Below, in pieces: positions 1 to 64,000 of a stretch of DNA of 64,000 nucleotides. Position numbers and translations under genes: made by a program. Positions within the stretch are counted from its first letter, which is position 1; the number at the start of each line of letters is the position of its first letter. The DNA is from Pirellulaceae bacterium (lineage in GTDB: Bacteria > Planctomycetota > Planctomycetia > Pirellulales > Pirellulaceae), in contig JAQWSU010000045.1 in NCBI GenBank assembly GCA_029243025.1, positions 806,001 to 870,000 on the forward strand, read 5' to 3'. Under the pieces are notes generated by a model. The model made no database searches and was not told the origin of the DNA. It was given only the letters and a program-made list of their open reading frames with translations.

Positions 1-187
1 TGCACGCTGGAAAAACCCTCAGCCGAAACGATATCTGCCAGGAAATCCACGGCATGAAATACGACGGACTCGATCGATCGATCTGCGTATTTCTCGACTA
101 AGAAAGAAAATCGGAGATGACCCGGCCCACCCACGTCGCATCAAATCGGTTCGAGGTGTCGGCTACATCCTCTCGGTGGAAAAATGA
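1..187 (+). pseudogene. OmpR-type response regulator, C-terminal end, frameshifted
   Basis: This is the last part of the winged-helix output domain of an OmpR/RstA-type response regulator; the receiver domain lies beyond the left edge. The frame of base 3 reads HAGKTLSRNDICQEIHG, then LDRSICVFLD and a stop at 99-101. The frame of base 95 continues the family pattern, RLRKKIGDDPAHPRR and VRGVGYILSVEK, to a stop at 185-187. Adding one CGAT unit to the (CGAT)3 run at 71-82 gives LDRSIDLRISRLRKK, the usual family sequence, so exactly four bases are missing. The natural stop overlaps the kinase ATG (ATGA, 184-187), as in coupled two-component operons. It is either a repeat-slippage mutation, a phase-variable off state, or an assembly error. 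Confidence 0.85.
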
Positions 188-1830
188 CAAGACTGTTTGT
201 TAAATTCTATTTGGGTGTTTTGGTCGTACTCTTCTTGGCCTGGTACATCTACGGTCAGGTCTATCGAGAACGCGCTGGTAAAGAACTGGCAAGAGTTGCT
301 GAAGAAGCCATGGGTGGTGGCGTGCGTTTGGTCGCTGAAACGTTAAGCGGTGTGCCGGCCGAACAACAAAAGGAAGTGTTGAATAAATTACAAGAGAATT
401 TCGATTACCCTGTCAAATTGCTCAAGACCGACGAATTGGATGCGTCAATCCAAAATCGTCTGGCCATCCCTAAAACGGTTGTTTATGGGATAGAATCCAA
501 CTCGATATATACGGCTTTATCGAATCAGCAAATCGTCGTCTGCCTCGGACCTCTCCCGAACTACGATTTGTACGAAATCGAAAATACGTTTGAAGGCTGG
601 ATGTCGTTAATCGTTGACCAACTCGAAGAGAACAAGGATCAACCAACGGAGGAAGTATTAGCCAAGTTAAGAACAGAATATGATTTTCCGATCAGTATTG
701 TCGCAAATCAAAGCTTACCCGAATGGCCCCGATTCCGCCTCGAGGAAGGAGGGGATGACAATGAAACTGTTTTTTATGGCGACCCCAATACTGATGAATG
801 GTTTGTGGTGACACCATTGCAGAACAAGGATCAGCTTTTGCGAATTGGCCCCTTGCCAAATTTCAAACGCACCGATCAGAGAGCAGCCACGACGACTCTG
901 ACGCTTGTCCTGCTGCCAGCCGCTGTAGCCATCTTGCTGCTGCTCCGACCCGTGGCACAACAACTGCGTCACATTGAGCATGCAGCTAACGCAATCACAA
1001 ACGGCAACTTGGGCGCCCGAGTTAACGAACAGCGTGTTTCTTCGGCAAAACCGCTTGCCCAAGCATTCAACGCAATGGCAGATCGAACTCAAACGATGCT
1101 GCGAACGCAACGTGAATTGCTGCAAGCTGTTTCACACGAATTGCGAACCCCACTCGCTCGTATCCGTTTTGCCATCGATCTGATCGAATCCGCAAAGAGC
1201 GAGACCGAGCGACGCCAACGTCTCGAGTCGCTCGATACGGCAACCGAAGAACTTGACGCGTTGGTGGGTGAGTTACTGAGTTATGTTCGCATGGAAACAA
1301 CTGACGTAGGGTTGGAATACGAATTCGTTGACGTGCACAACGTCGCAAGCCTCTTGATCAACAAGTACTCCACGTTGCATCCAAATATTGACATTTCTGA
1401 AGTAGGTGAAAACGCGAACCGTGATCTGATAATTTCGGTTGATCGGCGAGGATTCCAACGCGTCTTGGAAAATCTACTCGGTAACGCAACGCGTTTTGCC
1501 GAGCAGAAGGTAACCATTTGCTTTTCTACGACTGGGACATCATTATTTGTCGACGTTCATGACGATGGGTGCGGAATCAACGAGGAAGATCGCGAACGAG
1601 TGCTGCAACCGTTTGTGCGGATTAACGAGCAACCCAACGACAATCGGAATGGGGTAGGTCTCGGCTTGGCTTTGGTCCAAAGGATCATGAACCAGCACAG
1701 CGGATCACTTGAAATCCTCGCGAGCCCGTTGGGCGGTTGTCAAGTCCGCACCACCTGGCCCACTTCAAGCAGACCCAACTCCAGCAGACCCACCTCAAAA
1801 ACGGAACAAGAAACTCAATCAACTCGTTGA
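184..1830 (+). CDS. Sensor histidine kinase (RstB/EnvZ type)
   Basis: This is a membrane sensor kinase, the partner of the regulator immediately upstream. Residues about 5-25 form the first membrane segment, followed by a long extracytoplasmic sensor region to about 235. The second membrane segment (LTLVLLPAAVAILLLL) leads into a HAMP linker (about 256-310). The HisKA box VSHELRTPLARIRFA puts the phosphorylated His near residue 318. The ATPase domain shows an N box (NLLGNATRF, about 430), DDGCGI and the G box GVGLGLALV (about 490). The last 25 residues are Ser/Thr/Pro/Asn-rich and look unstructured. The start overlaps the regulator stop, so translation is probably coupled and could fall when the regulator is out of frame. 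The signal sensed is not visible. Confidence 0.93.
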   Translation: MTRLFVKFYLGVLVVLFLAWYIYGQVYRERAGKELARVAEEAMGGGVRLVAETLSGVPAEQQKEVLNKLQENFDYPVKLLKTDELDASIQNRLAIPKTVVYGIESNSIYTALSNQQIVVCLGPLPNYDLYEIENTFEGWMSLIVDQLEENKDQPTEEVLAKLRTEYDFPISIVANQSLPEWPRFRLEEGGDDNETVFYGDPNTDEWFVVTPLQNKDQLLRIGPLPNFKRTDQRAATTTLTLVLLPAAVAILLLLRPVAQQLRHIEHAANAITNGNLGARVNEQRVSSAKPLAQAFNAMADRTQTMLRTQRELLQAVSHELRTPLARIRFAIDLIESAKSETERRQRLESLDTATEELDALVGELLSYVRMETTDVGLEYEFVDVHNVASLLINKYSTLHPNIDISEVGENANRDLIISVDRRGFQRVLENLLGNATRFAEQKVTICFSTTGTSLFVDVHDDGCGINEEDRERVLQPFVRINEQPNDNRNGVGLGLALVQRIMNQHSGSLEILASPLGGCQVRTTWPTSSRPNSSRPTSKTEQETQSTR

Positions 1831-1875
1831 TATAATGTCGACTCATTTGATTGGCATTTACGAGGACAGGTTTAC

Positions 1876-3558
1876 ATGACGTTTCCAGACCGACGGTACA
1901 TCTTGGTGATGATCATTAGCTTGATAAGCTCAAGCCAGATCGCCGCCGATCCCAACCCAGCCCCTCAGTACAAAGTCGAAGTGCACGACTTTATCATTTA
2001 TGGTGGCTCGAGCGCAGCAGTGATCGCAGCAGTGCAGGCGGCTAAGATGGGAAAAACCGTTGCCGTCGTCTGCCCAGACAAGCAGTTAGGAGGACTCACT
2101 TCTGGGGGACTTGGCTGGACCGACACGGGAAACAAGTCGGTGATTGGCGGTCTGGCGCGCGAATTCTACCACCGAGTCTGGCAACATTATCAGCAAGATA
2201 GCGCTTGGGAATGGCAAACTCGTGATGAGTATGGCAATCGAGGCCAGGGAACACCCGCGATCGACAAAAAACAACGCACCATGTGGATCTTCGAGCCTCA
2301 TGTCGCAGAACAGGTTTTTGAAGAGCTCATCCAGGAACACAATATCCCCGTCTATCGAGACGAATGGCTAGATCGTGAACAGGGAGTTCACACAAAAGGA
2401 AACCGCATTCGCACCATCAAAATGCTCAGCGGCCGTCAGTTTCAAGGGCGCGTGTTCATTGATGCGACTTATGAAGGCGACTTAATGGCGGCGGCTGGTG
2501 TGAACTACCACGTGGGTCGCGAATCAAAGCAGACCTATGGCGAACGATGGAATGGAATCCAAACAGGTGTCTTGCATCACGGACATCACTTTGGTGCCGT
2601 TGACAAACAGATCAGTCCGTTCGTACGTCCTGGCGACCCTAACAGTGGATTGTTACCCCGCATTAGCTCTGATCCACCGGGTGAGTATGGCGAGGGTGAC
2701 CGCCGAATCCAAGCCTACTGTTTTCGCACTTGCTTGACCAACCATCCGGAAAACCGCGTACCATTCGCGAAGCCGAAAAACTATGACCCAACCCAATACG
2801 AACTACTGGTGAGAATCTACAACGCTGGGTGGCGAGAGACGTTTATGAAATTCGATTCCATTCCAAATCGCAAGACAGACACCAACAACCATGGCCCAAT
2901 GAGTTCAGACAACATCGGTTTCAATTACGACTACCCAGAAGCTTCGTATGAACGCAGACGGGCCATACGAGATGAACATGAAACCTATCAACGGGGTTGG
3001 TATTATTTCATCGCTAACGACCCACGTGTACCAGCGAAGGTGAGAGCGAAAATGCAGACCTGGGGTTTAGCAAAAGACGAATTCCAGAAAACGGACCATT
3101 GGCCTCATCAAATGTACATTCGCGAAGCACGGCGGATGATCGGCCCTTTCGTCATGACCGAGCATGAAGTATTGAACCTTCGTCCCACACCCCAATCCGT
3201 CGGTATGGGATCCTACACGCTCGATTCACACAATGTGCAAAGGTATGTGACTCCCGATGGCTACGTTCAAAACGAAGGTGACATCGGCGTGAAGACAAAT
3301 GGACCTTATCAAATCGCTTACCAATCACTCATCCCGAAACCAGATCAATGCGACAATCTGCTCGTCCCGATTTGCCTCTCCAGCTCGCATATCGCCTTTG
3401 GCTCCATCCGCATGGAGCCAGTTTTCATGATCCTGGGACAATCAGCAGCGACCGCCGGCGCACTGGCGATCGATCAGGATATCAGTCTGAGTGAACTACC
3501 CTATCAACAGCTTCGCAAGGTTTTAATTGCCGATCGCCAAATTCTCGACCAACCCTAG
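1876..3558 (+). CDS. Secreted FAD-dependent oxidoreductase
   Basis: A 560-residue exported flavoprotein of the FAD_oxidored type. Residues 1-24 look like a signal peptide ending SSSQIAA. The dinucleotide-binding region starts near residue 38 with FIIYGGSSAAVIAAVQAAK, a variant of GxGxxG, followed by LGGLTSGGLGWTDTG. The C-terminal FAD segment VFMILGQSAATAGALAID is typical of planctomycete members. GAGGA at 1862-1866 is a well-placed ribosome site, and TATAAT at 1831-1836 could be a -10 box. The sialidase-like gene follows by about 30 bases, so the two probably form an operon acting on an extracytoplasmic carbohydrate. The substrate cannot be read from the sequence. Confidence 0.85.
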   Translation: MTFPDRRYILVMIISLISSSQIAADPNPAPQYKVEVHDFIIYGGSSAAVIAAVQAAKMGKTVAVVCPDKQLGGLTSGGLGWTDTGNKSVIGGLAREFYHRVWQHYQQDSAWEWQTRDEYGNRGQGTPAIDKKQRTMWIFEPHVAEQVFEELIQEHNIPVYRDEWLDREQGVHTKGNRIRTIKMLSGRQFQGRVFIDATYEGDLMAAAGVNYHVGRESKQTYGERWNGIQTGVLHHGHHFGAVDKQISPFVRPGDPNSGLLPRISSDPPGEYGEGDRRIQAYCFRTCLTNHPENRVPFAKPKNYDPTQYELLVRIYNAGWRETFMKFDSIPNRKTDTNNHGPMSSDNIGFNYDYPEASYERRRAIRDEHETYQRGWYYFIANDPRVPAKVRAKMQTWGLAKDEFQKTDHWPHQMYIREARRMIGPFVMTEHEVLNLRPTPQSVGMGSYTLDSHNVQRYVTPDGYVQNEGDIGVKTNGPYQIAYQSLIPKPDQCDNLLVPICLSSSHIAFGSIRMEPVFMILGQSAATAGALAIDQDISLSELPYQQLRKVLIADRQILDQP

Positions 3559-3590
3559 ATGCAACGATGCTCGACCACCTGGAGCGATTC

Positions 3591-4745
3591 ATGATCCGAC
3601 CCCTTACTTGGCTCATCCTTTTCATCATGATGCTCACGGCACCCGTCTCGCTTAGTGCGAGCACTGGTCCCACAGTTGAAAGACACGTTGTTGTTTTTGG
3701 CGCAGCGGAACAATTCGCGGGCTGGCCCGCCAATCATGGCATTTGGAACTGGGGCAACGAAATCCTGGTTGGCTTCAGCATCGGCATCCACAAGAAATTG
3801 GGCGAAAAACGTCACAACATTGATCGCGACTTGCCCGAGGAGCACGTTCTGGCACGTAGCCTTGATGGGGGACAAAGTTGGCAAGTCGAATTTCCCTCCC
3901 AAAAAAGCATGTTGATCAACCAAGGTGGAATGCGACACGGCATCACCGACCCCAAACACAAAGAAACGCTTCCTCAACCGATCACGAAAAAAATCAACTT
4001 CGGTCACCCCGATTTTTGCATGACGATGCGTTTCCAGCAGGTGCACGGCGGTCAGTCTCGTTTGTACTACTCGTATGATCGAGGGCACAACTGGCAAGGT
4101 CCGTATGCGATTCCTACTTTAGGACAGCCAGCCATCATGGCTCGCACCGACTACATCATTAATGGCCCGGAGGACTGTCATTTCTTCCTAACAGCATCCA
4201 AGCAGAACAAAAAAGAAGGCCGTATTATCTGCGCACGCACGCGTGATGCTGGAATCAGTTGGCAACTTGTCGGCCAAGTTGGTCCTGAGCCGCACGGTTT
4301 TTCCATCATGCCCGCAACCGCACGGCTCAGCACAAACCGACTTGTGATGGCAACACGTCGCCGAGAAGGCCAGGGGCAACCACGCCGTCGTTGGATTGAC
4401 TTTTGGGAATCGAATGACAATGGGTCTAATTGGCGTTACATCAACGACGCGGTTGCTGACGTCGGTGAAGGGAACCCACCCGCTTTGACACGACTCCGAG
4501 ATGGAAGATTGTGTTTGACCTACGGTGATCGCAAACCGCCTTATGCGATGCGCACTCGGCTCAGCAAAGACGGCGGCCAAACCTGGGGTCAAGCATTCAC
4601 CTTGAGAACGCATGGTGCCGGACAAGATATGGGCTACGCACGCACCGTGCAGCGGCCTGATGGAAAACTGGTCACTCTCTATTACTTCTATACCGCCGAT
4701 AACATCTATCGACGAGTGATTGCCACGATCTGGGACGCAGGCTGA
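3591..4745 (+). CDS. Secreted sialidase-like (Asp-box/BNR) protein
   Basis: A 384-residue protein with an N-terminal signal peptide (MIRPLTWLILFIMMLTAPVS) and a six-bladed-propeller sialidase-like fold. Five Asp-box motifs (S-x-D-x-G-x-x-W or variants) are visible: SLDGGQSW, SYDRGHNW, RTRDAGISW, SNDNGSNW and SKDGGQTW. The start at 3591 is chosen over the earlier ATG at 3567 because GGAG at 3581-3584 is correctly spaced and the signal peptide then begins cleanly. The family includes exo-sialidases and many propellers of unknown substrate. The full catalytic set of a true neuraminidase was not confirmed. It probably works with the oxidoreductase immediately upstream. Confidence 0.82.
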   Translation: MIRPLTWLILFIMMLTAPVSLSASTGPTVERHVVVFGAAEQFAGWPANHGIWNWGNEILVGFSIGIHKKLGEKRHNIDRDLPEEHVLARSLDGGQSWQVEFPSQKSMLINQGGMRHGITDPKHKETLPQPITKKINFGHPDFCMTMRFQQVHGGQSRLYYSYDRGHNWQGPYAIPTLGQPAIMARTDYIINGPEDCHFFLTASKQNKKEGRIICARTRDAGISWQLVGQVGPEPHGFSIMPATARLSTNRLVMATRRREGQGQPRRRWIDFWESNDNGSNWRYINDAVADVGEGNPPALTRLRDGRLCLTYGDRKPPYAMRTRLSKDGGQTWGQAFTLRTHGAGQDMGYARTVQRPDGKLVTLYYFYTADNIYRRVIATIWDAG

Positions 4746-4949
4746 CCCGAATCGGCGAACCCCAGTCGCTTGATCTTCCATCTTTCGGGGGTTCTGCTTC
4801 CCAAAGCTCTCGGCTCTTGTCAGAATTGCAACCTCGAGGGTCGTCCATTCTGGTCATTCGAAAGACCATCCGGCAGACTTGCCAGAGACATACCACTCAC
4901 ACAGCGTTTTCGTGTTTTGGCTAACCATTTTTCAATTCGGTTGGATTTC

Positions 4950-6221
4950 ATGCATTTTTTCCGCAAATTGGCCAGCTTGTTTACGGTGGTCTACAGGCCA
5001 CAGCCTGATGACAAATCATTTCTTGAGCGGTCTCAAAAACAAAGCCGTGAGGGCTTGACCGTCACCTTAGCAGTGATGAGCGATCGCGAGAGCAAACGTT
5101 TTTTTGGCACATCGCTGGCTCGACGTGGACTGCAATCGCTCTGGATGGATTGCGAGAATGACACGTCAGATCCACATCGTTTAGATTTCTACAGTGTCGA
5201 CCCCACCTATTACACACCTCTGGAAGCCGCCCATGTGTGCCATTATTCGATTGGAAAACGGCTCCTGAGTTTTGGCTTGCTGGCGTGGCTATTCCTGCTA
5301 TTACTCCCGCTGCTGCCCTTTAAGTTAGCGGGAGCCAAATCGGCAAATCGCCGCATGAACGAACTGTTTAAGCAGCAGAGTTTTCGCTTTGGACCAATCG
5401 CTCCCGGCAGTCGCAGGTCCGGCGTTGTGTTTACTGCTCTTGATGAAGGAGCAAAAAATGTCGACTTGAAGCTGCTTACCCACAATGATGTGAAGGAGTT
5501 TAATTTCTCCTTTGAAATACCCGGATTGGCCATTCGCGATACGCTGGTAGTCGACGGACATGAGAAGCTTCGTGAGATCAGTGAAGAAGACCTGAAGACC
5601 TGGATCAATCAATTCGCACGATGCACGTCGAACAAATTGGGCAACAAGGAAGGTGACCCACTCAACCTCGTCGTTGTGGGTGATCGAATCACCATTCGAC
5701 AATGCTTCGGTGGAAGATGGGACGAGGCCGAGTCAATCACTTTCGCCACCTGCCTGAAAACGGGTCGTGCCTTTTTGTTCGATGCAGAGTATCGCTACTC
5801 GCCCGTAAGTTCGCTCTACATCGACGGAAAAATGCAGGATCTTGCCCTGCAAAAAGCACGCTCAAGCATTAATGAACGTATTCACTTGCGACTCTGGCCC
5901 ACGCCTCTGGCAGTCAATCAGCAACCGGTTTGGATCGGCCAAATCAGTCGAGACATCGGTGTCCGATTCACTCCCAAAACCTGGAACCTGACGACGCACC
6001 GCATCGATCCGAATATCGACGAAGCTCGTGACTACGTCACGGATTTCCTGATCGCCGCAAAGCGAGTCTCTCGATATGGATACACAGAGGGAGTCGAGCC
6101 TGCGACCGCTGAGCAGCCGCGACATAACTTGACGGGTGACCCATATTTCACGGACGGAAATCGAGTTCTGCTAATGCTGTCTTCCCGAAGCACTGCTCCT
6201 ACTTACCTGCCTTGGAGCTAG
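4950..6221 (+). CDS. LssY C-terminal domain membrane protein
   Basis: A protein of about 423 residues. A short N-terminal part carries RRGLQSLWMDCEN, a strong membrane segment (LLAWLFLLLLPLLPFKLAG, about residues 105-125) precedes a middle domain, and the C-terminal third resembles LssY_C: VWIGQISRDIGVRF, HRIDPNIDEARDYV and PRHNLTGDPYFTDGNRVLL. In other bacteria this domain is often joined to a PAP2 phosphatase; here it stands alone. An upstream in-frame codon at 4770 would add 60 residues without export features, so the ATG at 4950 is preferred, although its ribosome site is weak. The biochemical role of the domain is not established. Confidence 0.68.
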   Translation: MHFFRKLASLFTVVYRPQPDDKSFLERSQKQSREGLTVTLAVMSDRESKRFFGTSLARRGLQSLWMDCENDTSDPHRLDFYSVDPTYYTPLEAAHVCHYSIGKRLLSFGLLAWLFLLLLPLLPFKLAGAKSANRRMNELFKQQSFRFGPIAPGSRRSGVVFTALDEGAKNVDLKLLTHNDVKEFNFSFEIPGLAIRDTLVVDGHEKLREISEEDLKTWINQFARCTSNKLGNKEGDPLNLVVVGDRITIRQCFGGRWDEAESITFATCLKTGRAFLFDAEYRYSPVSSLYIDGKMQDLALQKARSSINERIHLRLWPTPLAVNQQPVWIGQISRDIGVRFTPKTWNLTTHRIDPNIDEARDYVTDFLIAAKRVSRYGYTEGVEPATAEQPRHNLTGDPYFTDGNRVLLMLSSRSTAPTYLPWS

Positions 6222-6532
6222 GCCGTACGCCGGTCACACACGTGATCAGCAGTGAAGCAGAGATCATCGACTGGCAAACGGTTCAAACAAAGCCGGCTTT
6301 TACCCAATTCGCCATGGATCGCAGATTCGGTGGAACATCGATATTCAATGTTCGATCCACGATGGAACATCTTGAAGTCAGGCCAGTAAAGCTGTGGCGA
6401 CAGCCGACCGCGCAACACCGGCCCCTCGGTTACTCGGGACCGGCATTTTCTTTTTCACAACCATGGCTGTCGTCGATCATCGAAATCGGTACGGCTGACA
6501 ACCATGTTGTGGCTAACGATCAGAGGACACCC
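6222..6532. other. Intergenic region between convergent genes
   Basis: 311 bases between the LssY-domain gene and the peroxiredoxin gene. It contains the hairpin with a T-rich tail at 6418-6455 and an imperfect dyad (GAACAT about 6332, ATGTTC about 6350). An open frame at 6212-6544 has no recognisable content and is not called. Nothing else seen. Confidence 0.5.
6418..6455 (+). terminator. Probable intrinsic terminator after the LssY-domain gene
   Basis: CCGG plus CCC on the left arm (6418-6425) pair with GGG plus CCGG on the right arm (6436-6443) with one mismatch, and a T-rich tract (ATTTTCTTTTTC) follows on the plus strand. It lies about 200 bases after the stop of the plus-strand gene. 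Confidence 0.5.
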
Positions 6533-7145
6533 TTAGCCGTTTAAAGCTTCGTGAACTTTCCCAACCATCTTTTCCGAGGGTTTGAGCGTCTTGTCCCCTT
6601 TGTCCTTCCATTTAGCAGGACAGCCTTCGTCAGATTTTTTCGACAAGTACACGTTCGCTTTGAACTTCCGTAACATCTCGTCGATGTTTCGGCCCATGTT
6701 GTAAAACTTGACTTCTGAATTCATCAACTTGCCTTCGGGACTGATGATGAAGGTACCACGCAGGGAAAGTCCGGTGCCTTCGTCATACACGCCAAACATC
6801 CGAGCAAGTTTTCCTGTCGGGTCGGAGCCCATCGGATACTTCACATCCGCCAACTCACCTTCAGCGTTTTTCCAAGCGAGATGAACAAACTTCGTGTCAC
6901 AGCTAACTGTGATGACTTCGCATCCCATTCGCTTAAAACGGTCGTACTGCTCTGCCAGAGCAGCAAACTCGGTCGCTCAGACAAAGGTGAAGTCGGCTGG
7001 ATAAAAGAACAAAATACTCCAACTTACCTTGTTCTTTTAAATCGCTCAAACTGATCGAGCCAAAATCCTCGGGCACCGGATCGTAGGTATCGAGCGTAAA
7101 ATCGGGGACTTCGCCCCCGACCGGAATCGCTCGAACTTCACTCAT
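6533..7145 (-). pseudogene. ahpC: AhpC-type 2-Cys peroxiredoxin, frameshifted, TGA at peroxidatic Cys
   Basis: The gene would encode about 203 residues of an AhpC/Prx1-type peroxidase that reduces H2O2 and alkyl hydroperoxides. It starts MSEVRAIPVGGEVPDFTLD and ends with the resolving-Cys segment DEGCPAKWKDKG. Two lesions lie close together. At 7021-7022 one extra base (AAGTTGG on the minus strand where AAGTGG fits GKWSILFFYPADF) shifts the frame. Then TGA at 6977-6979 stands where the peroxidatic Cys codon is expected, giving DFTFV-TGA-ATEFAALAEQY. Everything after is intact. A perfect hairpin follows the TGA. It is either a decaying pseudogene, or a selenocysteine peroxiredoxin with a sequencing error upstream. 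Family assignment is sure; state is not. Confidence 0.85.
6947..6979 (-). other. In-frame TGA followed by SECIS-like hairpin
   Basis: On the minus strand the TGA (6979-6977) is followed after 13 bases by CTGCTCT-GGC-AGAGCAG, a perfect 7-bp stem with a three-base loop beginning with G; a G-T and a T-A pair can extend it. Loop size, stem length, about 20 bases from TGA to loop, and G at the loop start all fit the general description of bacterial SECIS elements. The same bases encode the conserved AALAEQ stretch, so the pairing could be accidental. Confidence 0.4.
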
Positions 7146-7376
7146 TTTGGTTCCCCATGTATCGCACTAGGTGGACGATTGATTATTCTCCAAACCCGCA
7201 TGGTTCAACAAACGCTCATGTTTTCAAGCGGTGGACCGACGGCCAATCGAATAAACTGCATACCCTGGCCTCGCCCAGGTCGACGGTGTCGGGTTCAGTA
7301 AATACCGGAGCCAGCCTGACAGGCGAACAGAAATCGCGAACTGACAGCAATCCGCGAGGTTTTGGAGAATCAAAAT

Positions 7377-7673
7377 ATGGCTTCCCATTTCCGCTGGTCC
7401 GCGGAAGAACTGCGACTCCAGCTGAGGATCAGCCCCCGAGCTTCTCGCGACCAAGTTGGCTCTCTGATGGGTGAACGACTCAAGATTGCAATCACGGCTC
7501 CACCTGTCGATGGCAAAGCGAACCAGCATTTGCAACAATTTCTCGCCAAGCAATTTGGGATTTCACGGTCCCAAGTGTCGATTGAAAGCGGCCTCTCGAG
7601 CCGAGACAAAACAGTTTGCATTCGGAGTCCTGCTCGCCTGCCCCCACCGTTCCTTGTCACCAAAACCTCGTAG
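7377..7673 (+). CDS. DUF167 (YggU-family) protein
   Basis: A 98-residue small cytoplasmic protein of the DUF167/YggU family. The signature is visible: LRISPRASRDQVGS, LKIAITAPPVDGKANQ, QFLAKQFGISRSQVSIESG and SSRDKTV. The start at 7377 has GGAG at 7365-7368; an in-frame TTG at 7362 overlaps that site and is rejected. The family is widespread, folds as a small alpha/beta domain and has no agreed biochemical function. The C-terminal RSPARLPPPFLVTKTS is longer than usual. It stands alone, divergent from the peroxiredoxin. Confidence 0.82.
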   Translation: MASHFRWSAEELRLQLRISPRASRDQVGSLMGERLKIAITAPPVDGKANQHLQQFLAKQFGISRSQVSIESGLSSRDKTVCIRSPARLPPPFLVTKTS

Positions 7674-7979
7674 TTGGGCCCTCTGCCGAAATCGGCTGAC
7701 GGGCCCCGACTGGTCAGGGACCTGATTCAGTTTGCGGATTTTAGCGTTTACTGGGGCGATCATTTCAAACGGGAAGGCTCAATCTGAGTCATTTTCCCAT
7801 CCCCTCCCATCCGAAGCGCGTTAAGATAGAAGTTGACGACGTGCCAAGATTTGATCGGGATTCTAGATTCGACCCACCTCTGCACCACAACGAATCCCCT
7901 CACAAATAAGACGTGGCTCTTGGATTCAAGCGACCATTCGGTTGCTCCAGTGTCAGGCAAAGCACGTTGAGGTCAGCCG
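7674..7979. other. Intergenic region with strong hairpin
   Basis: 306 bases. Three bases after the DUF167 stop lies a compound hairpin: GGGCCC (7676-7681) pairs with GGGCCC (7701-7706) around an inner GCCG-AAAT-CGGC stem (7685-7696). No T tract follows, so it is not a textbook terminator, but its position suggests transcript-end processing. GAGGT at 7969-7973 is the ribosome site of the next gene. Nothing else seen. Confidence 0.5.
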
Positions 7980-8789
7980 ATGGATACACGAAACAGCAAA
8001 TTGATTGTTGCGTTGGCCGGTGCAATGGTTCTGATCGTTACCGGTGTGACCCTGTTCGGTTTGCGGCAGATCAAAGAAACGGCACCCGAACGGATCAAGG
8101 TCGAGAACTCCCAAACACACCGACGCCCCAGGCACAAATCCCCACCAAACAAACTCAGCGAAGAGCGACTATCCAAGCGACGATTGCGAGAATTACTGCA
8201 TCAGCGCGGTCGTGACTTACAGAGTCGATCTGCTGAACTACGACAACAGAATCTGGCCTACGAGAAGTTACTGAACAACTTCACCAATTTGCAATCACGA
8301 TTCGATGAGCTGGAACAAGATTCAGCGCAAGATACAACTCTGCTGGTTGATCTGGTAACACGCATGAATGAAAACGTGGAAATCGACAACCAACCGTCAC
8401 CTCCCAGATTGCCAGATATGCAATTGATCGACATGGAGAATGAAGCAGCAAACCCACAAAACGCCGAACTGACCTTAATCCAATGGCAACTGGATGTGGC
8501 CAACGAGCGCGTTCGTGAGCTAGAGAACTCTATTCTGCAAGAAATGGTTAAATCAACGGAAGCCACCCGTGCCCTCATCGATGGAGGCGAGGCCGTCGTG
8601 GAATCGATTGCCGATTTATTAAATGACGAAAATGCAGAGATCCGCTTGTGGGCCGCTGAAGTGCTGGGCAAAATTGGTCGCCCTGCATTGAACGCGACTG
8701 ACATCTTGATCCAGGCCATGTCAGACCCCAATCAAGAAGTACGCAAAGCGGCAGAAGCGGCCCTCGATCGAATTGAAGGACGTTCTTGA
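7980..8789 (+). CDS. Membrane-anchored coiled-coil protein with HEAT repeats
   Basis: A 269-residue protein anchored by one N-terminal membrane segment (LIVALAGAMVLIVTGVTLFG, about 8-27). Residues about 50-125 are charged and heptad-like (KLSEERLSKRRLRELL to FDELEQDSAQD), predicting a coiled coil. The C-terminal 75 residues contain two HEAT-type repeats, VVESIADLLNDENAEIRLWA and ILIQAMSDPNQEVRKAAEAA. No catalytic motif is present. The start has GAGGT ten bases upstream. The transglutaminase-like gene begins 26 bases after its stop, so they may be co-transcribed. Probably a scaffold; function unknown. Confidence 0.75.
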   Translation: MDTRNSKLIVALAGAMVLIVTGVTLFGLRQIKETAPERIKVENSQTHRRPRHKSPPNKLSEERLSKRRLRELLHQRGRDLQSRSAELRQQNLAYEKLLNNFTNLQSRFDELEQDSAQDTTLLVDLVTRMNENVEIDNQPSPPRLPDMQLIDMENEAANPQNAELTLIQWQLDVANERVRELENSILQEMVKSTEATRALIDGGEAVVESIADLLNDENAEIRLWAAEVLGKIGRPALNATDILIQAMSDPNQEVRKAAEAALDRIEGRS

Positions 8790-8815
8790 TCCAACCGACA
8801 CACGCACCCTACTAA

Positions 8816-9778
8816 ATGACAACGATGCGATTCACGTTCTTAATCAGCCTGATAGGCTGCCTGTCTCTCACCTCAGTTTTGACAGCCCAATCTATTTCGA
8901 AAGCGGCGTCAGACTCTCGCCATTCTCAATGGGAGTTTGGAATCCGCATTGTCGCGAGCGGTAAAACAACCGGCATCGTAGCAACAGCCCCCATTCCGAT
9001 CGAATGGCCGGAGCAGCAACTGAAGCAAATCGCAATCGCCAAATCGAGTAATGTGGAACGCGCGACATTCAAGATACTGGATAAAGCCGTGAAGCAAATG
9101 ACGATTCGCGTCAAACAACTGAAAGAAGGCGAAACAGCCTCGGCAACCCTGACGTTCGATGTGACCAAGGAATGGACTCAGCAACCTGAAGATCCCTCGG
9201 CTTGGAACTTTGCCAAACCAGCGCCGCGCAAATTACGAAAATACCTGCTGCCCAGCCCATTCATTGAAAGTAACAGTCGCACAATCAAAATCTTTTCGAA
9301 TGAGATTCCAATCAACGAACAAGACCCTGCCTGGGACCAAGTACGCACGATCTATGAGACGGTGCGAAAAAAAATCAAATATGAATTCGACCCTACCATT
9401 CGAACTTGCCAAGAAGCGATCGATCGAGGCCAAGGTGACTGCGAAGAAATGACATCTATTTTTGTGGCGATTTGTCGAACACGAGGGATTCCCGCGCGAG
9501 CTGTTTGGATTCCGGGACACACTTACCCTGAGTTCTATCTGGTCGATGAAAACAAAGAGGGTCGTTGGTTTGGCTGCCAAGTGGCCGGCGACTATGAATT
9601 TGGCAGCATGTCTGAGGACAAACCGATTCTGCAAAAAGGCGATCGGTTTCGTGTGCCGGGACATCGAGAAACGCTTCGTTACGTGCAGCCAACTTTGACC
9701 GCTCGTGACACCCAGTCGCCGCCGACCATCGAATGGATCATGCGGCCAATCAATCCAACAAACGCCACGCCTCAGTAA
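8816..9778 (+). CDS. Secreted transglutaminase-like (cysteine protease fold) protein
   Basis: A 320-residue exported protein with a signal peptide (FTFLISLIGCLSLTSVLTAQ, cleaved near 25). The N-terminal half is a beta-rich domain. The C-terminal half is a transglutaminase-like core: Cys in DRGQGDCEEMTSIFVAICR, His in WIPGHTYPEFYLVD with the Asp just after. The triad order C-H-D is complete, so activity as a peptidase or transamidase is plausible. An in-frame ATG at 8825 is an equally possible start. No clear ribosome site precedes either, which fits translational coupling to the gene upstream. Substrate not visible. Confidence 0.83.
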   Translation: MTTMRFTFLISLIGCLSLTSVLTAQSISKAASDSRHSQWEFGIRIVASGKTTGIVATAPIPIEWPEQQLKQIAIAKSSNVERATFKILDKAVKQMTIRVKQLKEGETASATLTFDVTKEWTQQPEDPSAWNFAKPAPRKLRKYLLPSPFIESNSRTIKIFSNEIPINEQDPAWDQVRTIYETVRKKIKYEFDPTIRTCQEAIDRGQGDCEEMTSIFVAICRTRGIPARAVWIPGHTYPEFYLVDENKEGRWFGCQVAGDYEFGSMSEDKPILQKGDRFRVPGHRETLRYVQPTLTARDTQSPPTIEWIMRPINPTNATPQ

Positions 9779-9856
9779 TCGCCCCTCGACCGTTACAGAA
9801 CAGGCATCAAGAACTCGCCTGGTCCGAGTGAAGGCAGGAGCTGGCACTCGTAATGG

Positions 9857-11350
9857 CTAGAACTGATATTCGATGCCAGCGGTTAATCCCTGAGCCCAAA
9901 AATCGTCCGTAATAAAACGGAAGGTCGATGCTCCGCTTACCGTGGTCGGCGGGATCTGATCCGGATCGACTTCCGGACTGACATGATCTAATACACGGGA
10001 TACGTCGGACCAGTACATGAAGGTATACCCGACTGACGCTCGCAACTGGCAGCTGAAATCGTATTGGGCTGAAATGCCAATTTCGGAAACAAAAGCTAAG
10101 TCATCCTTCGCATAGCTACCAAGATTCGACGGTTGTGCGAGAACGCCCCCCGCATATTCAACCGTCTCTGACGGGTCCACCGAATTATTCACGGTCGTGG
10201 TTCCACCGTCGATGAGGATATCTTGACGTGAATTCCCGAGTGCCGTCTTACCGAGTAGTTCCCAGGACCAACAACCACGCTGCCAGCGGCCAACAAGGCC
10301 GACCTCCCCGCCATGAAAATCGTTTTCCGCGCGGAAGCGATCAAAACGCGAAATACCTAAACCGGATTCAAAGCCGCTGGCAGCTTCAAGGGAGGTGAGT
10401 TCTTCGTTCACGCGAAGTGAATCGCAGAGTCGAGCGTATCGATAGCCACAGAGAGCATCGATGCGATGGTAACAGCCGGTCGACAAGGCTCGGCGATATA
10501 AGGCACTTGCACCGCTAAAGGCCATGTCGACGCGAGCTTGAATTTCGCCCTCGACGATACCATCGTAAGAACTCAAGACGGACGCCTCCAAATCGGAAAG
10601 GCTGTTGGTGTAGGGGCGAGCGAGAATCGGCGTATCACTCCGAAAATCAATCTCCTCCCCATCGATCAAGAAGTATTGGAGTTCAATTCCACTTATTTGA
10701 TCCGTATCAAACCACCAGCCTCCGGTAAGCCTTCCTCCCGGCTGCAGACTATTGAAAAGCGTCTCGTTGCCGGCCAAAGTTGTCGTCGAACTGAAACCAA
10801 GCACACCCGCGTCGGGGGAAGCAGTTCCATCTGGACTGGTCGTCACCAGCGATAATGCTTTTTGACTCTTGGACGACCAAGCGAGCGCCTCAGCATCAAA
10901 CCATAAATGGCCCAAATAGAACGCTCGATAGACGCGGGTGTGACGACATTGGCCGTTACACATTCCGGGGTAGCTGCAGCATTGGCGGCCCCAACAAAGA
11001 GCTCCCCAGCCCGATTCGCACTCGTTGCAGCTCGTACAGCCGTTCTGCCAAATGTCCCCGTTGAGGACTTTCTCCGTGACTGGTGGCAGCATCGACTCCG
11101 TCTCAACGACCTCGGGTGTCACCTCCTCAGCGTCGGGTCCGACCTGTTCAAGCAGGTCAGACTGAGAGGCGTAAGAGTTTCGGGCGACCCAATGAACAAA
11201 GTCGCCACGAGCATCCATGCTGACCGACGGCAGACTGGCAACTTGTTCAGCCGCTGCCGGCAACCCCAAGAAGATCACCACCCACACCACGATCACTTGT
11301 GGTAATTGTGTGCTGACCGTCGATCGATTGTATTCCTCATCCGCTCGCAT
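9857..11350 (-). CDS. BBP7-type outer-membrane beta-barrel protein
   Basis: A 497-residue exported protein resembling the planctomycete BBP7 (formerly DUF1551) family. After the signal region (QVIVVWVVIFLGLPAAAEQ) comes a Cys-rich stretch, CTSCNECESGWGALCWGRQC, then FYLGHLWFDAEALAWSSK, the LVTTSP segment and PGGRLTGGWWFD, all typical of the barrel start. Alternating hydrophobic strands run to the end, which closes LTAGIEYQF with a terminal aromatic residue as outer-membrane barrels do. The start at 11350 is preferred over the longer frame to 11431 because GGAGG lies just upstream on the minus strand. The barrel's cargo or role is unknown. Confidence 0.78.
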   Translation of the reverse strand: MRADEEYNRSTVSTQLPQVIVVWVVIFLGLPAAAEQVASLPSVSMDARGDFVHWVARNSYASQSDLLEQVGPDAEEVTPEVVETESMLPPVTEKVLNGDIWQNGCTSCNECESGWGALCWGRQCCSYPGMCNGQCRHTRVYRAFYLGHLWFDAEALAWSSKSQKALSLVTTSPDGTASPDAGVLGFSSTTTLAGNETLFNSLQPGGRLTGGWWFDTDQISGIELQYFLIDGEEIDFRSDTPILARPYTNSLSDLEASVLSSYDGIVEGEIQARVDMAFSGASALYRRALSTGCYHRIDALCGYRYARLCDSLRVNEELTSLEAASGFESGLGISRFDRFRAENDFHGGEVGLVGRWQRGCWSWELLGKTALGNSRQDILIDGGTTTVNNSVDPSETVEYAGGVLAQPSNLGSYAKDDLAFVSEIGISAQYDFSCQLRASVGYTFMYWSDVSRVLDHVSPEVDPDQIPPTTVSGASTFRFITDDFWAQGLTAGIEYQF

Positions 11351-11880
11351 GGCTTCCTCCGTGACACCCGCGTTTCGCTGAGTAAGTCTATCGGCTACGC
11401 AATTACGGTAAGATAAACAACTGATTTTCAACCTCTACAACCGGCCTGGACTGCACATCTATTAACGAAGACTCCGCGATTTCAGCAAACGAAGCCTCTT
11501 CTTCCCGTTTCGATCTCAGTTGAGTGTTGCGATTCCACTTCGTTGACAGAATTCGCTCGTGAGGCGATTCGTCCAAATTATCACGTAGTCGGGACGTTGA
11601 AGAAACACAAAAAGGGCCAAGGACCCATCGGCAGAGCTAATCACTGTCCCAAGAATCGATCACTCCGCCCTTCTCCGAGCAGCGTTGCTTTTAACGACGC
11701 GGAGTATCGAATCAATGAAACGGTTATTTTGAATATCGATTCGATCGATCAAGCAATTCTTTGCCGTTCAAGCCGCATCCCTCGTGACAAACTCTCTAAA
11801 CATTTTACCCGGCATCTTTCGCAACCCATCCGCTCCAGCCCGGGCGACAAGGATTCCATTCCAAGGCTATAATTCGAGCT
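11351..11880. other. Divergent intergenic region with possible promoter
   Basis: About 530 bases between two divergent genes. It carries the GGAGG ribosome site of the barrel gene at its left end and TATAAT at 11868-11873 at its right end. An open frame at 11543-11872 has no recognisable content and is not called. No strong repeats seen. Confidence 0.45.
11844..11873 (+). promoter_or_regulatory. Candidate sigma-70 promoter giving a near-leaderless mRNA
   Basis: TATAAT at 11868-11873 is a perfect -10 box; GCGACA at 11844-11849 is a partial -35 box with an 18-base spacer. Transcription would begin about 11880, next to the ATG at 11881, which has no ribosome site. Confidence 0.4.
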
Positions 11881-13590
11881 ATGTATCACGACTATTTTTT
11901 GACAAATCGAGCTTTGCAGATTCAACGTCTCTGCGAGCGAACGGATGGCAATCGAATCGAAGTGCCAGACCGTCAATCGCGAGCGGGCATCGACCGACCG
12001 TTGGCAAATCTATTCAAGCTTATTGACAAAATCCTCAAATTACCGGTGGGTGACAAGCAATCCGGAGGATTGCTGACCAAGCTCAAGCTGCCCTCTCTGC
12101 TGGCGGCTTGGGATCGTTCCTCACAGGATGGGCAAAAGCCGCTGCTGAAACCTGCCCAACGCGCGTTATTGATCGACTTTGAACGTAGTTTGGTACGGGT
12201 ACGCCTTTCCGAAGATGCGACTTCGGCGCGAATTGGGACGGGAATCTTTAATTTACTTTTAAGCGACCACGAATATTTCAACGGCCTCAAACCGCTTCCG
12301 CAATACACCGATGATTTCGCTTACGAACTGCTTTATCCCACTTGGATTAATCTGAATACGGTGATGCTGCAACCGACTGCCGCGACGAAGGAAACACGCT
12401 TCACACGAGAGCAACAACAAACGATCATCAACTTCCTTGATGAATGGTCTGAGGGCGCGGGTGATTCTGAGGTTAAGCTTGTCGCAATTCTGACGTTAAT
12501 TGCCAACCGTTTTGAGCCGCCTGAATCGCATGAAATGATGCAACGAACGATTGACCTCTGCGTCGACCGTGACGGCGATCCGACTACGGACGCGATTGAC
12601 CGACTCTGGCGATTGCAGGAGGACTGCGACTCGGCTCCGGAGGTCACCAAACTGATCCTTGACTTCGTGCTGACCAACTCTTCACTGCGTCCCACCTCGA
12701 TTTACCATCGTTTTCCAATCACTTCCTCTCGAGTGAATCCTGTTGATTTGCCCCGATCGGTCGCCCAGTGCTTAAGCACCCTTGAGGCAGATGAGGATCA
12801 AATGGATGACTATAGAAAGATGCTGTCGTTGAACCGTACCGTGATTCAACAAGCGGAAGCTTTTGATTCGGATTTTGAAACGCTCTTAAATGATCACGAA
12901 ACTCAACTGGTTGATCTATTGCAGCTGATCGCAAACGGCGATGATCCGATCGCCGCTGCACCGCCTCTGGTCCAAGGCATCATTGCAGAGATTGCCACGC
13001 GCGAGCTAGGCGAAGAAGGGCAAGTTCAGATAAAGCGACTACAACCGTTCACGAAACGGCTGGCGCCTCGAATGAATGGCCTTTCCAGACCGACGGTAGT
13101 CTTTGTCCATGCCGACTTCATTCGCAAAAATCCCAATCGCAAAGCATTACTGAGCTGCGCTGGCGACCCAACAAAACGATCGAAAACAGCCGCCCAATTG
13201 TTAAAAATCGCCAAGAACACGAAGAATCTCGATCGGTTCCTCAACCTACTCTCAGTCGCAGCAGTCGTTGATCCCGAATTTGACGAAACCCAATTGAAGG
13301 GCATCCAAAGCTCGATTGCCGTACTGCAACTAGCTCATATGGAAAAATCAATTGGTCGCAAAGAAGTGAACGATCTGGAGGATGACATTCGAGCGCACTT
13401 GCCAGACTCTCTCGCTTTGCTGGCCACTCCGTTGCAAGCAGCACTACAGAAGAACGAACGGCTGGCAAAACTTTACCTCGCCCTCAACGAGGAAGTGCAG
13501 ATCTTGCAACACTCCGGCACTGTCTCGAATTTCGGAGTCACACGTGCCTCCTTCAGTCATTTGGAAAAGCTCGCCGACGAAAAAGAATAA
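11881..13590 (+). CDS. Hypothetical protein, all-helical, 569 aa
   Basis: I do not recognise this protein. It has no signal peptide and no membrane segment, so it is probably cytoplasmic. The sequence is rich in Leu, Asp, Glu and Arg and reads as long helices throughout, with degenerate alternation such as LLQLIANGDDPIAAAPPLVQ and FLNLLSVAAVVDPEFDET. No nucleotide-binding or catalytic motif was seen. The ATG lies seven bases after a TATAAT box without a ribosome site, so the message may be leaderless, or the true start may lie further in. It stands alone, facing the large secreted protein gene at 13771. Confidence 0.6.
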   Translation: MYHDYFLTNRALQIQRLCERTDGNRIEVPDRQSRAGIDRPLANLFKLIDKILKLPVGDKQSGGLLTKLKLPSLLAAWDRSSQDGQKPLLKPAQRALLIDFERSLVRVRLSEDATSARIGTGIFNLLLSDHEYFNGLKPLPQYTDDFAYELLYPTWINLNTVMLQPTAATKETRFTREQQQTIINFLDEWSEGAGDSEVKLVAILTLIANRFEPPESHEMMQRTIDLCVDRDGDPTTDAIDRLWRLQEDCDSAPEVTKLILDFVLTNSSLRPTSIYHRFPITSSRVNPVDLPRSVAQCLSTLEADEDQMDDYRKMLSLNRTVIQQAEAFDSDFETLLNDHETQLVDLLQLIANGDDPIAAAPPLVQGIIAEIATRELGEEGQVQIKRLQPFTKRLAPRMNGLSRPTVVFVHADFIRKNPNRKALLSCAGDPTKRSKTAAQLLKIAKNTKNLDRFLNLLSVAAVVDPEFDETQLKGIQSSIAVLQLAHMEKSIGRKEVNDLEDDIRAHLPDSLALLATPLQAALQKNERLAKLYLALNEEVQILQHSGTVSNFGVTRASFSHLEKLADEKE

Positions 13591-13770
13591 CGTTTGCTGA
13601 GCAGCGTGTTGGGGAGACTCGTCTCTTGTTATTAATGGCAGCCAACCGCCTGCTTCCAGCAACTCATTCGCCATCAAGCAAATCCTCAAAATCCTCCAAG
13701 CAAATCAGCTGCGGTCCGCCATCTGCTCAAGCATCCTACGATGCTCTGCATTCGCGTCGACTCTCAACTC

Positions 13771-16632
13771 TTACTGATCCGGCAACGACTCAGGCTCCAA
13801 GATGGGTTGAGGGGGTGGAGGCGGAAGCTGTTCGAAGGGATCTTTCTCGGCGGGTTCGATCTGACGCGGAGATTTGAATGGATTGTCACGAAACAGATTG
13901 AAGAGTGGAAAACCGTCTTCGTTTTCTTGCTGAGAGGACTTACGTTGCATATCTACCTGAGCGTAAGCAATGACTCGGTCGTCCAGCATCACCAGATCGG
14001 CTTCCAAACCTCGAAACCATTCCATTAGGGGAGAATCATCTTGAGTTTCCGTTTGCTTCTGGTTTTCTTCTTGATCTTCGATCGCTCCTGACCAAGCTGT
14101 GGAAAGCCAGCGTCGCTGCCCATCTGCATCCTCATGCAACACATAATCTCCGCCAAGCGTACAAATCAGGTTTACGTCAAGAATCGATTCGGCAACCTCC
14201 AACGCTTGCTCTCGAGGCACACCTAGTTGCTGCGAAACGGCGTGCAGAAGATCTACATTTGCTTTCGACGTTTGAAAAGCGCGATGATCGCTCCAAGCAT
14301 CGATCCATGGTCGCAACTTCGAAGCGGAAAGATCGCCGACTCGGACGCGAACCTGAGCCAAGTATTCAGATTGCTGTGGCGTCAATTGTGGTAACGTCGT
14401 TTTCAGCACTTGCTGATCAAACGAGAGCAAGGAAAAGCCATCGGGCGACTGCCTTCGCCACAGACCGAAGGGCAAGCGGGAATAGCCGGCCACATCCGCT
14501 CCCGCCCCAATCGGCAGCAAATCCAGCAATCCTAACTTGGGCCAGGTTCCCAAATAAGCCGGAGCCGATTGAAGAATCATCAACGTTCGCAAGATCGAAC
14601 TGCGGCCAAAATCGAGCGGCATAGCCGCATCTTGAAGTCCCATCACAATCAGGTGTGGTCCGATGTCCTGCATCAGCATTCCGCCTCGCATCAACAGCTG
14701 TACGTTGACAATGTCTTCCGAGGGTCGCTTCAGCTCCAATTTGGATGGGGGACCAATCACCGAAGTAATCAAACCATACTTTTCGCGATCAAAAGGTAGC
14801 ATCCGAGCTTCAATGCGTAAACGTTCCCGATCAGCCTCCGGCAGCGAAAATCGCTTTAAGGCCACGATCAGCGGATCCATTTGATTCCAATTCGTCGAAT
14901 GAAACTCAAATAGCTTCTGGTACATCTCGGTCTCACGTCGGGTCAGCCCCGAAATCTCCATATCAGGTATCGGCACAAACGAGCCGCGACCACCTCGAAT
15001 GGAATCCACATATTGGTCGCCCTCCGCGATCGGGAAACTGCCATCCGGCCGCATCTTGACGCTTTCGGGCACCAGCTGGGCGGAGACGAGTGCATCCAAC
15101 GAATCATTGAGTCCCTCCCAGCGAGCGACCCACTGAGCCATCTGTAACACTTCCAGATCGTTCACCGCCTGGAGGCGTCTTCGCAACTCAATTTGATATT
15201 GAGGGCCCATTAATCCCTGGAAGAACTGAGGTGATAAATAGACGAAAACTGTATCCTGCCGGTCTAACGGTAACTCCTGGCGAGCCAGCAAGAATTCGGG
15301 GGTCTGTGCTAACGAAAGCGCACCATCCGCCGTCGCCAAGAACGCCTCAACCACCGCGCGTGATGTGGTGACTAAATGGTAGTTGCCATCGATGACATAA
15401 AATGATCGCAATCGGTTATCGGGGGTTGATGCAACAGAAACCGTGCGACCTGCGATTTCAATCGTCGACATCGAAGCGCCATTTTCCGCCTCGCGTTTGA
15501 CTGCATCCCGACGTTGTTTCATCAAATCCGGCTCAAGTAACTTATTCTTGGCCTGGAACAGGATTCCAAAGGCGGCTCCTTCACGCAAATAAGTGTCACG
15601 CCCGATCATGGCTACATCCGCAATGACTTGACCACCCACGATTTTGGCTAAAGCCGATTCTTTAAGTCCCAGCTGATCCTGTAGACGTTGATTGAGTTGC
15701 GGGTCGTGACCTCGAGCAGTCACCATCCGACTAAGATCACCACCAAAGTCATCCAACAGTTGACGTAACCAAAGGTAGTTTTTAAAACTCCCAAATCGAA
15801 GGTAAAAACATTGGGCGGGCACACGCTTGGCAATCGGCTCGACCTCAACATCTCCGAGATCTTCCGAGACGCGTGTCGAAATCCAGGGGATGTCCGCGGG
15901 TAGGGGCTGATCAGCCGGGCCCGCATCCCTTGCTCTTCCCGTTAACGATTGCTCCAAACTTTGCTGACGTGCTGACTCGGTGTTTAATAATAAGGAAAGC
16001 GTCTGGTTTCCAGCTTCGTTTGACTCTCTCAAGTCCACCAGTCGACCTAGCAACGGATCTGAAAAACCCAAACGACGCGCTAGCACGGTGGTGAGATAAG
16101 ATTCAATCACCGGTGGATAGTCGCTCTGACGTATCTGACTCTCTGCCGCAGCTGAATACTGTCGCCACCAAGCTCGTAATGTGCGCGCGTGCCCTCGAGA
16201 GTCTCGCTGTGGAGTAATCCGAAAAGTGCGCGTCTTATCGGCGGTGATCGTGATATCGAGCGGTTCGGCACCTCGAAAAAGAAAGTAGACCGACACCGGT
16301 CCGCCCAGCGCCGGTCCGCCCAGCGCCGGTACTCCATCAGCTAACCGCTGTCGCAAAATACCCAACGGTCCACCGGTGGTAAACACGGGATAGAATACCC
16401 GACCATTCGCTTCACTCAAAGAAAATCCTGTCGTCCCAGCTTCCGCAGTCGCTGCGACGGGTAACGACATCCGGACTACACCAAATGGCTGACCCACATA
16501 AGCCTCACCTCCACGCTGCCCACGCAACCCAAATCGCTGCGCGTTCAGTGAATGTCCAGACACGACTAGCAAGAAAACAGCCACCCCAAATGGCATCAAG
16601 CCACTCGCGGAAACGAGATTACGAATTGTCAT
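13771..16632 (-). CDS. Large secreted hypothetical protein, 953 aa
   Basis: I do not recognise a named domain. Residues about 10-32 form a signal peptide (SGLMPFGVAVFLLVVSGHSL then NAQ). The N-terminal part is Gly-rich and contains ALGGP twice, encoded by a perfect 15-base tandem duplication (16296-16325). The middle (about 240-560) repeatedly mentions conserved planctomycete-like blocks such as CFYLRFGSFKNYLWLRQLL and TVFVYLSPQFFQGLMGP. The C-terminus is acidic, then Pro-rich (LPPPPPQPILEPESLP). ATG at 16632 is favoured over GTG at 16644 because GGTGGA lies upstream. Likely an exported or periplasmic protein; role unknown. Confidence 0.7.
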   Translation of the reverse strand: MTIRNLVSASGLMPFGVAVFLLVVSGHSLNAQRFGLRGQRGGEAYVGQPFGVVRMSLPVAATAEAGTTGFSLSEANGRVFYPVFTTGGPLGILRQRLADGVPALGGPALGGPVSVYFLFRGAEPLDITITADKTRTFRITPQRDSRGHARTLRAWWRQYSAAAESQIRQSDYPPVIESYLTTVLARRLGFSDPLLGRLVDLRESNEAGNQTLSLLLNTESARQQSLEQSLTGRARDAGPADQPLPADIPWISTRVSEDLGDVEVEPIAKRVPAQCFYLRFGSFKNYLWLRQLLDDFGGDLSRMVTARGHDPQLNQRLQDQLGLKESALAKIVGGQVIADVAMIGRDTYLREGAAFGILFQAKNKLLEPDLMKQRRDAVKREAENGASMSTIEIAGRTVSVASTPDNRLRSFYVIDGNYHLVTTSRAVVEAFLATADGALSLAQTPEFLLARQELPLDRQDTVFVYLSPQFFQGLMGPQYQIELRRRLQAVNDLEVLQMAQWVARWEGLNDSLDALVSAQLVPESVKMRPDGSFPIAEGDQYVDSIRGGRGSFVPIPDMEISGLTRRETEMYQKLFEFHSTNWNQMDPLIVALKRFSLPEADRERLRIEARMLPFDREKYGLITSVIGPPSKLELKRPSEDIVNVQLLMRGGMLMQDIGPHLIVMGLQDAAMPLDFGRSSILRTLMILQSAPAYLGTWPKLGLLDLLPIGAGADVAGYSRLPFGLWRRQSPDGFSLLSFDQQVLKTTLPQLTPQQSEYLAQVRVRVGDLSASKLRPWIDAWSDHRAFQTSKANVDLLHAVSQQLGVPREQALEVAESILDVNLICTLGGDYVLHEDADGQRRWLSTAWSGAIEDQEENQKQTETQDDSPLMEWFRGLEADLVMLDDRVIAYAQVDMQRKSSQQENEDGFPLFNLFRDNPFKSPRQIEPAEKDPFEQLPPPPPQPILEPESLPDQ
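16296..16325. repeat. 15-base tandem duplication
   Basis: CCGGTCCGCCCAGCG occurs twice in direct succession (16296-16310 and 16311-16325), followed by a third partial copy. It is in frame and doubles the pentapeptide ALGGP within the large secreted protein. Confidence 0.9.
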
Positions 16633-16805
16633 TCGAATTTCCACCCAGCTAATTCAAGAAACCTTGCCTCGCGACAAACGCCAGCCATGATTGTTGCGTG
16701 GCGCATCGCATCAGGAAAGAACCAACTGGGATGGATTGCATTCCAACCAGACAGATCCGAAAAAGGTGGAGCGAAAATCCTTGGTGCAAACAGGCGATTA
16801 AGACA

Positions 16806-17954
16806 CTAATCGAGTGGCAGGAATTTGACACAAACCGGGGTTGGCACTGCCACTTGTTGCCCGGTGGGCTGCAGTTTTCCCGTTGCCAGGTCAATTTCAA
16901 ACAAAACAATCGAATCGCTTCCCTGATTTTCGGCAAACAGGTATTTTCCGGTCGGATCGATGGCAAAATTCCGTGGAGTTTTTCCACCGGTTGGCTCGAC
17001 TTCGACCAGCGTCAGCAATCCTGTGTCGGCGTCAACCGTATAACAGGCGACGCTATCATGCCCCCGATTCGAACCATAGACAAATTTCCCGGAGGGATGA
17101 ACGACAACCTCTGCCGTATAACTGGTTCCGTCGAAATCAGAGGGCAGGGTGGAGATCGTTTGAATCTTTTTCAGTTGTCCTCGTTCGGGATCGTATTGAA
17201 AAGCATTCACCGTCGATTTCAATTCATTGATGACGTAAGCCGTTTTACCGGATGGATGAAAGCTAAAGTGACGTGGCCCTGATCCGGGTTCAACGGCTGC
17301 CGCACCTGCGCGAGATAATTTTTGTTTATCCGCGTCAAATCGATAGACGACAACTTCATCGGTACCCAGATCTGCGACAAAGGCAAATTCGTTTTGAGCA
17401 TCTAGATTAATGGAATGGGCATGGGGGGCCTCCTGCCGAGATAGGTTGTCACTTGTCCCTTCGTGTTGATGAAAATCAGTTTGCTTGCCCAACCGTCCAT
17501 CGGACTCGATGGCTCGCAAACTCACGTTGCCCCCGGTGTAGTTGGCCGTCAGGAGCGTATTGCCAGCTTGATCAACAACCAGGTGACAGGGGGCAGCGCC
17601 AGCCGACGCAACTTGATTCAATGGCTTAAGTCGTCCCGACTCTTGATCGATGGCAAAGGCGGTCAGTGCTCCGCTTTTCTTACCCTCAAAGTCGGCCGTT
17701 TCATTGACCGCGTAAAGATATTTTCCTGTCGGATGAATCGCTAAAAAAGAGGGATTAACGGCCTCAGCGGCGAGTCGCGGCTTCGACAATCGTCCGGTTT
17801 CTGCATCAAATTCCGCCACATAGATACCCTGACTACCTGAACCGGTATAGGTACCGATATAAACACGAAACATGTCTGCCCTTGCTCCTAATCCAAAGTT
17901 TCCCCAGAGGAAGCAGGCCCACAGCACATATTGAAACCAAGTTCGTACGTTCAT
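16806..17954 (-). CDS. pgl: Lactonase, seven-bladed beta-propeller (6-phosphogluconolactonase type)
   Basis: A 382-residue protein of the YbhE/Pgl lactonase family, which hydrolyses 6-phosphogluconolactone or related sugar lactones. The diagnostic start FRVYIGTYTGSGSQGIYVA is followed by propeller blades with repeated HPTGKYLYAVNE, HPSGKTAYVINE, HPSGKFVYGSNRGHDS and DPTGKYLFAENQGSDS. Residues 1-26 look like a signal peptide (YVLWACFLWGNFGLGARA), so this copy is probably exported; the cytosolic pathway enzyme normally lacks one. The ATG at 17954 replaces a 56-residue N-terminal extension that carries no export signal. Substrate uncertain because of the export signal. Confidence 0.85.
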   Translation of the reverse strand: MNVRTWFQYVLWACFLWGNFGLGARADMFRVYIGTYTGSGSQGIYVAEFDAETGRLSKPRLAAEAVNPSFLAIHPTGKYLYAVNETADFEGKKSGALTAFAIDQESGRLKPLNQVASAGAAPCHLVVDQAGNTLLTANYTGGNVSLRAIESDGRLGKQTDFHQHEGTSDNLSRQEAPHAHSINLDAQNEFAFVADLGTDEVVVYRFDADKQKLSRAGAAAVEPGSGPRHFSFHPSGKTAYVINELKSTVNAFQYDPERGQLKKIQTISTLPSDFDGTSYTAEVVVHPSGKFVYGSNRGHDSVACYTVDADTGLLTLVEVEPTGGKTPRNFAIDPTGKYLFAENQGSDSIVLFEIDLATGKLQPTGQQVAVPTPVCVKFLPLD

Positions 17955-18141
17955 TTCCGTTGACCTTTCTTCGTCATGATTCACCAAGCTTGCTCGCCAT
18001 CTTAACAGATTCAACCGCCCAAAGTGCGGATCGAATAAAGTAACGCACTGCACCGAAAGGCCAGCAGCCTCCTTGAACGTAGTGCAGACTTGGTTCACGA
18101 TATCATCAGTGCACGCAACCATGTTTTGAGTGAGGCTTAAA

Positions 18142-18936
18142 GTGAGCTATGCAAACAAATACGTCGAACGGTTAGCCGAACTTGATCGCAAGGGTCACCC
18201 GTTTGTGTCGGTCACGATGGTTGATGCCATTGGCAGCACCCCCCAAGACATCGGCTCGAAAATGCTGGTCGATCAAGACGGCTTAGTGTTTGGCACGGTA
18301 GGCGGTGGTCGCGTCGAAAGACAGGCAATCGAAGCGGCCCAATCGATGCTATCACACATCGATCCCACCACGACCTCCGAATTAGTTGAATGGAATCTGC
18401 AGCAAGATGTCGGGATGACCTGCGGTGGCGTCGTGCGTCTATTCTTCGAAACCTTCAATGCGCGTCGCTGGCATATTGTTATCTTCGGCGCGGGACATGT
18501 TGCTCAGGCGTTAGCGCGATGCTTACTGTCATTGGACTGCCAAATCACTTGTATCGATCAGCGTGAAGACTGGTTGGCCCGATTCCCAACATCGCCAAAG
18601 CTTTCAATTCAGCAGAGTGATAATCCGGCGGACGAAGTCAAAATATTACGAGACGAGGATTTTGTGGTCTGCATGACGATGGGGCATCGCACCGACCGAC
18701 CTATCTTGGAGCAAATCTTTCAGCAGAATCGCGAATTTTCGTTTTTGGGGGTGATTGGCAGCCGCGCCAAGAGAAATGTGCTGGTGAGGGAACTGTTGGA
18801 CGCAGGCATTGATACACAGCGCGCCGAAGCATTTTTCTGTCCGATTGGCCTCGCGATCGGCAATAACCAACCAGCAGAAATTGCACTAAGCATTGCCGCA
18901 CAGTTATTAGAGCACCGTGACAAAATCTGGACCTAG
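18142..18936 (+). CDS. xdhC: XdhC/CoxI-family molybdenum-enzyme accessory protein
   Basis: A 264-residue protein of the XdhC family, which helps sulfurate and insert the molybdenum cofactor into xanthine dehydrogenase-type enzymes. The N-terminal XdhC_CoxI domain shows STPQDIGSKMLVDQDG, GTVGGGRVE and DVGMTCGGVVRLFFE (Cys in MTCGG). The C-terminal Rossmann-like domain shows IVIFGAGHVAQALARCL and LGVIGSRAKRN. GTG at 18142 is chosen because GAGG lies seven bases upstream; the frame also opens at GTG 18130. No molybdenum hydroxylase subunit is nearby. Its stop shares the palindrome CTAG with the stop of the convergent glycosyltransferase gene. Confidence 0.88.
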   Translation: MSYANKYVERLAELDRKGHPFVSVTMVDAIGSTPQDIGSKMLVDQDGLVFGTVGGGRVERQAIEAAQSMLSHIDPTTTSELVEWNLQQDVGMTCGGVVRLFFETFNARRWHIVIFGAGHVAQALARCLLSLDCQITCIDQREDWLARFPTSPKLSIQQSDNPADEVKILRDEDFVVCMTMGHRTDRPILEQIFQQNREFSFLGVIGSRAKRNVLVRELLDAGIDTQRAEAFFCPIGLAIGNNQPAEIALSIAAQLLEHRDKIWT

Positions 18937-19971
18937 GCGGGATCGGGTGCTTTGCCGGAAAAGTTGTCCAACGTGGCGAGTTGGGATCTTGTGATCTGGT
19001 GGTTTCTGAAAACAGTTTGCCACGCGACTGCCTGACAGTTCTGCGAAGCGCGCAGGTAGCGGTCGGGAGATGTGATCAGCCGCTGAACCTTTTCTGCAAT
19101 CTCTTCGGTGGCTCCCGGGTGGACGATCCCGCAATCCAGGATGATCTCCTCATCCTGCCAGGCCCACGTGAGAGCAGGGCCGAAGATCGTCGGAACCCCA
19201 AGCAAGCAAGAGCTCGCACGCATTGTAGGAAAAGGACTCGGACAAGCTTGCGCAAAGGCCCAACGCTACCTTGTCAAGAAGCGATCGGTACTCTTGCTCG
19301 GGCAAACTGCCAACCGCAGTCAATGACAGGGAAAAGAAATCTGCGCACTCCCACAGGAGGGGCGACGCATAATTCGTCAGAAGGTCAAAGGAGACGTTGC
19401 TTTCCCGTTCGACAATCGCCAGAGCGGCAATCTGAGAATAGGTGTTCTTGTGCCGGTAATAGTCATCCTGGTCCTGAATGGTCAACGGCAGCCAGATCTT
19501 TCTATTGCCACTCTCCGTGCATGCTCTCTTCTGCGGCAATTCATCCCTGCCCGTGAAGCCGGGCAGGCAGTGAGGAAGCCAGGTTGCGCTGAGCGTCGGC
19601 ACCGTTCTCTGGAGAAGTTCCGCTGCGTCCTTGTCAGCGCAGAACAGGCGGGTACGATGCCCCCATTCCTGTATCTCCCTCATCACTGCGATGGTACCGC
19701 TGAGTTCATTGGAGAGGTCCATTTGCAGTACAGGGCTGTGGAGGAGCACTCCATAGCGAACGTCTTTTTTTTTCCAGCGTTGCATGTGGGAGCGGCAAGC
19801 GCCGTTCAGCTGGTCGTTGAATATGACCAAGTCGCCTGACTGAGGCTGCAGGTCGCCAAGTTCAGACTCGCGGTGGAGCGACACTCCGCCGTCTGCGATA
19901 TCTCGCAGGCCTTGAAGATAGGTCGTCATTCCGCTGTGCGGATGGGGCTCCTGGTAGACGATTCGCAACAT
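18933..19971 (-). pseudogene. GT4-like glycosyltransferase, frameshifted at a CTTG repeat
   Basis: Restored, this is a 344-residue GT-B glycosyltransferase. The N-terminal half (MLRIVYQEPHPHSGMTTYLQ) leads to the donor-binding half with the EX7E motif, SESFSYNACE, then LLLGVPTIFGPALTWAW. The frame breaks inside that motif: the minus strand has three CTTG units (19210-19199) where two keep the frame (ELLLGVPTIFG). As it stands translation ends soon after in GSDDLRPCSHVGLAG, removing about 85 residues. Everything else is intact, so the lesion is recent, reversible or artefactual. It lies nine bases after the NTase-like gene, probably in one operon. Donor and acceptor sugars unknown. Confidence 0.8.
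19199..19210 (-). repeat. Tetranucleotide repeat (CTTG)3 at frameshift
   Basis: Plus strand reads CAAGCAAGCAAG. Two units would keep the glycosyltransferase in frame; the third shifts it by four bases. Short, but at the right place for slipped-strand on/off switching. Confidence 0.75.
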
Positions 19972-19980
19972 TTGCTTTGC

Positions 19981-21270
19981 CTAGTGGCTTCTCGAAGCCG
20001 TAATGGTGTCTCGTAAACGATCAAGTTGCAGTCCGGATGTCCGGTACACGTCCTCAAAGCTCGCGTTCCGTTCGGCCGATCGTCCTGCAGAAGGCATGGG
20101 CTGCGGCTCCGTCAAGGCATGTCGGTATCGCTGGATGTGGCCGGACATCGCCTCAAACAACACAGTACGTCGAGGCTCTTTCTCCTTGAACCAATCGTTC
20201 CTGTTGATCAGCCAAATTCCGTATTGGATCGAAGCGCTTTGCAGAAAATCGCTTGTCTCGGGTTCGGGGCAGGCGACGGGTTCATCCCCCAGGATTACGC
20301 AGCCGCCTTGTTTCAACGCCGCGGCTTCCAGGGGATAGGTTCTGCACCAGATGGGCCACAGTGAGATCGGGAGGAGGAGTGGCCAGCCCTTTTCCTGGCC
20401 GAAGAGGTTCGGATCGCAGCCGAATCGGTCGGCAAGAACAGGAGAGAAGGCGAAGCAGAATCGCCGGATCGATGAAATCGCCTTGTGCAGCTGCTCTTCG
20501 CTTGCATTGTCAGGAACGAGGAAACCGAGGCTGAAAGATCCATTGTCAGCAGGACTTCGGCAGAACAAGATGCTGAGTTTCTCGAGTTCCCCAAGATCGG
20601 GGACCCTGTTCTTGGTTGGCACCGCATCCACGGATGTATCGCCAGAAAGATAGTCCCGGAGCAATGGGAGCAGTTCGTGAAACTTTCGCATCGCGTCGAA
20701 ATCGCTGAACTGGGCCCGGCCGCCAGAGAGCTCGAGCTGGTCGGCCATCTTTTCCAGTGAATGCTCCAGCAACGCCGTGGAGATACCGATCGGCTGCTCC
20801 GTCTGGAAGAGATGTGGCAACACGAAGTAGTGGTACCCCATTATAAGATTTCGCCGGTGGTCACGAATGTTGGCCTGCCGATCCTTTGTGGTCATGGCAT
20901 CTTGAAGAGCTCTCTGCTCATTCGGTGAAAGTCTGTTCAGAATGATCTGGAATGTCTTGCGCGACTGCATCGGCGCACAGGCAAGTCGCAGGCTATCTGC
21001 AAATTCCTCCAGGGTCAGAATGTCCACTTCGACCAACATCGGGGCGACCCATCGCAGCTGTGCATACCGTCGCCAGAACCGCTCCAGAAACAACAGCCGC
21101 TCGGGAATCGAATGGACACGGACGATGACGGTCAAGTCAATGTCGCTGATACCCGGGCGTGGTGATGGTTGAGCCGCGCGGAAAGCGTCCTTGTTCGTGC
21201 CACTGTTCTCGCTTGATCTCACCATCAGGGCGAGGATGTCTCCTTCACGTCCCAGGAAGCGATTCACCAA
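19981..21270 (-). CDS. Nucleotidyltransferase-fold protein, divergent
   Basis: A 429-residue protein that I recognise only partly. Near residue 40, PGISDIDLTVIVR has the D-x-D of the nucleotidyltransferase (DNA polymerase beta-like) fold, and VEVDIL about 45 residues later could be the third Asp. The usual G-S before the first motif is replaced by RSS (ALMVRSSENSG), so activity is uncertain. The remaining 350 residues are helical with no known motif (FQIILNRLSPNEQRAL, LIMGYHYFVLPHLF). The start is uncertain: TTG at 21270 or GTG at 21267; the frame is open from 21291. It precedes the glycosyltransferase by nine bases. Codon use looks more G/C-ending than in flanking genes. Confidence 0.55.
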   Translation of the reverse strand: MVNRFLGREGDILALMVRSSENSGTNKDAFRAAQPSPRPGISDIDLTVIVRVHSIPERLLFLERFWRRYAQLRWVAPMLVEVDILTLEEFADSLRLACAPMQSRKTFQIILNRLSPNEQRALQDAMTTKDRQANIRDHRRNLIMGYHYFVLPHLFQTEQPIGISTALLEHSLEKMADQLELSGGRAQFSDFDAMRKFHELLPLLRDYLSGDTSVDAVPTKNRVPDLGELEKLSILFCRSPADNGSFSLGFLVPDNASEEQLHKAISSIRRFCFAFSPVLADRFGCDPNLFGQEKGWPLLLPISLWPIWCRTYPLEAAALKQGGCVILGDEPVACPEPETSDFLQSASIQYGIWLINRNDWFKEKEPRRTVLFEAMSGHIQRYRHALTEPQPMPSAGRSAERNASFEDVYRTSGLQLDRLRDTITASRSH

Positions 21271-21670
21271 CTCCAGGGCAAGCCGGTAATATTAGATGTA
21301 CAACCAGCGAAGCCCCGGAGTCTCACTGGTGGCAACAATGAGCATTCGGAAGTAGTGGAAAACACGGGCTTTGAATAAGACAGACACTGGATTGGTCGGT
21401 GAAACGCTAGGAAAGTGTAGTGAATCCTGCCGTTCCAACTTTAGCTTTCACTGCCGTATAGTAAGCGTGAAAATCTTAAATAGCAGTCATCGTGAGACCC
21501 TGCCCGCATATCTACCTTCCGACCCATCTCGAGAATGTCGTCTTATCCGGCGCAAAGCGGTCATTGGGCGTAACCGCGAGAGTGAATCTGTCGCCCACTG
21601 TTGCCCCCTTATTCGCGATATGGACGGCGGTTCGGTCAGGGGCGAATCTCTGCGGAGATATTTACCACTG
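21271..21670. other. Intergenic region upstream of NTase-like gene
   Basis: 400 bases between gltD and the NTase-like gene. On the minus strand a stretch of about 48 codons (21440 to a TAA at 21292-21294) reads VLFKARVFHYFRMLIVATSE and could be the remnant of another gene's 3' end. The rest shows nothing recognisable; overlapping short frames are not called. Confidence 0.35.
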
Positions 21671-23251
21671 CTAGTTTGCTGCGAGAGTCGAACCAAGCGA
21701 AACCCCGGGGGCGGGCAGACTGGTTTGGCCCATCAGGAATTCGTCAACGGCACGTGCTACACCGCGACCTTCGTTGATCGCCCAGACAACCAACGACTGT
21801 CCACGCCGACAATCCCCTGCGGCAAACACTCGGGGCACGTTAGTTGCATAGTCACCGTGTTCGGCTTTGAACGTCTCCCAATTACCGCGCGGATTCTGCA
21901 TTTCGAGTCCAAGCATTCCGCCAATTGTTTTTTCAGGGCCCAGGAAGCCGGTGGCAAAAAAGACCAGATCGGCAGGCCACTCTTTCTCAGATCCGGCAAC
22001 CTCTGTAAACGGGGCTTTCTCTCCCGGTTTCGACCAATCCAGTTCGACGGTCTTCACGCTTTTTACATTCCCTTGACCATCGTTGACAAATTCCTTGGTC
22101 AATACGGCGTAAGTCCGAGGATCATTTCCAAACCGAGCTTCCGTTTCCGCGTGTGAATAGTCGACACGAAAAATGCGTGGCCATTGGGGCCAGGGGTTGT
22201 TATCCGCTCGCTCTGCCGGTGCTTTATCGAGCAGTTCAAAATTGACAACGCTCTTGCACTCGTGACGCAAGGAGGTACCGATACAGTCCGCTCCCGTATC
22301 GCCACCACCGATCACAATGACGTCCTTGCCGGCTGCCGAAATAAACTTTTCATCGGCCAAGTGCGAATCGAGAAAGCTCTTCGTATTTCGCGTCAGGAAT
22401 TCCATCGCATTGTGAATCCCTTTCAGTTCTCGGCCAGGGCATTTCGCCATTGGATCGAACGGACGTGTGGCACCAGTAGCAAGCACCAGCGAGTCAAACT
22501 GTTCGAGAAGTTCGTTCGGATCAATGAATTGCACATCACAGTCACGATCTTGCATGATCCGCGTCATGTGCCCTTCGCCAAAATCCTCCTTTTTACCGAT
22601 ATGAGCATTCGTAACGAAATCAACACCCTCCGCACGCATTTGGTCAACTCGTCGCGCCACAGTCTGCTTGTCGAGCTTCATATTGGGAATGCCGTACATC
22701 AGCAAACCACCAATCCGATCGGCTCGTTCATAGACGGTCACTTTGTGCCCTGCCTGATTCAATTGTGCAGCAGCAGACAATCCTGCCGGGCCAGAACCCA
22801 CGACAGCCACCGTCTTGCCTGTGCGGCTAGACGGTGGGTTCGGAACGATCCAACCTTCTGACCAACCACGATCAACGATCGCGTTTTCGATATTCTTGAT
22901 CGTCACCGGGGGTTCAATGATCCCCAATACACAGGCCCCTTCGCAGGGAGCAGGACAAGTGCGACCGGTGAACTCAGGAAAATTGTTGGTCTTGTGGAGT
23001 CGGTCAAGCGCATCGCGCCAGCGTTCCTGGTAGACCAAGTCATTCCACTCGGGAATCAGGTTATCGATTGGGCAACCACTGTTGGATTGGCAGAACGGCA
23101 CACCACAATCCATGCAGCGAGCCCCTTGCAACTTGAGATGACTCGCATTCGCTTGCGTGAAGATTTCCAAAAAATCATTCGCCCGCTCAACCGGATCGCG
23201 GTAAGGAACAGGCTGCCGAGGAAACTCTTTGAAACCGGTTGGTTTTCCCAT
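21671..23251 (-). CDS. gltD: Glutamate synthase (NADPH) small subunit
   Basis: A 526-residue iron-sulfur flavoprotein that passes electrons from NADPH through FAD and 4Fe-4S clusters to the large subunit for glutamate synthesis. Cluster cysteines: [21 protein letters not shown] and [12 protein letters not shown] (residues about 40-110). FAD site: [18 protein letters not shown] and [18 protein letters not shown] site: [19 protein letters not shown]-terminal FAD closing motif: [20 protein letters not shown]. Slightly longer than the E. coli enzyme at the C-terminus ([15 protein letters not shown]). It lies 71 bases after gltB in the same direction and both are presumably transcribed together under the LysR-type gene. 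Confidence 0.96.
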
Positions 23252-23322
23252 CTTTGAACATCTTTTCTACGAGGTGAATGTGAACGGTGGCTGAATCCGA
23301 TCAAGCACGTGGCGTGGAAACA

Positions 23323-26300
23323 TTATGACTTCACGGAAGCTTCGACTTCCTCGTCGTGCTTCTTTCGTTCCGCGAGGACTCGTTTGTAGTCGGTAGGCAT
23401 TACCTTGACAAACTGTGAAGTCGCTTGGGGCCAATTCTGCAACAGCGAGTCGGCCACCGTCGATCCTGTAAATTGGTGATGCATTTCGATCATCTCGAAC
23501 AGTTCGCTAATGTCCTCGTCGGTTTCAACGCGTTCGAGTTCGACCATCCCGAGATTACATTTGTTATCTCGAAAGTCATCATGGTCGGCCAGAACGTACG
23601 CAACTCCACCACTCATTCCGGCAGCAAAATTACGTCCCGTATCCCCCAGAATAATCGCCCGGCCACCTGTCATATATTCGCAAGCGTGGTCACCCACTCC
23701 TTCGATTACGGCCCAAGCACCACTGTTACGAACACAGAAACGTTCGGCGGCTCTCCCACGAAAAAAGGCGAAGCCGCGAGTGGCTCCGTACAGCACGACG
23801 TTTCCGACAATGATGTTCTCCTCTGCGACAAAGCTACTATTGGTTGGCGGATAGATCATGATCTTCCCACCTGACAATCCCTTACCCACGTAGTCATTTG
23901 CATCACCTTCCAATTCCAAAGTGACACCTTTGGCCAGAAAGGCTCCAAAACTTTGCCCGGCCGAACCGGTTAACTTAATCTTGATCGTGTCATCCGGCAG
24001 CAAATCCAGGCCATGGGCCTTCGCAATTTCATGGCTCAGAATTGTCCCAACCGTCCGATTCGTATTTACAATCGGCAATTCAATTTGCACCGACTCTCCG
24101 GATTCAATGGCCGGCTTAGCGAGTTTCACCAGCTCATTGTCCAGCGCCTTATCCAAACCATGATCCTGCGACATTTGACAGTAGACACCCACATCAGGAT
24201 GAGGCTTCTCAGCCATAGTCAACATTGGTGTTAGGTCAAGGCCGTCCGACTTCCAATGCTGGATCACCGTTTCTGTTTCCAAGCAATCCACACGCCCAAT
24301 CATTTCGTTGACCGATCGGAATCCAAGCTCGGCCATGATTTTCCGAGCCTCTTCGGCGACCATGAAGAGATAGTTGACGACATGTTCTGGCTTGCCCGAA
24401 AACTTGGACCGCAGAATTGGATCTTGTGTCGCGATTCCGACCGGGCAGGTATTTAAATGACACTTTCGCATCATGATGCAGCCCAGCGTCACCAAGGGAG
24501 CCGTACTGAAACCAAATTCTTCGGCACCGAGCAAGGCCGCGATAACCACATCCCGGCCGGTCTTCAGTTGGCCGTCGGTCTGCAATACCACACGTGATCG
24601 TAAATCATTCAGCACTAACGTTTGGTGCGTCTCGGCGATACCAAGCTCCCAAGGCAATCCGGCATGTTTGATGCTGGTCAGTGGCGAAGCCCCCGTGCCT
24701 CCACTGTCACCCGAGATCAAAATGTGGTCCGCATACCCCTTTGCCACACCCGCGGCAATGGTTCCCACACCCACTTCAGAGACCAACTTGACACTAACAC
24801 GAGCAGACGGATTCGCATTTTTCAAGTCATGAATCAACTGTTTCAGATCTTCGATGGAATAGATATCATGATGAGGTGGTGGACTGATCAGTCCCACGCC
24901 AGGGGTCGAAAATCGCACACGAGCGATTCGGTCATCCACTTTTCGACCGGGCAATTCCCCGCCTTCACCCGGCTTGGCACCCTGGGATATCTTGATCTGT
25001 AACTCATCGGCATTCGACAGATAATTGATCGTGACACCAAAGCGTCCCGATGCAATTTGCTTGATTGCACTTCGGCGAGAATCTCCATTCGGATCGGGTG
25101 TCCAACGTTCGGTTTCTTCGCCGCCTTCACCCGTATTACTTTTTCCACCCAAACGGTTCATGGCAATTGCCAATGACTCGTGAGACTCGGCCGAGATCGA
25201 CCCGAAACTCATGGCTCCGGTACAAAATCGTTTTACGATCTCTTTTGCGGGCTGGACTTCCTCCAACGGAACCGCGTTGCCAGCAACGCCGGACTTAAAT
25301 TTGAGCAAGCCGCGAAGGGCACAGCGGGTCTTTGCGTCGGAATTCGCATAGTCAGCAAAGCGTTGATAGGCATCCGAACTATTGGTTCGGGAAGCCACCT
25401 GCAAATCAGAGATTGAAGTTGGATCCCACATGTGGCGTTCACCATCAGCTCGCCAATGGAACTCGCCCACATTGGGCAGTGCCGACATCCGTTGCTCATC
25501 TCGTTCGGGATAGCCGATCGCATGGCGACGCAATAATTCCTGAGCCAATACCTGAAAGTCAACTCCTTTGATTCGACTCGCGGTACCCACAAAACAGCGA
25601 TCGATCACTTCTCGCCCCAAACCAACAGCTTCAAAGATCTGAGCTCCTTTGTATGACTGCAAGGTGGAAATGCCCATCTTGGCCATGACTTTCAACATGC
25701 CTTTGGCGACGCCCTTTCGGTAGAGCGCCACAATCTTTTCGTCACCCATCTCATCGGGCAACAATCCATCACGTTTCGCGCTCCAAAGCGACTCGAAAGC
25801 AAGATAAGGATTAATCGCGTCGGCTCCAAAACCAATCAACAGGCAGTGGTGATGCACTTCCCGTGCCTCACCTGTTTCAACCACGATTCCGATGCGAGTT
25901 CTTTTCGCTTGCCGAACGAGATGATGGTGAACAGCCCCTGTTGCGAGCAACGCACAAACGGGGATTTGATCCGGTCCAACCTCACGATCACTCAAAACAA
26001 TCAGGCTGAAACCGTCATCAATCGCCTGTTCCGCCTCGGCACAAATACGATCGATTGCCTTCACGAGCCCTGCCGTGCCTTCCGCTTTCGGCCAGGTGAT
26101 ATCAATGGATTGGGCGCGCCAATCGCGTCCACTCGCGTTTTCCTCAATGTTCCGCAGTGCGGCAAGTTCTTCGTTGCTGAGAATTGGATGAGGCACCAAC
26201 AGACGATGAGCTTGCTGTTGGGACGAATTGAGCAGGTTGCCCTCGGGCCCGATGTAGCATTCCAGCGACATGATGATCTCTTCGCGAATCGAGTCGACCG

Positions 26301-27912
26301 CCGGATTCGTGACCTGCGCAAACAGTTGCTTGAAGTAGTCGTACAACATACGAGGTTGATCCGACAAACAGGCGAGTGCCGAATCGTTACCCATTGAGCC
26401 TACCGGATCGCGCTGCTGCTCGATCAACGGCAGCAACATGAACTGCATCGTTTCTGTCGTGAACCCAAAGGCTTGCATACGAGGCAGCAAGCTCTCCGAA
26501 TCGTAACCGGGGACCTCGCCCGACGGCTTCAGATCGGCGAGCCGAATTCGTTCTTTTTTCAGCCACTCGCCGTAGGGACGTCCCTTGGCGAATTCCGACT
26601 TCAGCTCCTCATCGGGAATCAGTCTCCCCTGCTCAAAATCGATCAAGAAAATTCGGCCTGGCTGTAACCGCCCCTTCTCCTTCACGATCGCCGGATCGAC
26701 CGACAGAACACCCACTTCACTTGCCATGATCACACGGTCGTCGTGGGTCAGATAATAACGAGAGGGTCGCAAACCGTTACGATCGAGTGCTGCACCAATG
26801 TAGTGGCCATCGGTAAAAGCAACCGAAGCGGGACCATCCCATGGCTCCATCAAGCAAGAGTGGTATTCGTAAAAGGCCCGTTTCTCCTCTGGCATCGTCT
26901 CGTGATTCTGCCAAGCTTCCGGAATCATCATCATGACCGCTTCTTGCAAAGTCCGTCCCGACATCAGCAAGAATTCCAAGACGTTATCAAACGTCCCACT
27001 GTCCGAGTGATCGGGCTCGACGACAGGAAAGAGTTTCTCAAGATCCTCGCCGAACAAGGGACTCTCCACCACGCCTTCTCGGGCTCGCATCCAGTTCGAA
27101 TTGCCACGTAGCGTGTTAATCTCACCATTGTGACTCATGAACCGCTTGGGCTGGGCTCGATCCCAACTCGGGAAGGTGTTGGTCGAGAAACGAGAGTGAA
27201 CCATCGCCAGGTGTGTGGTGTAGTCGGGATCCTTCAAGTCAGGATAATAATCAAGCACCTGCCAGGACATCAGCATGCCCTTGTAGATGATGACTTTGCT
27301 GGACAGGCTGCTCACGTAGAACATTTTCGCCTGTTTCATCGAACTGTCTTGCCGCAAAACACGGGTGCCACTTTTGCGAATGATGTAAAGCTGTCTTTCG
27401 AACGCATCACCTTCGAACCCGTCACCGGCAGCGACGATCAATTGCTCGACATACGGCTCAGACTGCAACGCCGTCGGTCCAACATTGGCCGTTTTCGAAT
27501 CAGTCGGCACCTTTCGCCAGCCCATCAATCGCTGGCCTTGCTGTTTGATCATCTGATCAATCGTTGCTTTGCATTTCGCCCGTTCCTGCTCCCGCTGTGG
27601 CAGGAAGACAATTCCAGCAGCAAATTTCCCCGGTTCCGGCAAGTCGGCGCCCAGATCAGCTTTCGCAACCTTGCGCAGAAATTCATGAGGCAAGGCCGTC
27701 AACATGCCGGCACCATCCCCCGTGTTCGCTTCGCAGCCGCATGCGCCTCGGTGATCCATATTTTGCAGCACTTCGTCAGCATCCAGAATGATCTGGTGGC
27801 TACGCTGACCCTTGATGTGTGCCACAAAGCCAACACCACAAGCGTCCTTTTCGTTGGCAGGATCGTAAAGACCGTGCTGCCGCGGAAAACCGTAATCGTT
27901 ATGAACCTTCAT
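23323..27912 (-). CDS. gltB: Glutamate synthase large subunit
   Basis: A 1529-residue GOGAT alpha subunit that makes two glutamates from glutamine and 2-oxoglutarate. Starting at the ATG at 27912, Cys25 in DACGVGFVAHIKG becomes the N-terminal nucleophile after propeptide cleavage; the longer frame to 27933 would add seven residues. The class II amidotransferase domain (1-420) is followed by a central domain, then the FMN/synthase domain with GDSGGTGASPLTSIKHAG and the 3Fe-4S site CIMMRKCHLNTCPVGIATQD, and a C-terminal GXGXG beta-helix (KGLSGGKIMIYPP). All key elements are intact. The upstream LysR-type gene ends 83 bases before it. Confidence 0.97.
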   Translation of the reverse strand: MKVHNDYGFPRQHGLYDPANEKDACGVGFVAHIKGQRSHQIILDADEVLQNMDHRGACGCEANTGDGAGMLTALPHEFLRKVAKADLGADLPEPGKFAAGIVFLPQREQERAKCKATIDQMIKQQGQRLMGWRKVPTDSKTANVGPTALQSEPYVEQLIVAAGDGFEGDAFERQLYIIRKSGTRVLRQDSSMKQAKMFYVSSLSSKVIIYKGMLMSWQVLDYYPDLKDPDYTTHLAMVHSRFSTNTFPSWDRAQPKRFMSHNGEINTLRGNSNWMRAREGVVESPLFGEDLEKLFPVVEPDHSDSGTFDNVLEFLLMSGRTLQEAVMMMIPEAWQNHETMPEEKRAFYEYHSCLMEPWDGPASVAFTDGHYIGAALDRNGLRPSRYYLTHDDRVIMASEVGVLSVDPAIVKEKGRLQPGRIFLIDFEQGRLIPDEELKSEFAKGRPYGEWLKKERIRLADLKPSGEVPGYDSESLLPRMQAFGFTTETMQFMLLPLIEQQRDPVGSMGNDSALACLSDQPRMLYDYFKQLFAQVTNPAVDSIREEIIMSLECYIGPEGNLLNSSQQQAHRLLVPHPILSNEELAALRNIEENASGRDWRAQSIDITWPKAEGTAGLVKAIDRICAEAEQAIDDGFSLIVLSDREVGPDQIPVCALLATGAVHHHLVRQAKRTRIGIVVETGEAREVHHHCLLIGFGADAINPYLAFESLWSAKRDGLLPDEMGDEKIVALYRKGVAKGMLKVMAKMGISTLQSYKGAQIFEAVGLGREVIDRCFVGTASRIKGVDFQVLAQELLRRHAIGYPERDEQRMSALPNVGEFHWRADGERHMWDPTSISDLQVASRTNSSDAYQRFADYANSDAKTRCALRGLLKFKSGVAGNAVPLEEVQPAKEIVKRFCTGAMSFGSISAESHESLAIAMNRLGGKSNTGEGGEETERWTPDPNGDSRRSAIKQIASGRFGVTINYLSNADELQIKISQGAKPGEGGELPGRKVDDRIARVRFSTPGVGLISPPPHHDIYSIEDLKQLIHDLKNANPSARVSVKLVSEVGVGTIAAGVAKGYADHILISGDSGGTGASPLTSIKHAGLPWELGIAETHQTLVLNDLRSRVVLQTDGQLKTGRDVVIAALLGAEEFGFSTAPLVTLGCIMMRKCHLNTCPVGIATQDPILRSKFSGKPEHVVNYLFMVAEEARKIMAELGFRSVNEMIGRVDCLETETVIQHWKSDGLDLTPMLTMAEKPHPDVGVYCQMSQDHGLDKALDNELVKLAKPAIESGESVQIELPIVNTNRTVGTILSHEIAKAHGLDLLPDDTIKIKLTGSAGQSFGAFLAKGVTLELEGDANDYVGKGLSGGKIMIYPPTNSSFVAEENIIVGNVVLYGATRGFAFFRGRAAERFCVRNSGAWAVIEGVGDHACEYMTGGRAIILGDTGRNFAAGMSGGVAYVLADHDDFRDNKCNLGMVELERVETDEDISELFEMIEMHHQFTGSTVADSLLQNWPQATSQFVKVMPTDYKRVLAERKKHDEEVEASVKS

Positions 27913-27995
27913 GCTACTCCACCATCTTCCCAAACAATTTCAATCGTCTTGGAGCCGGTTTGAGAGACCAATCCGACTGCGACTTCGCCGGTACC

Positions 27996-28937
27996 CTAGT
28001 CGGTCACAGTCGACGCTGCCAATGCGCCCGCCACCGGACCAAGCTCACCAACAAGCGGCTGTGCCTGATGCAATAAGAACTCGACAAACTGTCGCGCGGT
28101 TCTTGATTGCTCTTTCCCCCGACGTTGGATAATGCCCAACGGCCGCACCAAGGGAGTCTCTAATTCAATCGCCACCAGCGTTTTGGACGCAACTTCGCGT
28201 TGCACCGTCGGAGCGGGCAGCAAACCAACGCCCGCATTGATCTCAATCGCACGTTTGATCGTTTCCGTGTTGTCGAACTCCATCGCGATTTCGACTTCCA
28301 CTCCTGCCCCCGCCAACACTCGATCCATCTCTCGCCGAATACGGAGGTCGCTCGTGAAGGTCACCATGGGGCGTCCCTGCAACAACGCTAACGGAAGCCG
28401 ACGAAATTGTGTTAGTTCGTGGTGTGGAGCACAGGCCAGGATCATCGGTTCGTCGCGCCACGGAGTTGCCGAGATCTTTCGATCCGACTGCGGGTAGCTG
28501 ACAAGACCAACCTCAGCCTGATCGCGATTTATCAAATCGTAAACGCGGTCCGGGTGTTGGTACTCAATGCGTAAATTCGACTTCGGATAACGGGAAAGAA
28601 AATCTTGAACCGATTGGTTCATGTGACTTAATCCGACCGAGTAAATCGAAGCGACTCGCACCAGTCCCGATACATCTTCGTGGAGGGTGCGGACATTTTC
28701 CTCCAAGGCAAAATAGCGATCAATTATCCGACGGCAACCGCGGTAAAAGACCGCACCTTCCGAGGTCAACGCCAAGGGGCGCTGTGAACGATCAAGAAGC
28801 TTAACACCCAAGCGCTCTTCCAACTGCTGAACCATTTGGCTGGCAGCCGACTGCGACACATCATTTTCGCACGCACCTTGAGAAATACTTCGGCGCGCAG
28901 CAATGTCGCAAAACACTTTCAGTTGCTTGATCTGCAT
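27996..28937 (-). CDS. LysR-type transcriptional regulator upstream of gltBD
   Basis: A 313-residue LysR regulator. The winged HTH fills residues 1-60 (QIKQLKVFCDIAARRSISQG, SQSAASQMVQQLEERLGVKL, FDRS variant LLDRSQRPL). The co-inducer domain follows (VRVASIYSVGLSHMNQSVQ). It runs in the same direction as gltB, not divergently, so it may be autoregulated from the dyad at 28972-28994 and may read through to gltBD. Nitrogen or sulfur/redox signals are both possible co-inducers; control of gltBD is inferred from position, not shown by sequence. Confidence 0.9.
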   Translation of the reverse strand: MQIKQLKVFCDIAARRSISQGACENDVSQSAASQMVQQLEERLGVKLLDRSQRPLALTSEGAVFYRGCRRIIDRYFALEENVRTLHEDVSGLVRVASIYSVGLSHMNQSVQDFLSRYPKSNLRIEYQHPDRVYDLINRDQAEVGLVSYPQSDRKISATPWRDEPMILACAPHHELTQFRRLPLALLQGRPMVTFTSDLRIRREMDRVLAGAGVEVEIAMEFDNTETIKRAIEINAGVGLLPAPTVQREVASKTLVAIELETPLVRPLGIIQRRGKEQSRTARQFVEFLLHQAQPLVGELGPVAGALAASTVTD

Positions 28938-28971
28938 CCTCGCCCCACAGACTATTAGCGATTCGGATATT

Positions 28972-28994
28972 GATTAGCAGATTTACTAATCTGC
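28972..28994. promoter_or_regulatory. Dyad upstream of LysR gene (candidate operator)
   Basis: Two overlapping inverted repeats: GATTAG (28972-28977) with CTAATC (28986-28991), and GCAGATT (28977-28983) with AATCTGC (28988-28994) around TACT. It lies 35 bases upstream of the LysR start, which is where an autoregulatory site is expected. Confidence 0.55.
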
Positions 28995-29138
28995 GATTCG
29001 ACACCTTAAAGGCTGTAAATCGCTGCGTCAAGCGCCCAGCGGCAGTTTCAAGAAAGAAGAGCGAAAAGAGCGGCGGATTCGGCCACCGGCCGCCGTAATT
29101 TCGAAAGCAGAGTCAGCCGCTTACTCAACAAGCCATTA

Positions 29139-30272
29139 CTACACATCATCTTGCGATGACTTATTGGGTGCGTATTGGCGATTCGGTCGTTTCCGAATCA
29201 CCTCGGCTTTCAGGATTTTATCGGGGATGATGATCAATTGTTCCGAGTGATCCGGATCACGGCGCTGAATTCGTGCCAGCCTATCCTGGCCCTCGAGTAT
29301 CCGGCCAAACACCGTATGCTGTCCATCCAATCCGCTCGTGGGAACGAAAGTCATGAAGAACTGCGATCCTCCCGTATTGGGATCGGAAGTTTTCGCCATA
29401 CTCAGACTCCCGGCGAAATGGCGACGAATCTGATCTTGCTGCGTCTCACAAAAGATCGTGTAACCCGGACCGCCCGAACCATCGCCATTCGGACAGCCGG
29501 TCTGAGCCATAAACCCTGGCAAAACACGATGGAAAGTCAGTCCATCGTAAAAGCCTTTTTCCACAAGTTGGATGAAATTGCCGACGGTAGCGGGAGCTTC
29601 GTTTTCGAACAGTTCCAGGACAATATCGCCCCGATCCGTGGTTAATCGAACCCGGGGCAGATCATCGGCTTTCGCCTCCGCCTCTCGTATTTTCAATTCT
29701 TCCCGCCAATTCTCCTTTGCCGTTGCCACACTTGGCAAATAATTTTCCCCCCGCTCTAGCACACCGAGCTGCGCGGCTTGCTGAAGATACTTATCTGCCG
29801 CATCAAATCGGTTGGTGCAAAAAGCGGCGGTCCCGGCGAGATCATAAAGCTTTTTTTCATCGCAATTGTTTCGCAGCAGGGCGTCCGAAATTTGAAAGGC
29901 TGCATCATATTGGTCAGTTTTCACCCCATCATCGGCAAGTTTAATGAGAAAGCGGGTCAAGCCAGGGTCCGTATTAGGAGCGGCCAGGTATTTACGCAAG
30001 GCCGTCTCTCGCAAGCGGGGAATCATCTCGTGACCGACTTGAAGGCATTGGTTGTATCGATCTCGAATCTCAGCAACTTCGGCTTCTTCCGCAATATCGA
30101 AGCGGGCCCGCAGATCCCTTAACTCTTTGAGCAAATCCTTCCATTCGGCAAAGACTTGATCAAATGACTCCTGTTGAGCAGCATTTTCTTGACTTAACCC
30201 ATGGCTAGATAAGCAGAATAGGCTGAAACTGATCAGCATCGACGACAATGCGACTCGCCAGAAAGAGAGCAT
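29139..30272 (-). CDS. Secreted cyclophilin-type peptidyl-prolyl isomerase
   Basis: A 377-residue exported protein. The signal peptide ends near SSHGLSQ. Residues about 30-190 are helical and Asp/Glu/Arg-rich, with TPR-like flavour (AFQISDALLRNN, FDAADKYLQQAAQLG). The C-terminal cyclophilin domain shows LTTDRGDIVLELFENEAPA, FYDGLTFHRVLPGFMAQTG and GGSQFFMTFVPTSGLDGQHT, with the active Arg in FHRV and the FFMT block conserved. ATG at 30272 is preferred over TTG at 30278 because TAGGAG lies at correct spacing. It probably aids folding of exported proteins. Confidence 0.88.
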   Translation of the reverse strand: MLSFWRVALSSMLISFSLFCLSSHGLSQENAAQQESFDQVFAEWKDLLKELRDLRARFDIAEEAEVAEIRDRYNQCLQVGHEMIPRLRETALRKYLAAPNTDPGLTRFLIKLADDGVKTDQYDAAFQISDALLRNNCDEKKLYDLAGTAAFCTNRFDAADKYLQQAAQLGVLERGENYLPSVATAKENWREELKIREAEAKADDLPRVRLTTDRGDIVLELFENEAPATVGNFIQLVEKGFYDGLTFHRVLPGFMAQTGCPNGDGSGGPGYTIFCETQQDQIRRHFAGSLSMAKTSDPNTGGSQFFMTFVPTSGLDGQHTVFGRILEGQDRLARIQRRDPDHSEQLIIIPDKILKAEVIRKRPNRQYAPNKSSQDDV

Positions 30273-30449
30273 GTTCAACGGCTCCTACTTGGATTAGTCT
30301 TTGCTTAACGCAAACAGGTAGCAAATTTCGCAATCGAAATGGCAAACGTGTCGCTTGTTACACTGTTTGCACTATCCAAAGTATTTCGCCTGTCCGCAGG
30401 CAACTCAAGGGCACAATCGCCTAAAACTGAAATCCCCCTCGGAAAGCTC

Positions 30450-31055
30450 ATGGCACGACGGCCCGATTCGCAATCTCGACGCACCAATCACCCTCTGACC
30501 TTACGCATCGTGGGTGGTACCCATGGAGGCCGTCGCCTGAAATATTCAGGTGACCCCCAGGTCCGTCCAATGAAGGATCGCACCCGGGAAGCGGTCTTCA
30601 ATCTGCTCGGTCCTTTGAGCAAGCCGATCCACGCGGTCGACCTTTTCGCCGGGACAGGTGCGATGGGACTGGAAGCGATAAGCCGCGGCGCAACGCAAGC
30701 AACGATGATTGAACGCCACGCGCCGACAGCGCGTATCATTCGTGAAAATGTGGCGACCCTCGAAGCAGAGACCCTGGCGAGCGTTGTGATGGCGGACGCC
30801 TTTCGCTGGGCACGCGAGAATCCCGCATCGGCCACGCCTCCTTGGCTGCTATTTTGCTGTCCTCCCTACCGGTTTTATCACGAACGATGGGATGACCTCA
30901 AGCGGATGTTGGAGGGCTTGCTCGACCGAGCGGAATCCCAAAGTATTTTCATTGTCGAGGCAGATCAGCAATTCGCCCCCGAACAACTACCGAATGCCGA
31001 TCTTTGGCGTGTTCGTGATTATGCACCAGCCCGCGTCTGCATGCTACGACTGTGA
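30450..31055 (+). CDS. rsmD: RsmD-type 16S rRNA guanine-N2 methyltransferase
   Basis: A 201-residue SAM-dependent enzyme expected to methylate G966 of 16S rRNA. Family marks: RIVGGTHGGRRLKYS, RPMKDRTREAVFNLLG, the SAM motif AVDLFAGTGAMGLEAISRGA and MIERHAPTARIIREN. The catalytic motif, normally D/N-P-P-Y, reads FCCPPYRFY, so a Cys (codon 30858-30860, residue 137) replaces the usual Asp. The ATG at 30450 is preferred because the longer frame from 30339 adds an unrelated tail. Activity is therefore uncertain even though the family assignment is firm. Confidence 0.88.
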   Translation: MARRPDSQSRRTNHPLTLRIVGGTHGGRRLKYSGDPQVRPMKDRTREAVFNLLGPLSKPIHAVDLFAGTGAMGLEAISRGATQATMIERHAPTARIIRENVATLEAETLASVVMADAFRWARENPASATPPWLLFCCPPYRFYHERWDDLKRMLEGLLDRAESQSIFIVEADQQFAPEQLPNADLWRVRDYAPARVCMLRL

Positions 31056-31159
31056 GCTTTGGCACCATCGGGCTGCAGACAGGCTAGAAGGGTCTCCAAC
31101 GGGCAGAACGCAAATCGACTCACGCTATTCCTGATAAGGCTCGCAAGCCGACCTGGTGG

Positions 31160-33847
31160 TTAGTCGTCAACGGAGACATTTAGGATCTGGCTTGGATCCT
31201 GAATCGTTGCCGAATCGCGACCAAAAGTGAACTCACCATCACGACAATCGATTTTCACGCCGGATCCAACTTCGTACTCGCCCTTCAGAATCTCGGTCGC
31301 CAGTGGATTTTGCAATCGTTGCTGAATTACGCGTTTCAATGGACGAGCTCCATACTGCGGATCAAACCCTTCGGCAGCGATTTGGTTTCGAGCCGCTTCG
31401 GTGACAACCAACACCAAATCATTCTTCGCCATTAGACATTCAAGATGAGCGACCTGCAGGTCGACAATCCGTCGGATCTCTTCACGACTGAGCGGATGAA
31501 AGACGATCGTTTCATCAATTCGATTGAGGAATTCTGGAGCGAAGCGGCCCTTAAGACTTTCTTGTACCGCTTCGTCAATCTCCTCCTGCCCCCCACCTTC
31601 CGCGGTAATTTGCTGGATAAACTGGCTCCCAATATTGCTCGTCATCACCACGATCGTATTTGTGAAATCAACCGTACGACCCTGGCTATCGGTCAAACGA
31701 CCATCATCCAACAATTGCAGCAGAATGTTAAACACATCCGGATGAGCCTTTTCAATTTCGTCGAACAGAATGACGGAGTAGGGACGACGTCGAACGACTT
31801 CCGTCAGTTTTCCTCCTTCTTCGTAACCCACGTATCCAGGAGGTGCACCGATCAAACGACTTACGCTATGACGTTCCATAAACTCGCTCATATCGAGTCG
31901 GACCATTGCGTGCTCATCATCGAACAGCACTTGAGCCAATGCCTTGCACAATTCGGTTTTACCGACGCCGGTCGGACCAAGGAACAGGAAGGAACCGATC
32001 GGTCGATCTGGATCTTGCAAGCCGCTTCGACTTCGACGTACAGCGTTCGAGACGGCTTCTAACGCCTCGTTTTGTCCGATCACGCGCAAGTGGAGACGCT
32101 CCTCCATCACGAGCAATTTGGCTTTTTCCGTTTCGATCATTCGCGCAACAGGCACTCCCGTCCAAGTGCTGACAACTTCCGCGATTTCTTCTTCGGTAAC
32201 TTCCTTGCGCAGCAATCGCCGTTCGGGGACAAGCGGACTATTTTCGCCCTCCTGATCCTCTTCGGACTCGACGCGTTCTTGAAGTTTTCGTCGTTTCACA
32301 TCGAGTTCGTAGAGCGTTTGATATTCCGCTTCGCTGATGGGCTGTCCCAGAGCCTGTCTTTCTTTGAGTGCCGTATCCTGATGGCGAAATTCGCGTTCGA
32401 CCTCTTCGAGATCCTGTCGCACTTTCTGCACATCACCGAGCCCAAGCTTTTCTGCTTCCCACTGTTCGCGGAGGCTGGCCAGCTTGAAACGCAACTGCTC
32501 CATTTCTTCTTCAACCAGTCCCAGCCGCTCTCTGGATGTGTCTTCCTCTTCGGCAGCCAGTTGGCGTGCCGCCAACTCCAGCTGAGTCAATTTCCGCTGC
32601 AACTCGTCAATCTCGGTCGGTACGCTCTCAAGTTCCATCGCGACTCGACTTGCCGCCTCATCCACCAGGTCGATCGCCTTATCCGGTAGGAAGCGATCGG
32701 TAATGTAACGATTCGAGAGTTGAGTTGCAGCGACGAGTGCCGAATCTTTGATCTTTACGTTGTGATGTGCTTCATAGCGAGGCTTGAGACCTCGCAAAAT
32801 GGCAATTGTGTCATCCACGGAGGGCTCGCCCACATAGACCGGCTGAAACCGTCTCTCCAACGCGGCATCTTTTTCAATGTACAGACGATATTCGTCGAGC
32901 GTGGTCGCTCCGATGCAGCGCAACTCACCTCTCGCCAACGCTGGCTTCAAGAGGTTCGCCGCATCCGACCCACCTTCGGACCGTCCGGCGCCCACCACGG
33001 TATGCAGTTCGTCAATGAAGAGCACAACCGAGCCACCCGCTTCTTCGACTTCGCGCAAGACCGCTTTCAGACGTTCTTCGAATTCACCCCGAAACTTGGT
33101 ACCAGCGATCAGTGCTCCCATATCAAGCGCAATGACCCGTTTGTTTTTCAGACTCTGCGGAACGTCACCTTCGACAATTCGCAATGCGAGACCTTCGGCA
33201 ATCGCCGTCTTTCCGACACCCGGCTCACCGATTAGCACCGGATTATTTTTGGTTCGTCGGGAAAGAACTTGAATCACTCGGCGAATTTCTGAATCACGAC
33301 CGATCACAGGATCGAGCTTTCCGGCATTCGCACGTTCAACCAGATCGATTCCGTATTTCTCTAATGCCTGAAATTTGGCTTCTGGATTATCGTCCGTGAC
33401 ACGAGCGCCGCCACGAATTGACTGCAACGCTTCCAGGATATCCTGCTCACGAACGCCGCTGAGTTGCAGCAAACTCTGCGCAGAGCTCTTCGTCTTGGTA
33501 AGTGCCAGTAACAGATGTTCGGTCGAGATATAATCATCTTTCATCCGATCGACTTCAGCTTGTGCCGCTTGGAGCACATCCACTAAGCTTTGCCCAATCG
33601 GTGGAGATGGACCGCCGGACACCTTGGGCAAACGTCTGAATTCGGACTCGACGGTACTTTGCAACTGTTTGACGTCAACACCGATCTTTTCGAGCAAGGG
33701 ATGAACGATCCCATCCGCCTCTTGCAGCAAACTGACCAGGAGATGTAACGCTTCGAGTTGCGGATTACCCGCTTGCGTCGCTAAGGTTTGCGCACGGCTG
33801 ACAGCCTCTCGGCCTTTGACGGTTAACTTTTCAAATTGAAATGTCAT
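31160..33847 (-). CDS. clpB: ATP-dependent disaggregase ClpB
   Basis: An 895-residue AAA+ hexameric disaggregase that works with DnaK. Two N-domain repeats (about 1-150) begin [19 protein letters not shown]1 carries [13 protein letters not shown] and [12 protein letters not shown]. The coiled-coil middle domain (about 400-530, [20 protein letters not shown]) distinguishes it from ClpA/C. NBD2 carries [14 protein letters not shown] and [13 protein letters not shown]. The start at 33847 replaces an upstream extension. It lies 280 bases downstream of dnaK on the same strand, an arrangement that suits joint heat-shock control. Confidence 0.97.
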
Positions 33848-34066
33848 ATTCTTTACTCCCCTGACTGTTAGCACGACTGCAGTTGCAGTGGGCAATGCTC
33901 TTGAGGGCAATGCGTTTGTCGCGCAATCGTCAAATGCGCATCACGGCAGCAGCTACCGAATCGTCTCGTTGCGGTTCCCCTGTCGCAACCCAGCCGAACA
34001 AACTCGCGAAAGCGATGAAGAATCAATCGGCTTTGACATCCTACTCACCGCTTTTTTTCGCTCCGG

Positions 34067-34090
34067 CCGAGGCGTCTGGTGACGCCTCGG
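34067..34090. other. Strong hairpin between dnaK and clpB
   Basis: CCGAGGCGTC (34067-34076) and GACGCCTCGG (34081-34090) form a perfect 10-bp stem with loop TGGT, 38 bases after the dnaK stop. No T tract follows on the minus strand, so it may attenuate or stabilise rather than terminate. Confidence 0.6.
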
Positions 34091-34127
34091 AGGCACTTTT
34101 GATACGAAACGCGGCACTCGAATCCGA

Positions 34128-36068
<1,941 letters not shown>

Positions 36069-36438
36069 AATTGTGCTCCTTTTCTAAGGACTGCGGTCGT
36101 GCAGTCGTCTTCCGAATAACGGGATCTTTCCAGATCTATCGGACTGAAACGCTGAAAAGCCGTTGTTTAGTCAAATCAACCGACCCAAAGTCGGATTTCG
36201 GGAGACCTTCAATAGCAAAGCCCGTGCCAGCCCCTTTGACAGCGCGGACGCGCCTGTTAAGTGTATAGGCTAGAATAAGTTGCGGTGCGGCCTTGCCCGG
36301 CGTTTTGTTCGACTCCCTTTTGGACGCTGCCATTTTGACACCCTGAAATTGGGTCGCATCAGGACGCTGCCAAATTGACAGGCTAACAACCGTGCTTGGA
36401 TTCGTAGCCTTTTTTCCGAATTGGATCAAACTCTTCAA
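36069..36438. other. Divergent dnaK/pheA intergenic region
   Basis: About 370 bases. AAGGAG for dnaK lies at its left end. Two copies of a 19-base element (36322-36340 and 36362-36380) occupy the right half. No CIRCE inverted repeat (TTAGCACTC/GAGTGCTAA) was found. Confidence 0.6.
36322..36380. promoter_or_regulatory. Two palindromic direct repeats, 40 bases apart
   Basis: GGACGCTGCCATTTTGACA (36322-36340) and GGACGCTGCCAAATTGACA (36362-36380) differ at two bases and start exactly 40 bases apart, about four helical turns. Each contains CTGNCA-N3-TGNCA(G), a near palindrome, which suits a dimeric regulator. TTGACA within them could also serve as a -35 box. Confidence 0.5.
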
Positions 36439-37545
36439 ATGACGAAAAAAAACAGCTCCCCCTCCTCGACCCGCCGAAAAAAGCTGACTGCCAGTGAGTT
36501 GGTCAAAAGCATCGCCGAACTGGATCGCCGGATTTTGCGACTTTGCAACGACCGAGCTCAACTGCTACTCAACCAAGTGACTCCTGATCAATTGACGCGT
36601 GTTCTGGACGGCCGACGACAAAAGTCATGGCGAAAACTACTTAACAACAATCCGGGCCCGATCAACGAAGCGGGCGTGCGGGCTATTTTTCGTGAACTGG
36701 ATAGCGCGGCACGCGCAGTCGTCACCACAACCCGCGTTGCCTTTTTGGGCCCCGAGTTCAGCTACAGCCACTTGGCCGCGATTGAGCGATTTGGCCAAAG
36801 CACTCAGTTGGTACCCGTGACATCAATCAGCGCTGTCTTTGAAGCAGTCAATCGAAAAGAAGTGCAATATGGAATCGTTCCGGTTGAAAACTCGACCGAC
36901 GGTCGCATTGCCGATTCGCTCGATATGTTCTCACGTTTACCGGTACGAATTTGTGGGGAAGTCCCCATGCGAATTCATCACAACCTGCTGGCGAAATGTG
37001 AGCTGACCAAGATCAAGGAGGTTCACAGCAAGCCGCAGGCGCTGTCACAGTGTCGAGACTGGCTCCAGAAAAATCTCCCGAATGCACGGCCGATTGCAAC
37101 GAGCAGCACGACAGCCGCTGCCGAAAATGCGGCGAAGAATTTGGGCGTTGCTGCCATCGCGAGCTGCCAGGCAGGCGCGAACTATCGACTCGATGTGATG
37201 GCAACGAATATCGAAGATAACCCTAACAATCTGACTCGATTTGCTGTCATCGGCGAGAACGCTGCTCCGAGCTCCGGCAATGACAAAACATCGCTAATGT
37301 TTGAATTGGCACATCAACCTGGGGCGTTGGCAGACGCCATGAATACCTTTAAACGCAACCAGCTGAATCTGACTTGGATTGAATCATTTCCGAAGCAAGG
37401 GTCCCCGAACGAATACCTTTTTTTCGTTGAATTGGACGGCCATCAAACGGACTCACCTGTGCGACAAGCGATCATGACACTTGAGAAAAAGACGGTGCGC
37501 ATTGAAACGCTTGGATCCTATGCCAAGATGAAGCCAATCGGATAA
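36439..37545 (+). CDS. pheA: Prephenate dehydratase (with chorismate mutase-like N-terminus)
   Basis: A 368-residue P-protein-like enzyme for phenylalanine synthesis. Residues about 18-95 resemble an AroQ chorismate mutase (VKSIAELDRRILRLCNDRAQ) but are weakly conserved. The dehydratase domain begins RVAFLGPEFSYSHLAA, continues YGIVPVENSTDGRI, and ends with the active-site NLTRFAVIG. The ACT regulatory domain follows (SLMFELAHQPGALADAMNTF, LTWIESFP), implying Phe feedback. ATG at 36439 is used; an in-frame TTG at 36421 is the alternative. A separate TyrA is at 51429. Confidence 0.93.
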   Translation: MTKKNSSPSSTRRKKLTASELVKSIAELDRRILRLCNDRAQLLLNQVTPDQLTRVLDGRRQKSWRKLLNNNPGPINEAGVRAIFRELDSAARAVVTTTRVAFLGPEFSYSHLAAIERFGQSTQLVPVTSISAVFEAVNRKEVQYGIVPVENSTDGRIADSLDMFSRLPVRICGEVPMRIHHNLLAKCELTKIKEVHSKPQALSQCRDWLQKNLPNARPIATSSTTAAAENAAKNLGVAAIASCQAGANYRLDVMATNIEDNPNNLTRFAVIGENAAPSSGNDKTSLMFELAHQPGALADAMNTFKRNQLNLTWIESFPKQGSPNEYLFFVELDGHQTDSPVRQAIMTLEKKTVRIETLGSYAKMKPIG

Positions 37546-37568
37546 AGTCGCTTCCACGACCGGCACAT

Positions 37569-38081
37569 TCAAACGTTATCGGACAGAGTGCGATTTACCG
37601 TGAAAATCACCTGTCGAGCAGTTTCCAGTTGTCGCTGAATTCGATCTGTCGACTGTAATCGCTCCTGTTGTTCCATCACCACTTCAACCGAATCTCCTCG
37701 AGGCAAATCGCGCCAACGCCTCGCGACGGCGATGTAGATCATGCCGTCCAAGTCGGCGGGAGCATTCGGACCCAGGTGGCCGGTCACGGCAGCGGACAAA
37801 TCGGCGGACGGCGTTTTCGCCAGGACCGCAAGCGCCATCGATCGGGACACTGGTGAGCTAACCGTGGTGTGCTGTTCAATCACCTCCGGTGACACTCCCA
37901 GCCAATCGATCTTTGCTTCGGGTCGATAGGTGACCATTGAGCCAATCAGATAGGCCGAAATTCCAGGGACGCCAGCCAAGAGTCCCGCAACCATTCCCGC
38001 TGTGCAGCTCTCGGCAAACACGACGCGAAGCCGGGTACGATCCAGCGTTTCGGCCAGTCGCTGAGCTTCAAGACCTGTCAT
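37569..38081 (-). CDS. CinA C-terminal-type (nicotinamide-nucleotide amidase-like) protein
   Basis: A 170-residue stand-alone CinA C-terminal domain. Members deamidate NMN (PncC). The catalytic-Ser block VVFAESCTAGMVAGLLAGVPG is well conserved, followed by YLIGSMVTYRPEAKIDWLGV. The second block, usually TGIAGPxG, reads AAVTGHLGPNAPADLDG and is diverged, so it may belong to a planctomycete branch of the family. ATG at 38081 is used; TTG at 38093 is possible. Convergent with pheA, 23 bases away. Confidence 0.82.
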   Translation of the reverse strand: MTGLEAQRLAETLDRTRLRVVFAESCTAGMVAGLLAGVPGISAYLIGSMVTYRPEAKIDWLGVSPEVIEQHTTVSSPVSRSMALAVLAKTPSADLSAAVTGHLGPNAPADLDGMIYIAVARRWRDLPRGDSVEVVMEQQERLQSTDRIQRQLETARQVIFTVNRTLSDNV

Positions 38082-38340
38082 GATCGAACTCAATTCAAAT
38101 CTAGCAGGACAAAGGACTTATCAAGCAGTCGCCAGGCGACCGGTTGACCGCTCGGGAGACGGTCCGTTAGCCTAATCGGAATGGAACACGGTGAATATCC
38201 CTGGTCCCCAGCAAGAATGGTTCAGGCGCTGGTATCCGAGCGGCGGAATTGCCATCGATTTCTGACACCGTAACTCATCCACTGACAACTCGTTCAGCTG
38301 AGCGGCCTGCTAAGCTGGCACATCCCACTCCGAGCCACCT

Positions 38341-39579
38341 ATGAGCGACCCCTATTTCCAGCAGCTTTTCGCCGATCGAATTGGCGGTGCGAATTACGGC
38401 AAGGGCACTGACATCTATAAGTTTGAGAAAATCAAACGCGCCAAGCGACAGGCGTTGGATGACTATCCCCAACGATCCATTATCGACTTCGGCATTGGAG
38501 AAAACGACTCCATGGCGGCCGCCCGCGTCCGCGAGCAAATGACTCATGAGATCAACCAACCAGAAAACCGCGGGTACGCTGACAATGGGATTGCTGAATT
38601 CAAGGAAGCAGCAGCCGCATTCATGCAACGCAATTTTGCCGTTGAACTAGACGCGCAGACCGAGGTCAATCATTGCATCGGTTCGAAAACCGCCCTGGCA
38701 ATCTTACCGGCAGCATTTATCAATCCGGGCGACGTGACGTTGATGACCGTGCCCGGCTACCCTGTTGCCGGCACGCACACTTCTTACTACGGCGGATCCG
38801 TTTTCAAGTTGCCACTGCTCACCGAAAACAACTTCTTACCGGATCTGGCATCAATTCCGTCAGATGTGGCGAAGAATGCCAAACTGCTCGTATTGAATTA
38901 CCCGAACAGTCCCACCGGGAAGGTGGCCACACGCGACTTCTATGAACGTGTCGTTGAGTTTGCGCAAGAAAACAAAGTGGTCGTCATCCAAGATGCAGCC
39001 CACATCATGCTCACATTCGAGGGCGAACCGTTGAGTTTCCTTTCGGTCCCCGGAGCCAAGGACGTGGGAGTCGAAGTGCACTCCCTATCAAAAGGCTTCG
39101 ACATGATCGGCTGGCGAATCGGCTGGGTCTGCGGGCACGCACGACTCGTCAACGCTTTTTCTGATGTGAAAGACAACTGCGATTCCGGACAATTCATCGC
39201 CATCCAAAAAGCGGCTGCGACAGCATTGAATGACCCGTCCATTCCCAAAGACATTCATCACAAATACAAGCGGCGATTGGAAAAGCTTGTAGCAATGTTG
39301 CAACGTTGTGGTATGGAGTGCAGCATGCCCGGCGGTACTTACTTCTTGTACTGCAAATGCCCTGCCGGCGTGAAGAATGGACCAAGCTTCAAAAATGCTG
39401 AGGCAGCGAGTCAGCATCTCATCACCCAACAATCGATCGTGACTGTCCCCTGGGATGATGCAGGATCTTTTCTCCGGTTTTCCGTCACCTACGAAGCGGC
39501 GGACGAAGCCGCAGAAGACGCACTGATGGGGGAAGCTGAAAGTCGCATTCAACAGCTTAACCTGATCAGTGACGCCTGA
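38341..39579 (+). CDS. dapL: LL-diaminopimelate aminotransferase
   Basis: A 412-residue fold-type I PLP aminotransferase of DapL length (about 410). It converts tetrahydrodipicolinate directly to LL-diaminopimelate for lysine and peptidoglycan synthesis. Marks: GGANYGKGTDIYKFEKIKRA near the start, GIGENDSMAA, NYPNSPTGKVATRDFYERV and the PLP-lysine block HSLSKGFDMIGWRIGWVCGH. No aspartate aminotransferase-only signature contradicts the call, but substrate is inferred from length and N-terminal pattern. Ends just before a perfect 13-bp terminator-like hairpin. Confidence 0.85.
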   Translation: MSDPYFQQLFADRIGGANYGKGTDIYKFEKIKRAKRQALDDYPQRSIIDFGIGENDSMAAARVREQMTHEINQPENRGYADNGIAEFKEAAAAFMQRNFAVELDAQTEVNHCIGSKTALAILPAAFINPGDVTLMTVPGYPVAGTHTSYYGGSVFKLPLLTENNFLPDLASIPSDVAKNAKLLVLNYPNSPTGKVATRDFYERVVEFAQENKVVVIQDAAHIMLTFEGEPLSFLSVPGAKDVGVEVHSLSKGFDMIGWRIGWVCGHARLVNAFSDVKDNCDSGQFIAIQKAAATALNDPSIPKDIHHKYKRRLEKLVAMLQRCGMECSMPGGTYFLYCKCPAGVKNGPSFKNAEAASQHLITQQSIVTVPWDDAGSFLRFSVTYEAADEAAEDALMGEAESRIQQLNLISDA

Positions 39580-39617
39580 AAAAGATCAGCGATTCTGGTT
39601 GGCTTCGAGAGAAAAGC

Positions 39618-39649
39618 AAATCGCAGCAATTCGTCGATTGCTGCGATTT
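39618..39649. terminator. Perfect 13-bp hairpin between convergent genes
   Basis: AAATCGCAGCAAT (39618-39630) and ATTGCTGCGATTT (39637-39649) pair perfectly around TCGTCG. It sits between the dapL stop and the response regulator stop. The minus strand continues GCTTTTCTCTC, so it serves the minus-strand gene best but may act both ways. Confidence 0.65.
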
Positions 39650-39696
39650 CACAGCGAAAGTAGTTCGAACAAGATCGTCTTCACCACTTTCGCATC

Positions 39697-40356
39697 TCAG
39701 ACTGGCGGGTGACGCTCGGGCGACGACATCAATTCCAATCCGGAACATTTGACGAGTTCAGCCACTTCAACCTCAGAATCAACTTTCATTTTCTTAAAGA
39801 TTTCGTGGCGTCGGCGTTCGACAGTCCGCAATCCAATCTTAAGAATTCCGGCAACCGACCCATTGGACATTCCCCTCAACATATACTGCAGGACATCCAT
39901 TTCTTTGCTCGTGAGTTTTTTCACAAGAGCAAGCGATTCCTCCGACTTTTGCTGTTCTTTTCGACACGTAACGTCGATCTTCACCGCCCGCGTGATCACA
40001 TCCAACATCGCATCTTGCGAATACGGTTTTTCCAACAGCGTCAGAGCGCCTAGTTCCATCACTTTGACCGCAACCGTCACGTCCGCAAAAGCACTCACAA
40101 GAACAAATGGCGGTTTCGTCCGTTGCAAATTCAGTCTCTCAAGAATATCGACACCGCTCAGCCCTGGAAGTTGGTAGTCCACCACCAAACAACCCGTCTG
40201 GGTCAAATCACCATCCTCCAGAAACGACTCTCCCGTCGAAAAACACTCGGTACGATAGCCAGCTGCTTCAGCGACCGCGGCCAAAGACTCCCGCGACCCT
40301 CGATCATCATCAACAATCGTAATCAGCGGTTCACGATTCACTAATTGGTAATTCAT
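39697..40356 (-). CDS. FixJ/NarL-type response regulator, orphan
   Basis: A 219-residue two-domain regulator. The receiver domain shows LITIVDDDRGSRESL, the phosphorylated Asp in CLVVDYQLPGLSG, and LEKPY with the conserved Lys. The LuxR/FixJ HTH ends the protein (LTSKEMDVLQYMLRGMSNGS, GLRTVERRRHEIF). Start at 40356 has GGGGGTGAG upstream; GTG at 40365 overlaps it. No kinase lies next to it, so the partner is elsewhere. Confidence 0.92.
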   Translation of the reverse strand: MNYQLVNREPLITIVDDDRGSRESLAAVAEAAGYRTECFSTGESFLEDGDLTQTGCLVVDYQLPGLSGVDILERLNLQRTKPPFVLVSAFADVTVAVKVMELGALTLLEKPYSQDAMLDVITRAVKIDVTCRKEQQKSEESLALVKKLTSKEMDVLQYMLRGMSNGSVAGILKIGLRTVERRRHEIFKKMKVDSEVEVAELVKCSGLELMSSPERHPPV

Positions 40357-40518
40357 TGATCTCACCCCCCGGGCAACTTGCTTGACGCCTCCCCCAATTC
40401 AACTTACACCCCCAACCTAAGCGAACCGAACACTGATTTCAAGCGAGATCAAATTTTCGTCCCCCGCCTCCTCACCCTCACCGACGAGTCATTAGTCGGC
40501 TCATATATTCCCAACCAA

Positions 40519-41958
40519 TTACAGAAGATGCCGAGCCTTGATCTCCAAATACTGGTTGATTAAGGGTGCCGTCATGGTGCTCGGAAATGCGTCGAGCACC
40601 AACACACCTTGATGCTCTAAATCCGTTAAGACTTGCTGTCGCCACGTCAGGATCTCGGCGGCAGCGGCACTTCGGTAGAGCGCGGACCCTTGCATTCGCG
40701 AATGATCCGAATTGGAGATGTCGACCGCATCAAAGAGTTGATGATCACGAAGCACAACAGCTAATGACAAGTGCTGCTTCGAAATCGCACTGAGATAATC
40801 GTAAACCTGAGCGGCATTCACATCATCGATCAAATTGGTAATCAACACGACCAAGGAACGTTTTCGACAGCGCGCAGAAAGATATAAAAAAGCTTCCTTG
40901 TAACGTGATTCAACAAGCGTCGGAAAGCGATCGAATGAAGCGTGTAAGAGATGATTCATTTGACTCCGTCCGCCTCTCGGCGGAACGAATGAATGAATCT
41001 GATCTGAAAACGTCAGCAAGCCCACCGTGTCACCCCGTTCGAGCGCGACATAGCTCATCATCAACATCGCGTTTAAAGAGTGATCAAGCAAACTCAATCC
41101 GCCAGCTTGGTTGGTCATCATTCGACCACAATCGAGCAAAAAGATCACCCGCTGACTTTGATTGGTCTGAAAATCTTTGACTGTCAGCTTGTTGCGACGT
41201 GCGGTACTGCGCCAGTCAATATGTTTATAGTTGTCATCATGGGTGTAGTCTCGCAAGCGTTCGAATTCATTATCCTGACCAATCCTTCGAGTCCGTCGGA
41301 CGCCAAGCAGACTTAAGCGATTCGTTCTTGCCAGCAGTGCATATTCACTCAGTTGTTTCATATCCGGATAGACATGAATGGTCGACTCAATATTGAAGTT
41401 GATTGGTTTCTGCCACAGCCCAAGCCGACTTCGCAACATCAGGTAAACCGATTGCAACTGAAATGCTCCACGCCCTACTGCTCGCATCTCATACGAGACG
41501 GTTGTCCTACTGCTCGGCCCAACGATCACGTCTAACTGCTCGGGTGCTGCGTTGAATCCCTCCGGCACGTCATCTTTCACTTTGATCGCGTAGGATGATT
41601 GGGAACGATTGGTTATCGTTATCGAGACAGGATGTTTTTGCTCTAAGGAAGCAACTCGCTGGCAGCTTCTTGTCACAGACAAATCACTCACCCGCGGCAA
41701 CAGCATGAGATCGATCATTGCCACGACAACAAACACCAGGTCGATCGTAAGCACGAACAGGAACGCGTCTTGTTTCAGCAACAACCCGAGAGTGCAAAAA
41801 CAGGGCACCATCAGCAACAGCACTGCAAACAAGCTAGGAAACAGTCGCCGAAAAAAGGCCAGCGCTGCCAACGGGGCGCTGATGAGCAACAGCAACAGTA
41901 CGGGGTTACTCCGTAAAGTTGTTTGGATCGTTTGCAGAAAATCGAACAACGGAGTCAA
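40519..41958 (-). CDS. DUF58 domain protein (membrane, VWA-like)
   Basis: A 479-residue protein with two N-terminal membrane segments (PVLLLLLISAPLAALAFF and LFAVLLLMVPCFCTLGLLL). The DUF58 block reads EFERLRDYTHDDNYKHIDW followed by RSTARRNKL. The VWA-like part has IFLLDCGRMM where D-x-S-x-S would bind metal; both Ser are replaced, so metal binding is doubtful. Its ATG overlaps the MoxR stop (ATGA 41955-41958). DUF58 proteins partner MoxR ATPases in membrane-linked chaperone systems. Confidence 0.87.
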   Translation of the reverse strand: MTPLFDFLQTIQTTLRSNPVLLLLLISAPLAALAFFRRLFPSLFAVLLLMVPCFCTLGLLLKQDAFLFVLTIDLVFVVVAMIDLMLLPRVSDLSVTRSCQRVASLEQKHPVSITITNRSQSSYAIKVKDDVPEGFNAAPEQLDVIVGPSSRTTVSYEMRAVGRGAFQLQSVYLMLRSRLGLWQKPINFNIESTIHVYPDMKQLSEYALLARTNRLSLLGVRRTRRIGQDNEFERLRDYTHDDNYKHIDWRSTARRNKLTVKDFQTNQSQRVIFLLDCGRMMTNQAGGLSLLDHSLNAMLMMSYVALERGDTVGLLTFSDQIHSFVPPRGGRSQMNHLLHASFDRFPTLVESRYKEAFLYLSARCRKRSLVVLITNLIDDVNAAQVYDYLSAISKQHLSLAVVLRDHQLFDAVDISNSDHSRMQGSALYRSAAAAEILTWRQQVLTDLEHQGVLVLDAFPSTMTAPLINQYLEIKARHLL

Positions 41959-43250
41959 ATTCGAGGCACCTCCATCGAGCGGATCAGATCGGTCAAAAGG
42001 TCATCCACCGCATGGCCTTCAACATCGGCTTCCGCCGTCAAAATGACTCGATGGCGGAGTACGGGTAAAGCAATTTGGACCACATCGTCCGGCACGGCGT
42101 AATCTCGTCCATAAAATGCAGCCAATGTTCTGGCACCCTGCATGAGGGCTAAGCCAGCTCGCGGCGACGCACCCATATGGAATTGGGGCCATTCGCGCGT
42201 CAAACGAACGATCTTATTGATGTAGTCAATCAGCCGTGGACCGACACGCACATCACTATTGGAGGCCGTGATGCGTTCAATCTCAGCGGGTGAGGTAACA
42301 GTATCGACTTCTTCGGCGAGTCGCCGATCGATATTCACCTGCTGACTATGCAACTCGAGAATTTTCGCTTCTTCCAGCTCGCTGGGATAATCGGCGACTA
42401 ACTTGAACATAAAGCGATCTAGTTGCGCTTCCGGTAAGTTGTAGGTACCCTCAGATTCGATCGGATTTTGTGTCGCGAGAACAAGAAACGGGCGTTGCAG
42501 TTGATGACTGGTACCATCCACTGTGACTCGATATTCCTGCATGGTCTCCAGGAGCGCCGCATGCGTCTTGGCTGGCGACCGATTGATTTCATCCGCCAAC
42601 AAAATCTGGGTAAAAACAGGCCCGGGTCGAAAGCGAAACTCCTGAGTCTTCATGTCGAAGATCGGCGCTCCCGTGATATCCGACGGCATCAGATCCGCCG
42701 TAAATTGAATACGTCCAAAGTCACAGCCTAGCACGCGACCCAACGTGCGGACGAAAAGAGTCTTTCCTAAACCGGGTACACTTTCGATCAACACATGACC
42801 ATTGGAAAAGAGGGCAACGAGTGTGCCCAACACCAATTCGTCTTGGCCCACATAGATCTTCGACACTTGCTCGAGGATACGATAAAAAAGAGTCTGCGTT
42901 TCTGTTTGCCGTCCATCCGCAGCGGTAACCTCATCGATACTCAAACGACTTGAAGCTGGAACTCTAACAGCCGCCGAGGAAACCGGCGCCGTCGCCGCGA
43001 GTTGCGGTTCCGACTGCGTCGACGAATCCTCTGCCGCAGCGCTGAGGGACGGAGAATCGGCGGGATTGGAAGGCGAATTGCTCGAAGCCGATCCTTCACC
43101 CGCAGGCTGTACAAATCCGCACTTGGGACATCTCACATTTGTCGCTGTGGCCGCCCTCGGGATCTGCAGTTTCTGGCCGCATTGAACGCAGTCGAATAAA
43201 ACGAATTCGGACTCAGACGATGATGAATCTGGGGTCGGTGTCTCACTCAT
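41955..43250 (-). CDS. MoxR-family AAA+ ATPase with N-terminal zinc ribbon
   Basis: A 431-residue ATPase. N-terminal residues about 15-55 hold a zinc ribbon, FDCVQCGQKLQIP and VRCPKCGFVQPAG (two C-x-x-C pairs), then a Ser/Ala-rich linker, then the AAA+ core: ESVPGLGKTLFVRTLG (Walker A), LLADEINRSPAKTHAALLE (Walker B), and LATQNPIESEGTYNLPEAQ (sensor 1). Start at ATG 43250; the longer frame to 43322 is rejected. Translation is coupled to the DUF58 gene. A 227-base gap separates it from the DUF4350 gene, so it may have its own promoter. Confidence 0.93.
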   Translation of the reverse strand: MSETPTPDSSSSESEFVLFDCVQCGQKLQIPRAATATNVRCPKCGFVQPAGEGSASSNSPSNPADSPSLSAAAEDSSTQSEPQLAATAPVSSAAVRVPASSRLSIDEVTAADGRQTETQTLFYRILEQVSKIYVGQDELVLGTLVALFSNGHVLIESVPGLGKTLFVRTLGRVLGCDFGRIQFTADLMPSDITGAPIFDMKTQEFRFRPGPVFTQILLADEINRSPAKTHAALLETMQEYRVTVDGTSHQLQRPFLVLATQNPIESEGTYNLPEAQLDRFMFKLVADYPSELEEAKILELHSQQVNIDRRLAEEVDTVTSPAEIERITASNSDVRVGPRLIDYINKIVRLTREWPQFHMGASPRAGLALMQGARTLAAFYGRDYAVPDDVVQIALPVLRHRVILTAEADVEGHAVDDLLTDLIRSMEVPRI

Positions 43251-43477
43251 TCGGCTATTCAAACTTCCTGAAGGATTGCGAAAGGATTTCTCGACGGACT
43301 GAACCACTCGCGGCGGAACCATCGATCAACAATGATCGTGGCGTGGACCGTGAAGTCGAATTGTCGGACGAGCTATTGAGTTCATGATTGTACGTTAGCC
43401 GTGCCACGGATCGTCAACCGGGGGCAGGAATGGCGACAAGATCTAACGGACAGGGAAAAAACCTCATTGCGAAGGGA

Positions 43478-44641
43478 TCACTTAGGATGGCTCTTCTCTC
43501 GATAGGTCTCAATTTGGCGGCGTGCCTGAGTCTCATCACCGGCACGCTCCAGTAATTCGCCAACAGCCGTGACGTGCCTGCCAAAATCCGATAAGGCTTC
43601 CGGAGGTAGCCGTTTTGGACGACCAAATATTGGAAAAACGGCGAAACAAAAGAAGATTCCCAATACGGTCAAATGCAGCAGGATCACGTTGACAGGCCAA
43701 ACCGTAAACGCCCGAAGCATTAAGGGAAGCGTCGAATCCGTCTCGGAAATGCGCAGATCGGAGGGCCCACTCTCCAAAAAACACACTCGTGACGGTGGTC
43801 CGCATTCATCAATCAGCATCTTGGCCAAAACTCGATGCTCCGGATTGACCAACGGCAGATTCAACAACCACGATCCATTGGTGATCAAAATAATCTTGCT
43901 GCCCTGCCAACGAACTCGCCTTAATTCCGTTGCGACGACAGCTTCGGAGCTTTCCAACAGTGAACGTATTCGGAGTGACGCTCGATCCTTTTGATTCGGA
44001 GGCTTGACTCTTGTTTGTACGGTGATCCCGGATTTCGAAAAATCAACACCATCACTCCAAGGCCCTGAGAACTTTTCATGCTGAAGTTTTTTACGCCCTC
44101 CAGCTTCCAGTGAAAACCACTCACAAGTCATGCTAACTCCTTCACGATCATGTGGCTTTTCTCGAGCCGCAGTCTCGCCTGACCTGGCCCGCGCCAATTC
44201 ACGTCGGATTTCGATTCGTTGCTCCGGCGGTGCAGTTACAAGCACTTGCTCCCAAAAATCAATCGCCGCATTGTAATCTCGTGCAACATAGATCAGCGTG
44301 CGATTCGGCTTCGCTGCTAACCATTTCTCGAGGTAGTCAGTCACCGGCGTGGCAGGCGGCTCGAAGTCATCGGGCGCCCAAAAAATCACTTGATCACGTG
44401 CCAGCTTCGGCGATAGTCGCCGCCAGCTGCTGACGCGAAAACCGGCCTGCTTAAACATCTCACCAAGCACTGCAGTGCCATTCACACTCCTCACCCCTTT
44501 GCCTCGACGATGGCCGTAAAGATCGCTCACCTCCTGGGAAGATCCGCAACCAAGCACGAACAGCAACCCGCAAAGCCAAAGGTTACGCCAGCCGACTTGA
44601 TCGAACAGAGCACGAGCGAGTTGTCGTTCAACTTGGTTCAA
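43478..44641 (-). CDS. DUF4350-type membrane protein
   Basis: A 387-residue protein. Residues about 15-35 form an export/anchor segment (NLWLCGLLFVLGCGSSQEVS) whose LGC looks like a lipobox. The middle contains the DUF4350-like pattern VNGTAVLGEMFKQAGFRV and YLEKWLAAKPNRTLIYVA. A second membrane segment near 330 (LLHLTVLGIFFCFAVFPIFG) precedes a cytoplasmic tail with QIETYREK. Family-level assignment only. Twelve bases follow the DUF4129 stop. Confidence 0.7.
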   Translation of the reverse strand: MNQVERQLARALFDQVGWRNLWLCGLLFVLGCGSSQEVSDLYGHRRGKGVRSVNGTAVLGEMFKQAGFRVSSWRRLSPKLARDQVIFWAPDDFEPPATPVTDYLEKWLAAKPNRTLIYVARDYNAAIDFWEQVLVTAPPEQRIEIRRELARARSGETAAREKPHDREGVSMTCEWFSLEAGGRKKLQHEKFSGPWSDGVDFSKSGITVQTRVKPPNQKDRASLRIRSLLESSEAVVATELRRVRWQGSKIILITNGSWLLNLPLVNPEHRVLAKMLIDECGPPSRVCFLESGPSDLRISETDSTLPLMLRAFTVWPVNVILLHLTVLGIFFCFAVFPIFGRPKRLPPEALSDFGRHVTAVGELLERAGDETQARRQIETYREKSHPK

Positions 44642-44653
44642 TTGCAGAACACC

Positions 44654-45448
44654 TTAATGAGGCGGAGATTCGTAACGAACAATTTCATGGAACTCGTCGA
44701 GTTGCTCCCAACAAGATTCGAACCGTTCCTTACTCAGCGAATAATGACCGAAGAACACATCTTCAAATGCAAGCATCGTTGAACTTACCATCTTGCGTAC
44801 CTGGTCACGACCGCGCAATTCGACCAAATATTGACGATTCGTTTTGCCTTTACTCAATCGAATAAAATGAAATTCATCAAGCTTGATAAGCTGATAGCTA
44901 AACAGATAAACAATCGCTTCTTGGTATTGACCGTTTTGATAAAGCCGGCGAGCTTCACTCAAAAAATCTCCCCGAGGGCAGTCCACCGAAAAGGGAAGTT
45001 TCTCGATCCGATCGGCTATACGTTGCGGGTCGCTATCGTGATTCTCCTGCGGCTTCACACCGAGCAGCCGTACCCCAAAGGCTTTCAGAAAATAATAAAG
45101 CAAGACAGCCGCCAGAATCACCAACAGAATCCAACTTACCCACTGAACAACATCCCAAAACGTTGTCCAATCAACGTTGCTGGGCGCTACCGATTTCGAT
45201 TCCCATTCATTGGATTGCCGCGGTGGCTGATAGGGACGCAACTCAACCCGTCTCACACGATCCTGGTCCGCCTCATACCAAGGAAATCTGGCGCTATCAC
45301 GCAAAGCGCTAGCTCCTGATTCTTGAGCTTCCTGTCGGTCGATCGCCTTCGCCGACAACGACAGCTCGAAACCATTCCAACGACCCACAAGAAAAAATGC
45401 CAGCGTGGTTAGCAAGGTGAGGCGAAGAATGGCTCCAGGTAACATCAC
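44654..45448 (-). CDS. DUF4129-type membrane protein
   Basis: A 264-residue protein with a signal/anchor (ILRLTLLTTLAFFLVG), a second membrane segment (VVQWVSWILLVILAAVLLYY) and a C-terminal DUF4129-like domain: RRLYQNGQYQEAIVYLFSYQ, LSKGKTNRQYLVEL and FEDVFFGHYSLSKERFES. Its start overlaps the stop of the preceding membrane gene (ATGA 45445-45448). DUF4129 proteins are found with DUF4350, MoxR and transglutaminase-like partners in other bacteria. Confidence 0.82.
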   Translation of the reverse strand: MMLPGAILRLTLLTTLAFFLVGRWNGFELSLSAKAIDRQEAQESGASALRDSARFPWYEADQDRVRRVELRPYQPPRQSNEWESKSVAPSNVDWTTFWDVVQWVSWILLVILAAVLLYYFLKAFGVRLLGVKPQENHDSDPQRIADRIEKLPFSVDCPRGDFLSEARRLYQNGQYQEAIVYLFSYQLIKLDEFHFIRLSKGKTNRQYLVELRGRDQVRKMVSSTMLAFEDVFFGHYSLSKERFESCWEQLDEFHEIVRYESPPH

Positions 45449-46356
45449 ACCGCCCCCTTCAGCTCATTGGCCGCAGCTCGCACCTTCAACTCAACCTCCC
45501 AACCCTCGCGACGAATCCGCAGGTCCAGGTAATTGAGAAATCGAACGACCGCCATGAACATTGCAACCAGCCACATGGAAAGTGGAATCAACAACTCAAC
45601 CATCAGAGAGCCCCACCGCCATTGATTGCTGATTGCGCCCGAGCAAAACCAAAACCCTGCCGAAAGACACAAGGTTAATAAAATCCCCATGGCCGCAAAC
45701 ACAAGCCAATGTGGGATCAAATCGCTTTGACTAGGACGATGCAAAGCCGAACTCCGACGTCGCACCGTGATCGTCGCAGGATTATTGGAGCGAATCGGAT
45801 TCTTCTCCAACAGAATAATCTCATTTACAAAGGGTCGTGTTGCACGAAAAAGTGCTGAAACCAGGCAAAACACCGGGAGCAAGATTTCGGCTTGGCTAAT
45901 TTCCACGTCGGACGAAACAGTGGCAGCCAGCAGGAAAACCAGGAATCCCCCCCGCACCACCAGTTGCGTCCAAACAATCCGCGGGATGTACTTCCACAAC
46001 TCGGCCAATAGCGACCGATAGTCCACAGGCTGTAAAAACATGAATCGCCCCAAGAATATCGTGGTCAACAGGGTGGCAAGAGGCGCTTCCAGAAAAACCA
46101 ATTGGGCCATCACGAATACTTGGCGACTCATCGTTTCCGTACTCAACTCATCAGCCACCATCCAGTTCGTGGCCCACAGATTAAACAGAAAGAACGGCAA
46201 GACACCCAAGGCCGTGTAAAACAACAGCGGCTTGTAACATCGGGCGATGACGCGCAGAGATAGATCCAACAGTTCCCAAAGGCCCCGCTCTCGAATCGCG
46301 ATTTGTGTCCGATCCAGTTGCAATCGACTAGTTCCGTGGATATCCCAAAACGACAA
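45445..46356 (-). CDS. Multi-pass membrane protein of the MoxR cluster
   Basis: A 303-residue membrane protein that I do not recognise by name. About six hydrophobic segments are visible, for example PLLFYTALGVLPFFLFNLW, GGFLVFLLAATV and WLVFAAMGILLTLCLSAGFW. It has no catalytic motif. The TTG at 46356 overlaps the SpoIIM gene by 29 bases; an in-frame TTG at 46323 is an alternative. It lies inside the cluster and is translationally coupled to DUF4129. Confidence 0.6.
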   Translation of the reverse strand: MSFWDIHGTSRLQLDRTQIAIRERGLWELLDLSLRVIARCYKPLLFYTALGVLPFFLFNLWATNWMVADELSTETMSRQVFVMAQLVFLEAPLATLLTTIFLGRFMFLQPVDYRSLLAELWKYIPRIVWTQLVVRGGFLVFLLAATVSSDVEISQAEILLPVFCLVSALFRATRPFVNEIILLEKNPIRSNNPATITVRRRSSALHRPSQSDLIPHWLVFAAMGILLTLCLSAGFWFCSGAISNQWRWGSLMVELLIPLSMWLVAMFMAVVRFLNYLDLRIRREGWEVELKVRAAANELKGAV

Positions 46357-47296
46357 AATAAAACATCAACAAGCCACTGGAGGCCAAGGCGACCAGCGCC
46401 TTGACGGTGTAGGGCGCAGCCGACGGTGACAAAAAGGCTTCGATAAAGGCCGCCAGCAGGAACAGAATTAATGCTGCCCCCATGATGGGCATCGCCTGTT
46501 TCGCGGTGACACGCAGAGAGGCGGTCCGCGAGAGGCCATTCGTCTTCATCCAGGCCAACCCTAACCGCAGCCCGGCCCCGGCGGAAAGCACAATTGCCGT
46601 CAACTCAAAAGGGCCATGCGCCGTAACAAAATGAAAAAAATTCGCTCCAGCCGGCACGTCGGGCCTCGCCATGTAACCAAATGACGCCCCCAGAACGGCC
46701 GCATTAAATGTGGTCACCAGCAAACCGGGAATCACGAGCAGCCCACCGGAAAAACACTTCAAACCGATGCCCGCATTGTTGTAGATATAAAAACCGGCCA
46801 TGACGGGATTGACCGCCGATTTCCCACCGCCAATCGGATTTGCAAAGCTCGTTTCCATCTGCTCAATTTGCTGATCTCCAAGAATCTGTTCTGCATAACT
46901 AGGCCACAAATCAGCCGAGCTAGCCAGAAATGCGGAGATCAGGAACACGCCCCAGAACAACAAGAAGGCACCCTGGACGCAACCATCCTTGAACACCTGT
47001 TGCGGCACTTCCGAGAACAACATCTTGGCCCAAGCCTGATAATCAAACGCACGACTCCGATAGAGCTGATTATGAGCTCGCCCCACGAGTCGATGCAGAT
47101 ATTGAACGGTATTCGGCGGTAGCTGGTAAGCATCAGCGAGGGCCAAGTCGGCACATGCCGACCTATAAAGAAATGAAAATCTGGAAACCGTTTCTGCAGA
47201 CATCGATCGAAACCGCCGACTTTCGAGCTGTGCACACATTAAGTCCAACTCTTCCCAATTGAGTCGACGTGATGCGAGCAGTTCTGCGATTTGCAT
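46328..47296 (-). CDS. Stage II sporulation protein M (SpoIIM) family membrane protein
   Basis: A 322-residue membrane protein. The N-terminal 90 residues are a soluble helical region (WEELDLMCAQLESRRFR, RLVGRAHNQLY), then four to six membrane segments including GAFLLFWGVFLISAFL and the SpoIIM block NAAVLGASFGYMARPDVPAG with FHFVTAHGPFELTAIV, characteristic of this family in non-sporulating bacteria too. It starts 27 bases after the RDD gene. Role here unknown, but SpoIIM and RDD proteins often accompany MoxR operons. Confidence 0.87.
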   Translation of the reverse strand: MQIAELLASRRLNWEELDLMCAQLESRRFRSMSAETVSRFSFLYRSACADLALADAYQLPPNTVQYLHRLVGRAHNQLYRSRAFDYQAWAKMLFSEVPQQVFKDGCVQGAFLLFWGVFLISAFLASSADLWPSYAEQILGDQQIEQMETSFANPIGGGKSAVNPVMAGFYIYNNAGIGLKCFSGGLLVIPGLLVTTFNAAVLGASFGYMARPDVPAGANFFHFVTAHGPFELTAIVLSAGAGLRLGLAWMKTNGLSRTASLRVTAKQAMPIMGAALILFLLAAFIEAFLSPSAAPYTVKALVALASSGLLMFYFVVLGYPRN

Positions 47297-47323
47297 TGAT
47301 GCTACCTCAATGATCGTTGGGCA

Positions 47324-48244
47324 TTAGCCCGGCTTGGTTGCAATAGTCGGCGTAATTGCAGGAGGCGGCGTGATTTCAGCCAAATACGATGGACCAGTCT
47401 GCAATTCATCAACTGGCGGATCTGAACCAACATCGCCCTCCTTTTCCTCAAACGTACGACGATACAAAGAGCAGAGTAGCAAATCATAACTGGTCGTCGC
47501 CGGGAGATTCAATTTGGATATCAGCAAACCTCCTAAATGAGCGGCAATCTCTTGTCGACGTGCAGGCGAGAGAACCCGGCGTCGGTCGACATAGGAGGCT
47601 AGTGCGAAACCAAGTTTCCGAGTCACTTGAAAGCTGGCCGGTAATTCCGCTGCCAGCTGTTCAACTCGCGGATCATCCAACTTAGCACTCGATATCAACC
47701 AACCGCGTTCCTCGACCACCACCATTGTGCCGCAAACCAGATCACCCAGACGTTGAAAACGAGGGTTGAACACCGGAGTCAACAAGCCGATCAAGCAAGT
47801 CGGCAGCGCAATCCCACCCTCGACTCCAGCCCAAGCTCCCATCGGGATCACGGGCATCAGATCGACCAATCGCAAAATGTTTCGCATCACAGCCTGAAGT
47901 CCATTGATCGGCTGACCATCCACCCGCAACACACGAAGGCCCAACAATCGCTTACCCACGGTTTGTCCATTCCAAAAAGTTTCGAGCAACCCCCCATAAA
48001 ACCATTCCATGACAAACCAGAGTACCAACCAGATTGCGAACCCGAATTCGCCGCCCCCACTGCCAAAAAGCCCCGTCATCGTCATTAGCAAGGCACTCCC
48101 AAGCCAGATGCCGATTCGCACAGCTAGGTCGATCAAGAAAGCCGGAAATCGGCGAAATGGACCCGCCACCTGGTACTGGAAAGAGATATTCTCTGGCGTT
48201 ACCACATCAATTGCGGAATCGATCTGCTTGAAATCTTGCGCCAT
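47324..48244 (-). CDS. RDD-family membrane protein, first gene of cluster
   Basis: A 306-residue protein with an RDD domain: FRRFPAFLIDLAVRIGIWLG holds the Arg and first Asp, and NILRLVDLMPVI carries the second R..D. Two or three membrane segments follow. The C-terminal 120 residues form a soluble tail ending in Pro/Thr-rich ITPPPAITPTIATKPG. It opens the seven-gene run on the minus strand and is divergent from the SDR gene. Confidence 0.85.
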   Translation of the reverse strand: MAQDFKQIDSAIDVVTPENISFQYQVAGPFRRFPAFLIDLAVRIGIWLGSALLMTMTGLFGSGGGEFGFAIWLVLWFVMEWFYGGLLETFWNGQTVGKRLLGLRVLRVDGQPINGLQAVMRNILRLVDLMPVIPMGAWAGVEGGIALPTCLIGLLTPVFNPRFQRLGDLVCGTMVVVEERGWLISSAKLDDPRVEQLAAELPASFQVTRKLGFALASYVDRRRVLSPARRQEIAAHLGGLLISKLNLPATTSYDLLLCSLYRRTFEEKEGDVGSDPPVDELQTGPSYLAEITPPPAITPTIATKPG

Positions 48245-48424
48245 TCACTCAGAATTTGCTCAAGGCTAATGAAATAATGGTCCACTGACGAACTTCGATA
48301 CCCGGTCGAAGCTTGGGCGTCTCTGGAATATTATTGACGCTGACCGATGAAAGCGAAAGTCCGTATACCATTGAACAAACGATTGATGTCGATCAGCTTT
48401 CACTGCTGATTGGGGAGGAAAATC

Positions 48425-49153
48425 TTGAATCTCAAGGAAAAAAAAATCTTGATCACGGGGGCCGGTACCGGCATGGGGCAAGGCTGCGCGATCGCTTTTG
48501 CCAATCAGGGCTGTCAAGTCACGGTAGCGGGACGCCGACTGGAAAAACTGCAAGAAACGGCTGAACTCTGCCGTCCAGCGACCGTCCTGCCCCACACGGT
48601 GGACGTCGCCGACCGAGACAACGTCAACGAACTGGTCGCTTGGGCCACCGAAAAAATGGGCCGAATCGATATCCTCATTCACTCCGCTGGTGTCAACATT
48701 AAGCAACGCTCAATGCTCAAAATGGAACCGGAGGAATGGGATCGTGTCTTGGCCATCAACGCGACAGGACCCTACAACTGCATGCGGGCCGTTCTGCCGC
48801 AGATGCGAGAGCGAGCGGACGGCTTGATCGTCAATATTTCATCCGTCGCCGGCAAACGCGCTTCCGATTTGGGTGGGATTGCCTACTGTGCGTCGAAATT
48901 CGCAGCAACCGGCCTGGGAACGGCCGCTGGTTTAGAGGAGGCTGCTCGCGGGATCCGCATTACGAACGTCTACCCAGGCGAAGTCGACACGCCGCTGCTG
49001 GAACAAAGACCGAATCCGGTTTCCGATGAACATCGGCAACGCATGCTCAAGCAAGAGGACATCGCGCAAGTCGTGCTGGCAATCGCACAATTGCCTTCCC
49101 GAGCTCATATTCCTGAGGTGGTTGTCAAACCGACGGTTCAAAATTACTCGTGA
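48425..49153 (+). CDS. Short-chain dehydrogenase/reductase
   Basis: A 242-residue classical SDR. NAD(P) motif: ILITGAGTGMGQGCAIAF; then NATGPYNCMRAVLPQ, NISSVAGKRAS and the catalytic YCASKFAATG (Tyr-x-x-x-Lys). The start is taken as TTG at 48425, because GGGGAGG at 48412-48418 is an unusually strong ribosome site at the right spacing; the longer TTG at 48410 overlaps that site. Substrate unknown. Confidence 0.88.
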   Translation: MNLKEKKILITGAGTGMGQGCAIAFANQGCQVTVAGRRLEKLQETAELCRPATVLPHTVDVADRDNVNELVAWATEKMGRIDILIHSAGVNIKQRSMLKMEPEEWDRVLAINATGPYNCMRAVLPQMRERADGLIVNISSVAGKRASDLGGIAYCASKFAATGLGTAAGLEEAARGIRITNVYPGEVDTPLLEQRPNPVSDEHRQRMLKQEDIAQVVLAIAQLPSRAHIPEVVVKPTVQNYS

Positions 49154-49349
49154 GGTCGATCGAGATCCAATCTTGCACGTCGGCCGTCATCCCGACCTCA
49201 AAACGATGAAAACTTTTGTATTGGACCGTCAGCTGACATTGTCCGCGGAATTGTTAGCGGCCATGATAGAAGAAGTCACCTGCAGGTGGTACGGAAACAG
49301 TTGGTACCAGAAACTAGTCCCTCGTTGGTTAGGTAAGAGAGAGATCTCC

Positions 49350-50057
49350 ATGCTCCGGACAATGAACGCTGTACTCTTGGCAGTTTCCTGTGCTCTTCTA
49401 GGGTGCGCTGGCTGTGCAAAGTCGACGAGCGAAATCAGCTCCCCCGCGAATGATTCCACGGCGTCAACCCAAGTCGATCCAGCATCAGCGGATCAGAATG
49501 AGAAAACGCCCGTCAATGAAACGGAGACTAAGAAGATGCAAAAGGTCACCTTGGGAGCCGGCTGTTTCTGGTGTATCGAAGCCGTGCTCGATCGCGTGAA
49601 GGGAGTTGAATCGGTCGTATCCGGTTATATGGGCGGGGATATCGAAAACCCGACCTATGAGCAGATTTGCACCGGAACGACAAATCATGCCGAAGTGGTA
49701 GAAGTGACTTTTGATCCGGAGATCATTTCTTTCGATCAGTTGCTCGAGGTGTTCTGGCAACTCCACGATCCCACCACCTTAAACCGCCAAGGTTTCGACG
49801 TGGGTACCCAATACCGCTCGGCTATTTTCTTTCATGACGATGAACAGCGAGCCAGTGCCGAAGAATCAAAAAAGAAATGGGACGACAGCGGAAAATTCCC
49901 GTCGCCAATCGTGACAGAAATCACGCCCGCCGTCGTTTTGTACCCGGCAGAGTTGTACCACCAGGAATACTTTGAAAAGAATCCTGGCAACCCATACTGC
50001 CGAGCAAACATCCTTCCCAAGTTCAAAAAACTTGGCTTGTTGCGAGAGGCAGAATAG
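49350..50057 (+). CDS. msrA: Lipoprotein peptide methionine sulfoxide reductase A
   Basis: A 235-residue MsrA that repairs methionine-S-sulfoxide in exported proteins. Residues 1-20 end in a lipobox (CALLGC), so the enzyme is probably lipid-anchored outside the cytoplasm. A Ser/Thr-rich linker follows. The active site is LGAGCFWCIEAVLDRVKGV, with Glu in YEQICTGTTNHAEVVEV and YHQEYFEKNPGNPYC near the end, giving a candidate recycling Cys. The ATG at 49350 is chosen; the open frame reaches 49026 without relevance. Confidence 0.93.
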   Translation: MLRTMNAVLLAVSCALLGCAGCAKSTSEISSPANDSTASTQVDPASADQNEKTPVNETETKKMQKVTLGAGCFWCIEAVLDRVKGVESVVSGYMGGDIENPTYEQICTGTTNHAEVVEVTFDPEIISFDQLLEVFWQLHDPTTLNRQGFDVGTQYRSAIFFHDDEQRASAEESKKKWDDSGKFPSPIVTEITPAVVLYPAELYHQEYFEKNPGNPYCRANILPKFKKLGLLREAE

Positions 50058-50112
50058 CCGTTTTGTAGCACGGTTCGGCCACCGCTGGTCGGCGGGAAGA
50101 TTTTTTGAGCCG

Positions 50113-51156
50113 CTAGATCTGCGTCGCTTCCTGCAAGATTCCAAGATAAAAACTGAAGACTCGGAAGATGAGCACAATCAACAAGATGACGACGCTCCCC
50201 CAGACAACCATGCTACCGATAACGGTCAACACCTTAGCAGCCGTTTCGGCTTGTTGGTGATAATTAGTCGCCAGCTTGTCCATCATCTCCGTTAAGCGGC
50301 CCGAATCCTCACCCACCTGCACCGAGTCAATAAATTCAGCTGGAAACGCGCCGGTCTTCCGCAACACTTCGTGCATTTCCTGCCCCGACTGGAGCCCCAA
50401 TGCGATTTGGTCGGCGTGCTGCCGATAATAATCATTCATCGTGCTGTCCAGTGACAACCGCATGGCTCCCTTGGCATCTGCTCCTGCATCAATCGCAAGG
50501 GCTAACGTCCAAGCCATGCGAGAAAGTGACATCACCTGAACACTCTTTCCGATGCCGGGAAGTTGGATCAGCAGACTCTGACCAATCTTTGCAAAAGGGC
50601 CACGGGTTACGAACAAATAGATTCCCCAACCGATCAACCCGAGAAATGTCAGACCGATCAGGTATCGAATAAAACCCGAAACGCCGACCAGTCCAAATCC
50701 GAGGATGTCAACGTTTTCGCCCGTCATACTGGCCACCCAACCAAGCGCCAGAATCATGATGCCCAGGATCACAATCACAGCACCTAATTGCAACATGGGC
50801 CAGATGATCCCCGCAACAAATATCAATCGCAAACTCTTTAGATGCTCATAGTGGTCGGCAAGCTTCAACAGAACTCGATCCAACGTGCCAGTCTTTTCAC
50901 CCACTTTGACCATTTCACAGAAAAAGGGTGGAAAATAGCCATCGGCCTGCTGAAAGGCATCGGTCAAAGAATCTCCACGGGAGACAGCTTGCTGCACCGC
51001 AGTCAGTTTTTCGCAATAAACACGTCCGCCCCCAGCCCCGATCTCCGTTTCCATAACCCTGCGGACATCAATGCCTGCATCCAACGAGGTACCCAAGCGT
51101 CGGCAGAACGCGGCAAGCGGTTTCAGACCGACCCTTGGTGCCAATCCTATCGCCAT
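50113..51156 (-). CDS. Type II secretion/type IV pilus F-family inner-membrane protein
   Basis: A 347-residue GspF/PilC-like protein with two duplicated T2SSF domains, each with a conserved core: GDSLTDAFQQADGYFPPFFC then EMVKVGEKTGTLDRVL, and later GQEMHEVLRKTGAFPAEF then SVQVGEDSGRLTEMMD. Three membrane segments are visible, including the C-terminal VVWGSVVILLIVLIF. AGGAG precedes the start. No other secretion gene is nearby, so the partner apparatus is elsewhere. Confidence 0.9.
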   Translation of the reverse strand: MAIGLAPRVGLKPLAAFCRRLGTSLDAGIDVRRVMETEIGAGGGRVYCEKLTAVQQAVSRGDSLTDAFQQADGYFPPFFCEMVKVGEKTGTLDRVLLKLADHYEHLKSLRLIFVAGIIWPMLQLGAVIVILGIMILALGWVASMTGENVDILGFGLVGVSGFIRYLIGLTFLGLIGWGIYLFVTRGPFAKIGQSLLIQLPGIGKSVQVMSLSRMAWTLALAIDAGADAKGAMRLSLDSTMNDYYRQHADQIALGLQSGQEMHEVLRKTGAFPAEFIDSVQVGEDSGRLTEMMDKLATNYHQQAETAAKVLTVIGSMVVWGSVVILLIVLIFRVFSFYLGILQEATQI

Positions 51157-51428
51157 CTCTTGCTCCTAAATCTATTTTGAGGCCTCGATTCCCAAACTAG
51201 CTTAACCGATTCGTTAGCGGACCAAAGGCTCGTGCGAAGGCTATTTTGCCTGAATCAAGACAGATCAGGCCGCGTTGATCCCGTCAACATCTGTCCTCAG
51301 GCCTAACTGAACCGGCGAAAAGCCGGTAAGATCTGGGCTGGCGTCGATTCGAGCCTACGCCCAAAAGCGTGGACGAATTTGACGGGTTTGGATTCGAGCT
51401 ATTCCTGGTTCTGGAAAGGTTTTTACCG

Positions 51429-52274
51429 GTGGCCCCATCGTGGAACACGATCGCCATTGTCGGTGTTGGCATGATCGGCGGATCGATCGGCCGCGGCCTG
51501 CTGGCTCGTGGAATCGTGGACCGAGTGATTGGTATTGGCCGCAATTCGAGCCGATTAGAATTAGCGAAGCAGGTTTCCGCCGTCAGTGAGACGACCACCG
51601 ATCTGGCGGCTGGGGTCGCAGAAGCCGAGCTGACAATTATCTGTACACCGGTTGGCACAATCGCCGATTTCGCCAGACAAATTGCAAAGAATTGCCCGAC
51701 CCATGGTTTGATCACCGACGCAGGCAGCACCAAACGGAAGATCGTTGAGTCATTGCAACAAACACCTTCTGTTTCACAATTTGTGGGCAGCCACCCGTTG
51801 GCAGGCAGCGAGAAAGCGGGCGTCGAACATGCAGATGGCGATCTGCTGGTAGATCGACTGGTGATTGTCACTCCCAGCGAGTTAACAGCTGCGGGCAACA
51901 CCGAAAAAATCAGCAGGTTCTGGACTTCTCTGGAAGCCAACGTGCGGGAAATGTCTCCAGCGAACCACGATCAAGCAGTGGCAGCAATCAGTCATGTGCC
52001 ACACGCGGTTGCCTCAATGCTGGCCGCCGCGACACCGAATTCATTCCTGTCGCTGGCCTCGACCGGCTGGCTCGACACGACTCGTGTTGCGAGTGGCGAT
52101 GCAGAACTTTGGCGACAGATCTTGACTCAGAATCAAACCTGCGTCTTGAACAGTTTACGTGACTTTGAGAAAGTGCTGACTTCATTTCTGAACGCTCTAG
52201 AACAGGGCGACCAAGAAGCGATTCTGAAACTCCTTACAGCGGGAAAGCAGCGACGCGATGCTCTGGCAGATTGA
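51429..52274 (+). CDS. tyrA: Prephenate dehydrogenase
   Basis: A 281-residue TyrA that oxidises prephenate (or arogenate) for tyrosine synthesis. Marks: NAD site [32 protein letters not shown] and [20 protein letters not shown] (catalytic His). GTG at 51429 with GGAAAGG at 51413-51419 is preferred over the longer frame from 51369. No ACT or chorismate mutase domain. The stop overlaps purL by 17 bases. Confidence 0.9.
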
Positions 52275-55176
52275 GATTTATCCGGCAGTAGGATTACCCG
52301 ACCAAGACGCTCAACAGGTGGCTGCGGAAGCGGCGGATCTGGGCATCAGCTCGAATTTAAAAATTCGAACAGCCCGAGGCTACCTGATCGAAGGGGTTCT
52401 GGAGCAGCCTGAGGCACAACTGTTGGCCGATCAGTTGCTCGCTGATCGAGTGGTTGAACGAACCGTAGTCGCCCCCGTCGGCGCGGCCCAGCTTTCAGAA
52501 TCATCCAATGGGACCCCACAACTGGTTTACGTCTTACCCAAACCGGGGGTGATGGACCCGGTGGCTCAGAGTGCTCAACAAGCTATTGCGGACTACAACC
52601 TGCCAGTGACTGCTGTCCGCACCTTTCACAAATATTGGCTGGGAGAATCCTCTACCGACCAACTGGATGAATTGTGCAACAAGGTTCTGGCTAACGATTC
52701 TGTTGAACAGGTTGTTCACGGACCACTCCAGCTGGATCGACTCAGCGTGGGTTCAAATTACCGATTCGAGCTGGTAACCATCCCACTGCTCGACTTAGAC
52801 GACGATCAACTGATGGAATTGAGTCGTGAAGGCCAGCTGTATTTGACGTTAGTGGAGATGCAAACGATTCAACAGCATTTTCGCGACCAGCAACGCAACC
52901 CGACTGATGCCGAGCTTGAATCGATCGCTCAAACATGGAGTGAACACTGCAGCCACAAGACGCTTGCCGGTCGCATCGCTTATCAAGACGAAAATGGTAC
53001 TCGCCAATTCGAGAACATGTTGAAGGAAACCATCTTTGCCGCCACCCAAACCATTCGCAAAGCGTGGGGTGAAAACGACTGGTGTGTCAGTGTTTTCGAG
53101 GACAACGCTGGCATTATTCGATTTGACGATGAATTCAACGTTGTTTTCAAGGTCGAAACACACAATCATCCCTCTGCGTTGGAACCCTACGGCGGCGCGA
53201 ACACAGGCATTGGTGGCGTGATTCGCGACCCGCTAGGAACTGGACTCGGTGCCAAACCCGTTTGCAATACGGATGTCTTCTGTTTTGCTCCACCCAATAC
53301 TCCCGTAGAAGAGTTACATGCCGGCGTGCAACACCCACGCCGCGTCATGAAAGGAGTTGTTGCAGGCGTCCGTGATTATGGCAATCGAATGGGTATACCA
53401 ACGGTCAACGGCGCCATCTATTTCGATTCCCGCTACCTAGGGAATCCACTCGTCTATTGTGGCAATGTGGGCATCTTGCCACGCGACAAGTCGCACAAGG
53501 AACCTCAAGCGGGTGACCACATCGTGGTGATTGGAGGCCGCACGGGCCGTGATGGAATACATGGAGCCACCTTCAGTTCCGCCGAATTGACAAGCGAAAG
53601 CGAGACACTATCCGGCGGCGCTGTTCAGATTGGCAACGCAATCACCGAAAAAATGGTCCAAGACGTCTTGCTTGAGGCGCGTGACCGCGGACTGTACAGC
53701 GCAGTGACCGATTGCGGGGCTGGTGGTTTATCGAGTGCCGTCGGTGAAATGGGTGAAAAAATCGGAGCCGAAGTCTGGCTGGACAAGGCGCCAGTCAAGT
53801 ACGAGGGATTGTCCTACACTGAGATCTGGATCTCCGAAGCCCAAGAACGAATGGTTTTCTCAGTACCACCGGAGAAGTGGGATGAATTCCATCTCTTGTG
53901 CGCCTCGGAAAACGTCGAGGCATCCGTCATTGGCCGCTTCGTACCTACCAATCGCCTACAACTAAAGTATCAGGAAAACGTGGTTGCCGATGTGGCGATG
54001 GAATTCTTGCACGATGGTCGGCCCCCAATCATCCGGCAGGCTACCTTCACGCCTCCCGTCAACCAGCCGATAGAAATGCCCGCTCGCAGTGACTATTCGG
54101 ACGATCTGCTCAACATTCTCGGCAGCCTAAATGTGGCAAGTAAAGAATGGGTCATCCGACAATATGATCACGAGGTTCAAGGCGGTAGCGTCATTAAACC
54201 GCTGGTGGGCGTCGCCAATGATGGCCCCGGTGACGCAGCCGTCGTGCGACCCGTTCTAAATTCGAGACAAGGGCTCGTCATCAGCTGCGGAATGAACCCA
54301 CATTTCGGTGATCATGACACCTACCACATGGCAGCCAGCGCCATCGACGAGGCGATCCGGAATGCGGTCGCTGTCGGCGCAGATCCTAGTCGAATTGCCA
54401 TTCTCGATAATTTCTGCTGGGGTTACACCGATCGACCGGAAACATTGGGGTCACTGGTACGAGCCGCTCTCGCCTGCCACGATCTCGCAGTCGCCTTTCA
54501 AACTCCTTTTATCAGCGGCAAAGACAGCCTGAATAATGAGTTCAGCTATCTCGACCAAGAAGGTGAAAAACAAACCATTTCAATTCCACCCTCTCTATTG
54601 ATCAGCGCGTTAGGACAAGTCGACGACGTTTCCAACTGCGTCACGATGGATTTGAAGTCCGCTGGCAATCTTGTATTCCAGGTGGGAATCACACGAGACG
54701 AATTGGGCGGATCCCACTTTGCAATTGCAAATCAGTTGAAGGGTGGAAAAGTTCCAGAAGTTGATACCCATCTTGCCAAGCAGATTTTCCAATCTCTGCA
54801 CCAAGCGATTCAGGCTGGATGGGTGCGGGCCTGCCACGACCTGAGCGAAGGCGGCTTGGCCACCGCCGCTGCTGAAATGGCATTCGCAGGCGGACTAGGG
54901 CTCAAGCTTGACGCCAGCCAAGTGGCCCATGACTTGGGCGAAAACGCCGCAAACGGGGCCGCGGTGATCCTGTTCGCCGAATCCAATTCACGTTTTCTCT
55001 GTGAAGTCAAACCCGAACACTGCTCGGCCTTTCGAGAACTGTTGGGAGATGTGGCCCGTGAAATCGGCGAGGTGACCGACAGCGATCAAATTGAAATCCT
55101 GCTGGACAACCAAACTCTGATTGCATCGTCTCTGACCGAGATGAAGGCAGCTTGGCAAACACCGTTGCAGTGGTAA
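52258..55176 (+). CDS. purL: FGAM synthase, PurL with fused PurS-like N-terminus
   Basis: A 972-residue phosphoribosylformylglycinamidine synthase for purine synthesis. The first about 80 residues ([19 protein letters not shown]) and the next about 80 ([20 protein letters not shown]) both look like PurS domains, the second clearly so. The synthetase core then begins near residue 215: [36 protein letters not shown] and [13 protein letters not shown]. Unlike large PurL it lacks the C-terminal glutaminase, which is the separate purQ at 55289. Longer than the small PurL (about 740) by the PurS fusion. It starts inside the tyrA stop region. Confidence 0.93.
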
Positions 55177-55288
55177 CACGAACTGAAACTCTTGAGCAAA
55201 CAACGACGTGAATCACTGCACGATTGAGACCACCCAAACAATATCAGACCGCAGCTAGAATTCACCCGAAAGAAATGACGACTCCACC

Positions 55289-56077
55289 ATGGCAGCACCA
55301 CGCGTATTGATTCTTCGCGCACCTGGCACTAACTGCGATCGCGAAACCGCATTCGCCTTTGAACAAGCCGGCGGATCACCGGACATCGTGCATATCAATC
55401 GTCTGCTTGAAACGCCGAGCCTGGCAGCAAGCTACCAAATCCTCTGCCTACCCGGCGGCTTCAGCTACGGCGATGATATCGCCGCGGGCCGCATCGCTGC
55501 TGGACAAATGCGACACCACCTCTACGATTCATTGCAAGACTTCCGACAGCATGACAAATTGATTCTCGGTATCTGCAACGGCTTTCAGATACTGCTCAAA
55601 GCCGGAATTCTTTTGGCCGACCACGGTGAACTCGGCCCACAGGCAACATTGGCCTGGAATGATTCATCACAATTTGAAGATCGCTGGGTCCACCTGAAAG
55701 CAACGGGCGACCACTGCGTCTTTCTACGAGATATCCAATCTATCTATCTACCAATCGCCCATGCCGAGGGTAAGTTCATCGCCCGAGACACAACGACACT
55801 GAGCCAGCTTGAAGCCGCAGGAAACCTCACACTGAGGTATATCAAACCGCAACAAAATGGACGTGCTTTGTCGGAAGCACTCCCGTTTCCATTTAACCCA
55901 AACGGCTCACAGGCAAACGTCGCTGGTGCTTGCGATGATTCTGGCAGAGTCTTCGGATTGATGCCGCATCCGGAACGCTACATCGATCCGACTCATCACC
56001 CACGCTGGACTCGTCAACCGACTGATGAAATCAACGGACTGAAGGTTTTCCAAAACGCAGTTGATTTCTTTGCGTAA
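55289..56077 (+). CDS. purQ: FGAM synthase glutaminase subunit
   Basis: A 262-residue class I amidotransferase that supplies ammonia to PurL. Marks: LILRAPGTNCDRETAFAFE, LPGGFSYGDDIAAGRIAAG, nucleophile Cys in LILGICNGFQILLKAG and catalytic His-Glu in LMPHPERYIDPTHH. Follows purL by 112 bases on the same strand. Length is normal. Confidence 0.95.
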   Translation: MAAPRVLILRAPGTNCDRETAFAFEQAGGSPDIVHINRLLETPSLAASYQILCLPGGFSYGDDIAAGRIAAGQMRHHLYDSLQDFRQHDKLILGICNGFQILLKAGILLADHGELGPQATLAWNDSSQFEDRWVHLKATGDHCVFLRDIQSIYLPIAHAEGKFIARDTTTLSQLEAAGNLTLRYIKPQQNGRALSEALPFPFNPNGSQANVAGACDDSGRVFGLMPHPERYIDPTHHPRWTRQPTDEINGLKVFQNAVDFFA

Positions 56078-56080
56078 CCA

Positions 56081-56515
56081 TCACTTGAAGTGAATGTCGC
56101 AGCTACTCGATTCGCAGCTGACACGCCCCCACCGATAGCGTTGCTTCGCCACGCACCGATACAACCATTGCCAAAGCCCCGTGGTGCCTGGCAGATTCAA
56201 AATGGGTGCCAGCGGCCATAACATTGGCAATTGACGACTCAGTCGAATGAGCGCCCCGGCACCGGCGTAACGATTCCCCCGCGGATCGATTAAATACATC
56301 TGCTTCATCAAGTCGTCGTGAGTCAGATCGGGAAAACGTCGGGCAACCTCGGGATCATGCAACGAAAGAAACGCCAAAGCAGATCGCCGATCCCAACCCG
56401 CCAAACGCTCAACCTGACGGCAACAAAATTTGCACTGACCGTCGTAGATCACAAGGCTGGCAGCGGGCCGGTCGCTTGGTGAAGGTAGTCTTGGTTTGTC
56501 GTTTCTATCAATCAT
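56081..56515 (-). CDS. DCC-family (DUF393) thiol-disulfide oxidoreductase-like protein
   Basis: A 144-residue protein with the DCC-family opening LVIYDGQCKFCCRQVERLAG (Cys-x-x-Cys) and the follow-up ALIRLSRQLPMLWPLAPIL. ATG at 56515 is chosen since GAGGCGG lies just upstream; the frame to 56557 is longer. The function is uncharacterised, with thioredoxin-like redox chemistry suspected. Confidence 0.85.
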   Translation of the reverse strand: MIDRNDKPRLPSPSDRPAASLVIYDGQCKFCCRQVERLAGWDRRSALAFLSLHDPEVARRFPDLTHDDLMKQMYLIDPRGNRYAGAGALIRLSRQLPMLWPLAPILNLPGTTGLWQWLYRCVAKQRYRWGRVSCESSSCDIHFK

Positions 56516-56806
56516 GACAATCCGCCTCGTAAATAAAAACGGCTTCGCATCAGTCAAAACCGCTACTATTCAGCGATGATAACTTACCCGATCGGCCAGC
56601 CAGGAGGGGAACAGATAAAGATCTACGTTTATTCTTGAGCCGATCCGGCCAATTTCGCCTCATCAGCGTAAAATATGGCAGACAAACGAGAAAAATCAGC
56701 CGGCGCGGACAAAACGGGAAAGGTTTATAATGCGGGCAATCAGGCCACTCTCAAACGATCGCGAGTCAGGTGAGATCGAACAGGCAGAGACCAGGAGCAG
56801 AAGCAA

Positions 56807-58468
56807 ATGAACGACCTACGCAAACAGATCCGTAGCGCCCACCATCGAATGGTGCTGCAACAGTTCATCTCGATCACCCTGTGGTCTGTTTGCGGCGCCC
56901 TGGTCGTTGCTGGGATTGGAATCTCCATCCCCAAAATCTGGCCGATCACCGCGGACAAAAGTTTTTGGACCATCGGTTGGCTCGTCGGGTCGCTCGGAGT
57001 GGGCCTTATCGTGGCCGCCGTCATGACCTACGTCCAACGAAAGAATGCTCTCGACGCGGCGATTGAGATCGACCGTCGTTTTGGACTGAAGGAACGCGTT
57101 TCAAGCTGCCTATCGCTGAGCGAAGAACAGCAAAACACTGAAGCGGGGCGGGCTCTGGTTGATGATGCTGTGCGCCGTGTCAATCAGGTTGACGTCAGGC
57201 AAGAATTTCGGGTTTCACCCGGTCGATGGGCTTGGCTACCCTTCAGTATGGCAGCAGTCGTGTTCGGGTTGGCATTTCTCACTGACGCAACGCCTGTCCC
57301 TCCATCCAAGGTCGAAGCGGCGACGCTATCTCGGAAACGCGTTCAAAAATCGACAACTGAACTGAAAAAGAAAATCGAACAACAACGCAAGAAGGCGCTC
57401 GAACAAGGATTGAAGGATGCTGGGAGTCTCTTCCAGAAAATTGAAAAAGGCATGGACAACATGGCCAATAAGAACGACGTGGATCGCAAAAAAGCGATGC
57501 TGAAACTCAACGATCTCGCCAGCGACATCAAAAAACGTCAAAAAAAGCTGGGAAGCCAAGACGAAATGCGGAAGCAACTCAAGCAGCTCAAAGATCTGAA
57601 ACAAGGTCCCGCCGAGCAAATGTCCAAAGCATTGAGCAAGGGTGATTTCAAGACGGCGATGAATGAATTGAACAAAATGCAAGAGCAGCTTCGTCAAGGC
57701 GAGATGTCAAAAGCGGATCAAGAGAAGTTGAAGCAGCAGCTCGATCAGATGAAACAAGGGCTGCAACAAATGGCTGATGCTCACGAAGCAAAAAAAGCAC
57801 AGTTGGAAAAAGAAATCAAGAAACAGATCGCCCAAGGTGATCGAAAAGCGGCAGGAGAACTGCAACGCAAACTCGATAAGATGAAACAGCAAGACGAACA
57901 AACTAAAAAAATGGCCAACATGGCCAAACAGCTTTCTGAGTGCTCAAACTGCATGAAAGAAGGTGATGCCAAAGGTGCTGCCGCTAAAATGGCCCAGATG
58001 TCGGAATCATTGCAGCAGATGGCCCAGGAAATGGAAGAAATGGAAATGCTCGAGGAGTCACTCGATCAAATTGCACAAGCCAAAGATTCAATGGATTGCA
58101 GCAACTGCGAAGGAGCCGGCTGTTCAATGTGCCAAGGTGGTGGTGCTGAGGGAGGCATGAACGGATCCGGGATGAGCGAAGGCGGTCGCGGACTCGGCGA
58201 AGGTCGGGGACAGGGCGATCGCCCCGAAGAAGAAACTAAAAACGGATTCTACAACTCGCAGGTTCGCGCAAAAATCGGACGCGGACAAGCGGTCGCGACC
58301 GGCACCGCCTCGGGCTCCAACAAAGCAGGCGAGGCATTAGAAAGTATCAAAACGGAAATTGAGTCCACAAAACGATCCGACGACGATCCGTTGACCGGCC
58401 AACGACTGCCAAAGCCCCAACGTGAGCTGGCCCGCGAATATTTCGACGCGATCCGAGAGGGCAAATAA
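56807..58468 (+). CDS. Membrane protein with long coiled coil and CxxC zinc-like cluster
   Basis: A 553-residue protein, not identifiable by name. Two N-terminal membrane segments (LWSVCGALVVAGIGISI, IGWLVGSLGVGLIVAAVM) and a third near 150 (LPFSMAAVVFGLAFLTDA). Residues about 175-420 are a nearly continuous Gln/Lys/Glu/Met coiled coil. Near 379 is CSNC, and near 430-443 DCSNCEGAGCSMCQGGGAEG, resembling DnaJ-type C-x-x-C-x-G zinc motifs. AGGAG precedes the ATG. Seen as a planctomycete-type scaffold; function unknown. Confidence 0.75.
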   Translation: MNDLRKQIRSAHHRMVLQQFISITLWSVCGALVVAGIGISIPKIWPITADKSFWTIGWLVGSLGVGLIVAAVMTYVQRKNALDAAIEIDRRFGLKERVSSCLSLSEEQQNTEAGRALVDDAVRRVNQVDVRQEFRVSPGRWAWLPFSMAAVVFGLAFLTDATPVPPSKVEAATLSRKRVQKSTTELKKKIEQQRKKALEQGLKDAGSLFQKIEKGMDNMANKNDVDRKKAMLKLNDLASDIKKRQKKLGSQDEMRKQLKQLKDLKQGPAEQMSKALSKGDFKTAMNELNKMQEQLRQGEMSKADQEKLKQQLDQMKQGLQQMADAHEAKKAQLEKEIKKQIAQGDRKAAGELQRKLDKMKQQDEQTKKMANMAKQLSECSNCMKEGDAKGAAAKMAQMSESLQQMAQEMEEMEMLEESLDQIAQAKDSMDCSNCEGAGCSMCQGGGAEGGMNGSGMSEGGRGLGEGRGQGDRPEEETKNGFYNSQVRAKIGRGQAVATGTASGSNKAGEALESIKTEIESTKRSDDDPLTGQRLPKPQRELAREYFDAIREGK

Positions 58469-58738
58469 GCTCAGCTTGCTCCACTTTTTCCCTGCAACCG
58501 CTCCATTCGGCCACATCGAGAACCATTTCTGGGGGTGATAGTTGTACCCAAGACGAAGGATAGGTAAGATATCCTGACTAGGAAGGCTGCTATCGCGGCC
58601 GTTTTCGCCGATTGCCAAACCTAACTTTCTACGTCTTTCAGCATTTTGTTGCGTCTTAATCAAACTGTAAGCAACAATTCGTTATGGATTTCACAACGAT
58701 AAAAGATTCGCTGACCCTATGAAATGAGGACGAAGTCA

Positions 58739-59971
58739 ATGCGTCGACTATCAATTGGACGACTGATCGCTGTCATTTTTTCCGTGACGGTTGTGTTGTT
58801 GTTCAGCATCGACACGACATCCGCATGTCGTTTTCTATGGCGATCACGCTGCTACACGCCCGTGTATTGCTGTCCACCTACTTGTGAAGTGGTTGTCGAT
58901 TCGAGCTGCTGCTCCGACAACAGCGACGGTCACGCCGTCGACGCGACGACACACGAAACACCAACCCACGATCACGCTGCACCCGCTGATCCTCCCGCGC
59001 CTGCTGATCCTCCGGCACCTGCTGATCCTCCGGCACCCGCTGATCCTCCGGCACCCGCTGCAGACGATTCTACGAAGGCACCGGCTACCGACGACGCGGA
59101 TCAATCTCCAACCGAAGACGCCACACTTCCCGGCGACGAACCCAAACTCGATTTGCCCGGAGACGATAGCGACGAGCTGAGCCTGTTTGATGAACCGGCA
59201 ACGGACGATGCGGGATCTAACGACAGCTTGCCGCCGATGCCCGAGGATGACAACGATATTCTGTCCGATCCGCTGCCTGACGACAGCTCCGAGGATGAAA
59301 CTGATATCGATGTTCTCCTGCCGGCAGACGAAGACGAACTTCCCGCGGACGACGCCCTACCGGCCGTTGAGCCACCGGCGGACGATGACGAGCTGGACGA
59401 TCTGTTTGGCGAATCAGAACCGGCGGAAAATGGTGACGAACGCGTCGCCAATAACCCGGAAGACGAAGGCGACGACTTGTTTGAGGACCTCGACGTCGAA
59501 GTTGACATTCAAGAACCGGCTGATTTGCCAGTCGATTCGGATGAGACGGAGGATCTTTTCCCAACGGACGACGCAGACGCACTCCCCAGTGACTCCGATG
59601 ACACGGAAGATCTTTTCCCAACGGACGACGCAGACGAAACTCCCAGCGACTCAGAAGATTCCGATGACGACCTGGATAACTTGTTCGGCCAAGCTTCGGC
59701 AACAAAAGCCCCAGCAACCGCACAAGTCACAACACCTGTCGAACAATCGAATTCGACACCACTTTTCCGCGTGTGGACCGACGATACGGGCGACTACCGC
59801 ACCGTAGGTCAACTCGTCAAGATCAGTGACACACATATCCGACTGCTCAAAGACAATGGACGTTTTTCGACAGTTCCCAAACATCGCCTCAGCGAAGGTG
59901 ATTTGGCTTATGTGCAGCAAATGGCCAAGCAAATGGGAATTGAGACGATCGAACAAATCGCGAGTCGATAA
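58739..59971 (+). CDS. Secreted acidic repeat protein with C-terminal SHD1 domain
   Basis: A 410-residue exported protein. Signal peptide about 1-30 (LIAVIFSVTVVLLFSID). A Cys-rich stretch (CYTPVYCCPPTCEVVVDSSC) follows, then four ADPPAP repeats and a very acidic Asp/Glu/Ser/Pro region, then the C-terminal 70 residues, FRVWTDDTGDYRTVGQLVKI and LLKDNGRFSTVPKHRLSEGD, typical of SHD1 (SLA1 homology) domains common in planctomycetes. ATG at 58739 is chosen because GAGGA lies upstream; ATG at 58724 has none. Role unknown; probably extracytoplasmic. Confidence 0.82.
   Translation: MRRLSIGRLIAVIFSVTVVLLFSIDTTSACRFLWRSRCYTPVYCCPPTCEVVVDSSCCSDNSDGHAVDATTHETPTHDHAAPADPPAPADPPAPADPPAPADPPAPAADDSTKAPATDDADQSPTEDATLPGDEPKLDLPGDDSDELSLFDEPATDDAGSNDSLPPMPEDDNDILSDPLPDDSSEDETDIDVLLPADEDELPADDALPAVEPPADDDELDDLFGESEPAENGDERVANNPEDEGDDLFEDLDVEVDIQEPADLPVDSDETEDLFPTDDADALPSDSDDTEDLFPTDDADETPSDSEDSDDDLDNLFGQASATKAPATAQVTTPVEQSNSTPLFRVWTDDTGDYRTVGQLVKISDTHIRLLKDNGRFSTVPKHRLSEGDLAYVQQMAKQMGIETIEQIASR
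58984..59055. repeat. 18-base tandem repeat (ADPPAP)
   Basis: About four copies of an 18-base unit (core GCTGATCCTCCGGCACC) encode ADPPAP in the Pro-rich linker of the SHD1 protein; copies differ at a few positions. Confidence 0.85.
59534..59647. repeat. 57-base tandem repeat in acidic region
   Basis: Two 57-base copies (59534-59590, 59591-59647) share the core GAAGATCTTTTCCCAACGGA (one synonymous change) and encode DSD-TEDLFPTDDAD; the start of a third degenerate copy follows. Confidence 0.85.
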
Positions 59972-60001
59972 AACGACATTATTTGTTTGAAACCAACGAA
60001 G

Positions 60002-60032
60002 CGGCTGTCCGAACGGGCAGTCGTTTTTTTTT
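60002..60032 (+). terminator. Intrinsic terminator after the SHD1 gene
   Basis: CGGCTGTCC (60002-60010) pairs with GGGCAGTCG (60015-60023) around GAAC with two G-T pairs, followed by nine T. It lies about 30 bases after the stop at 59971. The clearest terminator in the window. Confidence 0.9.
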
Positions 60033-60146
60033 ATGAGCCCTTCGCATGCCGGATCTCGCATCCGCAAGTTGGCAGAATCACGTGGAACTCGCTACGATTG
60101 GGACACGCGTTCCCTTGCCGAGTACCCCGAACCCGAGCAACCTGCC

Positions 60147-61454
60147 ATGTCTCCCATGACTCTTTCGGCTGCACTGATCTCGTTAGCCCTTTTTACGACC
60201 CTCTGCGCAGCTCAGGACAAAGTCGTTTATGACGAAGCTCAAGTGCCACGTTACACATTGCCAGATCCGCTGATTTCGAAAGGGGGCAAGCCAGTCACCT
60301 CAGCCGAACAGTGGCGGAAGCAGGGCCGACCGGAATTGCTGCAGATGTTTCGTGATGAGATGTACGGGAGCGTACCGGTGGCCGAGATTGCCTGCCGTCA
60401 TCGGATTATCGAGCAAGCCGATGACGCATTGGATGGCTCAGCCATTCGCAAACAAGTCAGCGTCTTCTTGAGCGAGAATGATGATGGACCGCGAATGGAT
60501 ATTCTGCTGTATTTACCTCGTGACGCCAAAGGACCGGTACCAACATTCCTTGGTCTCAATTTTTTCGGCAACCATTCAATTAGTCACGACCCAAACGTTC
60601 CGATTTCCACTCGATGGATGCGTAATGACAAACGAGCGGGGACGAAGAACCACCGTGCTTCCGACGCTTCGCGGGGCACATTTGCCAGCCGTTGGCCGCT
60701 CGAACAGATTTTATCTCGCGGCTATGGGGTTGCCACGATCTATTGTGGTGACATCGATCCGGACTTTGATGACGGATTTCAAAACGGTATTCACCCTTTG
60801 TTCTATCGAGATGGGCAAAGCTCTCCGACTTCATTGGAATGGGGTACGATCGCGGCCTGGGCCTGGGGGCTCAGTCGTGCCCTCGACTATTTCGAACAGG
60901 ACACAAACATCGACGCGGAACGCGTCGCCGTGCTTGGTCATTCCCGTCTGGGAAAAACGGCACTCTGGGCAGGTGCCGAAGACGAGCGTTTTGCACTTGT
61001 CATCTCAAATAACTCGGGGTGCGGTGGCGCAGCTCTTTCGCGCCGACGCTTCGGCGAACGAATTCAAATCATCAACCGATCATTTCCTCATTGGTTTTGT
61101 GACAACTTCCTCAAATACGATGATCGAGAAAACCAGCTGCCATTTGATCAGCACTCTTTAATCGCACTGATCGCACCTCGTCCCGTCCTTATTTGCAGTG
61201 CAGAGAAAGATCTTTGGGCTGATCCACGCGGTGAATTCCTAGCTGCCAAGAACGCTGATTCGGTCTACCAACTGCTGGGCCAGTCAGGCATGAATGCCAG
61301 CAATTTCCCCGACACAAATCAATTAATTGGTTCCTCCATCGGCTATCACAGACGGCCGGGTGAGCATAACGTGAAGCCAGCGGATTGGAAAGTTTACTGC
61401 GACTTTGCTGATCGATTTTTGAAGCCTGCCTCGGCCACGATTCAGAGTGACTGA
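60147..61454 (+). CDS. CE15-like (glucuronoyl esterase type) secreted hydrolase
   Basis: A 435-residue exported alpha/beta-hydrolase. Signal peptide TLSAALISLALFTTLCAAQ. The nucleophile block VAVLGHSRLGKTALWAG with ERFALVISNNSGCGGAALSR matches the CE15 glucuronoyl methylesterase pattern, and GYHRRPGEHNVKPADW supplies the His. An open frame to 60033 begins inside the terminator tail and is rejected. CE15 enzymes cut ester links between lignin and glucuronoxylan; marine members act on other uronates, so substrate is open. Its end overlaps the convergent gene by 13 bases. Confidence 0.83.
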   Translation: MSPMTLSAALISLALFTTLCAAQDKVVYDEAQVPRYTLPDPLISKGGKPVTSAEQWRKQGRPELLQMFRDEMYGSVPVAEIACRHRIIEQADDALDGSAIRKQVSVFLSENDDGPRMDILLYLPRDAKGPVPTFLGLNFFGNHSISHDPNVPISTRWMRNDKRAGTKNHRASDASRGTFASRWPLEQILSRGYGVATIYCGDIDPDFDDGFQNGIHPLFYRDGQSSPTSLEWGTIAAWAWGLSRALDYFEQDTNIDAERVAVLGHSRLGKTALWAGAEDERFALVISNNSGCGGAALSRRRFGERIQIINRSFPHWFCDNFLKYDDRENQLPFDQHSLIALIAPRPVLICSAEKDLWADPRGEFLAAKNADSVYQLLGQSGMNASNFPDTNQLIGSSIGYHRRPGEHNVKPADWKVYCDFADRFLKPASATIQSD

Positions 61455-64000
61455 ACATAGGCAATTACATCGGCAAGTCCCTGCGGCGTTAATTCTTGCT
61501 CAAGTCCATTCGGCATGAAGGATTGTCCCGTACTCTGCAGGAATTCAATCGACGATCGCACGATTTGCTTGCGAGTCCCATCGAGTAGTCGCAACTCCAA
61601 TGACTCGCCGGATTCGCCGGAAATCAAACCGTGCCACGTTTGCCCAGACTTCAACTCGATCGCGTAGCCAAGATAACGGGGCTCGACTGCCGCACTTGGA
61701 TTCAAGACCGCAGTCAGCAGCGATCTACTCGAACGATCGGTCAATGAGCGCAGGTGGGGTCCGATCCGCTTTTTCTCATCGGCGCCATGGCAATTCGCAC
61801 ACAATTTCTCAAACAGTTCCTGGCCGTGTTTGACACTTCCGCTCAGCTGCAAGCTGTTACGGTACCTTTTGATCACTTGCTTACGATCGGCAGCAGTTAC
61901 GTCCTTTAGTACATCGGCGGCCTGTTTGGCCACTGTCGCATCCTGATGCTTGATCAGTTGATCACGACGCGCAGCATCCAATTCAAGGGGACTAATTTCC
62001 CCTGACTCAATCGCATTCAGCAGCGTTTGTGCTCCGACCACTTGCCCCAACAACTGATCCAACACTTGAATTCGCAAGCTGGGAGAATAGGTGGTCCAAG
62101 CGTCTAACAAAAGATCGCTCGCAGCCTGATCCATCCGCACCCCCAAACGAGTGACGGCAGCAGACTGAACCTTGAACGGCTGATCAGCTTGAAGCAACAC
62201 TTGAAGCTGTGGGTGAAAATCAATCACCGGACGCGGATCATAACGAACGAAACCCAGTGATTGAACGCGTTGCATCAGATCGACATCCGAATTGCCCGCA
62301 AGCTGCCATGCGCGATCGAACATTGCTTCCAAGCGACTGAGAGCAGCCAACCGATCAGGATTAGCTGCAATGAGATTATCAACCGAGTGACCTTGCTCAG
62401 CAACAATCGCCAGCCATTGAGTCGTTAGTTTGATTTGCCGACGAGTCGGCTGAGCTTTGTCGGCAGGGATAAAGACCTCAAGGAGTTGACTAAGTTGGGT
62501 CGGTCGGCGTGAAGACAATCGCAAAACAGCATCCCAAAAACGCGAGTCAACTGTTGGATGCACCTGCAATAGATCAGCAACAGCCTCATAGTGTTGAGGC
62601 AATGAACTAATCAGCGCCGAGATGATCGACGGATTCTTCGTCGTCTTGACGAGCCTGAGAAACGCAGTGCTCGCAGCAGGATCATCTAGCTCTCCTAAGG
62701 TAAATGCTAGTTGTAATTGCACTTTTTCATTTGGATCAGCATGCAACCGAGTTGCCGCTGTCACCAATTCGTGATTGAGCGATCGTTGCTCGAGGCATCG
62801 GAGCGCAAAACAACGGACGCCACCGTGCGAATCGCCTAGACCCACCAGAAGATCTTGATTGGTTGCCGAGGACAAACCTTCCAACGTAGCCAGGGCGTGC
62901 AACCGAGCCAACGGTTCATCACTTTCAAGGAACAATCGACGCAACGATGGTATCGCCTCCCGCCGCTGTCCCGCGACTAGATGGGATTGAATCTTATCTC
63001 GCAAGCTGCCATTTGAACTTTCCAGCCGAGTGACCAAGTCTTCGATCGACTCATCTTTTTGACGAGTCGTGAAGGGGCGGGTTGTCTGATCGTCGGGAAC
63101 AATGCGATAGATTCGGCCTTTCGACTCGCCGGCTCGATAATAGGGCTTCAGTTCCTGGCGTGCTTCCTCAGGTAGCCAATCAGGATGCTCAATCATGTAG
63201 CGATACATATCGACGATCCAGAGCGCACCATCCGGACCCGTTCGAGCCATGACGGGTCGAGACCAACGATCAGACGACGCAAAGAAATCGTGAGCTGCCG
63301 AAGTCGGAGCTCGCATCCCGTCGAAACTGACGCCAGCAGGTTGAAGAACATGATGCTGGACTAGATTGTGAAACGGCTCGCAGGTGAAAGCATGCGTTTG
63401 GTCACCGCTCGAAAACAACAATTCATCTCGGTAAATACAAGGACCGCAGGCCGACGTGTAGTGACCCGAATTCTCAAAACTATGGTACCGCTTCTGAGGT
63501 GGCTTGGTCGAATAAACAGGCGGATTTGCTGGCAATCGAAGCTGCTTTCGTGTGTCCCCATAGGCAACCGCAACGTTGCGGCGAAGATAGTGATCCTGCA
63601 AGACATAGTGCCACAAAGGATAGCTATTTTGAACACCAAACCAGTGGCCCCAATCGTCCCGCACGCGTCCAAACTGGGACGGCCCCGACTGCGGATGCAA
63701 CTGACCGGTCACTGGATGAAATCGAAAATCACGACTGCCCAACGCCACCGATTCACCGGTCTTGGATAGACGAATTGAATTACTCGCACCAAAACCAGCA
63801 TGGTGCCCACCGTTCGCGCAGTAAACCCAATTATCGAGCCCCCATCGTAGGCCATTAACTCGCAATTGTTGATTGCCTTCCATAAATCCCTGAAACAGCA
63901 CTTGACGATCATCCGCTTGACCATCGCCATCGGTATCCTTGGCAAACATCAAGTTCGGCGCAGCCGTGATGAACGCACCATCACCCCATGGCATCACTGC
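61442..64000 (-). CDS. PVC-type membrane-bound dehydrogenase with haem domain (cut at right edge)
   Basis: The C-terminal about 850 residues of a large secreted protein; its start lies beyond the right edge. It begins within a beta-propeller dehydrogenase region (DTDGDGQADDRQVLF, GALWIVDMYRYMIEHPDWLP), then a HEAT-like helical domain (about 290-700), then the PVC haem domain with KLCANCHGADEKKRIGPHL (C-x-x-C-H) and the Met ligand segment SFMPNGLEQELTPQGLADVI. Such proteins are numerous in planctomycetes and probably oxidise an extracytoplasmic substrate. Intact over the visible part. Confidence 0.9.
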   Translation of the reverse strand, partial: AVMPWGDGAFITAAPNLMFAKDTDGDGQADDRQVLFQGFMEGNQQLRVNGLRWGLDNWVYCANGGHHAGFGASNSIRLSKTGESVALGSRDFRFHPVTGQLHPQSGPSQFGRVRDDWGHWFGVQNSYPLWHYVLQDHYLRRNVAVAYGDTRKQLRLPANPPVYSTKPPQKRYHSFENSGHYTSACGPCIYRDELLFSSGDQTHAFTCEPFHNLVQHHVLQPAGVSFDGMRAPTSAAHDFFASSDRWSRPVMARTGPDGALWIVDMYRYMIEHPDWLPEEARQELKPYYRAGESKGRIYRIVPDDQTTRPFTTRQKDESIEDLVTRLESSNGSLRDKIQSHLVAGQRREAIPSLRRLFLESDEPLARLHALATLEGLSSATNQDLLVGLGDSHGGVRCFALRCLEQRSLNHELVTAATRLHADPNEKVQLQLAFTLGELDDPAASTAFLRLVKTTKNPSIISALISSLPQHYEAVADLLQVHPTVDSRFWDAVLRLSSRRPTQLSQLLEVFIPADKAQPTRRQIKLTTQWLAIVAEQGHSVDNLIAANPDRLAALSRLEAMFDRAWQLAGNSDVDLMQRVQSLGFVRYDPRPVIDFHPQLQVLLQADQPFKVQSAAVTRLGVRMDQAASDLLLDAWTTYSPSLRIQVLDQLLGQVVGAQTLLNAIESGEISPLELDAARRDQLIKHQDATVAKQAADVLKDVTAADRKQVIKRYRNSLQLSGSVKHGQELFEKLCANCHGADEKKRIGPHLRSLTDRSSRSLLTAVLNPSAAVEPRYLGYAIELKSGQTWHGLISGESGESLELRLLDGTRKQIVRSSIEFLQSTGQSFMPNGLEQELTPQGLADVIAYVQSL

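What the first reader, a model, noticed from the sequence alone, without database searches (positions are those of the whole stretch)
18933..21294. Glycosyltransferase / nucleotidyltransferase-like pair that looks imported and is butted against xdhC
The two genes form a compact unit nine bases apart, with codons that look more G/C-ending than neighbours. Their left end shares the CTAG palindrome with the xdhC stop, leaving no intergenic space, and the right end is preceded by a possible gene remnant. This pattern suits insertion of a small glycan-modifying module. The NTase-like protein has about 350 residues of unknown sequence, so the pair might be an undescribed sugar-activation system.
Basis: partly seen in the sequence, partly recalled or inferred. 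Interest (0 to 1): 0.5.

Follow-up and report, generated by a model that had tools for sequence, protein, structure and literature searches.

The report
Broken imported glycosyltransferase–nucleotidyltransferase pair
Two neighbouring genes that look borrowed from another bacterium, an odd nucleotide-transferring enzyme and a sugar-transferring enzyme, sit here damaged and probably dead, but intact relatives elsewhere point to a little-known enzyme family that seems to work with sugar-chain builders.

Summary
The observation largely holds. The ORFs lie nine bases apart and the GT stop overlaps the xdhC stop in CTAG. GC3 is 0.66-0.69 against 0.552±0.030 for 37 other window ORFs. In the same-genus genome the flanks align but the interval holds other ORFs, and the NTase matched 0 of 59 relatives. 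Import is supported.

An intact sugar-activation system is not. The GT is split by one extra base relative to an intact homologue. The NTase frame has a TAA with moderate similarity continuing upstream. The same pair, intact and in the same order, lies in a MAG titled Deltaproteobacteria, after GT4 and PIG-L deacetylase genes.

The NTase is a divergent Pol-beta/aminoglycoside-nucleotidyltransferase-like protein, with no sugar-1-phosphate nucleotidylyltransferase match. Of 16 other relatives, three are fused to a GT2 domain and five have an HprK-like kinase nearby. Best reading: a decaying imported remnant of a glycan-modification operon. The family, not this copy, is the interesting part; its chemistry is inferred.

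The parts
19201..19971 (-). GT gene, 5' part (frame A); starts ATG, 9 bases after the NTase stop; EX7E-like ESFSYNACE
   Evidence: ORF 19150-19971; aligned to residues 1-260 of the 349-residue L030 GT, 40% identity
18933..19199 (-). GT gene, 3' part (frame B); stop overlaps the xdhC stop in CTAG
   Evidence: ORF 18933-19223; aligned to residues 261-339 of L030 GT at 19199-18963, 42% identity
19199..19210 (-). frameshift zone (one base more than the intact homologue): three copies of a 4-base unit next to a short G run
19981..21291 (-). NTase open frame, 436 codons, SDID motif; alternative start TTG at 21270
   Evidence: 31.7% identity over 451 alignment columns to L030 NTase, E 1e-60
21292..21294 (-). 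in-frame TAA interrupting the NTase frame
   Evidence: the family profile reads through it
21295..21351 (-). likely N-terminal remnant of the NTase, with an ATG at 21343-21345
   Evidence: profile match reaches 21351; ungapped similarity, shuffle P 0.0066 (7 relatives) and 0.0016 (L030); moderate evidence
18130..18936 (+). xdhC, flank, composition like the other window ORFs
   Evidence: Pfam XdhC_C and XdhC_CoxI; GC3 0.571
21671..23251 (-). gltD-like gene (name by eye), other flank
   Evidence: 84% protein identity to an ORF of the same-genus genome

Best explanation
The module is a horizontally acquired fragment of a glycan-modification operon (NTase then GT) lodged between xdhC and gltD, now decaying: the NTase frame is cut by a nonsense codon near its N-terminus and the GT by a single-base frameshift. 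In intact relatives the two proteins most likely act on the same glycan intermediate. The GT4-like enzyme adds a sugar. The NTase, with an aminoglycoside-nucleotidyltransferase-like fold, transfers a nucleotidyl group, or a phospho-substituent from a nucleotide donor, to a sugar hydroxyl, perhaps on an aminosugar exposed by the neighbouring PIG-L deacetylase. Shown: deviating composition, unshared interval, two frames for the GT, TAA in the NTase frame, conserved pair in L030, NTase motif, GT2 fusions in relatives. Inferred: direction of transfer, real loss of function here, shared substrate, transferred group.
For: Import: GC3 z 3.7-4.7; 0 of 59 relatives; interval not shared with the same-genus genome, flanks 67% (xdhC) and 74% (gltD) identical in DNA. 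Damage: frame change between 19201 and 19199; TAA with similarity upstream; no frame break among 43 same-genus ORF queries covering 43.9 kb of the window (HSPs with E up to 1e-20 and at least 35% identity), so a high error rate is unlikely. Pair: L030 has NTase then GT, intact, 32% and 41% identical, after GT4 and PIG-L genes. NTase class: NTP_transf_2 above cut-off in 3 of 17 family proteins, it or Polbeta below cut-off in 6; the 13 best Foldseek PDB chains are all ANT(3'')(9)/AadA/AAD(9). Glycan link: three NTase-GT2 fusions; GT2 homologues near three further NTases.
Against: No reads were available, so one or both lesions could be assembly errors. The upstream N-terminal similarity is only moderate. 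The only repeat found is internal to the module, and no tRNA lies in the window; recombinase genes were not searched for, so no entry mechanism is shown. Foldseek gave no match with E up to 0.001 (TM-scores 0.21-0.25 by query, 0.35-0.42 by target for the ANT chains); VIA Z values of about 6-7.5 are in the range the tool calls common, and its top row was an unrelated SipD helical bundle. The window NTase has no Pfam match at E up to 10; the GT only matches below cut-off that say nothing of its function (DUF3515 in both readings, TnpW in frame B). The GT pair is known from one other genome only.
Confidence: 0.6

Rival explanations
1. The pair is imported but functional: the frameshift is a sequencing error or is bypassed, and the NTase starts at the downstream TTG (21270).
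For: The frameshift lies in a small tandem repeat next to a G run. The NTase frame keeps SDID and is otherwise open for 436 codons. The C18 relative in the same genome also changes frame, in an overlap that contains a run of seven A, a kind of place where errors are common (general knowledge).
Against: No frame break seen over 43.9 kb of conserved sequence in the window. Two separate lesions would both need explaining. A start at 21270 omits the N-terminal segment present in all seven relatives compared.
Confidence: 0.22
2. Native pair, inherited vertically and lost by relatives.
For: Three more NTase relatives exist in the same genome, so the wider family is not new to it.
Against: Deviating GC3, while the C18 relative has GC3 0.49-0.54. 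No match in 59 relatives. The closest homologue found lies in a MAG titled Deltaproteobacteria.
Confidence: 0.08
3. Sugar-activation pair: the NTase makes an NDP-sugar that the GT uses.
For: Gene adjacency with a GT here and in L030.
Against: No PF00483 match in any of 17 family proteins; motif and fold matches are of the Pol-beta/ANT type.
Confidence: 0.04
4. Defence or toxin-antitoxin NTase (CD-NTase or MNT type).
For: MNT antitoxins appear among the weaker fold matches. The more distant relatives C47 and C6 match PADLOC PDC-S09 (best E 5e-5) and oligonucleotide-cyclase models.
Against: No PADLOC match at E up to 1 for the window NTase, the L030 and L033 NTases or the GT. The partners identified are glycan genes.
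Confidence: 0.04

Closest known systems
Aminoglycoside nucleotidyltransferases ANT(3'')(9)/AadA, AAD(9)
   Same: Best fold matches of a relative's model; SDxD motif; sugar-type substrates (general knowledge)
   Different: Full-length relatives of the first set are about 450-500 aa, roughly two ANT lengths; found with glycan genes; no fold match with E up to 0.001; no Pfam match of the window copy
NTP_transf_2 (PF01909) / Polbeta (PF18765)
   Same: Three relatives above cut-off and six weaker at the same motif
   Different: Window copy unmatched; the GS element is replaced by VRSS and followed by a longer loop
LicD/fukutin-type NTase-superfamily transferases (PF04991)
   Same: NTase-superfamily proteins of glycan assembly; a passage of PMC11666461 places the capsule enzyme CpsC in the LicD family, which uses CDP conjugates
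   Different: No PF04991 match in 17 family proteins
GT4 / Glycos_transf_1 (PF00534), WsaF_C (PF22772)
   Same: EX7E-like motif; sub-threshold matches of the intact homologue; weak PDB matches to two glycosyltransferases (E 0.06 and 0.19)
   Different: Below every curated cut-off
HprK-related kinase A (TIGR04352)
   Same: HprK-like proteins near 5 of 16 relatives; partial TIGR04352 match of the two tested
   Different: 34 and 38 bits against a cut-off of 200; none found in the window by the same tblastn

Membership tests
Pol-beta-type nucleotidyltransferase superfamily (PF01909/PF18765) | DxD catalytic pair | tested here: met
   D50 and D52 (with S49) invariant in 7 of 7 aligned proteins; also in 17 of 17, where the pattern used requires it
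Pol-beta-type nucleotidyltransferase superfamily (PF01909/PF18765) | hGS element before the DxD (motif recalled) | tested here: not met
   Window has VRSSEN; GS is seen in C6, C47, L044, L061, L063
Pol-beta-type nucleotidyltransferase superfamily (PF01909/PF18765) | Match above Pfam cut-off | tested here: not met
   Window none at E up to 10. Of 17 family proteins 3 above cut-off, 6 below, 8 none
Aminoglycoside nucleotidyltransferase (ANT) fold | Fold match over NTase plus helical domain | tested here: inconclusive
   Model of relative L033, pLDDT 76.1; Foldseek E 0.002-0.05; VIA Z about 6-7.5
Sugar-1-phosphate nucleotidylyltransferase (PF00483) | Pfam match | tested here: not met
   No match in 17 family proteins, E up to 10 for window and C18, up to 1 for the others
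LicD (PF04991) | Pfam match | tested here: not met
   No match in the same 17 proteins at the same limits
GT4 glycosyltransferase | EX7E motif (recalled) | tested here: met
   ESFSYNAIE in L030 GT; ESFSYNACE in the window
GT4 glycosyltransferase | Match above Pfam cut-off | tested here: not met
   L030 GT: PF00534 11.3 bits of 26.4, WsaF_C 17.2 of 27; window GT has no GT match
HprK-related kinase A partner system | HprK-like gene at the locus | tested here: not met
   No tblastn match in the window at E up to 1e-6; found at 5 of 16 other loci
Any of the above | Catalytic activity | not testable with these tools
   Needs a biochemical assay

The most novel reading that the evidence does not exclude
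A previously unnamed, sparsely spread lineage of ANT-like nucleotidyltransferases, possibly two ANT units in one chain (a built-in pseudo-dimer with one catalytic half), has been recruited to surface-glycan synthesis. It works beside or fused to glycosyltransferases, in some genomes near HprK-like kinases, and nucleotidylates or phospho-decorates glycan sugars; the window pair is a dead imported copy.
Probability: 0.35. Interest if true: 0.62.

Novelty: new variant of a known kind. Interest (0 to 1): 0.36.

Why it matters
If the family reading is right, a fold best known from aminoglycoside resistance has a home in glycan assembly. That gives a testable chemistry for gene clusters whose NTase is unannotated now, and a possible relative of resistance enzymes in ordinary metabolism. 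The window copy itself matters little beyond being a clear case of a small imported gene pair in decay.

Tried and rejected
Searches without relatives: single-protein scans of viral contigs (NTase, GT) and genome contigs (NTase), tblastn of plasmids and phages. The family appeared only with a two-row alignment; a viral scan with the same alignment found none. Single-sequence AlphaFold of the window NTase was useless (pLDDT 36.5).

Internal duplication of the NTase is not supported by sequence: hhalign of the two halves gave P 0.033 with one alignment and 0.84 with the other. It rests on VIA rows in which both model halves match ANT chains at Z about 6-7.5, so it is kept as a hypothesis only. 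SipD, IpaD, Roquin and vinculin rows were read as helical-bundle noise; that is a judgement. The viral fold library gave no match with E up to 0.001.

The phylum search with the read-through GT gave two weak local hits besides the own genome (G177 E 3.7e-5, G164 E 8.5e-4; 3 of 392 genomes in all). The only repeat of 14 bases or more around the module is a two-copy 17-base one inside it; no inverted repeats; no tRNA in the window. Promoter- and terminator-like counts are close to shuffles. can pull in distant NTases, so L044, L045, L058, L059 and L061-L063 are relatives in the wide sense. The blastn of the window region against the same-genus locus also gave two short matches inside the module at E 0.28 and 0.98, read as chance.

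Papers: searches listed 4, 0, 0, 1, 6, 0 and 0 papers; no listed title concerns this pair. Only passages of PMC11666461 were seen; the others were seen as listings.
Full report
What was checked. Composition deviates: GC3 0.663 (NTase), 0.684 and 0.693 (two GT frames) against a mean of 0.552, sd 0.030, maximum 0.609 in 37 other ORFs of at least 200 aa, picked mechanically.

Damage. The GT is not a single reading frame. The intact GT of locus L030 (349 residues as given) aligns to the window as residues 1-260 at 19971-19201 and residues 261-339 at 19199-18963 in another frame, so the window has one base more. The NTase frame is open from 21291, with a TAA at 21292-21294. A seven-row family profile aligned from window 19975 to 21351, reading through this TAA and a TAG, the latter being the gene's own stop by position. 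The 20 residues before an anchor score above shuffles at P 0.0066 against seven relatives and 0.0016 against L030 alone; against all window frames the values are 0.0043 and 0.0011. This is a moderate signal. As a control for assembly error, 43 ORFs of the same-genus genome hit the window over 43.9 kb, and none did so in more than one frame. These ORFs include mirrored antisense frames, only strong HSPs were kept, and breaks near gene ends could be missed.

Import. The NTase matched 1 of 60 genomes, its own, at E up to 0.001, and 4 of 392 of the phylum at E up to 0.01, the other three by short matches at E 0.004-0.008. The same-genus genome G001 keeps lactonase, xdhC, gltD and gltB (names partly by eye) but has two other ORFs between xdhC and gltD, and its xdhC is interrupted. 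DNA similarity covers xdhC (67%) and gltD (74%); in the interval there are only two short matches, at E 0.28 and 0.98. The one repeat found is internal and no tRNA is present; recombinase genes were not searched for, so the mechanism of entry is unknown. Which interval content is ancestral is also unknown.

Relatives. A two-row alignment found six NTase loci. In L030 (record titled Deltaproteobacteria MAG) the NTase is followed directly by the same GT. Window against L030 is 31.7% over 451 columns for the NTase and 41% for the read-through GT. Upstream in L030 lie a GT4 gene and a PIG-L deacetylase gene. The GT was found in 1 of 6 of these genomes and 1 of 148 of that genome's class; an NTase profile found 1 of 297 in its phylum. 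In all three the one hit is the L030 genome itself. The wider NTase family is sparse: 3 of 297 genomes (one already known), 2 of 82 (both already known) and 5 of 274 (one being the own genome). The own genome holds three more relatives, C18 (frame-broken), C47 and C6.

Function. Counting the window and 16 other loci, 17 family proteins were scanned with Pfam. Three match NTP_transf_2 above the cut-off (L058, L059, L063), six match it or Polbeta below it (L031, L035, L043, L044, L060, L061), and eight do not, the window among them. A model of the L033 relative, built from seven sequences including the window's (pLDDT 76.1, pTM 0.74), has ANT(3'')(9)/AadA/AAD(9) chains as its 13 best Foldseek matches, at E 0.002-0.05 and target TM-scores of 0.35-0.42. 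VIA rows place both model halves on ANT chains at Z about 6-7.5, which the tool calls common, and the top row is an unrelated helical bundle. The sequence test for duplication is not significant.

Partners point to glycans. Three of the 16 relatives are NTase-GT2 fusions (L044; L059 and L061). GT2 homologues lie near three others (L032, L033, L035), HprK-like kinases near five (L031, L033, L035, L045, L061) and ABC permease homologues near two (L031, L032). The loci differ in length, some being short contigs, so these are lower bounds. A passage of PMC11666461 shows that another branch of the NTase superfamily, LicD, acts in capsule synthesis with CDP conjugates. Transfer of a nucleotidyl or phospho group to a glycan sugar is therefore the most economical proposal, but it is inference. 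Against a glycan-only view, the distant relatives C47 and C6 match PADLOC PDC-S09 and cyclase models; the window, L030 and L033 proteins do not.

Verdict. An imported, probably dead pair. The window NTase has no match in Pfam, NCBIfam, PHROGs or PADLOC, and seven paper searches listed no title on this pair, which is limited evidence of novelty.

Noticed in passing
L059 4786-6540 (-) (own genome, contig C6): Open 584-aa fusion of an NTP_transf_2 domain and a GT2 domain, both above Pfam cut-offs.
   Followed up: partly
L005 5921-7389 (own genome, contig C18): Another NTase relative, broken into two frames in a stretch with a run of seven A; no homologue of the L030 GT in the 16 kb around it.
   Followed up: partly
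L058 5555-6667 (-) (own genome, contig C47): A 370-aa NTase relative with NTP_transf_2 above cut-off; it also matches PADLOC PDC-S09 at E 5e-5.
   Followed up: no
L018 8187-8699: xdhC of the same-genus genome G001 is interrupted by a TAG.
   Followed up: no
L018 9047-11387: The xdhC-gltD interval of G001 holds a 361-aa ORF and a LuxR-like regulator (by eye) instead of the pair.
   Followed up: no
L031 6281-7348, L033 9401-10414, L035 6696-7799, L045 7085-7789, L061 847-1917: HprK-like kinase genes recur near these NTases; the two tested match TIGR04352 only partly.
   Followed up: partly
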